This document shows positions 1-46,957 of a stretch of DNA of 46,957 nucleotides, piece after piece. The DNA is taken from assembly GCA_018240985.1 (NCBI GenBank), contig JAFEER010000264.1:1-46957 (forward strand). The letters are read 5' to 3'. Source of the DNA: Pseudomonadota bacterium. GTDB lineage: Bacteria > Pseudomonadota > Gammaproteobacteria > Burkholderiales > Burkholderiaceae_C. The position numbers and the translations under genes are program-made. A model generated the notes under the pieces. That model was not told the origin of the DNA and ran no database searches. It worked only from the letters and a program-made list of their open reading frames with translations. The number at the start of each line of letters is the position of its first letter. Position 1 is the first letter of the stretch.

Positions 1-120
1 CGCGCTCGCCGCACCATGCGGCGTTGCTCCTCCTTGCGGGCAGTAGCCCGCAGCGTCGTCACGCCTTGCCTGGCACGCCGATCACGGCACTGGCGAGCGC
101 GTTCAACTACCGAATCTAGG
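1..120 (+). mobile_element. MITE-like element, copy 1 (cut by window edge)
   Basis: This is the right-hand 120 bp of the 234-bp element seen complete at 2582-2815 and, inverted, at 36140-36373. It ends with the terminal inverted repeat (...CTACCGAATCTAGG), which has one T variant also present at the corresponding end of the 36140 copy, so those two copies look closest. The last base lies 21 bp before the fghA start codon, just ahead of its ribosome binding site. No transposase is encoded. The left end and the target duplication are outside the window. Confidence 0.75.
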
Positions 121-141
121 TTCAAAAAGGAGCTTTAACCC

Positions 142-1002
142 ATGTCCACCGCCATAGAGCTGCTGTCAAGCCACGCCTGCTTCGGCGGCGAGCAGCGCTT
201 CTACCGCCACGCATCGCGCGAAATCGGCCTGCCGATGCAGTTTGCCGTCTACCTGCCGCCCCAGGCCCTGGCCGGCGCAAGCGTGCCCGCCCTGCTCTAC
301 CTGGCCGGCCTGACCAGCACCGAGGAAACCTTCCCCATCAAGGCCGGTGCCCAGCGCCTGGCGGCCGAACTGGGCCTGGCGCTGATTGCACCCGACACCA
401 GCCCGCGCGGCGCGGGTGTGGCCGGCGAGGCCGACGCCTGGGACTTTGGCGTGGGTGCGGGCTTTTACCTGGACGCCACGCAGGAACCCTGGGCCCGGCA
501 CTGGCGCATGGAGAGCTATCTGCTGCAGGAGCTGCTGCCGCTCATCAAAAGCGCCCTGCCCGTGGATGGAGAGCGGCTCGGCATCTTCGGCCACAGCATG
601 GGCGGCCACGGCGCGCTCACGCTGGCGCTGCGCCACCCCGGGCGCTTCAAAAGCCTGTCGGCCTTCGCGCCGATTTGCGCACCGACGCGCTGCCCCTGGG
701 GCGAAAAAGCCTTCAGCGGCTACCTTGGGCCTGACCGCGACGCATGGGCCAGGCATGACGCCACCCTGCTGATGCAAGAGCAGCCCAGGGAGCCCTACCC
801 GGCAGGCATCCTTATTGACCAGGGACTGGCCGACAAATTTCTGGCCGAGCAGTTGCACCCGCAACTGCTCGAAGCCGCCTGCGCCGCCATCGGCCAGCCG
901 CTCACGCTGCGCCGCCACGCGGGCTACGACCATGGCTACTATTTCATACAAAGTTTCATCGAAGATCACCTGCGCCACCACGCGCGGCAACTGGCCGGAT
1001 AG
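142..1002 (+). CDS. fghA: S-formylglutathione hydrolase
   Basis: Cytosolic esterase that hydrolyses S-formylglutathione to formate and glutathione, the last step of glutathione-dependent formaldehyde detoxification. The 286-aa length is normal for the family. The serine nucleophile sits in GHSMGGHGA near residue 154. The aspartate is likely in ILIDQGLADKF and the histidine in GYDHGYYF near the C-terminus, completing an alpha/beta-hydrolase triad. An AAGGAG box lies 9 bp before the ATG. The usual partner, S-(hydroxymethyl)glutathione dehydrogenase, would lie upstream outside the window; this is expectation, not observation. The copy-1 repeat element lies immediately upstream and may separate the gene from its partner. 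Confidence 0.93.
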   Translation: MSTAIELLSSHACFGGEQRFYRHASREIGLPMQFAVYLPPQALAGASVPALLYLAGLTSTEETFPIKAGAQRLAAELGLALIAPDTSPRGAGVAGEADAWDFGVGAGFYLDATQEPWARHWRMESYLLQELLPLIKSALPVDGERLGIFGHSMGGHGALTLALRHPGRFKSLSAFAPICAPTRCPWGEKAFSGYLGPDRDAWARHDATLLMQEQPREPYPAGILIDQGLADKFLAEQLHPQLLEAACAAIGQPLTLRRHAGYDHGYYFIQSFIEDHLRHHARQLAG

Positions 1003-1082
1003 CACCCGATGTTTGCAATGATTTGCATTGACCGATAGCGTAAGGCCATAGGATATTCATCTTTTTTGCAGCAGGAGGCTCC

Positions 1083-1901
1083 ATGAACGCCCAGGAAATT
1101 TGGCAATTTCTCAGCACCCAAGGGGCTGAATTCGGCATCAAGCTCGTTACCGCCATCGTCGCCTGGGTCGTGGGCCGCTGGCTCATCAGCCTGGCCGTGC
1201 GTCTGATGGGCAAGGTGTTCGAGCGCGGCAACAAGATCGACGCCACGCTGTCGCAATACCTGCAGTCCATCGCCTCGGTGCTGCTGAACATCGTCCTGAT
1301 CCTGGCGATCCTGGACATTTTCGGCGTCAAGACCACCTCGTTTGCGGCCCTGCTGGCAGGCGCCGGCCTGGCCATTGGCGCCGCCTGGAGCGGCATGCTG
1401 GGCAACTTTGCCGCCGGCGTGTTCATGCAGGTGCTGCGCCCCTACAAGGTGGGTGACTTCATCAGCGCCGGAAGCACGGTGGGCACGGTGAAGGAGCTGG
1501 GCCTGTTCGCCACCACCATCATCACGCCCGACAACGTGGTCACCGTGGTCGGCAACGGCAAGGTGTTTGGCGACAACATCCAGAACTTCAGCAGCCTGCC
1601 CGTGCGCCGCGTGGACTGCGTGGCCAAGGTGGCCAACAGCGTGAATCCACTGGAGGCCATGGAGCGACTGCGCCCCGTGATCGCTGCGATCCCGAACGTG
1701 GCTAGCAGCCCGGCGCCGGACATCGAGATCCTGGAATTCACACCCGAAGGGCCAAAGCTCTGCGTGCGCCCCTACACCCATACCGATCACTACTGGCAGG
1801 TGTATTTCGACACCAACAAGGCCATCGTCAAAACCTTTGGCTCGGCCGGCTACCCCGTGCCCGAAACGCCGATGGCCTATCGCCAGACGCCAGCGCAATA
1901 A
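1083..1901 (+). CDS. mscS: Small-conductance mechanosensitive channel, MscS family
   Basis: Inner-membrane channel that opens under membrane tension to release solutes on hypo-osmotic shock. The 272 aa match the compact MscS type. There is a short N-terminus, then hydrophobic segments around residues 18-38 and 62-82, and the pore-lining TM3 rich in Gly/Ala (ALLAGAGLAIGAAWSG, near 93-110). A beta domain with RPYKVGDFI and a C-terminal alpha/beta domain follow. A GGAGG box stands 5 bp before the ATG. The gene follows fghA after 80 bp, on the same strand, and probably has its own promoter. Nothing looks broken. Confidence 0.93.
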   Translation: MNAQEIWQFLSTQGAEFGIKLVTAIVAWVVGRWLISLAVRLMGKVFERGNKIDATLSQYLQSIASVLLNIVLILAILDIFGVKTTSFAALLAGAGLAIGAAWSGMLGNFAAGVFMQVLRPYKVGDFISAGSTVGTVKELGLFATTIITPDNVVTVVGNGKVFGDNIQNFSSLPVRRVDCVAKVANSVNPLEAMERLRPVIAAIPNVASSPAPDIEILEFTPEGPKLCVRPYTHTDHYWQVYFDTNKAIVKTFGSAGYPVPETPMAYRQTPAQ

Positions 1902-1970
1902 ACCTGGCCAGGGCGCACCCGCCGCGCCCAAAGAAAAAAAGCTCTAAGAGCCTAAACACGCTCTAAACGA

Positions 1971-2081
1971 TGGCCGTGATTTGTGCAAACAAATCACGGC
2001 CGGCCAGTGCGATATTGCTTGGCAAATCGCCGCACTGGTCTGACAATGAATGCCAACGCACCACCTCGGTGCCTTTTTTTT
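1971..2081 (+). ncRNA. Candidate structured RNA or rnk leader
   Basis: Three consecutive hairpins are visible. The first is a perfect 13-bp stem (1972-1984 with 1989-2001) capped by GCAA, a GNRA tetraloop. The second is an 8-bp stem (2004-2011 with 2031-2038). The third is a short GCACC/GGTGC hairpin (2058-2072) followed by T8 (2074-2081), which looks like an intrinsic terminator. The shape fits a small RNA of about 110 nt or the 5' leader of rnk, whose ATG is 89 bp beyond the T run. No protein-coding frame here is convincing. The structure is seen; a transcript is inferred. Confidence 0.4.
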
Positions 2082-2100
2082 GATTCTGCAAACGCCTTGG

Positions 2101-2129
2101 CCCGGACAACCCCCGTTGCCCGGGCTTTT
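2101..2129 (+). terminator. Terminator-like hairpin in the rnk leader
   Basis: CCCGGACAAC and GTTGCCCGGG pair across a CCCC loop (2101-2124) with one A-C mismatch, followed by C and TTTT. It lies 41 bp before the rnk start, so it could act as an attenuator. Transcription attenuation upstream of rnk has been proposed in gammaproteobacteria. Confidence 0.5.
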
Positions 2130-2169
2130 GTCCGTTTTTGCTTCGTACTTTCGTCTCAAGGGAAACACC

Positions 2170-2580
2170 ATGAACAGCAAACCATCCATCACCGTCTCGT
2201 CGCTGGACTTCGAGCGCCTGGAATCCTTGCTGGAAAAGCACACCGCCGACTTCCCTGGCCGCGCCGCGCTGGAGGCAGAACTCGACCGCGCCGATGTGCT
2301 CGAGCCCAAGGACATGCCGCCCAATGTGGTGACCATGAACTCCACCGTGCGCTTCACCATGCTGGAGAGCGGCAAGAGCAACACCCTGACGCTCGTCTAT
2401 CCCAAGGAGATGGACGGCAGCGACACCAAGGTTTCCATCTTTGCCCCTGTGGGCATCGCCCTGCTGGGCCTGAGCGTGGGAGATGAATTCAAGATGCCCA
2501 GCGCCACGGGCAAGGTGACCACGGTGCGCGTCGATGCCATCGAGTACCAGCCGGAGAATGCGGGCGAACTGCACCGTTGA
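2170..2580 (+). CDS. rnk: Regulator of nucleoside diphosphate kinase (Rnk)
   Basis: 136-aa protein of the Rnk family, a GreA/GreB relative that binds RNA polymerase; in E. coli and Pseudomonas it affects Ndk levels. It has an N-terminal helical part (SLDFERLESLLEK) and the GreA/B C-terminal-type domain (MNSTVRFTMLESGKSNTLTLVYP, then VGIALLGLSVGDEF). I chose the ATG at 2170 because upstream in-frame codons lie in the terminator-like leader and 136 aa is the family length. A repeat element is inserted so that its target duplication TTGAA includes the stop codon; the frame and the TGA are preserved. Confidence 0.93.
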   Translation: MNSKPSITVSSLDFERLESLLEKHTADFPGRAALEAELDRADVLEPKDMPPNVVTMNSTVRFTMLESGKSNTLTLVYPKEMDGSDTKVSIFAPVGIALLGLSVGDEFKMPSATGKVTTVRVDAIEYQPENAGELHR

Positions 2581-2581
2581 A

Positions 2582-2815
2582 CCTAGATTCGGCAGTTGAC
2601 CGCTTGCAACCTTCTGGAAAGCCGCATGGATATTGACGTTCCCTGCTTCACTGCCGTTCACCTGTTGGATGAGAGCGCTACGCGCTCGCCAGCACCGCAC
2701 TCGCCGCACCATGCGGCGTTGCTCCTCCTTGCGGGCAGGAGCCCGCAGCGTCGTCACGCCTTGCCTGGCACGCCGATCACGGCACTGGCGAGCGCGTTCA
2801 ACTGCCGAATCTAGG
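2582..2815 (+). mobile_element. MITE-like element, copy 2 (complete)
   Basis: A 234-bp element bounded by 18-bp perfect terminal inverted repeats starting CCTAGATTCGGCAGTTGA and flanked by the 5-bp direct repeat TTGAA (2577-2581 and 2816-2820). The interior is palindrome-rich, with no transposase. It contains a 72-codon open frame (from 2596) that recurs in the copy at 36140, which I regard as a by-product of the repeat. It separates rnk from its terminator at 2849. Confidence 0.85.
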
Positions 2816-2848
2816 TTGAACGCCAGCAGCCATGGCACCGCCATCCGA

Positions 2849-2874
2849 GGCAGCCCGCAGGGGCTGCCTTTTTT
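2849..2874 (+). terminator. Rho-independent terminator after rnk
   Basis: GGCAGCCC (2849-2856) and GGGCTGCC (2861-2868) form an 8-bp stem with a GCAG loop, followed by T6. It serves plus-strand transcription from rnk, through the inserted repeat element, and faces the convergent acyltransferase gene. Confidence 0.85.
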
Positions 2875-2875
2875 G

Positions 2876-4036
2876 TCAGTGCATGCCTGCGAGCACGGCG
2901 GTGGTCAAGAGCCCGGTGCCCACCAAACCCGCCTGCCAGCGCAGTGCCGCCTGCCAGGTGGGCGTGTGGCGTTCCACGCGCTGGTACAGCACATGGCCCG
3001 CTGCCACCGACAGCACGAACGCCAGCACCATGCCCAGCTCGGCCGCGAAGATGGACTGTGGCCAGAAATGGCTTTCCACGGCATTCACGGTCAGGCACAC
3101 GGCAAAGTGCACCAGGAACACCGAGTAGGACATCTGGCCCAGGCGGTTCAAGGGCTTCCAGCCTTGCCATCGCATCAGCGCCGGCAGGCGCATGCTGATG
3201 ACCAGTGCCAGTGCAGTGGCACCAGCGAGTGCGACGCGTCCACGCCACTGCAGGACAAGAGCCGCCAGCACCAGCGCCACCATCAACAAGGCCCAGCCCC
3301 AGGCGCCAAGAGTGCGTGGTGACTGCACGGCCCAGAATGCCAGCATGCCCAGGCCGTAGGCGCCAAAGAAGTAAACGGCCCAGTTGTCCCATTGCGCATC
3401 CAGGTTGAAGCCCAGCAGCGATGCAGCCACCCCCACGACGACCAGCGCCTGCACGCCGGTGATGGCCCAGGGCCAATAACGCGCCAGCCGCCGGCTACCC
3501 CAGCGCGCACGCAGCGCTGCCGCGGCCATGGAGGCTCCAGCCAACAGCAAGGTGGTCAACGCAAACAGCTGGAAGTCGATGGCCACATACCAGACACCGG
3601 CGGACAGCGACTCCTCGCCCAGCACGCCCTGCAGCAGCAGCGCATGCGCCAGCAGCTGCCACAGGCTGGGGTCGGCCGACACCGAGTCATGGTTGAACCA
3701 TGGCCGCACCGCCGCCTGCACCAGGATGGCGAGCACCAGTGCCACCGCATAGGGCACGACCAGGCGGACAAAGCGTCGCGCTATGCGCAGCCAGGGGTCA
3801 TCAAAGCGCGCATGGCCTTGGGGCGCCAGGCTGGCAGCGGCCAGAAAGCCCCCAAGCACCAGAAACACCTGCACCGCCATGCGTGCGTATTCGTAGAGCC
3901 AGCCGATGAGATCTGGCAAATCCTGGCGCACCAGGTCGGCCATGGGGCCATAGAACGCCAGGTGATGCCAGACGATAGCCGCGCAGGCCAATCCCTTGGT
4001 GCTGTCAATGAGGGCGCTGCGTTGAACGTGAGACAT
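2876..4036 (-). CDS. Acyltransferase-3 family membrane protein
   Basis: 386-aa polytopic inner-membrane protein of the acyltransferase-3 (OafA-like) family, which transfers acyl groups to cell-surface glycans or other carbohydrates. The family N-terminus is visible: RSALIDSTKGLACAAIVWHH, with the conserved His pair. About ten hydrophobic segments follow, with the typical second block QMSYSVFLVHF near residue 310. The substrate cannot be told. The start ATG at 4036 has no strong ribosome binding site. The gene stands alone between a convergent rnk terminator and the E1 gene upstream on the same strand; 199 bp separate it from that gene. Confidence 0.88.
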   Translation of the reverse strand: MSHVQRSALIDSTKGLACAAIVWHHLAFYGPMADLVRQDLPDLIGWLYEYARMAVQVFLVLGGFLAAASLAPQGHARFDDPWLRIARRFVRLVVPYAVALVLAILVQAAVRPWFNHDSVSADPSLWQLLAHALLLQGVLGEESLSAGVWYVAIDFQLFALTTLLLAGASMAAAALRARWGSRRLARYWPWAITGVQALVVVGVAASLLGFNLDAQWDNWAVYFFGAYGLGMLAFWAVQSPRTLGAWGWALLMVALVLAALVLQWRGRVALAGATALALVISMRLPALMRWQGWKPLNRLGQMSYSVFLVHFAVCLTVNAVESHFWPQSIFAAELGMVLAFVLSVAAGHVLYQRVERHTPTWQAALRWQAGLVGTGLLTTAVLAGMH

Positions 4037-4235
4037 TGGGGAATGACAGAAAATATCGGATACGGTGAGGTGCAGACCAATGGGCTTTAACGCAGCACAG
4101 GCCCGTTTGGTTGAATGCAGGCAGCTGCGGCGCCCTCACCGGCTGTCGCAAAGGGTAGCACCAACGCCCCGAGTGCGTTCTGGTGCGCCCTGATACCAAT
4201 ACCCGCAGCCGTGGCGCTCTGGCCCGTTCAGCTGC

Positions 4236-6866
4236 TCATGCGAGCGCCCGCCGGGCTGCCTCGGCGATATGCGCCGCATCGACGCGGAAGAAGCTGCGCA
4301 GCGCCGCGCGCGTGTCGCTGCGGCCAAAGCCGTCCGTGCCCAGGCTGCGGTAGCGCCGGCCCTTCGGTGTATAGGCGCGCACGCTCTCGGGCAGCATGCG
4401 CACGTAGTCGCTGGCAGCAACGATGGGGCCTTGCGTGGCCGCCAGCACCTGCGTGAGCCAGGGCGTGGCGCCGCTGTCTTCCGAGGCCTGGCCATCGCGC
4501 GCCAGCTCGCTCCAGCTCGTCACACTCACCATATGGGCCGTGATGCCCTGCGCCGCCAGCTGTTCCGCCGCCTTGAGCACCTCGGTGAAGATGGCGCCCG
4601 AACCCAGTAGGGTGACATGCTTTTTACTGCTCTCAGGCACATCCGACATGCCCCTCAAGCTATCGAACAAATAGCATCCACGCAGCACCCCCTCACGCGC
4701 AGCCACGGGCAGATCGGCCTGGGCGTAGTTTTCGTTCATGAGGGTGATGTAGTAGAAAACGTCGCGCTGCTCGGTCAGCATCTCGCGCATGCCGGCATCC
4801 ACGATCACGGCCAGCTCGCCGGCATAGGCCGGGTCGTAGGCCTTGCAGTTGGGAATGGTGGCCGCCGCCAGGTGACTGGAGCCGTCCTGGTGCTGCAGGC
4901 CCTCGCCACCGAGCGTGGTGCGCCCGCTGGTGGCGCCCAGCAGAAAGCCGCGCGCGCGCTGGTCGGCCGCGGCCCAGATGGCGTCGCCCACGCGCTGAAA
5001 GCCGAACATGGAGTAGTAGATGTAGAACGGCAGCATGGCCAGGCCGTGCACGCTGTAGCTGGTGGCCGCCGCCGTCCAGCTGGCGATGGCGCCGGCTTCG
5101 CTGATGCCCTCCTCCAGGATTTGCCCGTCCCTGGCCTCGCGGTAGGAGAGGATGGAGCCGATGTCTTCGGGCGCGTAGCGTTGGCCGACGTTGCTGTAGA
5201 TGCCCACCTGCTTGAACAGGTTCGCCATGCCGAAGGTGCGTGCCTCGTCGGCCACGATGGGCACGATGCGCGGGCCCAGGCTGGCGTCCTTCAGCAAACC
5301 ACCGAGCATGCGCACGAAGGCCATGGTGGTGCTCATCTCCTTGGCCTGCGGCGCCAGGGCAAACTGGGCGTAGCTGGCCAGGGGCGGCACGGCAATCGGC
5401 TCGCAGGTGGATTCGCGCCTGGGCAGGTAGCCACCCAGTTGCCGGCGCCGCGCCTGCAGGTACTGCATCTCGGCGCTGTCAGCCGCTGGCCGCAAAAATT
5501 CCAGGTTCACCGCCTGCGCGTCGGTCAATGGCAGGTTGAAGCGGTTGCGAAATTCGATCAACTCCTTGTCATCGAGCTTCTTCTGGCTGTGCGTGGTCAT
5601 CTTGCCCTGGCCGGCCGTGCCCATGCCGTAGCCTTTTTTGGTGTGCGCCAGGATCACCGTGGGCTGGCCCTTGTGGGCGGCTGCGGCGGCATAGGCGGCA
5701 TGGATTTTCACCAGGTCGTGGCCGCCGCGCTTGAGGCGATCGATCTGCTCGTCCGTCATGCCCTGGGCCAGCTGTTGCAGCTCGGGGCTCTGGCCGAAGA
5801 ATTGGTCACGGTTGAAGCGGCCGTCCTTGGCGGCAAAGGTCTGCATCTGGCCATCGACGGTGTCCCCCAGGGTGCGCACCAGGGTGCCGGTCAGGTCGCG
5901 CGCAAACAGGCCGTCCCAGTCGCTGCCCCACAGCAGCTTGATGACGTTCCAGCCGCTGCCGGTGAACAGACGCTCCAGTTCACCCACGATGCTGCCGTTG
6001 CCGCGCACCGGGCCATCCAGGCGCTGCAGGTTGCAGTTGACCACCCACACCAGGTTGTCCAGGCCCTCGCGTGCGGCAAGGGTCAAGGCGCTGGTGCTCT
6101 CGGGCTCGTCCATCTCACCATCGCCGAACACGCCCCAGACCTTTCGGCCCTGGCAGTCGAGCAGTCCGCGGTCGGTCAGGAAGTGCATGAAGCGCGCGTG
6201 GTAGATGCTGCTGATGGGGCCTATGCCCATGGAGCCGGTCGGGAACTGCCAGAAATCCGGCATGGACCAAGGGTGCGGGTAGCTGCACAGGCCGCGTGCC
6301 CCCTCCTTGGCAGCGGTGATTTCCTGGCGAAAGTGCAGCAAGTCCTGCTCGGACAAGCGCCCTTCCAGGAAGGCACGGGCATACACACCCGGCGCGCTGT
6401 GCGGCTGGAAGAACACCAGGTCGCCGCGATGCTGGCCAGGCTCCAGGCCTTGGCGGGCATGGAAAAAGTGGTTGAAGCCGACCTCGAACAGGTCGGCGGC
6501 GCTGGCATAGCTGGCGATGTGGCCGCCCAGCTCGCCATAGGCCTGGTTGGCTCGGACCACCATGGCCAGGGCGTTCCAGCGCATCAGCGACGCGAGCCTT
6601 TCCTCTACCCCCAAGTCGCCCGGAAACGCAGGCTGCGCCTGGGCGGCGATGGTGTTGACATAGGGGCTGTTGAGCTCCGGCTGCCAGCCGACCTGGGCGG
6701 CATGGGCCGCGCGCGCGAGCTCGTCCAGCACGAAGCGGGCACGCTCGGGCCCTTGGCTCGCCACCAGGGACGCGAAGGCATCGCGCCATTCCGCTGTTTC
6801 CTGCGGGTCGACATCCACCGCGCCGCCGGCGGGGGACAGGGTGCTCGGGGAGGTGGCTGTGTTCAT
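4236..6866 (-). CDS. Homodimeric 2-oxoacid (pyruvate-type) dehydrogenase E1, orphan
   Basis: 876-aa thiamine-diphosphate enzyme of the AceE type, which decarboxylates pyruvate or a close 2-oxoacid and acylates an E2 lipoyl group. The ThDP/Mg motif [12 protein letters not shown]...WVVNCN lies near residues 225-260, and the transketolase-like pyrimidine and C-terminal domains follow. I chose ATG 6866; a GTG three codons upstream (6875) is possible. Unlike the usual chromosomal aceE, no aceF or lpd follows, and an Lrp-type regulator is divergent 102 bp away. In pseudomonads an AceE-like E1 (MdeB) with a divergent Lrp-type regulator works in methionine/2-oxobutyrate breakdown, so 2-oxobutyrate is a plausible substrate here (inference). 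No methionine gamma-lyase is present in the window. Confidence 0.9.
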
Positions 6867-6968
6867 GCCTGCCACTGTAGTCCCAAGACGGGAAAACAGG
6901 CTGCCGTATTACGAGCTCCAGCCATGGTCTACAGCACAATCTGCCATCTACACAATCAAACGCAGCAC

Positions 6969-7436
6969 ATGAAACTGGATGCCACCGATTTGCGCATACT
7001 CGCCGAACTGCAGGCCGACGGCTCGCTGTCGAATGTGGAGCTGGCGCGGCGCGTGCACCTGTCGCCCTCGCCCTGCCTGGCGCGCGTCAAGGCGCTGGAA
7101 TCTGCCGGGGTCATCAGCCGCTATGTGGCGCTGGCCAATCCGGTGGCCCTGGGCCTGGGGCTCAACGTGTTCATCAGCATCAGCCTCAAGAGCCAGAGCA
7201 AGGAGGCGCTGGCCGCGTTCGAACAGCGCATTGCCGAGCAAGACCCGGTCATGGAGTGCTACCTGATGACTGGCGACAGCGATTACCTGATCCGCGTGGC
7301 ACTGCCCGACATCGCGGCGCTGGAACACTTCATCCTGGAGCGGCTCACGCCCATCCCGGGCGTGGAGAAGATACGCACCAGCTTCACGCTCAAGCAGGTG
7401 CGCTACAAGACCGCCCTGCCCCTGCCCAAGGCGTAG
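6969..7436 (+). CDS. Lrp/AsnC family transcriptional regulator
   Basis: 155-aa feast/famine regulator. The N-terminal HTH opens with [18 protein letters not shown] and the recognition helix region [16 protein letters not shown]. The C-terminal RAM ligand-binding domain covers about residues 65-145 ([20 protein letters not shown]). It is divergent from the orphan 2-oxoacid dehydrogenase E1 gene, sharing the roughly 100-bp spacer. By analogy with other local Lrp-type activators it probably controls that gene in response to an amino acid. The ATG at 6969 fits the family N-terminus, and in-frame codons upstream fall in the neighbour's spacer. Confidence 0.92.
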
Positions 7437-7519
7437 CAGGCCTGCGCCAGCAGACTCATCTATTCATAGCTGTTAACGCTTTATAGGTAAACGTTACAGC
7501 CACTTTCACCATACATTTT

Positions 7520-8191
7520 TCATGGTGCCGCGGTGGCCTGCGTCAGGCCCTGCAGCCAGGCCATGGAGTCGCGCAGCTCCTCGGGGCGGATCTCGTGCAC
7601 GCCCGGGTATTCGCGGTAGCTCAGCGCCAGCGGCAGGGTGCGCGCATGGTCGCGTATGGCCCGGGCGCTGGCCAGCGGGATCACGTTGTCCTGCACGCCA
7701 TGGCTTACCCAGAGCTGGCGGCCGGCCAGGTCGGCGGCCGGCGCGGCAGCTGCCAGCGCCTGCGGCAGCAGCCGGCTGTGCCAGACCATGGCGGCCTGCA
7801 GCAACGCGGGCCGCGTGAGCAGCAGCGTCAGCGCCATGATGCCGCCCTGGCTGAAGCCGCCCGCCACCACGCGTTCGGCGGGAATGCCCAGCTGGCGCGC
7901 CGCAGCTTCCACGGTCTGCGCCACCAGGGCGCGGCTCGCGGCCTCTTGCGGCTCGTTGATGCTGCGCGTGCCGTCCGCGGCCACGCCAAACTCGAACCAG
8001 GCGTTGGCCTGCGGCCCCATGCGGTAGGGCGCGCGCAGGCTCAACACATGGAACGGCGCGGGCACGTAGGGCGCCAGGCTGAACAAATCCTGCTCATTGC
8101 TGCCGACGCCGTGCATCAGCAGCAGCAGCCAGGGCTGAGGGGCTTGCGCCGCCGCTGGGCGATGGAGAAAGGTCAGCGGTAGATCGAGCAT
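7520..8191 (-). CDS. Phospholipase/carboxylesterase family alpha/beta hydrolase
   Basis: 223-aa cytosolic serine esterase of the carboxylesterase 2 type (YpfH-like). Visible features are the HGVGSNEQD oxyanion-hole segment, the nucleophile motif GGFSQGG near residue 114, an Asp in SHGVQDNVIP and a His in YPGVHEI. The natural substrate is unknown. It is the last of a minus-strand group aroQ, hydrolase, arfB, esterase with short gaps (39 bp from arfB), so co-transcription is likely although the functions look unrelated. Confidence 0.88.
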   Translation of the reverse strand: MLDLPLTFLHRPAAAQAPQPWLLLLMHGVGSNEQDLFSLAPYVPAPFHVLSLRAPYRMGPQANAWFEFGVAADGTRSINEPQEAASRALVAQTVEAAARQLGIPAERVVAGGFSQGGIMALTLLLTRPALLQAAMVWHSRLLPQALAAAAPAADLAGRQLWVSHGVQDNVIPLASARAIRDHARTLPLALSYREYPGVHEIRPEELRDSMAWLQGLTQATAAP

Positions 8192-8230
8192 GGGAATAGG
8201 CCTATGAAAAAAGGTGGGGTGGGCACGGCT

Positions 8231-8656
8231 TCACTCTACCGCGCCGGGCCGGCCGCGCAGCGCCTTGAGGCCCGAGCGACGGCTTTTGGATTCCAGGCGC
8301 CGCCGCTGCGACCCCGCCGTGGGCCGGGTGGCGCGGCGCACGCGCGGCGGCCGGGCGACGCTGTCCACCAGGGCCTGCAGGCGCGCAAAAGCGTCCAGGC
8401 GGTTGGCCTCCTGCGTGCGGTATTGCTGGGCCTTGATGACCAGCACGCCCTGTTGCGTGATGCGGCTGTCGCGCAGGGCCAGCAGGCGCTGCTTCACATC
8501 CTCTGGCAGGGACGAGGCCAGGATGTCGAAGCGCAGGTGCACGGCGCTCGCCACCTTGTTCACGTTCTGCCCGCCCGCGCCCTGGGCGCGCATGGCGCTC
8601 CATTCCACCTCGGCCGGATTCACCGGCACGGCCAGGAGACGCTGCGCCGTGTTCAT
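8231..8656 (-). CDS. arfB: Alternative ribosome-rescue factor ArfB (YaeJ)
   Basis: 141-aa peptidyl-tRNA hydrolase that frees stalled ribosomes on mRNAs lacking a stop codon. It has the class I release-factor GGQ motif in RAQGAGGQNVNKVAS near residue 27. It lacks codon-recognition domains and carries the diagnostic basic C-terminal tail (many Arg/Lys after residue 100) that enters the empty mRNA channel. The length matches the family. It starts 6 bp after the stop of the preceding hydrolase gene, so translation may be coupled. Confidence 0.93.
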   Translation of the reverse strand: MNTAQRLLAVPVNPAEVEWSAMRAQGAGGQNVNKVASAVHLRFDILASSLPEDVKQRLLALRDSRITQQGVLVIKAQQYRTQEANRLDAFARLQALVDSVARPPRVRRATRPTAGSQRRRLESKSRRSGLKALRGRPGAVE

Positions 8657-8662
8657 GGCCCG

Positions 8663-9559
8663 TCAGGCGGGGCCCGCACCGCTGTGCAGCGCCGCCAGCA
8701 ACGCCTGCAGGAAGGCCTGCGGACGCTCGAACTGCACCCAGTGGCCGGCGTCCGCTATGAGCGCCAGGCCGCGGAAGTCGGGCGCGGCGGCCGCGTAGGC
8801 CCCCTCCAGCGCGCCTATCCACTCCTTGTAGAGCGCGTCGCCGCGGCCATAGATGGCGTGCACCGGGCAGCCGACCCGCGGCAGGGCTCGGGCCAGCGCA
8901 TCGGTGTGCGCCAGGCGGCGGCGCGGCATGCGGTCGCGCACCACGTTGGCCACATGCAGGCTCAGCGCCAGGCCGTCCTGCGCATCGATCAGCGCCGGAT
9001 CCTGGAACATGAGCGCGGCCAGGTTGTAGCGGTGCGCCGCCATCTGCCCGGCCTCGGGCAGGTGGCGCCAGGCCTTGAGTGCGAACTGCCTCTGCGGCAC
9101 CACGCCCATGGCGGGGGCGCCCACCACGACCAGCTGGCGTGCCAGCTCGGGATGCGCCGCGAGCAGCAGGCCGGCCGTCAGGCCGCCGAACGAAAAACCC
9201 ACCAGGTCGCACTGGCGCGGGCCGAACAGCGCGCGCAGGCCATCGGCCAGGGGCTCGACCAGGGCGTCGGCATCGCCGCCCGCGACGGGCGAGACCGAAT
9301 CGCCGAAACCCGGCAGATCGGGAATCCACAGTTCGCGGCCCGCGGCCGCCAGGTCTTCGATGTTGCGCACCCAATGCGTCCAGCTGCCGCTGCCGCCATG
9401 CAGCAGCACCAGGGGCGGCATACCGTCCTGCGGCGTGCCCCAGACATGCCAGACGATGTCGCCGCCGCCGCAGGGTGTGGTCTCGCGCCTGGCCTGGCCG
9501 CGCAGGGCCGGCACCTCGGGCGGCTCGGGCAATGTGGCGAGAGGCTGCTGCGTCACCAT
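8663..9559 (-). CDS. Alpha/beta-fold hydrolase
   Basis: 298-aa hydrolase with LLHGGSGSW (oxyanion segment near residue 54), the nucleophile elbow VGFSFGG near 122, and a C-terminal [12 protein letters not shown] that supplies the His. It resembles the meta-cleavage-product/haloalkane-type hydrolases, but the substrate cannot be assigned. I chose ATG 9559 because it overlaps the end of aroQ (ATGGTGA), a typical coupling arrangement. Longer open sequence upstream is the out-of-frame shadow of aroQ. Confidence 0.85.
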
Positions 9560-9999
9560 TGCGCCAGCCCGTCGATGGCCAGGGCATAGCCCTGCACGCC
9601 AAAGCCGCACATCACGGCGCGCGCGGCAGCGGCCAGGTAGGAGTGGTGGCGAAAGCTCTCGCGCGCGTGCACGTTGCTGATGTGCAGCTCCACCAGCGGC
9701 ACGCCCGTGCCCTTGACGGCATCGAGCAGCGCCACGCTGGTGTGCGTGTAGGCGGCGGCGTTCAGCACCACGCCGGCCAGCCGGCCCTCGACATGCAGGC
9801 GGCCGGCCTCGTGGATCCAGTCCACCAGCGCGCCCTCGTGGTTGCTCTGGCGAAACTCCAGCGCCAGGCCATGGCGCGCGCAGGCCGCGGCGCAAATCTG
9901 CTCCACATCGGCCAGGGTCTGGGTGCCATAGACCTGCGGCTCGCGCGTGCCGAGAAGGTTGAGATTGGGGCCGTTGAGAACGTAAACGGTTTTGGTCAT
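9553..9999 (-). CDS. aroQ: Type II 3-dehydroquinate dehydratase
   Basis: 148-aa enzyme that converts 3-dehydroquinate to 3-dehydroshikimate in the shikimate pathway. Hallmarks are [17 protein letters not shown] at the N-terminus (catalytic Tyr and Asn region), [21 protein letters not shown] and [11 protein letters not shown]. The length is canonical for the dodecameric type II enzyme. It heads a minus-strand group and overlaps the next gene by 7 bp. Confidence 0.96.
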
Positions 10000-10070
10000 A
10001 CGGTGGGATATGCGGTTCTACCCGCGTCAGCGGACTCACAACCGTTCATTATGCGGGCCGCCGACCACGC

Positions 10071-10091
10071 AAAAACGGCCCCGCAGGGCCG
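10071..10091 (-). terminator. Terminator of the Pro-Tyr repeat gene
   Basis: On the minus strand CGGCCC and GGGCCG pair (plus 10076-10091) and are followed by T5. It lies 26 bp after the stop of the gene ending at 10118 and insulates it from aroQ. Confidence 0.75.
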
Positions 10092-10117
10092 CTTGCCTCA
10101 GCCATCCGCCAGCAGCG

Positions 10118-10465
10118 TCAACGCCAATCGCGATCGTAGTGGCGGTGGTGGTGATGGCGGTGCCCCCATCCACGCTGGTAATAGCCGTAGCCCATGGGCT
10201 GCGGCGCATACACCACTGGGGGCGGTGCGTAGTACACGGGGCGCGGCGGCGCATACACCACAGGGGGCGGCGCGTAGTACACGGGCGGGGGCGGTGCGTA
10301 GTACACCGGGGCGGCGTTGGCCACGCCCAGCGCCACGCCAGGCGCACCCACGCCGACAGACCAGTACACATCGCTGCGCGCCTGCGCAGCGCCTGCGCCC
10401 ACCATCAGGGCCAATGCCACGCCAGCCGATGCGGCGGCAGCAAACCAAGAGCGACGTTGGGTCAT
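10118..10465 (-). CDS. Secreted Pro/Tyr-rich repeat protein
   Basis: 115-aa protein of unknown function. Residues 1-30 form a signal peptide (Arg-rich start, AAAASAGVALALMVGAGAAQA, cleavage after AQA). The middle is a degenerate tandem repeat around PVYYAPPP / PVVYAPP, about five units, visible as a DNA tandem repeat at 10200-10310. The end is rich in Tyr, His and Arg (GHRHHHHRHYDRDWR). Similar short exported proteins are common in Burkholderiales, and a surface role is only a guess. I chose the ATG at 10465: GGAGAA lies 6 bp upstream and it begins the signal peptide. Confidence 0.8.
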   Translation of the reverse strand: MTQRRSWFAAAASAGVALALMVGAGAAQARSDVYWSVGVGAPGVALGVANAAPVYYAPPPPVYYAPPPVVYAPPRPVYYAPPPVVYAPQPMGYGYYQRGWGHRHHHHRHYDRDWR

Positions 10466-10659
10466 GAAAATTCTCCTTTGACTAAGAAGCCTGCCGGTCT
10501 GCCCTCTGCAGACCACGGCCCCACCGGGGCGAAACGACAGGATTGTCCAAGCCTTAACGCACCAGACCGGCAAAAGGATGGCATGAATCAGCGTTTATGT
10601 TGTTTCTGAACGTTCCCACCCGAGGTAGTTCCGGTGCTGGCGCGGCCTAGAATCCGGGC

Positions 10660-12465
10660 ATGAGCACCCCAGTCCACCACGACACCACAGATACCGCCAA
10701 GCCCAGCAACTTCCTGCGCCAGATTATCGAAGCCGACCTGGCCCAGGGCACGCATGCCAACAACCGCTGGGCCGGCAGCCCCGGCGACGCGGCCCACCAG
10801 GGCGCGGGCGCCATCGACCCGGCCAAGATCCGCACACGCTTTCCGCCCGAGCCCAACGGCTACCTGCATGTCGGCCACGCCAAGAGCATCTGCCTGAATT
10901 TCGGCCTGGCGCGCGACTTTGGCGGCGTCTGCCACCTGCGCTTTGACGACACCAACCCCGAGAAGGAAGAGCAGGAATATGTGGACGCCATCGTCGAGGC
11001 CGTGCACTGGCTGGGCTTCGACTGGAAGGACTCGGACGGCCACGAGAACCTGTACTTCGCCAGCAACTACTTCGACTTCATGTACCGCGCGGCCGAATAC
11101 CTCATCGAAGCCGGCCACGCCTACGTGGACGAACAGTCGGCGGAGGAAATGCGCGCCAGCCGCGGCGACTTCGGCAAGCCCGGCGTGGACAGCCCCTACC
11201 GCGGCCGCACCCCGGCCGAAAACCTGGCACGTTTTCGAGAGATGCGCGACGGCCAGCATGCGGATGGCGCTATGGTTTTGCGTGCCAAGATCGACATGGC
11301 ATCGCCCAACATCAACCTGCGCGACCCGGCCATCTACCGCATCAAGCGCGCCGAGCACCACAACACCGGCAACAAGTGGTGCATCTACCCCATGTATACC
11401 TTCGCGCACCCGGTCGAGGACGCGCTGGAATGCATCACCCACAGCATCTGCACGCTGGAGTTCGAAGACCAGCGCCCGTTCTACGACTGGCTGCTGGATC
11501 GCCTGGCCGAGGGCAATCTGATCGCCAAGCCGCACCCGCGCCAGTACGAGTTTGCGCGCTTGAACCTGACCTACGTAGTCACCAGCAAGCGCAAGCTCAA
11601 GCACCTGGTCGATAGCGGCATCGTGAGCGGCTGGGACGACCCGCGCATGCCCACCATCGCGGGCCTGCGCCGGCGCGGCTACACACCAGCCGCCATCCAG
11701 GCGTTCTGCGAGCGCATCGGCGTGACCAAGGACTACAGCTGGATCGACTACGGTACGCTGGAAGGCTGCCTGCGCGAAGACCTGGAGGTCAAGGCCCACC
11801 GCGCCATGGTGGTGCTCGATCCGCTGAAACTGGAACTCACCAACTGGGCCGAGGTGTTCGGGAGCAGCGACCATCTGGAGGCCTGCAGCCTGTCAGCCCT
11901 GCCCCACGCGGCCGAAGGCGAGACCGTGCCCGAGCGCCACTTCACCCTGGGCCGCGAGGTGTGGATTGAGCGCGAGGATTTCGCCGAAGTACCGCCCAAG
12001 GGCTACAAGCGCCTGTTTCCGGGCAACAAGGTGCGCCTCAAGGGCGGCTACGTCATCGAATGCACGGGCTGCGAGAAGGACGCCGCCGGCAACATCGCCA
12101 AGGTGCTGGCCACTGTGGTGCCAGACACCAAGAGCGGCACCCCCGGCGCCGACAGTGTCAAGGTCAAGGCCGCCATCACCTGGGTCGGCGTGCAGGATGG
12201 CTTGCAGGCCGAGGTGCGCCTGTACGACCGCCTGTTCACCGACGCCCAGCCGGACGCTGGCGGCAAGGATTTCCTCGCGCTCTTGAACCCGGACAGCCTG
12301 AAGGTGGTCACGGCCTATGTGGAGCCATCACTGGCCGCAGCCCAAGCAGAAGACAAGTTCCAGTTCGAGCGCTTTGGCTACTTCGTCGCCGACCGCAAGG
12401 ATCATCGGACGGACAAACCCGTCTTCAACCGTGTGACAGGGCTCAAGGATTCGTGGGGGAGGTAA
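10660..12465 (+). CDS. glnS: Glutaminyl-tRNA synthetase
   Basis: 601-aa class I synthetase that charges tRNA-Gln. The HIGH-type motif is in PPEPNGYLHVGHAKS near residue 67. The KMSKS-type motif is VTSKRKL near 310 (E. coli has MSKRKL). The C-terminal anticodon-binding beta barrels follow (WIEREDFAEVPPKGYKRL). It is slightly longer than the E. coli enzyme (554 aa), mostly at the N-terminus and in a C-terminal insertion. It is a single gene; the region after it becomes accessory DNA. A tRNA-Gln(UUG)-like gene lies 3.7 kb downstream in the tRNA array. Confidence 0.96.
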   Translation: MSTPVHHDTTDTAKPSNFLRQIIEADLAQGTHANNRWAGSPGDAAHQGAGAIDPAKIRTRFPPEPNGYLHVGHAKSICLNFGLARDFGGVCHLRFDDTNPEKEEQEYVDAIVEAVHWLGFDWKDSDGHENLYFASNYFDFMYRAAEYLIEAGHAYVDEQSAEEMRASRGDFGKPGVDSPYRGRTPAENLARFREMRDGQHADGAMVLRAKIDMASPNINLRDPAIYRIKRAEHHNTGNKWCIYPMYTFAHPVEDALECITHSICTLEFEDQRPFYDWLLDRLAEGNLIAKPHPRQYEFARLNLTYVVTSKRKLKHLVDSGIVSGWDDPRMPTIAGLRRRGYTPAAIQAFCERIGVTKDYSWIDYGTLEGCLREDLEVKAHRAMVVLDPLKLELTNWAEVFGSSDHLEACSLSALPHAAEGETVPERHFTLGREVWIEREDFAEVPPKGYKRLFPGNKVRLKGGYVIECTGCEKDAAGNIAKVLATVVPDTKSGTPGADSVKVKAAITWVGVQDGLQAEVRLYDRLFTDAQPDAGGKDFLALLNPDSLKVVTAYVEPSLAAAQAEDKFQFERFGYFVADRKDHRTDKPVFNRVTGLKDSWGR

Positions 12466-12476
12466 CCCCTCCCAGC

Positions 12477-12492
12477 AAAGCCGGAGGGCTTT
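12477..12492 (+). terminator. Weak hairpin after glnS
   Basis: AAAGCC and GGCTTT pair perfectly around GGAG, 12 bp after the glnS stop. There is little T run, so terminator function is uncertain. The rest of 12493-12737 shows nothing recognisable. Confidence 0.3.
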
Positions 12493-12737
12493 CAGGTAAC
12501 TACTCAGCTCCCAATGAGCCCCCACCGTAATCGCTATGAAATAGAGGAACTTGCAGAATTCAAAGCCAGCGCCGCCGGCAGTCTTTTGATGCTCAATTTT
12601 TGAGCGCCTTCAGATCGTTTGGTAGCGTGTTGCGCGCTATCGCATCGATTTCTCCTGTTTTTGCCCGCAGCGCATCCTCGCAAGGCGTTGCGAACGGTTT
12701 TTTGGGGCGATGCTGACGAATGTGTTGCGTGTGTGAC

Positions 12738-13675
12738 TCACATCAGCAACCTCGTGAGCTGATCGGCGCACAGCGCCACCACCCCCAGCATCAGGTGACA
12801 CATGACCTTGGCATGCCCGCGCACCTGCACATGGCGTGCGCCAAATTCATCCTTGAGCCGTGCATTGCAGCGCTCGGCACCTGTTCGGGTCTTGTAGCGC
12901 TGGGCCTCATGCGGGGCAAATTCCTTCTTCTGGCCACCGCGGGGGTTGTGATCGATCAGGGGGACTCGCCCAGCGGCCTGAATTTCCTCACGGATCACCG
13001 TGCTGCAATAGGCCGCATCCATCAGTTCGTAGCAGGCATCGACCCGCTGCGCGCTGATGCGGGCGAGCGGCAATGCCACACGGCTGTCATGCACGTTGGC
13101 ACCGGTGAGCAGGGCGCTGATGGGCACGCCGCAGCAGGCGGTGTCCAGATGCAGTTTGTAGCCCTTCCAGCTGATTTTGTATCCCTGCGCGTTGATCTTG
13201 GTGCCCTTGGCACAAGCGGTATTGAGCTCAGCGATCATCTGCGCCAATGTCTGGCCGCGCTGGCGCTCAACAGCGCCTGGCTCAGGAGCGGGGCGCACCT
13301 CGCCTTTTCTGGGCCGCCCTCGTTTTGCCTTGGGCTTGGCGGCAACCGCTTCGACCCTGCCTGCCTTGGCAATGGTTTCACGCGCCTAGATGGCTGTGGC
13401 ATCACGGCTGATGTGCCCGATGAGTTGATCGCCCAGGTTGTCCTCGATCATGCGTGCGTGCACGCGCTGCAGCAGCTCGCTGGCAGCAAACTCTGCAAAG
13501 GCGCGGCTGAAGGTGCTCTCGCTGGGCAAGGCATGGCGCAAATCGAACCCGCACAGACGATGCAACTTGCTGTCGGCCTGCAGGCGATCGAGCAGCGCAC
13601 GCGTGGTCTTCAAGTCCAGTATCGCCTTGGTCAGGAATGCACAGGCCAGTGCGCAGCGATCCGCTTCGGGCTGCC
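12738..13675 (-). pseudogene. Transposase pseudogene (DDE type, IS4/IS5-like)
   Basis: One reading frame from about 13675 to 12738 encodes the N-terminal transposase domain (LPSESTFSRAFAEFAASELL, then GHISRDATAI) and the DDE domain (INAQGYKISWKGYKLHLD, DAAYCSTVIREEI, KTRTGAERCNARLKDEFG). It is interrupted by an in-frame TAG at 13386-13388, where relatives would have a Glu codon (...TAIEARE), which fits a GAG to TAG change. The true N-terminus is missing: at about 13675 the frame runs into a truncated HD-domain gene. No terminal inverted repeats were identified, so the element is probably dead and incomplete. Confidence 0.8.
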
Positions 13676-13918
13676 CCGCACCAGCGCTGCAATGTCCGGG
13701 CCGAAGTTGCACAGCACGTCCGCGTGCTCGATGTCGGTGTCCTCTACCGTGTCGTGCAGAAGCGCAGCCATCTGCATGGCCGTGTCCCCGCCAAACCGGG
13801 CCACCAGGCGCGAAACCGCGATGGGATGGCTGATGTAGTGCGTGCACAGATACTTGCGCACTTGGCCCGCGTGGGCCTGCGCCGGAAAGCTATGCGCCCG
13901 TGCGAGATCGTGTGTCAT
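13676..13918 (-). pseudogene. Truncated HD-domain (SpoT/RelA-type hydrolase-like) gene
   Basis: The 5' part of a gene starting at ATG 13918 encodes about 80 residues of an HD phosphohydrolase domain like those of RelA/SpoT proteins: HAGQVRKYLCTHYISHPIAV and MQMAALLHDTVEDT, with the HD pair intact. Homology stops after FGPDIAALVRG, where transposase sequence begins. The downstream half was evidently replaced by the insertion, so the product should be inactive. It sits directly downstream of the tRNA array on the same strand. Confidence 0.7.
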
Positions 13919-13940
13919 GGCGTGTTCCTGTAGAAAATGA

Positions 13941-14022
13941 TCCCTGCAGCCATGGTCGAACTGGCATTCCTTGCGGCGGCGCGTTTTGAGCCCTGTGCGT
14001 CTGCCGATTTCGCCATGCAGGG
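13941..14022 (-). tRNA. tRNA-Leu(CAA)-like sequence, probably degenerate
   Basis: On the minus strand there is a perfect 7-bp acceptor stem (CCCTGCA with TGCAGGG), a Leu-type D arm (GGCGAAATCGGCAGACGC), an anticodon loop CTCAAAA giving CAA, and a T arm around GTTCGACC. The anticodon stem does not close (CAGGG against CGCGC), the T stem has a mismatch, and the 3' end reads TCA instead of CCA. It is most likely a decayed member of the adjacent tRNA array. Confidence 0.5.
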
Positions 14023-14035
14023 GATGTGGGAAGGA

Positions 14036-14110
14036 TGGAGCGGCCTGCGGGAGTCGAACCCGCATATAACAGCTTGGAAGGCTGTCGCCCAACCGATAGA
14101 CCAAGGCCGC
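14036..14110 (-). tRNA. tRNA-Gly(UCC)
   Basis: The cloverleaf reads from 14110 to 14036: acceptor GCGGCCT/AGGCCGC, anticodon stem ACAGC/GCTGT with loop CTTCCAA (anticodon UCC), T arm GCGGGTTCGACTCCCGC, discriminator U and encoded CCA. It appears intact. Confidence 0.92.
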
Positions 14111-14116
14111 CAGAAA

Positions 14117-14207
14117 TGGAGGAAGGAGCGAGATTCGAACTCGCGTGCCGCTTGCGCAGCCATCTGCTTTCGAGGCAGCGCCAATCAACCAGCTCTGGCA
14201 CCCTTTC
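14117..14207 (-). tRNA. tRNA-Ser(CGA), atypical
   Basis: A 91-nt class II tRNA with loop CTCGAAA (anticodon CGA), a long variable arm capped by GCAA, T arm GCGAGTTCGAATCTCGC and encoded CCA. Unusual features are an A-C mismatch at acceptor position 2-71 (GAAAGGG against TCCTTCC) and U at the discriminator, where Ser tRNAs normally have G. It may be decaying or poorly charged. Confidence 0.8.
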
Positions 14208-14211
14208 GAAT

Positions 14212-14303
14212 TGGCGGAGAGACAGGGATTCGAACCCTGGTGCCGCATCGCTGCGACCATCTGCTTTCCAAGCAGCGCCCATAGGCCTCTCGGGCATCTC
14301 TCC
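14212..14303 (-). tRNA. tRNA-Ser(GGA)
   Basis: A 92-nt class II tRNA: acceptor GGAGAGA/TCTCTCC, loop TTGGAAA (anticodon GGA), long variable arm, T arm CAGGGTTCGAATCCCTG, discriminator G and encoded CCA. It looks intact apart from a G-A pair at the top of the anticodon stem. Confidence 0.92.
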
Positions 14304-14311
14304 AGAAAAAG

Positions 14312-14401
14312 TGGCGGCAGGCGTGAGATTCGAACTCACGAACGGGCGGGCCCGTTTCCGGTGTTCAAGACCGGCGCGTTCAGCCGCTCCGCCAGCCTGC
14401 C
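14312..14401 (-). tRNA. tRNA-Ser(UGA)
   Basis: A 90-nt class II tRNA: acceptor GGCAGGC/GCCTGCC, anticodon stem CCGGT/ACCGG with loop CTTGAAC (anticodon UGA), long variable arm, T arm GTGAGTTCGAATCTCAC, discriminator G and encoded CCA. With its two neighbours it covers the whole UCN serine box. Confidence 0.93.
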
Positions 14402-14496
14402 GATGTCATCATGGTGGCGGACGGTTTCCGCCCGAAAAACCCGCTTTCCGGATTGGCTAGCGCTGCTACGGGTTGCCGCCCACTGGGGGGTGTTTC

Positions 14497-15645
14497 TCAC
14501 CGGGAGAGCCGTTCAACATAGGCCTGATAGCTGTAACTACGGTTCTTTTTCTGCCCGGTCATCTCCGTCACAATGCCCAAATCTTCCAGTACCTTGACCG
14601 CCGCCGTCGCGGTGGGGAAGCTGGTGTCCAGTTTCTGGCGCACGCGTTCGATGGTGAAGCGCGGCATCATGGGCAGCATCTCGAACAGCCGGTAGCTGGC
14701 CGGGCCTGCCTTGGCAGATTGCAACAGGCGTCTGCGGTCAGTAGCTACCAGGCTGGCCACTTCAATGATGTTTTTTTCGGCGTCGCCAGCAGCGCTCGCC
14801 ACGCCTTCCAGAAAAAAACTGACCCAGGACTCCCAATCACCCTCGGTGCGGATGGCAGACAAGCGACGGTAATACTCCGCCTGGTGTTGCTTGAGGTAGC
14901 CACTGAGGTACATCAAGGGCTCGGACAGCAGCCCCCAGTACTCGAACAGAGCAGCGATCAAGAGTCGGCCAATGCGCCCGTTGCCGTCGAGAAACGGATG
15001 GATGGTTTCAAACTGCGCGTGGATCAGCGCCACCATGACCATCGGCGGCAAATCCGTCGCCGTGTCGTGAATGAACCGCTCCATATCGGCCAGCAATGTG
15101 GGAACATGTTCGGGCGGCGGCGGTACGAAAACCGCATTGCCGGGCCTTGTGCCACCAATCCAGTTTTGTGACCGACGTAGCTCGCCCGGCTGCTTGCCTG
15201 CACCGCGTGCGCCGTCCAGCAGACGACGGTGAGCCTCACACAACAGCCGCACGCTGATGGGCAGCCCTTTGGGATCACGCAGTTGCTCCTGTGTCCAGCG
15301 GAAGGCGCGCAGGTAGTTGGTGACCTCCTCCACATCGTCGATGTTGCTGACTTTGAAGCCCGCTTCTTCATCGAACAAGTCGGTCAACGTAGCCTGTGTC
15401 CCCTCGATCTGCGACGTGAGCAGGGCTTCCTTGCGGATGGCGCTGTACAGAAGCCAGTCTACCGACGGTACCAAGCCAGACACGCCAGCCAAACGCGCAA
15501 GCGCCAATTCGGCCTGCCGATTGAGATTGGTGAACACCACGGGTGACAGGGCCGGATCAGACGGCGGCAAGGCATGGGGCACGAATGCATGCACGGACTC
15601 TCCCAGCGTCGTGGAAATCGAATAGGTTCCGGTGGTGCGTGTCAT
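14497..15645 (-). CDS. Fic family protein (class II, with C-terminal winged HTH)
   Basis: 382-aa Fic enzyme that probably transfers AMP (or a similar nucleotide group) to a protein hydroxyl. The catalytic motif HPFLDGNGRIGR lies near residue 207. The self-inhibitory helix motif TSQIEG ([S/T]xxxE[G/N]) lies near residue 75, before the Fic core, as in class II Fic proteins. The C-terminus (FTIERVRQKLDTSFPTATAAVKVLEDLGIV) is a winged HTH likely to bind DNA. I chose ATG 15645; an open frame continues 28 codons upstream into an AT-rich region with two operator-like repeats. It lies inside the tRNA array on the same strand. The target protein is unknown. Confidence 0.88.
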   Translation of the reverse strand: MTRTTGTYSISTTLGESVHAFVPHALPPSDPALSPVVFTNLNRQAELALARLAGVSGLVPSVDWLLYSAIRKEALLTSQIEGTQATLTDLFDEEAGFKVSNIDDVEEVTNYLRAFRWTQEQLRDPKGLPISVRLLCEAHRRLLDGARGAGKQPGELRRSQNWIGGTRPGNAVFVPPPPEHVPTLLADMERFIHDTATDLPPMVMVALIHAQFETIHPFLDGNGRIGRLLIAALFEYWGLLSEPLMYLSGYLKQHQAEYYRRLSAIRTEGDWESWVSFFLEGVASAAGDAEKNIIEVASLVATDRRRLLQSAKAGPASYRLFEMLPMMPRFTIERVRQKLDTSFPTATAAVKVLEDLGIVTEMTGQKKNRSYSYQAYVERLSR

Positions 15646-15675
15646 TGAAGGCTGGCTTGAATAGTGCGCCGTCAA

Positions 15676-15721
15676 ATTAAAACATTCTTTAGTTTCCTCG
15701 GCAATAATTAAAGCATTCTTT
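15676..15721 (-). promoter_or_regulatory. Operator-like direct repeats upstream of fic
   Basis: ATTAAAACATTCTTT (15676-15690) and ATTAAAGCATTCTTT (15707-15721) match at 14 of 15 positions and are 31 bp apart, about three helical turns. They lie in a short AT-rich patch just upstream of the fic start. They could bind the winged HTH of Fic itself (autoregulation), which is an inference. Confidence 0.45.
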
Positions 15722-15786
15722 CGTATCACTCGGAAACCCTCTGCCCGACTTAGATCGCGCCATGGCAGGCTGCTACTGGCCCGCGG

Positions 15787-15960
15787 CTACCACTCCCCTG
15801 ATTCGCGCACGCGCTGCGCAAGGTCGAGTGCCTGGGCCTGGCGGCTGCTGTGCCGGGATGATTGGTGCCGGCCCGCCCCGACGCTCAGGACGCGCGAAGC
15901 AATGGCCCGCACGACGGGGTTGCGCGGTTTGGGTGCGCGCTGCACCTTGGGCTGGGCCAT
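15787..15960 (-). CDS. Small basic hypothetical protein
   Basis: 57-aa strongly basic protein (MAQPKVQRAPKPRNPVV...) with an excellent AGGAGG box 5 bp before the ATG at 15960. It is rich in Arg, Lys, Gln and Ser and has no membrane segment. It lies between tRNA-Cys-like and fic in the tRNA array, on the same strand. The function is not recognised; the composition suggests nucleic-acid binding but proves nothing. Confidence 0.5.
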   Translation of the reverse strand: MAQPKVQRAPKPRNPVVRAIASRVLSVGAGRHQSSRHSSRQAQALDLAQRVRESGEW

Positions 15961-15992
15961 GGCTGCCTCCTGTATGGTTGGCATGGATGGGA

Positions 15993-16078
15993 TGGACGCG
16001 CAGGCGAGATTCGAACTCGCGAGTCAACAATGAACCGGACTTGCAAACCGGCGCCTTCAACCGCTTGGCTACTGCGCG
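15993..16078 (-). tRNA. tRNA-Cys(GCA)-like with class II variable arm
   Basis: 86 nt: acceptor CGCGCAG/CTGCGCG (7 bp), D arm GCCAAGCGGTTGAAGGC, anticodon stem CCGG/CCGG with centre TTGCAAG (anticodon GCA) and a T-T mismatch at 31-39, T arm GCGAGTTCGAATCTCGC, discriminator U and encoded CCA. Between the anticodon and T stems there are about 14 nt that can form a TCA/TGA mini-stem, so it has a long variable arm unlike normal tRNA-Cys. The body resembles the tRNA-Tyr of the same array. U73 and GCA suit CysRS. Confidence 0.8.
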
Positions 16079-16082
16079 AAAC

Positions 16083-16158
16083 TGGCTCCCCGAGCACGGA
16101 TCGAACGTGCGACATGCGCATTCACAGTGCGCCGCTCTACCAACTGGGCTATCGGGAA
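16083..16158 (-). tRNA. tRNA-His(GUG), lacking G-1:C73
   Basis: 76 nt: acceptor TTCCCGA/TCGGGGA, anticodon stem GCGCA/TGCGC with loop CTGTGAA (anticodon GUG), T arm GCACGTTCGATCCGTGC and encoded CCA. Position 73 is G and the preceding base is T, so the G-1:C73 pair that HisRS relies on is absent. The D stem has a C-A mismatch. It is recognisable, but its charging is doubtful. Confidence 0.82.
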
Positions 16159-16165
16159 ATGGGGG

Positions 16166-16237
16166 CGGGCCATGCTGGAATCGAACCAGCGCATGCCGGA
16201 ATCAAAATCCGGTGCCGTACCGCTTGGCGAATGGCCT
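16166..16237 (-). tRNA. tRNA-Gln(UUG), no encoded CCA
   Basis: 72 nt: acceptor AGGCCAT/ATGGCCC with an A-C mismatch at position 1-72, D arm GCCAAGCGGTACGGC, anticodon stem CCGGA/TCCGG with loop TTTTGAT (anticodon UUG), T arm GCTGGTTCGATTCCAGC and discriminator G. The 3' end continues CCC rather than CCA. The weak 1-72 pair suits GlnRS, but the CCA would have to be added by nucleotidyltransferase. Confidence 0.85.
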
Positions 16238-16245
16238 GTGAGAAA

Positions 16246-16332
16246 TGGTGGAGGCGGATGGATTCGAACCACCGTGTCCTTGTGGGAACCAGATTTACAG
16301 TCTGGCGCGATCAACCGCTCTGCCACACCTCC
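16246..16332 (-). tRNA. tRNA-Tyr(GUA)
   Basis: An 87-nt class II tRNA: acceptor GGAGGTG/CGCCTCC, anticodon stem CCAGA/TCTGG with loop CTGTAAA (anticodon GUA), a moderate variable arm (TCC...GGA), T arm around GTTCGAATC, discriminator A and encoded CCA. It appears intact. Confidence 0.92.
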
Positions 16333-16340
16333 GAGAAAAA

Positions 16341-16416
16341 TGGTCGCTGCAGCAGGGTTTGAACCTGCGCGCCCCGCCTTATGAGGGCGGTGCTCTACCA
16401 GCTGAGCTATGCAGCG
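16341..16416 (-). tRNA. tRNA-Met(CAU), elongator type
   Basis: 76 nt: acceptor CGCTGCA/TGCAGCG, D arm GCTCAGCTGGTAGAGC, anticodon stem CCGCC/GGCGG with loop CTCATAA (anticodon CAU), T arm GCAGGTTCAAACCCTGC, discriminator A and encoded CCA. The paired 1-72 ends and the D arm indicate elongator Met rather than initiator. Ile2 (lysidine-modified CAU) cannot be fully excluded. Confidence 0.88.
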
Positions 16417-16418
16417 TC

Positions 16419-16493
16419 TGGTGCTCGATACGGGAGTCGAACCCGTCTTTGCTGGGTGAAAACCAGCGGCCCTGACCGATAGACGAACCGAGC
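16419..16493 (-). tRNA. tRNA-Glu(UUC)
   Basis: 75 nt: acceptor GCTCGGT/ATCGAGC, anticodon stem GCTGG/CCAGC with loop TTTTCAC (anticodon UUC), T arm ACGGGTTCGACTCCCGT, discriminator A and encoded CCA. It appears intact and is the first complete tRNA of the array in transcription order. Confidence 0.9.
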
Positions 16494-16497
16494 ATGT

Positions 16498-16525
16498 TGG
16501 TGGAGATGACAGGCCTCGAACCCGC
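16498..16525 (-). pseudogene. 3' fragment of a tRNA gene
   Basis: On the minus strand GCGGGTTCGAGGCCTGT forms a T arm with wobble pairs, followed by CATCTCC, discriminator A and CCA. No matching 5' acceptor strand (GGAGATG) is present upstream; that side is IS256-type transposase sequence. It is a tRNA cut by an insertion or recombination, and the isotype cannot be told. Confidence 0.65.
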
Positions 16526-16690
16526 AACAGCCTTGAGGCCCTCGTGGCTGTCGCTGATCACCAGCTTGACCCCGCGCAGGCCCCGTATGTTGAGGCTGCG
16601 CAGGAATTCGATCCAGACGGCTCGGCCTCAAAGGTTCTCACCTTCAGGCCCATCGTGCTATCCCTCAACGACCTGGCGCGCAGGTGATGG
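16526..16690 (-). pseudogene. IS256-family transposase remnant
   Basis: About 55 codons of the transposase core are visible. One frame gives MGLKVRTFEAE and the next gives VWIEFLRSLNIRGLRGVKL followed by VISDSHEGLKAV, which are the characteristic IS256-type segments. A one-base frameshift separates the two parts. Both ends are missing; the downstream end abuts the tRNA fragment. The piece is non-functional. Confidence 0.75.
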
Positions 16691-16779
16691 GGGTTGACCA
16701 AAGTTAGACGCAACCGCTAGGTTTGACTGCGGTAGGTACAACGGTAGGTATAACGGCCTATTTTCACCGCTGAAAAGAA

Positions 16780-16811
16780 AAGGACTTAGTTTCTTTCGAA
16801 GCTAAGTCCTT
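16780..16811 (-). terminator. Terminator left of the island (probable former tRNA-Pro terminator)
   Basis: AAGGACTTAG (16780-16789) and CTAAGTCCTT (16802-16811) form a perfect 10-bp stem. On the minus strand it is followed by a T-rich tail (TTCTTTTC). It lies just outside the left island repeat, where the terminator of tRNA-Pro would have been before integration. Confidence 0.65.
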
Positions 16812-16819
16812 GATTTAAA

Positions 16820-16847
16820 TGGTCGGCGTGGCGGGATTCGAACTCGC
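16820..16847 (-). repeat. attL: 28-bp copy of the tRNA-Pro 3' end
   Basis: These 28 bp are identical to 35576-35603, the 3' end of tRNA-Pro(GGG) from the T arm to the CCA. Sequence identity stops on both sides. Together with the adjacent integrase this marks the left end of an 18.8-kb island integrated at the tRNA. Confidence 0.92.
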
Positions 16848-16892
16848 ATCCACGCCCATACAAATCAATAACTTAGAGGCATGTTTTCCGAC

Positions 16893-16911
16893 TTGTCGCA
16901 TTCTTGTCGCA
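16893..16911 (+). promoter_or_regulatory. Candidate integrase arm-type sites, left end
   Basis: Two copies of TTGTCGCA start at 16893 and 16904, 11 bp apart. The same motif at the same spacing recurs at the right end (35386 and 35397). They lie 46 bp inside attL, between the core and the integrase gene, as expected for arm-type binding sites. Confidence 0.6.
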
Positions 16912-16971
16912 TGCCCCGCCACCCGACTAAATTCTGTTCCAAATTATGCCAGACGGTTATGAGCGCGAAGC

Positions 16972-18414
16972 TCACAGCTCTTCGTCATCGTCCTCATCAT
17001 CCACCGCGTTGGTTGTGCTCTCCTCGAATTCAGCTGGCAAGGTGTCAACACGGTCTGCCCACTGTGCCGCCTTGGCCCACTCCTCGGCGTAGGCTCTGGC
17101 AGCACTCGCACCAGGCGTCATGTCAGGCCGCCTGACCCACTTGGCATAGACTTCGGCCACCATTCTGGTATCCAGGTGCCCCATCTGGTCGGCCACCCAC
17201 TCGGGCACCTCGCCGGCCGACACCATGGCCGAAGCATAGGTGTGTCTCGTCTGGTACGGCTTTCGGTATTTCACGCCGGCCGTCTTCAGCGCCGCAATCC
17301 AGTGCTGCCTCACGCGCTCGGAGTTCTGCCAGCGGTCTTGTGTTCTTGGGTTGTGAAATACCCATCGCTCCAGGCGTCCGGTGATGACTTTTTGGGCCAG
17401 CAGCGCCTGCCGTGCCGGTTCCGTCAACTCCACCCAGCGCGAACGCTTGCCCTTGGTGTTTGTGAATGACGCCTTGGACCACGACAGCCTCACGCAGATG
17501 CGATTGTTCTTCCAGTCCACGTCGCACCACCGCAGCGCAATCAACTCGCCGGTTCGCAGCCCTGACCAGAACGCAAAAAGGAAAAAGTTACGGACTTGCC
17601 CTGTCATGGCATCGAGGACGCGGGCACGCTCCTTGCCGTCTAGCGGGTCAGCCTGTTTGGCTGCGTTTTCGTACTTGGGGTCCAGGGAGCTTGGCAACTC
17701 CTCGTCAAAAGATGGCAGGCCCTCTTTGTCTAGCTCAATCTTGACGTGCCTACGCCGGGTCGTCGGCCGCATGCGCAGGAACGGGTTGTCTTGAATGAGG
17801 CCTCGCTCCAACGCCAAGGCCAAAGCGCCGCGCAGAGGGGTCAGCACATTGCTGATGCGCTTGTCACTCAGGCCTTCTTTTCGGAGGTTTTCTCGGAAGC
17901 TGATGAGCGTGTCCTGCGTCACTTTTGACGGCAGTGTGTCTGAAAACACGGGTGCCAGACGAGAGCGGATGACCTCCGTGTGCGTGTGCAGGGTGTTGGC
18001 CGCAGCGGGGTTTTCGACCCTGTAGGTGCGCAAGAAGTCATCGAACAAATCACGCATGGTGATTTGCCGCTTATCGGCCGACGCGGCCTCAGCCGAACGT
18101 GTGGCGTTTTGAACCCTCCGACTGTCCGGGAAGGCGGCTTCGTACGAGAAGCGGTTGTATTGGATGTCCAGCAAGACGGCTTGCCGCTTGACGATTGCCT
18201 GCCTTACAAGCTTGACAGTCGGGGGGCCCTTGAGGGTTTCAGTGCAACGCCGGCCGTCATAAGTGAACTCAAGCTGAACCCCTCGACCACTCCTGATTGA
18301 AATACCAGGTGGAAAAGCTTCAGGTAGCGAGCCGTTGACAGACGGAAAGTGGGTTGAACCGACCGGCAGCGGTTCGTTGCCAGCGTTGCTCTGCTGCAGT
18401 TTGGCCTTGGCCAT
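16972..18414 (-). CDS. int: Tyrosine recombinase (island integrase)
   Basis: 480-aa site-specific integrase that should recombine the 28-bp sites at the tRNA-Pro 3' end. An N-terminal arm-binding domain lies at about 30-100 (SIRSGRGVQLEFTYDGRRC). A SAM-like core-binding domain follows at 115-210. The catalytic domain shows Arg in SGLRTGELIALRW near 294, HTYAS preceded by TR (QTRHTYAS), GH in DQMGHLDTRM and the nucleophile Tyr in VAEVYAKW. The tail is acidic. I chose ATG 18414 because CAGGAG stands 7 bp upstream; an ATG eight codons earlier (18438) lacks this. It reads toward attL, 124 bp away. Confidence 0.94.
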   Translation of the reverse strand: MAKAKLQQSNAGNEPLPVGSTHFPSVNGSLPEAFPPGISIRSGRGVQLEFTYDGRRCTETLKGPPTVKLVRQAIVKRQAVLLDIQYNRFSYEAAFPDSRRVQNATRSAEAASADKRQITMRDLFDDFLRTYRVENPAAANTLHTHTEVIRSRLAPVFSDTLPSKVTQDTLISFRENLRKEGLSDKRISNVLTPLRGALALALERGLIQDNPFLRMRPTTRRRHVKIELDKEGLPSFDEELPSSLDPKYENAAKQADPLDGKERARVLDAMTGQVRNFFLFAFWSGLRTGELIALRWCDVDWKNNRICVRLSWSKASFTNTKGKRSRWVELTEPARQALLAQKVITGRLERWVFHNPRTQDRWQNSERVRQHWIAALKTAGVKYRKPYQTRHTYASAMVSAGEVPEWVADQMGHLDTRMVAEVYAKWVRRPDMTPGASAARAYAEEWAKAAQWADRVDTLPAEFEESTTNAVDDEDDDEEL

Positions 18415-18569
18415 AAACGCTCCTGCCCAAGAGGGCATAGAGCGTTAGGGCCGAGCATTGCCAAACGCGAATTGAAAATTGATTGCCTACAAAAACTACG
18501 GGTTTGCCATACAGCATGCGCTGCGCTCGGAGCAGGCCCTGGAGCCTCAGCAGTCAGCGGATAGTGTAA

Positions 18570-18791
18570 TCAATGTCCGCTGCTTAGGCCACCACTCATC
18601 CAACGCTGAATGTGGCTCAAATTGAAGGCGATTCGGCCGTCAGGTGCCTCCACCCAGAATCGACCACGCGTCCAGACACAACCTTTCTTTTTGGCATAGA
18701 TGGCATTTTTTGAATAGCCAGTTTGTTCAACTACAACGTCGATGAGAACCCAGCGGTCAGTCGGGGCTGTTGTGGTTTGGCCTTTGTGCAT
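18570..18791 (-). CDS. Excisionase-like small DNA-binding protein
   Basis: 73-aa protein of the putative-excisionase type (DUF1233-like): WVLIDVVVEQTGYSKNAIYA is a winged-HTH recognition region, followed by the hallmark VWTRGRFWVEAPDGRI wing. Such proteins bend attachment-site DNA and direct excision. The ATG at 18791 has GGAG 9 bp upstream; an ATG 17 codons earlier has weaker support. It lies 155 bp upstream of the integrase on the same strand, the usual place for a directionality factor. Confidence 0.75.
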   Translation of the reverse strand: MHKGQTTTAPTDRWVLIDVVVEQTGYSKNAIYAKKKGCVWTRGRFWVEAPDGRIAFNLSHIQRWMSGGLSSGH

Positions 18792-19324
18792 GTCGAGACT
18801 CCGTGATGTCAAACCACGTGTAGTCATGCGACATGAGGTCACTCCTAAACTGCTTTAGAGAGATGCCTGAGACCTCCACAGACTGCCAACCCTCCCCGCA
18901 AACCCAGCGCCGAAACGCCAAGTAAACGAAGATAAAACGAGTGCCTTTATGTGTTGCTGCTGGAGGGGGCTCAATACACCGCGCGCAGCAACTGGTATCA
19001 AGCGGGCATCATGGATACAGCTCTGGGAGTGACGACTAGAGGAGCAAGATGGCGCTGTGCAGCAACAGCGAAAGTCTGGTCGTGTCACAGCAGCTGCGTG
19101 TCTGTGACGCCCGAGATGATGACCGGCTCCGCCGTCCAGATTTTTTGGGCAAAGCTCGAACCACACACTTCCATGTGGGTTGGGGGGAACTTTGCCCAAA
19201 AATCCAACCTCACCACCGTCCATCCAGTCTGCCGAGGGGCCTGGCACATGGCTCTGGCAAATACCCTCATAACATAGCCACAGCAGCGCATTGGCGCGTG
19301 GAAAGTCACGTTCGTCGCAGGTTA
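18792..19324. other. Non-coding stretch between excisionase-like and metallopeptidase genes
   Basis: No open frame here has convincing codon use or a recognisable domain. The only clear structure is the long inverted repeat at 19142-19202. The spacer separates the integration module from the restriction-modification operon, whose last gene ends at 19325. Confidence 0.5.
19142..19202. repeat. Long imperfect inverted repeat (61 bp)
   Basis: TTTTTGGGCAAAG (19142-19154) and CTTTGCCCAAAAA (19190-19202) are perfect 13-bp arms. The interior adds AACC-CACA pairing with TGTG-GGTT around CTTCCA. In either direction the hairpin starts with T and ends with A, the opposite of an intrinsic terminator. The role is unknown. 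Confidence 0.7.
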
Positions 19325-20029
19325 TCAAACAACTGCGCCGCTAATGGCTAATGCTGTGTGCTGGCGTTGCCAATCGGGCATGTGCTGAGCAACCAAAGCC
19401 CAGAACGCTTTGGTATGGCTCTTCTCGACGGTGTGGCACAACTCATGGACGATGACATAGTCCTGCACGCTGGTAGGTAGCTCCATCACTCGAGGGTGAA
19501 ACTCCAACACGTTGTGTGAACTGCAACTGGCCCACCGACTTTGGAACACGCGCATACGCGTGCCAGTGGCCTTCAGGCCGGTTTGTCGCTCCCAGTGGCG
19601 CACCCGGACCAGCAGCTTTTCATGGGCGCGTTCACGGTAAAACTGTTCCACCAGCGGCGCGAGCGTGTCAGGTTGGATGCTGGAGCCCTCGGGGGTCTCA
19701 ACGATGAAACGCGACGCAGTGAAGGACAGCCGGGGCTTATCCAAGCCCGGGATGTGTCGGACGTCGGTGAAGTAGCTCCGGCCGCAGTAGCGTAGGCGGC
19801 TGCCCGTGACGATGGCGTCACTGGCCTGCGGCTGATTGACCAGCGCCAGCTTTTCGCGAATCCATCGGGCGCGGCGCCGGACCAGTGCTTCCTGTTCGGA
19901 CGCCCCCACCACCGGCCCACGCAACAATACCGGCTGCCCACGTTCGACGGTCACGTAGTGCCGTTTCAGCTTGGCGTCGGGCTGGAACTCCCACTCAATG
20001 GTGAATTGGCCGTACTGGAGCAGCGGCAT
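19325..20029 (-). CDS. YgjP/SprT-like zinc metallopeptidase of the RM operon
   Basis: 234-aa predicted metallopeptidase of the DUF45/M48-like group that commonly accompanies type I restriction genes. The zinc site is HELCHTVEKSH (HExxH plus a third His) near residue 194, preceded by the family segment RMRVFQSRWASCSSHNVLEFHP. There is no signal peptide. It follows hsdR after 2 bp, so it is translated from the same mRNA. Its function in restriction systems is not established; regulated turnover of a subunit is one idea. Confidence 0.85.
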   Translation of the reverse strand: MPLLQYGQFTIEWEFQPDAKLKRHYVTVERGQPVLLRGPVVGASEQEALVRRRARWIREKLALVNQPQASDAIVTGSRLRYCGRSYFTDVRHIPGLDKPRLSFTASRFIVETPEGSSIQPDTLAPLVEQFYRERAHEKLLVRVRHWERQTGLKATGTRMRVFQSRWASCSSHNVLEFHPRVMELPTSVQDYVIVHELCHTVEKSHTKAFWALVAQHMPDWQRQHTALAISGAVV

Positions 20030-20031
20030 CG

Positions 20032-23000
20032 TCAGTTTTTCAACAAAATGTCCATGATGCGCTTGGCGTGCTCACGCGCCACCGAACGCTCCCAACCCGC
20101 AAGCGGAATCAGCAGCTTGTGCAGCAGTGCCCGCAACTCGGGGTGCAGGTCGTGCATCTGCTTCCAGTTGGCCGCCGCCATGGTGCGGCTCAGGTCAGCA
20201 TCCTCGAACAGTTTGGTCGTGGCGATGCGGGCCGTCTCCTCACTGAGCAGCGACGCCAGATAGTGATAGACCGCCGAATGGGCTGGGTGCTCGAAGCCGG
20301 TGTTGTCCTTTTCCTTGATGCGTTGCCCGAATAGGTCAAGCTGCTCCAGGAACTGAGCCTGACTGATGCGCCCCGCAGCCTCCTCTGCCAACAGTTTCTC
20401 AAGCTCCTCAGCCAGCTTGTCGAAGAAGGCTGGGTCCTTGTCTCTGCCCGTGGCAATCGTGTGTTTCAACTGGTTCTTCATGACCAGCGCCTGACTGCCG
20501 GGACTTGCCAGCTTCTTCAGGCGGGCCATGTCGCTGGCATCCAGAATGGAGACCTCTTTGCCCAGCAAGCTCTTGGCCGGGCTGGCGTCGATGTACTCGT
20601 CCAGCAACTGCTGCAGCAGTGCCGACTCCAGTCGCGTGATGCGCTCGCGGTGGGTCGCACCGGGCAACTTGTCGCGCAGCATCAACCTGATTTCAGCGAA
20701 CAGCGTGAAGTAAGGCTTAAACGGCACGCCCCGCACATCCGGGAGGATGATGTCGATACTTCGGTTGAAGCGCTTCACGAATTCGAGGAAGTCCTCCACC
20801 GCATCCAACCGCGTGGCCGGGTCTAGGAAGCGCTCCGCATCGTCCTTGTAGTCCTCGCGCTGGGTGACCGGGTCGTGCTTCTTGGGTAGCAGGGTCAGGA
20901 TACGGTCAAGGGTGGCCTGCAGCTTGGGCAGTTCGCTTTCAACTCCCTCCCAGACTTGGGCCGGTTGGACCTCTCCACCGTAAATCTTCAGCGCGTGGTC
21001 GAGGTGCTCCACCACGCCGTGATAGTCAACGATGTAGCCCGCGTTCTTGCCTGCCATCGTTCGATTCACACGTGCAATTGCCTGCAGCAGCGTGTGCTCC
21101 TTCAGCGGCTTGTCGAGGTACATGGTGCCCACGATGGGGGCGTCCCACCCGGTGAGCAGCATGTCGGACACGATGATGAGGCCCACGTTGTTCGCGTGTG
21201 GCTGACCATCCCTGCCCTTGGATTCGTCGCCATAGGGCAGCGGGAACAACTTCGAAACGAAGTTGGCAATCTGCTCGGAGGGTAGCGCGACGGGTTGTTT
21301 GCCCGCCTTGATTTCAGCCTTGACCCGCTCTTCGATGGTCTGAACCGCTTCTTTGTCCGCTCCTCGCTCTGCGGCTTCTGCTTGCTCGCTGGCGCCGGAG
21401 CGCGATGCCGTGGCACTGGCCAGCGAGATGACCACGCGGCTCTCGAAAGTCGGCAAGCCCTTGGCCTGGCGGTCCTCCATCAGCCCATCCAGCAGGTCCT
21501 TGTACTTGACGGCCATGTCGCGGCCGTCACATACCAGCATGGCCTTCAAGCCCTTGGCCTGGACGTTGGTGATGAAGTGCTCCACCAGGTGCGCCGCCAC
21601 CTGCTCCATGCGGTCCCCGGCCTGACGCCATCGAGCCAGCAGCTCCTTCTTCAGGGCCTGCTGTCGGGCCTCGTCTTCCTGCGCGAACTGGTCCTTGAAG
21701 GCTTGGTCCAGCTTGCTACTGGGCGCGAGCTTGACCCATGCGTCCTGGTACTTGATGGGCAGCGTGGCGCCGTCAGCGACAGCCTCGTGCAGGCGGTACT
21801 CGTCGATGTAGATGTCGCCGCCGAACTCAGCCAAGGTGTGCTTGTCATCGTTCAGCAGCGGCGTGCCGGTGAATGCGATGAACTTGGCATTGGGCAGGCT
21901 GGCCCGCATGAAGGCGGCCAAGAAGTCGTACTGACTGCGGTGCGCCTCATCCACCAGCACGTAGAAGTTCGGCTTGGCGCTCAGTACCCGGAAGTTCACC
22001 TTCTCGCGGCTGACCTCTTCCCACTTGGCGTCCAGCAACACGCCGTCCTCATCGTGCTGGCCGTAGTGTGCATTCCGCTCCTCCAGTATGAAGAAGTCCT
22101 TGCCCTCGCACACCCGTCTATGCCGGGTGGCTTGCAGGAGGTCTGCTTCTTCATCCGCTGCGCTGTCGCTGGCATCAGAAGCCGGTTCGTTCTCTTGGAA
22201 CTTCTGCACCGTGCTGGTGAACACGCTGCCGTAGTCATTGCCCAGCAGCTTGACCAAGCCGTCCACTGACACCGCCTGAATGGCCTTAATACCCACGGCG
22301 TGGAAGGTGTCGAAGATTTGCTTGTCGAGGTCCTTGCGGTCGGTAAGCACCAGCACGGTCGGGTTGTTCAAGCCCGTGCTGTCGGCCCGCAGCATCCGGG
22401 CCAGCAGCGCCATGGTCAGCGACTTGCCGCTGCCTTGGGTGTGCCAGACGACCCCACCGATGGGCTGTGCTGCCGTCAGCCGGGCGATGGTCTTGCGCAC
22501 GGCCCGCCACTGTTGATAGCGCGGCAGTTTCTTGACCGTCTTGCCATCCCGGGTCTCGAACAACACGAAGTGGGTGATGAGTTCCAGAAACCGGCCCGGC
22601 TCGAACAAGGCCCACAACATTTGGTCCTGCTCAGTCGGGTCAGCGCCCAGCACGGCCGTGACCGCCGCCAGTTCCGCGTCCTGAAGCCGGTAGCGTGCGT
22701 AGAAAGCCGGCTTGGTCAGGATGGCGCCATACAAACCGTGCCTGCGGTTGAGGCCCACGCAGACCTGGTTGAACACGAACTGCGCCGGGAAGCTGGCTTG
22801 GTAACCATCCAGTTGCGCCAGCGCTTCATCCAGCCGGTGGTGGCTGGCCTTGCATTCGATGGTCGCCAGCGGCAGCCCGTTGACGAACAACAGCAGGTCC
22901 GGGCGGAACAGGTCACCATCGGCGTTCTTGCCAACGTATTGGTCGACCACATGGAAATCGTTGTGGGCGACCGTGCCCGCGTCGAAGAAGCGCACGCTGC

Positions 23001-23316
23001 GCGGCTTGCCCTCGGCATCCTTCACCTGGATGTCCGAGCGGTGCACCACCTGCTCCCAAAAGGCTTTGTTGGCGGGCAACAAGTCGTCGTTGACGCGCTT
23101 GCGCAGTTCAATCAAGGCCGCATCCACCCCGCCAGGGGCCGTGGCCAGCCAAGGGTTCAGGGCCAGCAACCGGGGCCGCAGCACATCCTCCAGCACCGGG
23201 GCGACGTGGCGGTGCTCCACCTGCACCGCATGGCCGGGCAGATGGGTGTAGCCCAGCTTGAGCAGTGACTCGATGGCAGGCGTCTCGACGCCAGTTTTTT
23301 CAGGTGACTGGCTCAT
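20032..23316 (-). CDS. hsdR: Type I restriction enzyme, R subunit
   Basis: 1094-aa translocating restriction subunit. The N-terminal PD-(D/E)xK nuclease has [20 protein letters not shown] at about residues 150-170. The SF2 helicase has Walker [14 protein letters not shown] near 300, the DEAH box [10 protein letters not shown] near 455 and the late motif [12 protein letters not shown]. The C-terminal HsdR helical domain contacts HsdM. I chose ATG 23316 because it overlaps the upstream stop as ATGA. With HsdM2S it cleaves DNA lacking the modification after ATP-driven translocation. Last but one of five minus-strand genes. Confidence 0.95.
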
Positions 23317-24206
23317 GGGCTGTTCTTCCCGTGCATGCTGGCTTCCTCCTGACGGCTGCGATACCAAACTTCGCCGCAGCCTTGTTGTTTGTTCACCGTC
23401 CTGCGAATCTCAAACTGACGGGACTCGTGGATGACTTGCCGCCAACTGCCGCAACCATAGCGCTGAGGCTGCTGGTCAGGGTGTTGCGCGCGAATCGACG
23501 CGGTTGCGGTGTTGAGCAGAGTCCAACCTTCCGTCGCGAATCGGTCTTCGGCTTCGCGCAAGCAGCGTACGGCCCCGCTGGCGGGCCAGTCCACCGTGCC
23601 ATCCGGGGCAATGCCGTTGACCAGCAGGTCTTCAAACGTCGCCGTGCGCATGAACGATGCCATCGCCGCACGGGCCTCATCCATGGCCTGCGCCCAGTCG
23701 CGTAAAGTCAGGTAGTGGCCGTCGATGGTTTCGTAGCTGGCATCCAGATAGGCGTCCGCGGCTACGCAACCCTGCGGCTCCCAGATGTTGAAGCGCTGTA
23801 AGAAGTGGTGAACCAGCCCATTGCGCAGGTCCACCAACTCCTTCAATGCGGCCGTGGTGGCTTGATGCTGGTTGGCGTCCAGCCCCAAATGAAAGCGGAA
23901 GCGGAACCAGATGCCGCCATCGCCCAGCGGTTCTTCGGTGCCGTCATCCTCGTCGGCGGAAGTCAGATGGCGCTCGGTCAGCATGCCAACCAGAGTTCCC
24001 AAGGTTTTCTTCTGGGTGCAGGCCAACTGTGCGTCTTGCACCCCCTGTAGCCCAGTCGGTGGCCCGGCAATGTCGGCGTGGGCCACCAATGCCTTGAGCA
24101 GGATTTCGTATTGCTGCAGGCGAATCAGGCACCGCCCCAGCTTGCGCTGCACACTACGCTGCAGTTCAAGCGGTGGGTCTGGGGTGAGCAGTGCCTGCGA
24201 CGCCAT
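23313..24206 (-). CDS. HEPN-like RNase motif plus OST-HTH/LOTUS-like protein inside the hsd operon
   Basis: 297-aa protein lying between hsdS (10 bp upstream) and hsdR (ATGA overlap). Residues 20-150 are helical and carry [13 protein letters not shown], whose R128-x4-H133 is the classical catalytic motif of HEPN ribonucleases. The C-terminal part, about 205-285, with [18 protein letters not shown], looks like an OST-HTH/LOTUS domain, which binds RNA. I infer an RNA-cutting accessory of the type I system, perhaps a back-up toxin comparable in logic to PrrC beside EcoprrI. The domain calls are by eye. A plain adaptor without nuclease activity is the alternative. Confidence 0.72.
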
Positions 24207-24215
24207 GTCCGCCCC

Positions 24216-25565
24216 CTACGTTCCGGCCGCGCTGGCGTCCAAGCTGACCCGCCATTCGCCCGTCAGGAGCTTCTGCATTAGGCCGCGCTTCAGCTTTGCA
24301 AAGTGTGACTGCTTGACGGCCAGAACCTGCAGCTTGGAATCAATCGAGTCCAAGATGCGCGCGATTTCGTCCTGCTCACGCCTGTCAACTGGCACGACCA
24401 GCGGAAGCGACGACAGGATGCCGGTGTTCATGTTGGGCATGGTTTGACCAACAGCGTTTTGTTCCAGCCAAGCACGCACTACATCAAGCTGGAGTAATTG
24501 AGCAAGGAAGGCCGAACTGTGTGTCGCAGAGGGGCGAGCCTTCAAGCATCCCGTGCCGCACAGCGCACCTTCAGACTCCTCGTCTATCAACGCAAATCGT
24601 GCAACGTCACCGCGACGACTGAAAAGCAAGTCGCCAGCAACGACTTTGTGCTTCGACAGTTCCTCTGCCCTCGTTGGTGAAATGCGTGCTGCCGTGGCGA
24701 GCTTGGCGCGACACCCCACCAAGTCCTTGGGCATCAGCACAGGCACACCTTCATCCTGATACTCGTCGGCGTGCAGCTGGCTCCCAAACGGTCCCGTTTG
24801 GAGTGCGCCATCACAGACAGCCCCCAAGGTTGTAGGAACCCAAGTAGCCGGAATCTCCCCCAGCTCACTGTCCTTGAATTCGGCGTGCGGCACCCAGCGT
24901 CCATCGGCATCTTGGGTGCCGACACCCCGGCTGAACAGGGTCTGCATCAGGCCCCGCTTGAGGGTCTGGGTGGCTTCAATCTGGCGCGCAATCACATCCA
25001 GCTTGTCGTCCACGGCCGTCAGGACGGCAGCAATTTTTTGTTGTTCGAGGAGTGGGGGAAGTCCAATCGAGAATCCGCGAATCTGCTGATAATTCAGGCC
25101 CTCTCGATTGCCACCTGCTTGCAGCTTGTTAATCTGTCCCTGTCCGAACTGAGAATTCAGGTACTGAGACAAGAAACCCGGCAAGAGTGAGTCGGCAGGT
25201 CGAATAATGCAAACATGCTGGTTCACATTTCCTTCGCCAAAGTCCTCTGGAAGAACCGCGCAGCGACCGATGGAAGCTCCCGTAATATTCAAAAGCACAT
25301 CAAGTGGACGGAGTGCTGAATTGGCCATCCGTTGATGCTGGTCAGCCGAGATATACGCCACATCCGAAAGACTTAGGCTCCCCCGCTGGACGTTTTGACT
25401 GCGAATTAGTGGCACTCCGCTGGCTAGATAAGATTCGCTACCGCCCTTCGGTGTGACGCCACTCCCCACCTTGACCACAAGGTTTCCCAGTTTGCAGTCC
25501 AGCCAATCGGATGGAATCCCTCCAGCTTCGGTCTCTTTGTATCCCGGCTTCTCGACCTGACTCAT
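24216..25565 (-). CDS. hsdS: Type I restriction enzyme, specificity subunit
   Basis: 449-aa subunit that reads the bipartite DNA target. Two target-recognition domains are visible, each opening with a similar block: GGIPSDWLDCKLGNLV near residue 15 and LGEIPATWVPTTLGAV near 235. Each is followed by a conserved helix (LPPLLEQQKIAAVLTAVDDKLD and, more diverged, VPVDRREQDEIARILDSID) that forms the coiled-coil spacer. It starts within hsdM's end (ATGA at 25562-25565). The target sequence cannot be deduced from the protein. Confidence 0.94.
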   Translation of the reverse strand: MSQVEKPGYKETEAGGIPSDWLDCKLGNLVVKVGSGVTPKGGSESYLASGVPLIRSQNVQRGSLSLSDVAYISADQHQRMANSALRPLDVLLNITGASIGRCAVLPEDFGEGNVNQHVCIIRPADSLLPGFLSQYLNSQFGQGQINKLQAGGNREGLNYQQIRGFSIGLPPLLEQQKIAAVLTAVDDKLDVIARQIEATQTLKRGLMQTLFSRGVGTQDADGRWVPHAEFKDSELGEIPATWVPTTLGAVCDGALQTGPFGSQLHADEYQDEGVPVLMPKDLVGCRAKLATAARISPTRAEELSKHKVVAGDLLFSRRGDVARFALIDEESEGALCGTGCLKARPSATHSSAFLAQLLQLDVVRAWLEQNAVGQTMPNMNTGILSSLPLVVPVDRREQDEIARILDSIDSKLQVLAVKQSHFAKLKRGLMQKLLTGEWRVSLDASAAGT

Positions 25566-27175
25566 GCCCCGGTCTCCAGCAGCCCCAATTCAGCCAAATA
25601 GCCGTTCAAACGCGCATCAATCTGCGCTTCTTCCTCTGACAACGCAGCCAACTGCGACAAGGTGGCCGCCACATCGACAGTTTCTTCGGTCTCGCCGTTG
25701 TCGATGTACCGAGCGATGTTGAGGTTGCCGTCATTGCTACGGATTTCGTCCAGCGTCACCACACGGCAGTAGCTCTCCACCTCGGTCTGGTGCTCAAACG
25801 CTGCCTTGTGCGCGCTGGCGATGTGGGCAATGTCCTCGGGACGCAGGCTGTTCTGGGCTTTGCCTTCGAGGTAGTCGCGGCTGGCGTCGATGATGATGAC
25901 CTTGCCCTTGAGCGCAGCGGGCTTGCGCTTGTTCAGGACGAGTACACAGGCCGGAATGCCGGTGTTGTAGAACAGGGCTGAGGGCAGACCGATGACGGCC
26001 TCGATGAGGTCGCCGGGCTGGTTGCCGTTGGCGGCATCGGTGCCGAACAGCAGGCCCTCGCGAATCTTGCCTTCCTCACCGCTGCGGAACAGCACGCCGT
26101 GCGGCAAGATGATGCCCATGCGGCCATCGGCTTTCAGGCTGGCCAGCATGTGCTGGGCGAAGGCGAGGTCGGCATAGCCACGCGGCGGGATGCCATAGAC
26201 AAAGCGGCCGTAGGGGTCGCTAACCTGCTTGTAGTTCGGTGCCTTGGGCTTCTTGTCGCCTTCTTGCTCCGCCTCGTTGGCCAGTTCCAGCGGGGACCAC
26301 CATTGCTTGGCTGAAAACGGTGGGTTGGCAATGACCCGGTCAAAGGTCCTCAGGTAGTCGCCATCGAGGTGCTTGGGTTCCACCAAGGTGTCGCCGCGCT
26401 CAATCTCCGCCCGCATGTTGTGCAGGTAGAGGTTCAGCTTGGCAATGGCCCATGTGCCCAGGTTCTTTTCTTGCCCGAACAGCAGCACATTGGGCTTGTC
26501 TCCCAAGAGCAGGCCACCCGGCAGCTTGGCGATGTGGTGGGCGCTTTCCACCAGCATGCCTCCACTGCCGCAGGTGGGGTCATACACGCTGTGGCCGGGC
26601 TGCGGGTCGATGAGTTCCACCACCAGTTGCACCACCGCCTTGGGCGTGTAGAACTCCCCGCCCTTCTTACCGGCATCGTCGGCGAACTGCTTGATGAGGT
26701 ACTCGTAGGCGTCACCCAGCATGTCCGCCTTGTAAAGGTCGGCATTGCCCAGCTTGTACTGATTGAAATGGCGCAACAGCCGCTGCAGGGTTGCGTCGGA
26801 CAGCACGCGCTTGTCACCGTACTGGGTGGCGGTCAGTACGTGCTGCAGTTCGGGGTTGTTCGCTTCTATGGTGGCAAAAGCCTTGTCCAGTGCCTCGCCG
26901 ATGTTCTCGGTGCGGGCAATCAACTCCGGCCACCTGGCAGTGCCGGGGAAATGCCCCCACTTGTCTTCAACCTCTTCCTCGGCGTCGGAAGCGCTCAGGC
27001 CCTCGGCCAGCATCAACTGGGCAATACGCTCCTCGAACACGTCGTTGAAGCGCTTAAGGAACAGCAAGCCGAAGATGTAGTTCTTGAAGTCCGACGAGTC
27101 GATAGAGCCGCGCAGGATGTTGGCCGACTCCCAGAGCCATGATTCGAGGGTTTCGAGGGTAAGTTGATTTGCCAT
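25562..27175 (-). CDS. hsdM: Type I restriction enzyme, methyltransferase subunit
   Basis: 537-aa N6-adenine methyltransferase. The N-terminal HsdM helical domain is TLESWLWESANILRGSIDSSDF. AdoMet motif I is DPTCGSGGMLVES near residue 208, and the catalytic motif IV is VIANPPFSAKQW near 290. It modifies the host target and forms HsdM2S and HsdR2M2S complexes. It is the first gene of the hsd operon; the 70-bp spacer before it should hold the promoter. Confidence 0.95.
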   Translation of the reverse strand: MANQLTLETLESWLWESANILRGSIDSSDFKNYIFGLLFLKRFNDVFEERIAQLMLAEGLSASDAEEEVEDKWGHFPGTARWPELIARTENIGEALDKAFATIEANNPELQHVLTATQYGDKRVLSDATLQRLLRHFNQYKLGNADLYKADMLGDAYEYLIKQFADDAGKKGGEFYTPKAVVQLVVELIDPQPGHSVYDPTCGSGGMLVESAHHIAKLPGGLLLGDKPNVLLFGQEKNLGTWAIAKLNLYLHNMRAEIERGDTLVEPKHLDGDYLRTFDRVIANPPFSAKQWWSPLELANEAEQEGDKKPKAPNYKQVSDPYGRFVYGIPPRGYADLAFAQHMLASLKADGRMGIILPHGVLFRSGEEGKIREGLLFGTDAANGNQPGDLIEAVIGLPSALFYNTGIPACVLVLNKRKPAALKGKVIIIDASRDYLEGKAQNSLRPEDIAHIASAHKAAFEHQTEVESYCRVVTLDEIRSNDGNLNIARYIDNGETEETVDVAATLSQLAALSEEEAQIDARLNGYLAELGLLETGA

Positions 27176-27245
27176 GTGTGCCTGATTCTAGGGAAGGAAG
27201 CGGTACACGTAGGCCTAGCGGAAATCTTGGCGCTGGCCAACAGCA

Positions 27246-29279
27246 TTACATCCTGCTGAAGGACCCTGCAAGCAGTTGAGCCATCCGCTCGGCGCCGTCG
27301 TTTGCAGTCAAGAATGCATAGTGCTTCTCGACAGTCGCTACCTTGTCATTCAGTACTAGCGCAGCTGTTTTGAAGTCACCACCGGTAGCCTTGAGAATTG
27401 CCGTCGCAACTATGTGACGAAAAGCATGTGTACCGATTCCCGGGCATTTATAGAGGTACGTCGCTGTGAGTTTTTCTACACGCCGCCCGAGCTCCGTCCA
27501 GAGGTGTGTTTCATTCGATTTTCCGGGGCCTTCAGCCGAGTTCAAGAAAAATAAGTCTGTAGGCCCCCGGACAAGCCGCTGGCGGTGCACGCGCACATAG
27601 CGCTCGATGTCTGTCCAGGCGGCGGCGTTTACTTGACACTCATAGAACTCTCGCGCACCAGCTGCTCCACGCGTGTTTTTGAAGCGTGACTTGTGAATTT
27701 TCAGCCACCACGAGCCGTCCTCACGCTGATGAAGTTCACCGGTATTATCAGCACGCCACGTCAGATGAATCAGGTTTCGCCTTCGAATCGGGTTCGAGGC
27801 GAGTAGTTTGATGAGCACGATGTCACGTGCCCAGATGGCCTCCGCCTTTGGGTCGAGCACAGGGCGGTCAGCACGCATCCTCTGAATCATGTCGGCAATC
27901 GCGTCCATTGGCTGTGCCATCTGTAGGATATGCATGATGGGCGCAAACGAGTCTCTTGAGACCTGCATTTCATCGTCGTACGATGCAGTCAGCTGATGGG
28001 TGAGTTCAAACGTTTTTTTGCAGAGCTCATCCCAATCAGCACTCCTGTAAGGCTCCGGCAGCGTGGCTTGCAGTTGAGGCGTCTGGCACAGATAGCCTGC
28101 CTCGGGACGCACGAGAGACGCGATATAGGCCAAAAACTGCGTGGCCCCTTGATTACGGGCCCTTACCCGCGATTTGGTCCAATCGAGATACTGCTCGATG
28201 TGGTCGGGCACAGCAAGCCACGCGAGTGTTTCGACGTCGGACTCGGGTACGTTGGCACCACCAGACTCGTGGCCTAGTCGAAGCCACCCGAGATACGCAG
28301 CGGTCTTAGCCCACGCAATGCGAGCGGATGCAACTTCTTTGTAGTCAACTGTCTGCCCCCGTCTGTCAGGTAAGAATGCCCACCAGTTGGTGTCAGTTCT
28401 CGCCGTTATTGGACATGGAGAAATCCGCCAACGCCCCCGGCGTGTTCGTTTCAGGCCATCCATAACTAGCGTGGCGGCTGTTTTGTAGCGAACGTAATTT
28501 TCCCACTGGTCACGCAAGGGGGTACCTGGTCCAGGTTTAAGACAGAAAATGATTCGCGTGAGCTCCCCCACCCGGTTCCGAAATTCGATTGGACGGGGTG
28601 CGCCGCCAACGCTTTCGACTCGCTTGCCCTGCTCTTTAATGCCTGCCAAGTGCAACAAGTATCCGCGGTCGAGACCGAAATAGGCCTCAAGGCGAGAGAT
28701 GTACATGGCGTTGCTGTTACGTGGATTCTTTCCGTTGAGCCAGCCGTGCAGCATGCCTTTCGCCACTCCGATGTTCCTTGCGACGAGGGCTACGTTTTGC
28801 CCGTCAAAAATCTCCCTGAGAACCGTCGTGAATGGCGTGGGTTTCTGCGACTCAAGTGCTTGTGCCGTGTCATGAACGATGACCGCCTCTTTCCACGGAC
28901 GCAACGCTGACAACGAGTTGCTGATGTTGCGACTCGTGCGCTCGTCTTGCTGCATGTGCTGTACATAACGCTCGCAGGCTTCGGGATACAGTCGGCGCAT
29001 CTCAAGGCCGACAATGTCGTCTTCGCAAAGACAGTTGGACTTCAGAAACCCTCGCAAGGCGGTCGCTCGGTTGGCGGCAGTCCTGGGGCTCATCAGTTTC
29101 TGCTCAACCAGACGAGCCTGGTCGTCGAGCATGATTTTGTATGTGAACGGTGTGTTCAAGTGGTGCTTTCGCACTCGCACACGCTTGCTTTTGGCCGGCT
29201 GCGACGCAGGTATAGCGGACGGGACAAAATACCTGCGGGCGCTGTAAGCGATTGATTCATTTGACGAAATCGACTTCAC
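27246..29279 (-). CDS. Large tyrosine-recombinase-like protein with internal HTH
   Basis: About 677 aa. The N-terminal part (LVEQKLMSPRTAANRATALRGFL) resembles a core-binding helix bundle. A Cro/C1-type HTH follows (VALVARNIGVAKGMLHGWLNG), then a long linker. The C-terminal catalytic-like domain has Arg in NPIRRRNLIHLTW, Lys in KIHKSRFKN, HxxR in GTHAFRHIVA and Tyr in KHYAFL; the usual His/Trp between the last two is Asn (VLNDK). I chose GTG 29279 (AAGGTGG upstream); the frame is open to GTG 29384, but that part is a terminator-linked repeat also found at 34130. It may be a recombinase or a regulator. It is distinct from the island integrase. Confidence 0.7.
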   Translation of the reverse strand: MKSISSNESIAYSARRYFVPSAIPASQPAKSKRVRVRKHHLNTPFTYKIMLDDQARLVEQKLMSPRTAANRATALRGFLKSNCLCEDDIVGLEMRRLYPEACERYVQHMQQDERTSRNISNSLSALRPWKEAVIVHDTAQALESQKPTPFTTVLREIFDGQNVALVARNIGVAKGMLHGWLNGKNPRNSNAMYISRLEAYFGLDRGYLLHLAGIKEQGKRVESVGGAPRPIEFRNRVGELTRIIFCLKPGPGTPLRDQWENYVRYKTAATLVMDGLKRTRRGRWRISPCPITARTDTNWWAFLPDRRGQTVDYKEVASARIAWAKTAAYLGWLRLGHESGGANVPESDVETLAWLAVPDHIEQYLDWTKSRVRARNQGATQFLAYIASLVRPEAGYLCQTPQLQATLPEPYRSADWDELCKKTFELTHQLTASYDDEMQVSRDSFAPIMHILQMAQPMDAIADMIQRMRADRPVLDPKAEAIWARDIVLIKLLASNPIRRRNLIHLTWRADNTGELHQREDGSWWLKIHKSRFKNTRGAAGAREFYECQVNAAAWTDIERYVRVHRQRLVRGPTDLFFLNSAEGPGKSNETHLWTELGRRVEKLTATYLYKCPGIGTHAFRHIVATAILKATGGDFKTAALVLNDKVATVEKHYAFLTANDGAERMAQLLAGSFSRM

Positions 29280-29310
29280 AGCGAGCCACCTTTGAAATTC
29301 TTGGGAGGCT

Positions 29311-29492
29311 CGTATGCAGGTAATGCCCAGGCGAGCATGTGCGAGCAATGTCTGCCTCGCACAGCGTGTAGCAACCGCCGTCACGGTTTAGCCTAAATTT
29401 GAAAAACGCCCTCCAAGAGCGAACTCTTGGAGGGCGAAATCATCAACATATGCCCCCTCTGGAGCGGGATACTGACTCACATCGGCTGGCCT
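29311..29492. repeat. Direct repeat A (terminator-linked, ~180 bp)
   Basis: This stretch matches 34130-34304 in the same orientation. The first 72 bp differ at roughly seven positions, the terminator stem is conserved (CGCCCTCCAA...TTGGAGGGCG), and AATCATCAACA follows. The repeats lie on either side of the 1354-residue gene. Confidence 0.8.
29402..29436 (-). terminator. Terminator after the 1354-residue gene
   Basis: On the minus strand CGCCCTCCAAGAG pairs with CTCTTGGAGGGCG (13 bp) around a TTCG loop, followed by T5. It ends transcription of the large gene ending at 29614. Confidence 0.9.
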
Positions 29493-29499
29493 GATTGAC

Positions 29500-29518
29500 G
29501 AGCTGCGGTCCGCAGCTC
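29500..29518. repeat. 19-bp palindrome
   Basis: GAGCTGCGG and CCGCAGCTC are perfect 9-bp arms separated by one T, between the stop of the large gene and its terminator. It is a possible protein-binding site or a hairpin in the 3' UTR. Confidence 0.55.
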
Positions 29519-29613
29519 GCCGAGCGTATGGGCTGACTGGTGCGCGCAACTAAGTCCGATACGGGAGCCGGTGTTTCCACCACGACTCTTTCAGCAGTCG
29601 CCTACTGCACCAC

Positions 29614-32600
29614 TCAAACGGTCTGTATTTCGAATGGGGATGCATTCGCTCCAGAAGCCTCGTGTGGCTGCGTGGACTCAACCTGCGCAATCACTGCGGA
29701 GTCCGGCTCAGGCACATTGCCGTCAAAAACGAGATGCGGCACCGCCGTGCACTTGAGCGCATCCAGCTTCACGGCTCGCCGTTGGTCTGGCTTGGCTGCC
29801 AGTTCCAGGCCTGCCTGGACGGCCTGAGCCAGAACATTGCTCAGGGTCTTAAGCCTGGCTTCCCGCAGAGTCTCCAACGGTGGGTAATGCGAGTCCGGGC
29901 CTGCGGTGGAGACGACAAGCTGTGCTGTAAGGTCCGCAACCTCTGCCAAGAACCACTCCGCGTCGACGCCAGGGTTCCGCAGTGCACCTTCAACGAGGTG
30001 CACCAAAAGCTCGGCAAAAGCTTTCACCTGCGAATGGTTGGCAGCCAGCAGGTTCAGGAACTCGAGCGCGACGCGAACACCGCTGACGAACTCTGTGTCC
30101 GGGCTTGCCAAGTATTCCTTGAACTTTTGAACGGTATATCGCAAGGTGAAGCCCCCTTGCAAAGCCATCCACAACAGGTCATGCGCCGCCAAGGACACGA
30201 AGGTGCGATTGCCCAGGAACTGCTGCAGTACTGCTTGGCTGTAGTCTCTCGGTCCAATCACTCCTTTGCTGCCCGCGTGCATCAACAGCATCTGAGGCCA
30301 AACACAAGGTCGCAGGAGGGTGGCTGCCGCCAGCTGCGCAAGCCTGCCATCAACCGTCAACAGCGTCGCATCCCGCTCGGCGACCAACAGCATCGCGGAA
30401 TACTCTTCCGCCTCGAGAGCATCTTCTGCGTTTTCCAAGCCATCCGGCAAGGTGTCCGGCCCGTAAGCAGGAAGGACCTCGCAATATGTCCGAACGGCAT
30501 CGACCATGCTTTGCAAGAACAAGACACGGCGTTCCTTGTCTCGGGCGCTGTACTCGATGAAGCGCATCTCGCCTTCATCGTCCATCAGGCTCCCGCTCTC
30601 CCCCGCTGTCTCCGCCTCTTCAAGGCGGACCTCCAGGACTTCTAATGTCTGGGTAGAGCAATAGACCTTTGGAAGAACACTCAGTGCCTTTTGGCAGCCA
30701 ATACGCGTGAGCTCCGCGATGGTCGCAGCATCGACCACATACGCCGCATCGGACCGCTCCAAGAGCTGGGCAGAGCTTTCGCGGTCTTCGGTAGTGCCCC
30801 GCGACACAAAGAGCTTGGGGCCCGAGTTGGGCCATCCGGTGACAACGTCAACGACGCTCATGCCCAGCATTCGAGCGACGATTCCCAGGGTCAGCGGACC
30901 ATTTTGGTAGGCGTCTATGACCGTCTTTGAGTAGGCGGCCTTGCGCTTGAGCACCGCATGCACATGCGAGAAATTCGCTCCCTCCGCACCGGTCGGAACA
31001 GGAACAGACAAGAACGCTGAATCCGACGACATCGACTTTTGAACACGTTCCTGCGAAACGTTCAGCAAATGTCGATAGACCGAGGTAATGCCCTGGACGG
31101 TGAACTTGCGTGTGGTCCCCAAACCGCCGGGTAATTCCACTTCGCCCCCGAGAGCCGCCCCCAGCAGCGACCGGACCTCAGCGCTGTCATGCGGGTAGAA
31201 CCCATCACGGGTCGGCAACGCACCCGCGTTCGCCGGGTCCAACGAAATCGTCAGCGTTACTCCGAATGCGTCCTGCAATTGAACTGTCGAGCCAGGCACG
31301 ACTGCCTGCAGGGACTCATCCATATTTGGAAGCTTGGCCCGGCATGCGACGATGCCAACGAAGTAGCCCGTGGCTGCCTCGAGCACATCCATGTTTCGGC
31401 GGAACTGTCGATACAGCCGCAGCATGCCCGACTCCTGCCGGTCGTACTTCAGCTCAAGCGAAGCAAGCTGCGCGATTTGGCGATGACGACCATCCAGCTC
31501 GTCAGGCAAGGCCTCCAAATCCTGGTGGAATCGGAGCATTTTCTTGCTCTTGAGGTCCAAGACGAGTCGGAGCAGCCAGCTCCCCGAACTCTTCGGAGCG
31601 CTCTCGCACTGCCGGTCCCCCAGTGGCACCAGGAAGTCCCAATCTGCCGCCTGCTGCCCAAGCTCCAAAGCAAGTCCTCGGATATGGTCGTCAGCGGCCC
31701 AGTCGCCTGGCAATGACGTCAGGAGCTCACGCGCCTTCTTCCGCGAACCGCTGCGGACATAGCAAACCAGGAGCCGAATATGGAGTTCGGTTCGATGCCC
31801 CAGCGGTGCGAACCTCTCGTAGATTCGCGCCGCATCTGCGTGCTTACGCACTGCGTAGTACAGGTCCGCAAGTTGAAGCGCTACAGGCCCCTGACTCAAA
31901 TCGGGAACCAGCTCTTTGGCACGGGCAACCGCGACATCGCATTCAGCGTCGTCATCTGCCAAATGAAGAATGCGTGCGCCACCGCAAATGAGCGGCAGGC
32001 TGTCTGTAGTGGCCCAGTTGACCGCTTTGACCTCCGCGGTCGCCTGGGCGCGGCCGTCCTTCGACCGCCACAGTGCAATCCAACGCATCGCCTGCATGAT
32101 GTCGAGCACTTTGGGCTCAGAACAAGGTACTTTCTGAATTGCAGCAACTACTGCATCAAGAAGAGCGACGTCCCCAGCATCGGATGCGACCTCCGCGACC
32201 AGTATCAGCGCATCTTCTTCAAGCTGGTTCAGCCAGGCCCGGCCATTGGCCAAGATGTCGTCAAGGCGGTCTAGCCGTCGGTAAGCATCCAATGCCACGC
32301 GCAGGAGCTTCGGGCTGAGCGCCTCTGCATGCCGGGCCTCTTCGACGAGTTTCAATGCCTCTTCAGCTTGGCCAGCGAGGTTGTACGCATAGGCCAGATG
32401 CACCAGCGTGTCAGCGCGGGCCTCGGTGCTCTGAACCTCCCACAACCGCTCCTTGCGCGGAGTCAGGTGAGAAATCGCCTGCTTCAACGCATCGAGCTTG
32501 GCCCCGGGCCGAAGTTCGAATGCACTTTGAATAGGGTCTACCGTCGCAACTTCCAGCGCTAGTGCCAGCGCGGTTCGTCGGACAAAGAACCCCGCATCAG

Positions 32601-33678
32601 GCAAGTCGAGTGCTTGCGCAATGGCTTGATTTGCGCCCGCAAGGTCACCGACCATCTTGCGCGCCAACGCCACAGTTTGCAGCACATCGCAGTTGGAACG
32701 CATAGCCGCCGGCGCATCGGCCAACTTGATGTCCTCACCGTTGAACATGCGTGCGTTTGTGTATGCAATCCAAACGTGCGCTGACGTGGGGTACCTATCG
32801 AAAGCCTTGATGCCCGCGGTAACTGCGCCCGCGACATCGTCGTTGAGCAGCAGTCCGCGAACACCCGAGGCTGCCATCTTTTCATCGTCGGGGTACAGCT
32901 CCGCTGCCTTGAGGAAGTCCGCGACTGCCTTTTTGCCCCCCTCCAGGTGCAATGTGCACAGCGCCCGCTGCAGATACCACCGGGCCTGCTGATGTAGGTC
33001 CAGCACGCTCATGTCCGAGCCCAAGCGAGTCACGGCTTCCAGGCCATCTCGAAATCGACAGGCCTTCAGCAAGTCATTGATGCCGTCAAGCTGGTCAGAA
33101 ATGAACTTGTTGACAGAGTCTGACCGTGCACCTGGCAGGCCGATGGCACCGTCCAGTTTCGACTCAATCCGCAGCGCAGTTGATTGGAGCGTTAGATTGC
33201 TCTCTCTCTGCTCATGGAACATCGCGCCAGGCGCATTCGGCGCGTAGTCCCGCTGCAACCTGCTATTGCCTCGAATGTGGCGGCAGATGTCATCCCAGAA
33301 TTCGATTTCGACGGGAAACTTCCCCGCAGCAACGCGCGTGTCAGACAGGTTCTGGACGTCGTGCAGCAGCGTTGCATCAGCCACCGCAGTAGTCGCGACG
33401 ATGAGCTTGATGATGGGGACCTTCTTCTTCTCCGCTCGCTCAAGCTCCTTCTCGACCATCTTGAGCGTCAACGCACCATCGACATACCGCTTGGACTGGA
33501 TGCCGAACCGGCCGGCAGACGAGTTCACGAAGACATCAACACCCCCCTGTGCCTGCCCTCGCCTGCCATTGATTTTAGGCATCGGGTCCCCGAACAACTC
33601 GCCGTAAATCCGGGCACACATGTCCTCGAAGGCCGAGTCATCCGTTGGTTTCGAGATTTCGAACTGTACTGAGTGCAT
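29614..33678 (-). CDS. Multidomain protein: predicted PD-(D/E)xK nuclease, TPR, GreA/B-C-like, PIN-like
   Basis: 1354-aa protein not assigned to a named system. Residues 1-130 resemble an Mrr-like nuclease: E18, GGVDVF (D48) and GIQSKRY (Q61-x-K63). Residues about 220-780 are helical repeats of TPR type (e.g. AYNLAGQAEEALKLVEEARH). About 785-870 resembles a GreA/GreB C-terminal domain (VVPGSTVQLQDAFGV, then SLLGAALGGEVELPGG). About 970-1130 looks like a PIN domain (AAYVVDAATIAELTRIG, ATLLTVDGRLAQLA), with helices after it. AAGGAG lies 6 bp before the ATG. It has its own terminator. Two predicted nuclease ends around a solenoid sensor suggest an abortive-infection effector (inference). Confidence 0.75.
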   Translation of the reverse strand: MHSVQFEISKPTDDSAFEDMCARIYGELFGDPMPKINGRRGQAQGGVDVFVNSSAGRFGIQSKRYVDGALTLKMVEKELERAEKKKVPIIKLIVATTAVADATLLHDVQNLSDTRVAAGKFPVEIEFWDDICRHIRGNSRLQRDYAPNAPGAMFHEQRESNLTLQSTALRIESKLDGAIGLPGARSDSVNKFISDQLDGINDLLKACRFRDGLEAVTRLGSDMSVLDLHQQARWYLQRALCTLHLEGGKKAVADFLKAAELYPDDEKMAASGVRGLLLNDDVAGAVTAGIKAFDRYPTSAHVWIAYTNARMFNGEDIKLADAPAAMRSNCDVLQTVALARKMVGDLAGANQAIAQALDLPDAGFFVRRTALALALEVATVDPIQSAFELRPGAKLDALKQAISHLTPRKERLWEVQSTEARADTLVHLAYAYNLAGQAEEALKLVEEARHAEALSPKLLRVALDAYRRLDRLDDILANGRAWLNQLEEDALILVAEVASDAGDVALLDAVVAAIQKVPCSEPKVLDIMQAMRWIALWRSKDGRAQATAEVKAVNWATTDSLPLICGGARILHLADDDAECDVAVARAKELVPDLSQGPVALQLADLYYAVRKHADAARIYERFAPLGHRTELHIRLLVCYVRSGSRKKARELLTSLPGDWAADDHIRGLALELGQQAADWDFLVPLGDRQCESAPKSSGSWLLRLVLDLKSKKMLRFHQDLEALPDELDGRHRQIAQLASLELKYDRQESGMLRLYRQFRRNMDVLEAATGYFVGIVACRAKLPNMDESLQAVVPGSTVQLQDAFGVTLTISLDPANAGALPTRDGFYPHDSAEVRSLLGAALGGEVELPGGLGTTRKFTVQGITSVYRHLLNVSQERVQKSMSSDSAFLSVPVPTGAEGANFSHVHAVLKRKAAYSKTVIDAYQNGPLTLGIVARMLGMSVVDVVTGWPNSGPKLFVSRGTTEDRESSAQLLERSDAAYVVDAATIAELTRIGCQKALSVLPKVYCSTQTLEVLEVRLEEAETAGESGSLMDDEGEMRFIEYSARDKERRVLFLQSMVDAVRTYCEVLPAYGPDTLPDGLENAEDALEAEEYSAMLLVAERDATLLTVDGRLAQLAAATLLRPCVWPQMLLMHAGSKGVIGPRDYSQAVLQQFLGNRTFVSLAAHDLLWMALQGGFTLRYTVQKFKEYLASPDTEFVSGVRVALEFLNLLAANHSQVKAFAELLVHLVEGALRNPGVDAEWFLAEVADLTAQLVVSTAGPDSHYPPLETLREARLKTLSNVLAQAVQAGLELAAKPDQRRAVKLDALKCTAVPHLVFDGNVPEPDSAVIAQVESTQPHEASGANASPFEIQTV

Positions 33679-34129
33679 GTGGCTCCTTGTTCTGCCGTCC
33701 CCTTGCGTGGCACGCGCCATCGCAAGACCTTCCCTATGACACTGGATGTCCGCTCAGCTGCGCAATCGCGACTAACCACACAGCTATGCTCCGTTGAGCC
33801 ACATCTTATCCAGCGCTGGTAATGCATCCAGTGCGTCAGCGGCCCAAGCATACGTACGAGCCACTCCAGCTGCACAGCCTGCAGCAAGTCGCGAAATCGG
33901 TGACGTTGTGCACCAGTCCTGCAGAGCCAGCTTTTCGCCGTGACAGGCCGGCCAGCTGACCGACGCGGGCAAGCCGCTGCCTCAGGACAGACAAGACTGC
34001 CCGGCTTTCGGGTATTCGCACGACCCTCCACCGTGTGCGCGTCGATTCATGCAAGTCGCGGCGTCTCTAAGCAGTCAGTCGTTCCGTTCGCCGGTTGCGC
34101 AGCGGTCTGTCCCCCTTGCACCATCAGGT
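33679..34129. other. Spacer upstream of the large nuclease-TPR gene
   Basis: 451 bp with no convincing gene on either strand; short open frames have poor starts and no recognisable domains. It should contain the promoter of the 1354-residue gene. It could be the remains of a lost gene between repeat B and the present gene. Confidence 0.5.
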
Positions 34130-34304
34130 CGCATACAGGTAAAGCCCAGGCGAGCATGTGCGAGCAATTTCTGCCTCGCACAGCGGGTAGCAACCGCCGT
34201 GACGTTTTAACTTGGGAACAAAAAACGCCCTCCAAAACTTGGTTTTGGAGGGCGGAATCATCAACACTGTCCCGTGCGGGCCAGTGACTCACAGCAACTG
34301 GCCT
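34130..34304. repeat. Direct repeat B (terminator-linked, ~175 bp)
   Basis: The counterpart of 29311-29492. It contains the terminator at 34220-34254 and, beyond it, GGCCAGT...ACTGGCC (34279-34303), which can form another stem that copy A has lost. Confidence 0.8.
34220..34254 (-). terminator. Terminator after the 216-residue gene
   Basis: On the minus strand CGCCCTCCAAAAC pairs with GTTTTGGAGGGCG (13 bp) over a 3-nt loop, followed by T6. It lies 56 bp after the stop at 34310. Confidence 0.92.
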
Positions 34305-34309
34305 ACGTT

Positions 34310-34957
34310 TCAGTGCTTGACTGGCAAACTCGACAGAACTTCGAGCTGAGCTGCCAATTCGTCCGCGTAAACCAGCGAAACACACACGTTTTTGATTTCA
34401 GTCGAAGCCGAAAAATGCGGCAAAGCATGCGGTTCAAGGAGTTGTAGCGCTGTTGCGATGCTCTCGACTGCGACCGCAGTACCGTCCCCGACGAAGTCCA
34501 TGATGTCTGTCGCTAGAAGCTTTGCAACAACTTCATCCGAAGGGTTTCGCTGCAAATGATTGAGAAAAGCGTTTGTGTTACCTGCCGACGTCAGTGCGGC
34601 ATGCACACCGTATTTCTCCATCGAGCCCACGTATGCTCTTGCCGATGCTCCAGCCATTGGCAACACAAACCTGTGCTCCCAGCCCCCAATTGCATGTCTG
34701 ACAACTAGATAAAAGATGCCGATGTTCGCCTCTAGAAGAGTGACATCGACGTTAAGCCGTCCGCTGCCTTTCAACAGTGCGAATAGTTCCGGATGCAGCT
34801 CACCAACCAGAAGCCACGCATCGTCTGGCAGGACGTCATGACTGAAGGGGAGGTCTGCCATCTGGCTTGGGCTCACCAGCCGGCCTCGAGCCAGCAGCTT
34901 CTGGTCTCGCGCAGACTGACTAAATGTCGCCAGCATTTTTGCAATATTCAAAATCAT
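34310..34957 (-). CDS. Hypothetical protein, 215 aa
   Basis: Not recognised. It is a soluble, slightly acidic protein with no signal peptide; a hydrophobic patch IGIFYLVVRHAIGG lies near residue 80. Codon use is less GC-rich than the core genes. ATG 34957 has AGGA 8 bp upstream; a GTG one codon earlier is possible. It ends in a strong terminator inside repeat B, so it is probably transcribed separately from the large nuclease-TPR gene downstream, although proximity in the island permits a functional link. Confidence 0.6.
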   Translation of the reverse strand: MILNIAKMLATFSQSARDQKLLARGRLVSPSQMADLPFSHDVLPDDAWLLVGELHPELFALLKGSGRLNVDVTLLEANIGIFYLVVRHAIGGWEHRFVLPMAGASARAYVGSMEKYGVHAALTSAGNTNAFLNHLQRNPSDEVVAKLLATDIMDFVGDGTAVAVESIATALQLLEPHALPHFSASTEIKNVCVSLVYADELAAQLEVLSSLPVKH

Positions 34958-35534
34958 CACATTTCCTCATCGCGCATCAACATTGATGCACTACGTGTAG
35001 CGATGTTTTGAAAGTCACTCGGTTGATGCCGTCGTTGGTGAATCCCACATAAGACGGAAGCGGGTATCGCTGGGTGCGGCGCCCTATGTTCGGCGCGGTC
35101 CTGCTGCTCGCGGCAGGTGCTACGGCTTGGGTTGCTGACTACGTTGGGGTGGCTTTGTGTCTGGTATTGGTCGTGCTCATCGCCAAGGCCACCTGTGTGC
35201 AGCGTTGTAGCGGCACGTCCGGCACGCCTTTGGTGATGAGCACGCGTTGGTCTTCCTGCTCGTGGTCGATGGCCCACATCACCTTCATTTTTTGGTCTGA
35301 GGCGAAAAGCAACTCAGCGATGCGTTCAAAGCGCTGACGGTTTGCACATTGGTACAACCATGATTTGGTGATGCGACAAGAAGTTTTGTCGCAAACTTGT
35401 CGCACTCTCCAGACCATTCCAGACCAAAGCCACCAATGCGGACTTTTCGGTCTCTCTACAACGCCTCCAACTCAAACACCTTGTAAGTTATTGATTTACA
35501 AGGATATTTTTTTGAGCCTTGGAACAAAGGCAAG
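34958..35534. other. Right end of the island, no confident gene
   Basis: The stretch holds the right arm-type motifs and a minus-strand open frame 35139-35417 (92 codons, containing WLYQCANRQRFERIAELLFA) that might be a gene or gene fragment. Its start overlaps the arm sites and I do not recognise the product. I see nothing else. Confidence 0.4.
35372..35404 (+). promoter_or_regulatory. Candidate integrase arm-type sites, right end
   Basis: TTGTCGCA occurs at 35386 and 35397 (11 bp apart, as at the left end), and an inverted copy TGCGACAA is at 35372-35379. They lie about 170 bp inside attR. Confidence 0.6.
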
Positions 35535-35567
35535 AAAAAAGCCCGGACCTTTCGGTACCGGGCTTTT
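35535..35567 (-). terminator. Island-borne terminator for tRNA-Pro
   Basis: On the minus strand AAAAGCCCGG and CCGGGCTTTT form the stem, with inner pairing ACC/GGT around GAAA (plus TTTC), followed by T6. It lies 9 bp after the tRNA-Pro CCA, inside the island, and so replaces the tRNA's original terminator. Confidence 0.85.
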
Positions 35568-35575
35568 GTCGTTTG

Positions 35576-35603
35576 TGGTCGGCGTGGCGGGATTCGAACT
35601 CGC
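35576..35603 (-). repeat. attR: 28-bp copy at the intact tRNA-Pro 3' end
   Basis: Identical to 16820-16847. It is the end of the complete tRNA-Pro gene, so this side keeps the functional tRNA. Confidence 0.92.
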
Positions 35604-35652
35604 GACCCCTTGCACCCCATGCAAGTGCGCTACCAGGCTGCGCTACACGCCG
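35576..35652 (-). tRNA. tRNA-Pro(GGG)
   Basis: 77 nt: acceptor CGGCGTG/CACGCCG, D arm with GCCTGGTAG, anticodon stem CTTGC/GCAAG with loop ATGGGGT (anticodon GGG), T arm GCGAGTTCGAATCCCGC, discriminator A and encoded CCA. It is the integration site of the island; its 3' 28 bp are duplicated at 16820. Confidence 0.96.
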
Positions 35653-35685
35653 ACAAGACTTGGATTCTATATCGAAAAACAAACG

Positions 35686-36102
35686 CTACAAAAGAAGTGC
35701 TCGAATTTCCTGCAATTCTTTTCTCAGCAGGGCCACATCCATGGGCCTGTCGCCCACTGCTGCACCAACCAAAGCCTGACCGCCATACTCGTCAGGTGAT
35801 GGTGGCGCAGCATGCGCATCGTCTGCAGGCACACCATTGTCTTCGTGTGCCAGCTCCTGCAGCCGGTTACGCGCACCACTGATAGTGAAGCCCTGGTCAT
35901 ACAGCAAGTCGCGGATGCGGCGGATCATCAGCACCTCGTGGTGCTGGTAATAGCGGCGGTTGCCACGCCGCTTCACCGGCCGCAGTTGCGAGAATTCCTG
36001 TTCCCAGTAGCGCAGCACATGAGGCTTGACACCGCAGAGCTGCGCCACCTCACCGATGGTGAAGTAGCGTTTGGCGGGTATGGATGGCAGCACGGTGTCC
36101 AT
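35686..36102 (-). CDS. MerR family transcriptional regulator
   Basis: 138-aa regulator: an N-terminal winged HTH (YFTIGEVAQLCGVKPHVLRY) with the MerR signature WEQEF and the wing RRGNRRYY, then a helix and a variable tail. There are no metal-binding cysteines of the MerR/CueR kind (only C23 in the HTH). The gene follows ihfA as commonly seen in Betaproteobacteria, and the inserted repeat element now separates the two. The effector is unknown. tRNA-Pro is 33 bp downstream on the same strand. Confidence 0.9.
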   Translation of the reverse strand: MDTVLPSIPAKRYFTIGEVAQLCGVKPHVLRYWEQEFSQLRPVKRRGNRRYYQHHEVLMIRRIRDLLYDQGFTISGARNRLQELAHEDNGVPADDAHAAPPSPDEYGGQALVGAAVGDRPMDVALLRKELQEIRALLL

Positions 36103-36139
36103 GCGAAAGGAACTTACGCAGCAAAACGGTCTAGGTTAC

Positions 36140-36373
36140 CCTAGATTCGGTAGTTGAACGCGCTCGCCAGTGCCGTGATCGGCGTGCCAGGCAAGGCGTG
36201 ACGACGCTGCGGGCTACTGCCCGCAAGGAGGAGCAACGCCGCATGGTGCGGCGAGTGCGGTGCTGGCGAGCGCGTAGCGCTCTCACCCAACAGCTGAACG
36301 GCAGCGAAGCAGGGAACGTCAATATCCATGCGGCTTTCCAGAAGGTTGCAAGCGGTCAACTGCCGAATCTAGG
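36140..36373 (-). mobile_element. MITE-like element, copy 3 (complete, inverted)
   Basis: 234 bp, the same family as 2582-2815 in the opposite orientation. Terminal repeats CCTAGATTCGG...CCGAATCTAGG are flanked by the perfect 5-bp duplication GTTAC (36135-36139 and 36374-36378). It is inserted in the ihfA-merR spacer. It carries the same 72-codon spurious frame as copy 2. Confidence 0.87.
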
Positions 36374-36440
36374 GTTACTGCAACCGCACTGCCACCACCA
36401 GGGGTGCCAGGTGCGCAAACGCAAAGCATTGTCAAGGCCG

Positions 36441-36791
36441 TCAAGTCTTGGGCGAGTCCTGGATCTGCTCCTTGAGCTTGCTGCTGGCGTGAAACGTCAC
36501 CACGCGCCGCGCCTCGATGGGAATGGCCTCGCCCGTGCGCGGATTGCGTCCAGGCCGTGGCGCCTTGGTGCGGATCTGGAAGTTACCAAAGCCTGACAGC
36601 TTCACATCCTCGCCCGCAATCAGGCTTTTCACGATGAACTCAAAGAACGCATCCACCATGTCCTTGGATTCGCGCTTGTTCAGGCCGATGTGCTCGAACA
36701 GCATATCGGCCAGTTGCGCCTTGGTAAGCGCCGGCGATTCCAGGCTGTCAACGGTGAATTCCATGGCTTCGGGTGCCTTTGCCGGTGTCAT
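36441..36791 (-). CDS. ihfA: Integration host factor, alpha subunit
   Basis: 116-aa nucleoid protein that, with IhfB, bends DNA at specific sites. The N-terminal extension [20 protein letters not shown] precedes the conserved fold [20 protein letters not shown], the beta-arm [20 protein letters not shown] with the minor-groove Pro, and [13 protein letters not shown]. The ATG at 36791 overlaps the pheT stop (ATGA). The pheST-ihfA arrangement is the ancestral proteobacterial one. IHF may also assist integration of the island at tRNA-Pro. Confidence 0.96.
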
Positions 36792-39232
36792 CGCAACCTC
36801 GCTCCTGTCGTGGTGGTCAGGGCCTGCAGCACGGTTTGCACTGCGGCATCGATCTGCGCATCGGTCAGAGCATCGGCGTCGCTGCCCAAAGACAGACGAA
36901 TGGCCAGGCTCTTCTCGCCCTGCGCCAGCGCGCCCGCAGGAGCGCTTTCGCCGGCGCGCGGCGGCTGGGGCCGGAACACGTCGAACAGCACGGCCGAGCG
37001 CAACAGCGCGCCCGGCAGCGCGCCGCCGATGGCCGCCATCACCTCGTCGTGGCTGACGCGTTCGGCCACGACGACGGCAATGTCGCGCTCCACCAGCTGG
37101 CGCTTGGCGACGGGGTGGAAGGCCGGCACCTGGCGCTGCAGCACGGCGTCGAGCTCCAGCTCGAACAGTACCGGCGCCGTGGGCAGATCCCAGGACTGGC
37201 GCCATTGCGGGTGCAGCTCGCCGACGAAGCCTATGGCCTGGCCATTCAACAGCACGCGGGCGCAGCGCCCGGGGTGCAGCGCCGGATGCGTGGCGGGCTC
37301 GAAGCTGGGGCAGAGCGGCGCCAGCAGGGCCTCCACGTCGCCCTTGGCGTCGTAGAAGTCCACGGCCTTGTCCTTGCTGCCCCATTGCAGCGCGTCCTGC
37401 GCGCCATAGGCCAGGGCGGCGACGCGCATGGGCTGATGAAAGCCCTCCACGGTGGTGTCGCTGTTCTTCACGCTGGCATCGCGCAGGAACACGCGGCCAA
37501 GCTCGAACACGCGCACGCGGCCCGTCTTGCGATCCAGGTTGAACTTCAAAACCTGTAGCAGCGAGCCCAGCAGCGACGAGCGCATCACGCTCAGCTGGCT
37601 GGCAATGGGGTTGAGCAGCCTGATGGGCGCGGCGTTGCCCGCCAGCTCCTGCTCCCAGCGCTCTTCCACAAAGCTGAAGTTGATGGTTTCCTGGTAGCCC
37701 AGGCCGGCCAGCTCGCGGCGCACGGTAAAGCTGCTGCGGCGCGACTCGGCCCGCAGTTTGGGCGTGATGGGGGCCAGCGGCGGCGTCGTGGGCAGGTTGT
37801 TGTAGCCGACCACGCGCGCCACTTCCTCGATCAGATCTTCCTCCAGGCGCAGGTCGAAGCGGAAGGACGGCGGCTGCACGGTGACCACGCCATCGCCCTC
37901 CTGCACGGACAGGCCCAGGCGCTTCAGGGCGTCGGCGCACTGTGCCTGCGTGAGCGGCATGCCGATGACCTTGGCGGCGCGCGCCACGCGCATGCGCACG
38001 GCATCGCGCGGGGGCAGGTTCACGCGCTGGTCGTCGATGGGGCTGATGGCCGTCTCGGGCGTGCCGCAGATTTCGACGATGAGCTGGGTGATGCGCTCGA
38101 TGTGCTCCACGGTCAGCTCGGGATCGACGCCGCGCTCGAAGCGGTGACCGGCGTCGGTGGCGAAGTTGTAGCGGCGCGAGCGCCCGGCCACGGCCTCGGG
38201 CCACCAGAAGGCGGCTTCGACGTAGATGTTGCGCGTGCCGTCGGACACGGCCGTGGCGTCGCCGCCCATGATGCCGGCCAGCGACTCCACCTCGCGTTCG
38301 TCGGCAATGACGCCCACCTTCTCATCAACCGTGATGGTGTTGCCGTTGAGCAGCTTGAGCTGTTCGCCCGCCCGGCCCCAGCGCACCTCCAGGCCGCCGT
38401 GGATCTTGTCCAGGTCGAAGATGTGCGAGGGGCGGCCGAACTCGAACATCACGTAGTTGGAGATGTCCACCAGCGGCGCCACGCTGCGCTGGCCGCAGCG
38501 CGCCAGGCGATCGACCATCCATTGCGGCGTGCGCGCGCGCGTGTTGACGTTGCGGATCACGCGGCCCGAGAAGCGCCCGCAGAGGTCAGTGGCGCTGATG
38601 GTCACGGGCAGCCGGTCGGCGATGGACGTGGCCGACGCCGGGAACTGCGGCTGCACCAGCGGCGCGCCGGTCAGCGCCGACAGCTCGCGCGCGACGCCGT
38701 AGACGCTCAGGCAATGCGCGAGGTTGGGCGTCAGCTTCAGCGTGAACAGCGTGTCGTCGAGCTGCAGATAGTCGCGGATGTCCTGGCCCAGCGGCGCGTC
38801 GGCCGGCAGCTCCAGCAGGCCGCCATGGTCGTCCGACAGCTTGAGCTCGCGCGCCGAGCACAGCATGCCAAAGCTCTCCACACCGCGCAGCTTGCCGACC
38901 TTGATGAGGAAGGGCTTGCCGTCCTCGCCGGGCGGCAGCTCAGCGCCCACCATGGCGCAGGGCACCTTGATGCCGACACGCGCATTGGGCGCGCCGCAGA
39001 CGATGTTCAGCAACGCGCCCTGCCCCACGTCCACCTGGCACACGCGCAGGCGGTCGGCGTCGGGGTGTTGCTGGGCCTCTTTGATCTCGCCAACGACGAT
39101 CTTCGTGAACGGCGGGGCTACGGGGGCGAGCTCTTCCACCTCCAGGCCGGCCATGGTCAGGGTGTCGGCCAGCTCTTGGGTGGAGAGGGGCGGGTTGCAG
39201 AATTCGCGCAACCAGGATTCGGGGAATTGCAT
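36788..39232 (-). CDS. pheT: Phenylalanyl-tRNA synthetase, beta subunit
   Basis: 814-aa beta subunit of the (alpha-beta)2 class II synthetase. It begins [17 protein letters not shown]. The tRNA-binding OB domain follows at about 40-150 ([19 protein letters not shown]), then the B3/B4 editing domain, the B5 domain and the catalytic-like core, and the ferredoxin-like anticodon-binding domain ends it ([35 protein letters not shown]). I chose ATG 39232 because it starts the conserved N-terminus; in-frame codons upstream are not conserved sequence. It overlaps ihfA by 4 bp. Confidence 0.95.
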
Positions 39233-39336
39233 GGGGACGTTGGGCGTTAAGCGTTGAGCGTAGGCGTCGATCATTGAACGTTGAGGGCGTTGTTTGCAGA
39301 AATCGCAAAACGCTAGGCGCTCAACGCTCAACTTCT

Positions 39337-40479
<1,143 letters not shown>

Positions 40480-40490
40480 CTATCGTGTAC

Positions 40491-40850
40491 TCAAGCAGCC
40501 AGCTTGGCCTTGACTTGCTCCACGATGCTGCCGAAGGCAGCCTTGTCGTGCACCGCGAGGTCGGCCAGCATCTTGCGGTCGATCTCGATGGCAGCCTTCT
40601 TCAGGCCGTTGGTGAACTGGCTGTAGGTCAGGCCCAGTTCACGCGCAGCGGCGTTGATACGGGTGATCCACAGGCGGCGGAACACGCGTTTCTTGTTGCG
40701 ACGATCACGGTAGGCGTACTGGCCTGCCTTCATCACCGCCTGCTTGGCGATGCGGAAGACATTGCCGCGGCGACCGCGGAAACCCTTGGCCAGGGCGAGA
40801 ACTTTCTTGTGACGGGCGCGTGCCGTTACACCACGTTTGACGCGAGGCAT
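40491..40850 (-). CDS. rplT: 50S ribosomal protein L20
   Basis: 119-aa primary 23S rRNA-binding protein needed early in 50S assembly. It begins [20 protein letters not shown] and contains [20 protein letters not shown] and [13 protein letters not shown]. It follows rpmI in the conserved infC-rpmI-rplT order; in other bacteria L20 represses this operon. Confidence 0.98.
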
Positions 40851-40876
40851 GTGTTTTCTCCTTGTTCGTCAGTGAA

Positions 40877-41080
40877 TTACAGGCCGGCCGAGGGCAACAT
40901 CTTGGCGATGGAGCCCATATCGCCTTCGTGCACGTTGACAATGCCACGCAGGTGGCGCTTGTTCTTCGTGGTCTTCTTGGTCAGGATGTGACGCTTGAAG
41001 GCTTGACCGCGCTTGACGGTGCCACCGGGACGAACGCGAAAACGCTTCTTCGCGCTGCTCTTGGTCTTCATTTTGGGCAT
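40877..41080 (-). CDS. rpmI: 50S ribosomal protein L35
   Basis: 67-aa basic protein: [20 protein letters not shown], with [16 protein letters not shown] near residue 35. The ATG at 41080 has a GGAG-type site upstream (AAAGGAGCATGGAA). It lies between infC and rplT as usual; the spacer to infC is 184 bp. Confidence 0.97.
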
Positions 41081-41264
41081 TTCCATGCTCCTTTGATTTG
41101 TGCTCGTGAGGCGTCTGCACACCACTGTGCATCCTTGCTGGCCCCGAGCCACTTTTAAAACGGCCGGCCTTGCGGCCCACCGTGCGGCGGCGCCTTCGCA
41201 CCGCCTATCGGCCGGCACCCATCTCGCAATATCTCGCAATGGGCGTCAGCCAAATCTTGCCAGC

Positions 41265-41870
41265 TTACGCTGCGTTGCCGCTGGCCACCGGCACGGCTGC
41301 TTCTGCCGCCGGCTTGGCCCCAGGCTTCTTGCGTGCCGGCGCGATCATCATGATCATCTGACGGCCTTCGAGCTTGGGGAACTGCTCCACCAAAATCGTG
41401 TCCGCCAGGTCGTCGCGCAAACGGTTTAGCAGGGCCAGACCCAGCTCCTGGTGCGTGATCTCGCGGCCGCGAAAACGCAGCGTGATCTTGCACTTGTCAC
41501 CTTCGGCCAGAAAGCGGCGGATGTTGCGCAGCTTGATGTTGTAGTCGCCATCGTCCGTACCCGGACGGAACTTGACTTCCTTGATGTCGATGACCGTCTG
41601 CTTGGCCTTGGCCTCGGCCGCCTTCTTCTGTTCCTGGTACTTGAACTTGCCGTAGTCCATCAGGCGGCACACGGGCGGATTGGCGGTGGCGGCAATCTCG
41701 ACCAGATCCACGTCCAGCTCGCCCGCCATGCGCAGGGCTTCCTGCAGGCTGACGATGCCGATGGGCTCGTTCTCGGGGCCCGACAGACGCACTTCGGGCG
41801 CCATGATTTCCCGGTTCAGGCGGTGCTTGCGCTCCTCGCGCTGGCGACGGTCACGAAATTCAGTAGCGAT
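41265..41870 (-). CDS. infC: Translation initiation factor IF-3
   Basis: 201-aa factor that keeps 30S subunits free and proofreads start codons. Residues about 15-90 form the N domain ([27 protein letters not shown]), then the linker and C domain ([39 protein letters not shown]). I place the start at ATC 41870, which has AAGGTG 6 bp upstream and fits the rule that infC uses rare AUU/AUC starts, repressed by IF-3 itself. A TTG at 41885 has no binding site and directly follows a T8 run. A terminator-like hairpin lies at 41888-41913. Confidence 0.93.
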
Positions 41871-41887
41871 GGCTTTCACCTTCAATC

Positions 41888-41913
41888 AAAAAAAAGCTAC
41901 GAAAAGCGTAGCT
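41888..41913 (-). terminator. Terminator-like hairpin in the thrS-infC spacer
   Basis: On the minus strand AGCTACG pairs with CGTAGCT around CTTTT, followed by T8, only 18 bp before the infC start. It may partly separate thrS from infC or act as a regulated attenuator. Confidence 0.8.
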
Positions 41914-41959
41914 GCTCACGCACCACCTGTGCGCTCTAAGGCCAGTTTTGATTCAAAAA

Positions 41960-43879
41960 TCAGGCTTTGGAGGCGATGTCCTGTGCGATCAATTCGACAA
42001 AGGCGTCGATGGACATCACACCCAGGTCTTTGTTGCCCCGGGCGCGCACTGCCACCGCTCCAGCAGCCTTTTCCTTGTCGCCGGCGACGAGGATATAGGG
42101 CTGCTTTTGCAGCGCATGCTCGCGTATTTTATACGTGATCTTCTCGTTGCGCAGATCCGTCACCACTCTAAGGGATTGATGCGGCAGCGCTTTTTGCAAT
42201 TTTTCAGCAATTTCGCGACAGTAGTCCTGCTGCGCGTCGGTGATGTTGAGCACCGCCACCTGCAGCGGCGCCAGCCACACCGGCAGCGCGCCAGCGTGCT
42301 GCTCGACCAAGATGCCGATGAAGCGCTCCAGACTGCCAACGATGGCGCGGTGCAGCATCACCGGGCGGTGGCGGTTGCCATCCTCGCCCACGTATTCGGC
42401 GTCCAGGCGCTCGGGCATGGAGAAGTCCACTTGAATGGTGCCGCACTGCCAGTGCCGGCCAATCGCATCTTTGAGCGTGTACTCGATCTTGGGGCCGTAG
42501 AACGCGCCCTCGCCGGGCGAGATTTCAAACGCGCAGCCCGAGGCCTCCAGACTGTGGATCAGCGCCGCCTCGGCCTTGTCCCAGCTCTCGTCCGAGCCGA
42601 TGCGCGCCTCGGGGCGGGTGGCCACTTTGTAAATGATGTCGGTGAAGCCGAAGTCGGCGTAGACCTTCTGCAGCAGGTGCGTAAAAGCCAGCACCTCGGG
42701 CTGGATCTGCTCCTCGGTGCAAAAAATGTGGCCGTCATCCTGCGTGAAGCCGCGCACGCGCATGATGCCGTGCAGGCCGCCGGTAGGTTCGTTGCGGTGG
42801 CATTGGCCGAACTCGCCGTAGCGCAGCGGCAGGTCACGGTAGCTCTTGATGCCCTGCTTGAAGATCAGGATATGGCCGGGGCAGTTCATCGGCTTGAGCG
42901 CGTAGTCGCGCTTCTCGCTCTCGGTAATGAACATGTTCTCGCGGTACTTGTCCCAGTGGCCGGTCTTTTCCCACAGGGTTTTGTCCAGAATCTGCGGCCC
43001 CTTCACTTCCTGGTAGCCGTTGTCCTGGTAGACGCGGCGCATGTACTGCTCGACCTGCTGCCACAGCGTCCAGCCCTTGGGGTGCCAGAACACGGTGCCG
43101 GGCGAATGTTCGTCGATGTGGAACAGATCGAGTTCACGCCCGAGCTTGCGGTGGTCGCGCTTTTCGGCCTCTTCGAGCATGTGCAGGTAGTTCTGCAGCT
43201 CGTCCTTGGTCGCCCAGGCCGTACCGTAGACGCGCTGCAGCATCTCGTTGCGGTGGTCGCCGCGCCAGTAGGCGCCGGCCACCTTCATCAGCTTGAAGTG
43301 TTTGAGCTTGCCGGTGCTGGGCACGTGCGGGCCGCGGCACAGGTCTTCAAAAGCACCCTCCCGGTACAGGCTCACATCCTCGTTGCTCGGGATGCTGGCG
43401 ATGATCTCGGCCTTGTAGTGCTCACCAATGCCTTTGAAGTACGCGACAGCCTCGTCGCGCGGCAGCACGCGGCGCACCACGGGCTCATCCTTGGCGGCAA
43501 GCTCGGCCATGCGCTTTTCTATCGCCGCCAGGTCTTCGGGCGTGAACGGGCGTTTGTACGAAAAATCGTAATAGAAGCCGTTTTCGATCACCGGGCCGAT
43601 GGTCACCTGAGCATCGGGGAACAGCTCTTTCACGGCATACGCCAGCAGGTGGGCGGTGGAGTGGCGGATCACCTCCAGGCCATCGGCGTCCTTGGCGGTG
43701 ATGATGGACAGCGGGCTGTCGGCGGTGATCTGGTAGCTGGTATCCACCACCTTGTCGCCGATCTTGCCGGCGAGCGCCGCCTTGGCCAGGCCCGAGCCGA
43801 TCGAGGCCGCCACCTCGGCCACCGTCACCGGGCCGGGAAATTCACGTTGCGAACCATCGGGAAGCGAAATTTGAAGCAT
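41960..43879 (-). CDS. thrS: Threonyl-tRNA synthetase
   Basis: 639-aa class II synthetase that charges tRNA-Thr. In order there are an N-terminal TGS domain ([20 protein letters not shown]), the editing domain with [16 protein letters not shown], the catalytic core ([38 protein letters not shown] written with R/I order [11 protein letters not shown]) and the anticodon-binding domain ([16 protein letters not shown]). I chose ATG 43879, the start of the TGS domain, preceded by AAGGA. Upstream is an apparent attenuator with a Thr-rich leader peptide. It heads the thrS-infC-rpmI-rplT-pheS-pheT-ihfA operon. Confidence 0.96.
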
Positions 43880-43929
43880 CTGTGCAAATCCTTGTTCAAC
43901 TGTATGGGTGGTGGCGCGCTCCCGGCCCA

Positions 43930-43961
43930 AAAACAAAAAGCGCGGAACACAGTCCGCGCTT
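43930..43961 (-). terminator. Attenuator terminator upstream of thrS
   Basis: On the minus strand AAGCGCGGA (plus 43953-43961) pairs with TCCGCGCTT (plus 43938-43946) over CTGTGT, followed by TTTGTTTTT. The first strand can instead pair with GTTCGCGC (43992-43999) as an antiterminator. It lies about 50 bp before the thrS ATG. Confidence 0.85.
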
Positions 43962-44007
43962 GAAGGGGGGGGTGAGAAGGCTCTCGTGCAGGCGCGAACG
44001 GCCAGCC

Positions 44008-44058
44008 TTAGCGGCTGGTGAGGGTCTCCGTCGTAGTTCGCGGTGTCATAACCGACAT
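44008..44058 (-). CDS. Threonine-rich leader peptide of thrS
   Basis: 16-residue frame ATG...TAA encoding [16 protein letters not shown], with six Thr codons (ACA, ACT, ACG, ACG, ACC, ACC). An AAAGG site precedes the ATG. Codons 6-8 contain CGCGAAC (44036-44042), which can pair with GTTCGCG (43993-43999). That segment can alternatively pair with the first arm of the terminator at 43930-43961. This is the layout of ribosome-mediated attenuation: scarce Thr-tRNA stalls the ribosome on the Thr codons, frees the second segment and allows the antiterminator. It would raise thrS when charged tRNA-Thr is low. Structure is read from sequence; regulation is inferred. Confidence 0.75.
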
Positions 44059-44318
44059 TGCCTTTCTCGCCCTTGAATGGTTTGTGGGATTGGATAGCCG
44101 TCGATTCTATCGTTTTTGCGCCGGCTGCGGCCTGGGCGGCGGTTGATCGGCGGCGAGTTCACGTTCACTTTGCCGTGAACGCCTCGCTCCACGTCGTCGA
44201 AATGCGCGCCCTTGCAGTACCAGCGAGTACCAGCGCCGCGGCATCGGTGAACAGCGATCGCTCCGGCCACGACGCGGTGTCGGCCACCCGGTGGCAGCAG
44301 GCGCCGGCCAGCGCAGCA

Positions 44319-45782
44319 TCAGGGAGCAATGAAGCCCGACTTGTCGCAGTTGAGCGCGTAGCCTTCCTGCAGGCAGGTGGCCAGCAACTTGCCCGCTGCC
44401 GTGTAGGCCTCGAAGCTCCAGCCCTTCGAAGGCTGGGGGCGGCGCTCCATCAACAGGAAGCCAAAGCTCGCGTGGTGCGCAATCTGGTCGATCACCGCGC
44501 CGGGCGCGGGCGTAGCGCCGCTGGGCAGCGGATCGGGCAGGGCTACGTCCAGGTTGTCGCCGGCGGTGCCGCTGACCAGCGTGGCCGTCTGCCCCGTCTT
44601 GAAGCTGATGGCCTGAAAATTGTGCACGTGGCCGTGCAGCGCCAGATTCACGCCCGGCGGGTAATAAGCCTGGGCATACAGGCCGCTCATGGCCGACTGC
44701 AGCGCCAGGTTGCCGGGCGCCGGTGCCGAGCCTGCGACGGGTGCGAAGGCCAGGATGGGGTGGTGGTTGGTGAAGATGGTATTGGCCAGGCCCGACTGGG
44801 ATGCCATGCTGGCCACCTGCTGGAACTGCTTCTGGTAGATGGCGAACTGCGCGTCGGAGGGCTTGAGCGCTACCTTGCCCGTCTTGGCCGAATCGAACAC
44901 CACCACCTGCGTGTCGCGGCCCAGGCGCACGGCATATGGGTCGCTGTAATTGGCCGTGCCGTCGTTGGCCGCGTCGTCGCACGAGCGTGCCGCGCTGAAC
45001 GGCTGCGTGTCGAGGAAACGGAACCAGCCCTGCCCGGCGCGGGCACATTCCTCGTGGTTGCCGCGCACCATGACCCAGGGCGCGGACGCGAGCAGGCTCG
45101 CAGCGGGTTTGAACAGGTCGGCCTGCCACGTATCCCAGCCATAGCCCCAGGGGCTGCCCTGGCAGCCGGCGATGTCGGCCGGGCATGCGTTCTCGCGGTA
45201 GTGGTAGTCGCCCACATGCAGCACCAGGTCAGGCTTGAAGCCGGCCGCCGCGGCGGACACCTTGGCGAACTGCCAGGCCTCGCCGTCGGTGCACGGCTGC
45301 CAGGCGTTGTCGGCCTTCTTGAGGCGGCAGCCACTGTCGCCCAGCACGATGATGCGCTGCGGCTCGGCCTTGGGCAGCGGCAGTGCCTGCCCGGCAACGG
45401 ACACACTCGCCGCCGTGGCCGGCACGGCCTGCTCGCACACGGAGACGGGGAACTGCGAAGGCTTGGAATCCGCAGGGGCGCTGGCCGTGGGGCGCAGCGC
45501 CGCCGTGCCGGGCCCCACGCGCAGCGCCATGCGCGTTGTCTGGCCGTCGATCGCGATCAGCGGGCAGGCTGCATTGGCCACCGTGGCGGCTGCAGGCGCA
45601 TAGGAAGTGACGACGCGGGCGATCGCCTGGTTCTGCGCCCCGACCACTACCCAGGCCGCCTTGATATAGGTGGCGTTGCTGGCGTCGTCGCCATCCGAGC
45701 CGCCGCAGCCATGCAGGGCCAGCACTGCAGCCCCCGTCGCCACCCCCGCACCCATCCACATGACATTGCGCCGCATGATCAT
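44319..45782 (-). CDS. Exported calcineurin-like metallophosphoesterase (probable lipoprotein)
   Basis: 487-aa exported phosphoesterase. The signal peptide MIMRRNVMWMGAGVATG... ends in LALHGC, a lipobox-like site with Cys near residue 26, followed by a Gly/Asp-rich linker. The binuclear metal motifs are all present: IVLGDSG near 146, LHVGDYHYR near 190, VMVRGNHEEC near 240, TNHHPILAF near 343 and ALHGHVHNF near 395. The substrate is unknown; it resembles purple-acid-type phosphatases only in the fold. The ATG at 45782 has GAGGG 8 bp upstream. The 216-bp gap to the thrS leader holds no further gene that I can support. Confidence 0.87.
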   Translation of the reverse strand: MIMRRNVMWMGAGVATGAAVLALHGCGGSDGDDASNATYIKAAWVVVGAQNQAIARVVTSYAPAAATVANAACPLIAIDGQTTRMALRVGPGTAALRPTASAPADSKPSQFPVSVCEQAVPATAASVSVAGQALPLPKAEPQRIIVLGDSGCRLKKADNAWQPCTDGEAWQFAKVSAAAAGFKPDLVLHVGDYHYRENACPADIAGCQGSPWGYGWDTWQADLFKPAASLLASAPWVMVRGNHEECARAGQGWFRFLDTQPFSAARSCDDAANDGTANYSDPYAVRLGRDTQVVVFDSAKTGKVALKPSDAQFAIYQKQFQQVASMASQSGLANTIFTNHHPILAFAPVAGSAPAPGNLALQSAMSGLYAQAYYPPGVNLALHGHVHNFQAISFKTGQTATLVSGTAGDNLDVALPDPLPSGATPAPGAVIDQIAHHASFGFLLMERRPQPSKGWSFEAYTAAGKLLATCLQEGYALNCDKSGFIAP

Positions 45783-45876
45783 CAAACCACCCTCTTTTCG
45801 ATTGTTGGAACCTATGTATGGAGCGGGAGGCTAAGCAGGGGGCGTGACGGTTCGGTGACATCGGCCACCAGATGCG

Positions 45877-45902
45877 AAAAAGCCACGGCATGCCGTGGCT
45901 TT
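45877..45902 (-). terminator. Terminator after aceA
   Basis: AAAGCCACGGCA and TGCCGTGGCTTT form a perfect 12-bp palindrome (45879-45902). On the minus strand it ends in T5. It lies 36 bp after the aceA stop. Confidence 0.9.
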
Positions 45903-45938
45903 CGAAAGCGGGGACAAGGGCCGCAGGGCCCCGGCGGA

Positions 45939-46957
45939 TCAGTGGAACTGCTCTTCTTCGGTGGAGCCTGTGAGGGCCTTCACGCTGGAGGAACCGCCCT
46001 GGATCACGGTGGTCACGTCGTCGAAGTAACCTGCGCCCACTTCCTGCTGGTGCGACACGAAGGTGTAGCCTTGGTCGCGCGCGGCGAATTCCGGCTCCTG
46101 GATCATTTCGACATAGTGGCGCATGCCTTCGCCGCGGGCGTAGGCGTGCGCGAACTTGAAGGTGTTGTACCAGTTGCTGTGGATGCCGGCCAGGGTGATG
46201 AACTGGTACTTGTAGCCCAGCGCCGCCAGGTCTTCCTGGAACGAGGCGATCTGCTTGTCGTTGAGGTTCTTCTTCCAGTTGAAGGACGGCGAGCAGTTGT
46301 AGGACAGCAGCTTGCCGGGGCAGGCAGCGTGCACGGCCTGCGCGAATTCGCGAGCAAAGCCGATGTCCGGCACGCCGGTTTCGCACCACACCAGGTCGGC
46401 ATAGGGGGCGTAGGCCACGCCGCGGCTGATGGACTGCTCCAGGCCGTTACGCACGCGGTAAAAGCCTTCTTGCGTGCGCTCGCCGGTCAGGAAGGGCTTG
46501 TCGTTGGCGTCGTGGTCGCTGGTGATCAGGTTGGCGGCCTCGGCGTCGGTGCGGGCCAGCACGATGGTGGACACGCCCATCACGTCGGCAGCAAAGCGCG
46601 CGGCGATCAGCTTCTCGCAGGCCTCTTGCGTGGGCACCAGCACCTTGCCGCCCATGTGGCCGCACTTCTTCACGGCGGCCAGCTGGTCTTCGAAGTGCAC
46701 GCCGGCAGCGCCAGCGGCAATCATGTTCTTCATCAGTTCGAAGGCGTTCAGCACGCCGCCGAAACCGGCTTCGGCGTCGGCCACGATGGGCAGGAAGTAG
46801 TCGATGAACTCGGCGTCGCCGGGGTTCACGCCGCGGCCCCACTGGATTTCATCGGCGCGCTTGAAGGTGTTGTTGATGCGGCGCACCATGGTGGGCACCG
46901 AGTCGTAGGCGTACAGCGACTGGTCGGGGTACATGGTCTCGCTGGTGTTGCCGTCGG
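45939..46957 (-). CDS. aceA: Isocitrate lyase, 3' part (5' end outside window)
   Basis: The last 339 or so residues of the glyoxylate-shunt enzyme that splits isocitrate into glyoxylate and succinate. The catalytic signature KKCGHMGGK is present, with [11 protein letters not shown] (Mg-binding Asp/Glu), [10 protein letters not shown] and [13 protein letters not shown]. The ending [16 protein letters not shown] is typical of betaproteobacterial isocitrate lyases. The frame is open to the window edge; the start is not in the window. Confidence 0.96.

Follow-up and report, generated by a model that had tools for sequence, protein, structure and literature searches.

The thrS gene in the window (the whole stretch of 46,957 nucleotides analyzed here) is very probably controlled by a ribosome-mediated transcription attenuator that senses the charging of threonyl-tRNA. 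As judged from the sequence and its comparison with related genomes, the leader frame, its enrichment in Thr codons, a promoter-like hexamer, a hairpin at the leader stop codon, a terminator and the link to thrS are established; from this arrangement, we infer the transcription start, the stalling of the ribosome, the switch to pairing between segments 2 and 3 (2:3) and the direction of control. The leader and the terminator are well supported and the exact switch moderately so. The components of the locus are the following.

44104 to 44109, minus strand: probable -10 hexamer TAGAAT, recognized by the clustering of TANAAT upstream of the leader ATGs in relatives
44061 to 44068, minus strand: probable leader ribosome-binding site GAGAAAGG, almost invariant in alignment A1
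44036 to 44053, minus strand: 18-nt box GGTTATGACACCGCGAAC spanning the leader start, present in a single copy per carrying genome with thrS downstream
44008 to 44049, minus strand: 13-codon leader frame with a TAA stop, conserved together with the terminator and with frame-specific Thr codons
44036 to 44042, minus strand: segment 1, CGCGAAC, within leader codons 3-5, pairing with segment 2 in A1
44002 to 44018, minus strand: stop-codon hairpin CCAGCC-GCTAA-GGCTGG, with two-sided pair changes in A1
43992 to 43999, minus strand: segment 2, GTTCGCGC, complementary to segments 1 and 3
43952 to 43959, minus strand: segment 3, GCGCGGAC, part of the 5' arm of the terminator, involved in the 2:3 pairing
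43938 to 43961, minus strand: terminator hairpin (3:4), identified by terminator scan and A1 pair changes, predicted at -14.6 kcal/mol
43928 to 43937, minus strand: T-rich tail TTTGTTTTTG after the terminator, identified by terminator scan
41960 to 43879, minus strand: thrS, the regulated gene (TIGR00418, 721.7 bits against a cut-off of 383.65)
41895 to 41913, minus strand: hairpin AGCTACG-CTTTT-CGTAGCT with a long T-run, in the gap between thrS and infC

Under the proposed mechanism, the RNA would begin roughly 40-50 nt ahead of the 13-codon leader. With charged Thr-tRNA in short supply, stalling at Thr codons (2, 5, 6, 7 or later) would place the ribosome over segment 1; segment 2 would pair with segment 3 in the terminator's 5' arm, and transcription by RNA polymerase would continue into thrS. 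With adequate charging, the leader would be completed and the ribosome would depart, upon which segments 1 and 2 and the stop hairpin would form one long stem; segment 3 would then be free, and the terminator would stop transcription.

The leader frame and its conservation

The initial annotation had placed the four segments, the stop hairpin and the terminator where we find them, on the minus strand, and had described a leader of 16 codons with six Thr codons. The frame that opens at 44058 does have this length and composition, and the leader itself stands; its start probably does not. An in-frame ATG equivalent to 44058, nine bases upstream, is present in 20 of the 161 distinct strict leaders (8 of the 41 in the closest group), and in most loci AAGG is located 10 or 11 nt before the second leader ATG, the 44049 type (98 and 56 loci, respectively). 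Because ATG 44049 is the start that aligns in the relatives and the ATG at 44058 is rarely present there, the true leader probably comprises the 13 codons from 44049 to 44008, with all six Thr codons retained.

Leader and terminator precede thrS in 110 of the 130 examined genomes of the same family, including 108 with strict MTPRT-type leaders and two with looser ones. This set, which contains the genome of the window, comprises the 30 best and 100 further listed matches; 195 of the 200 genomes searched had a thrS match. A terminator was required for this count, and a locus with a strict leader in which no terminator was found (L039) was scored as a miss. Among the named contigs, taken as the best 80 of at least 576 and thus biased to close relatives, 34 carry a strict leader with a terminator and 15 a looser one; the genera represented are Comamonas, Acidovorax, Rhodoferax, Roseateles, Massilia, Ralstonia, Cupriavidus, Burkholderia, Aquitalea and Azoarcus.

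When up to one mismatch was allowed, the 18-nt box was detected in 46 of the 399 genomes of the order, in one copy each, compared to a single match, in one genome, for the reversed-pattern control. The gene downstream of the box is thrS in all 46 genomes (30 of the 30 fetched loci and then the remaining 16 of 16). Five of these 30 box loci, the window and four family genomes, were omitted from the pooled set as already present; the pooled sets overlap in genomes, as with L019 and L043, and the pooled counts are therefore not independent. The order-wide listing covered 109 thrS loci, with a match present in 129 genomes. A Thr-rich frame (8-20 codons, at least 30% Thr, at least three Thr, no more than 320 nt upstream of thrS) was identified in 14 of the 106 order genomes outside the family, with 0.3 expected from shuffles and none found on the opposite strand; these 14 genomes represent 9 of the 45 families, and the other 92 genomes fail the same criterion. 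The initial annotation had named a lack of conserved Thr codons in related genomes as one outcome that would speak against an attenuator. This is contradicted by the conservation of Thr-rich frames upstream of thrS in the family and beyond it, and the arrangement is, on this comparative evidence, kept in many related bacteria.

The leader also carries a clear coding signal. After codon 5, AC-type codons account for 321 of the 1342 in-frame codons in the 154 distinct strict leaders, versus 11 and 50 of 1188, respectively, in the two alternative frames, and the third position of the in-frame Thr codons is variable (ACC 163, ACG 82, ACA 46, ACT 30). Thr is the most common residue after codon 5 in the window's family (312 of 1254). 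It occupies codon 6 in 108 and codon 7 in 80 of the 154 strict leaders, codon 5 in all 154 and codon 2 in 152, the latter two figures being for the most part demanded by the design of the search. Indeed, the strict search presets most of the first and second positions of codons 2-5, so that only the third positions there are independent evidence. Codon 2 ends in A in 153 of the 154 leaders, codon 3 in G in all 154 and codon 4 in A in 148; the later third positions are free. Conservation of the first leader codons beyond coding need is a puzzle. In a group of loci (L244-L248 and L251-L256), the box and MTPRT are retained but few Thr codons follow in the leader, so the sensor in these loci may consist of codons 2 and 5.

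Upstream of the leader, TANAAT yields 123 hits in 164 loci, of which 87 start 45-54 nt before the leader ATG; the chance expectation is 9.1 hits over the whole 110 nt. Strict promoter scans of the window detected no promoter. The conserved promoter-like hexamer, as a sequence feature, argues against transcription of thrS starting downstream of 43930, another outcome that had been named as adverse to the attenuator. Taken with the conserved leader, its Thr codons and the terminator, the hexamer supports the original assignment of a Thr leader-peptide attenuator to thrS.

No leader was found in 20 of the 130 family genomes examined. In 15 of these 20, a hairpin with a T-run is located within the last 97 nt before thrS; in three of them (L022, L024 and L193), two hairpins are visible and the one recorded is farther from thrS, and in L175, the hairpin is of another kind. 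Several leaderless relatives (L124, L129, L143, L181 and L206) have a GC-rich hairpin with a T-run close to the thrS start. The hairpin in the leaderless relatives may serve a separate purpose, for example, as a stabilizer of the 5' end. In five relatives (L088, L090, L091, L100 and L105), a gene for tRNA-Val (anticodon GAC) lies directly upstream of the thrS leader region, and in these the hairpin may also end the tRNA transcript.

RNA pairing and the predicted switch

The 151 nt around the leader are predicted to fold more stably than most shuffled versions (z = -2.37; equally stable shuffles 3 of 200). A simple terminator scan of 43500-44500 returned two sites against 1.2 expected, so the count itself is not significant; the leader terminator is the stronger of the two (nine pairs versus five) and is also conserved.

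Within alignment A1, which consists of 41 group-A sequences, 93.3% of the cells in the 1:2 stem, the stop hairpin and the terminator are paired, and 12 of the 22 pairs changed on both sides, compared to a shuffle mean of 4.5 (0 of 500 shuffles reach 12). Such two-sided changes are found in all six pairs of the stop hairpin, with 85.5% of the cells paired, and in six of the nine pairs of the terminator. The 1:2 stem, in which 98.3% of the cells are paired, has zero compensatory changes; the 2:3 pairing (92.9% of the cells) has one two-sided change, which is matched by 79 of 500 shuffles and does not amount to covariation. Of the compensatory changes that the initial annotation had suggested looking for in segments 1-4, those in the terminator, along with those in the stop hairpin, were borne out, and those in 1:2 and 2:3 were not. 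A complete lack of compensatory changes, which it had named as a further adverse outcome, is contradicted by these findings. Near-invariance of 1:2 and 2:3 would be expected for a segment with two partners, yet it is not evidence for such an arrangement. The wiring through 1:2 and 2:3 is no more than plausible.

Comparison between lineages gave mixed results for the 2:3 pairing. Segment 2 and the 5' arm of the terminator differ in sequence between lineages, most strikingly in Ralstonia and Burkholderia. In the lineage matrix, to which 116 of the 184 loci could be assigned, the lineage's own 2:3 pair is energetically the best in four of the nine lineages, and own partners are hardly better than swapped ones (-14.54 versus -13.89 kcal/mol). 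As a test of covariation in 1:2 and 2:3, partner swapping is weak, given how little these sequences vary. Compared with dinucleotide shuffles of the 184 loci, 43 are in the best 5% and 150 in the better half, with the window at 7%. Duplicate leader-to-terminator sequences were removed in the partner-swap and dinucleotide-shuffle tests as well as in the spacer-shuffle test described below. Direct pairing of segment 1 with segment 3 (CCGCG with CGCGG) also beats shuffles; it was provisionally set aside, as the CGCG core is palindromic and the resulting direction of control would be wrong.

The switch itself can be explored by structure prediction. For the window, the predicted upstream pairing of the 5' arm of the terminator is 0.87 if a ribosome is stalled with codon 2, 5 or 7 in its A site, and 0.07 or 0.28 if no ribosome is present, depending on the 5' start chosen for the RNA. 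In 99 of 183 loci (30 of 41 in group A, 18 of 24 in group B, 4 of 19 in group C and 47 of 99 others), the value predicted for the stalled state is more than 0.2 above that for the free state, and the opposite is predicted in four (none in group A, one in B, two in C and one among the others). Shuffling of the spacer lowers the mean stalled value from 0.736 to 0.630 only, with 114 of the 139 loci above their own control. With the ribosome on the stop codon, 2:3 is still predicted, at 0.83 for a 12-nt footprint or 0.40 for a 16-nt footprint, that is, there is no clear block. Since 2:3 would be possible in this state, termination under plenty would depend on release of the ribosome and refolding into 1:2, a requirement that would distinguish the thrS leader from the textbook trp case. 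For a putative, mutually exclusive antiterminator formed by 2:3 and governed through segment 1, complementarity and a predicted switch are present; covariation is absent and the cross-lineage tests are mixed.

Alternative explanations and related systems

The strict conservation of the leader start invites other readings. One that we consider a realistic if tentative possibility is that the first codons are the essential sensor, with Thr codons 2 and 5 of MTPRT flanking segment 1, and that the subsequent Thr codons and the wiring through segment 2 were added in particular lineages, the four-segment scheme being one of several local solutions. The box is retained in families with few further Thr codons in the leader, for example, MTPRTWKFTEIRR and MTPRTCFYAKSNKVASIP, and the near-universal Thr at codons 5 and 2 (largely by search design) compares with only 80 leaders that have Thr at codon 7, all of which fits such a sensor, but the prevalence of Thr after codon 5 in the window's family suggests selection for more than two Thr codons. 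It is unlikely, in our estimate, that the box is a fixed 18-nt module in which the initiation site, segment 1 and a Thr sensor formed by codons 2 and 5 coincide, retained across families with differing downstream wiring, and that the terminated RNA or the nascent MTPRT peptide would have a further function, such as action in trans or binding of ThrRS. The fixed third positions of codons 2, 3 and 4, followed by free ones, and the sharing of the box by families with different spacers would also be compatible with a terminated leader RNA that acts in trans or with a factor bound to the box; we consider this quite improbable as the explanation of the extreme conservation, since the combined roles of the box in initiation, as Thr codons and as segment 1 may already account for it.

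A ThrRS-binding operator of the E. coli kind, exerting translational control through a hairpin near the thrS start, with the leader being incidental, appears very improbable, even though ThrRS autoregulation in E. coli is named in a report that also discusses leader peptides and hisS (PMC2965389). In many loci the hairpin is indeed located 16-25 nt from the thrS start, and 15 of the 20 leaderless family genomes retain a hairpin with a T-run near thrS. Against this, the loop is variable in both size and sequence, the hairpin is found at widely differing distances from thrS, and a conserved Thr-rich frame would be unexpected. Nor does the loop resemble an anticodon: among 155 distinct terminator hairpins, the only hairpins to which this comparison applies, none has a 7-nt loop with NGU in the anticodon position (positions 3-5), and NGU occurs anywhere in 45 loops. 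Practically negligible is the notion of a chance reading frame before an ordinary 5' hairpin, of the sort seen without a leader in the leaderless relatives: the Thr codons are frame-specific, the Thr-rich frames in other families exceed expectation (14 versus 0.3), the association of the box with thrS holds in 46 of 46 genomes, and the conservation data, as far as sequences can tell, already contradict it.

We therefore retain a leader-peptide attenuator as the preferred reading and compare it with known systems. In E. coli, thrS is the textbook case of translational autoregulation, and in Firmicutes, thrS is under T-boxes. Both share with the present locus the target gene and the physiological aim and differ from it in mechanism: the Rfam T-box model is unmatched in the window and in 43850-44150 (E up to 10), and there is no anticodon-like hairpin loop. 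The Rfam Thr leader, presumably RF00506, is likewise absent from the 11 Rfam matches in the window and from the five matches (E up to 10) in 43850-44150. The best weak Rfam match at the site, suhB (E 0.16, 18.3 bits versus a cut-off of 41), was taken as chance. A GGU-like stretch before the leader start, CTGGTTA, noticed by eye, was also dismissed: A1 shows no conservation of the stem that flanks it, and GGTT is replaced by CGTT in 16 genomes.

The attenuators of the thr, trp, his and phe operons of enterobacteria, with pheM before pheST, combine a leader rich in cognate codons, alternative hairpins and an intrinsic terminator. The thrS leader has these elements in common with them and differs in the genes concerned, in that the Rfam Thr leader model finds no match, and in that segment 2 is not clearly covered when the ribosome has reached the stop codon. 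The features of the attenuator class that are found here are a leader frame with a ribosome site between the hexamer-inferred promoter and the gene, enrichment in cognate codons, an intrinsic terminator between leader and gene, and a gene, thrS, for the same amino acid; codon-specific stalling and a response to charging would, according to the model, follow.

Leader peptides before aminoacyl-tRNA synthetase genes, including thrS of Streptomyces, have been proposed earlier, and attenuation itself is a known kind of control. The peptide proposed for thrS of Streptomyces lividans (thrL) resembles the present case in its position before thrS and differs, as described there, in having 18 residues (MKRVRPFLETTPGFVPAR) with two Thr, a leaderless start and no clear terminator; its sequence does not resemble MTPRT (PMC8079986). 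In the Rhodobacterales, the cysS uORFC-8-2 motif, interpreted by its authors as ribosome-mediated attenuation, is likewise a leader with cognate codons before an aminoacyl-tRNA synthetase gene; it differs in concerning Cys and cysS in alpha-proteobacteria, where codons 14 and 15 form a tandem Cys pair (PMC8632094). The relevant portions of three further reports contain nothing on a thrS leader peptide (PMC11109978, PMC6429828, PMC2330054). Among the open-access papers searched, we recognized no description of a beta-proteobacterial thrS leader peptide; supplements and subscription papers may hold an earlier one. If the attenuator is real, it would represent a third solution for the control of thrS, namely leader-peptide attenuation conserved across much of a bacterial order, and would imply that the control of one essential gene was replaced wholesale. 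It would also offer a ready-made sensor for the charging of threonyl-tRNA, available in many natural variants, among them lineages that have apparently lost the leader but retained a hairpin.

Genes downstream of thrS

In the window, thrS is followed by infC, rpmI, rplT, pheS, pheT and then the gene for integration host factor alpha. The initial annotation had suggested that infC, L35, L20, pheST and ihfA would be tied to threonyl-tRNA charging through the attenuator; this part of the proposal is not supported. The genes are present in this order, but the hairpin with the long T-run at 41895-41913 is located between thrS and infC. Extension of Thr control to infC in the window's genome looks, on the evidence of this sequence, doubtful. 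A strict search of the thrS-infC gap (perfect stem, at least six T in eight) identified a site in 3 of 80 named relatives, and at the thrS-infC junction of 30 loci, of which 29 were readable, a similar hairpin with a shorter T-run is present in several close relatives.

The gap between rplT and pheS (40401-40441, minus strand) contains a strong hairpin, AAGGGCTAG...CTAGCCCTT, followed by GTTTTATTT, just before pheS, which is possibly a second terminator or attenuator. Elsewhere in the window, ten tRNA genes are arranged in two clusters (14039-14401 and 15996-16493, minus strand), and an eleventh is located at 35579-35652.
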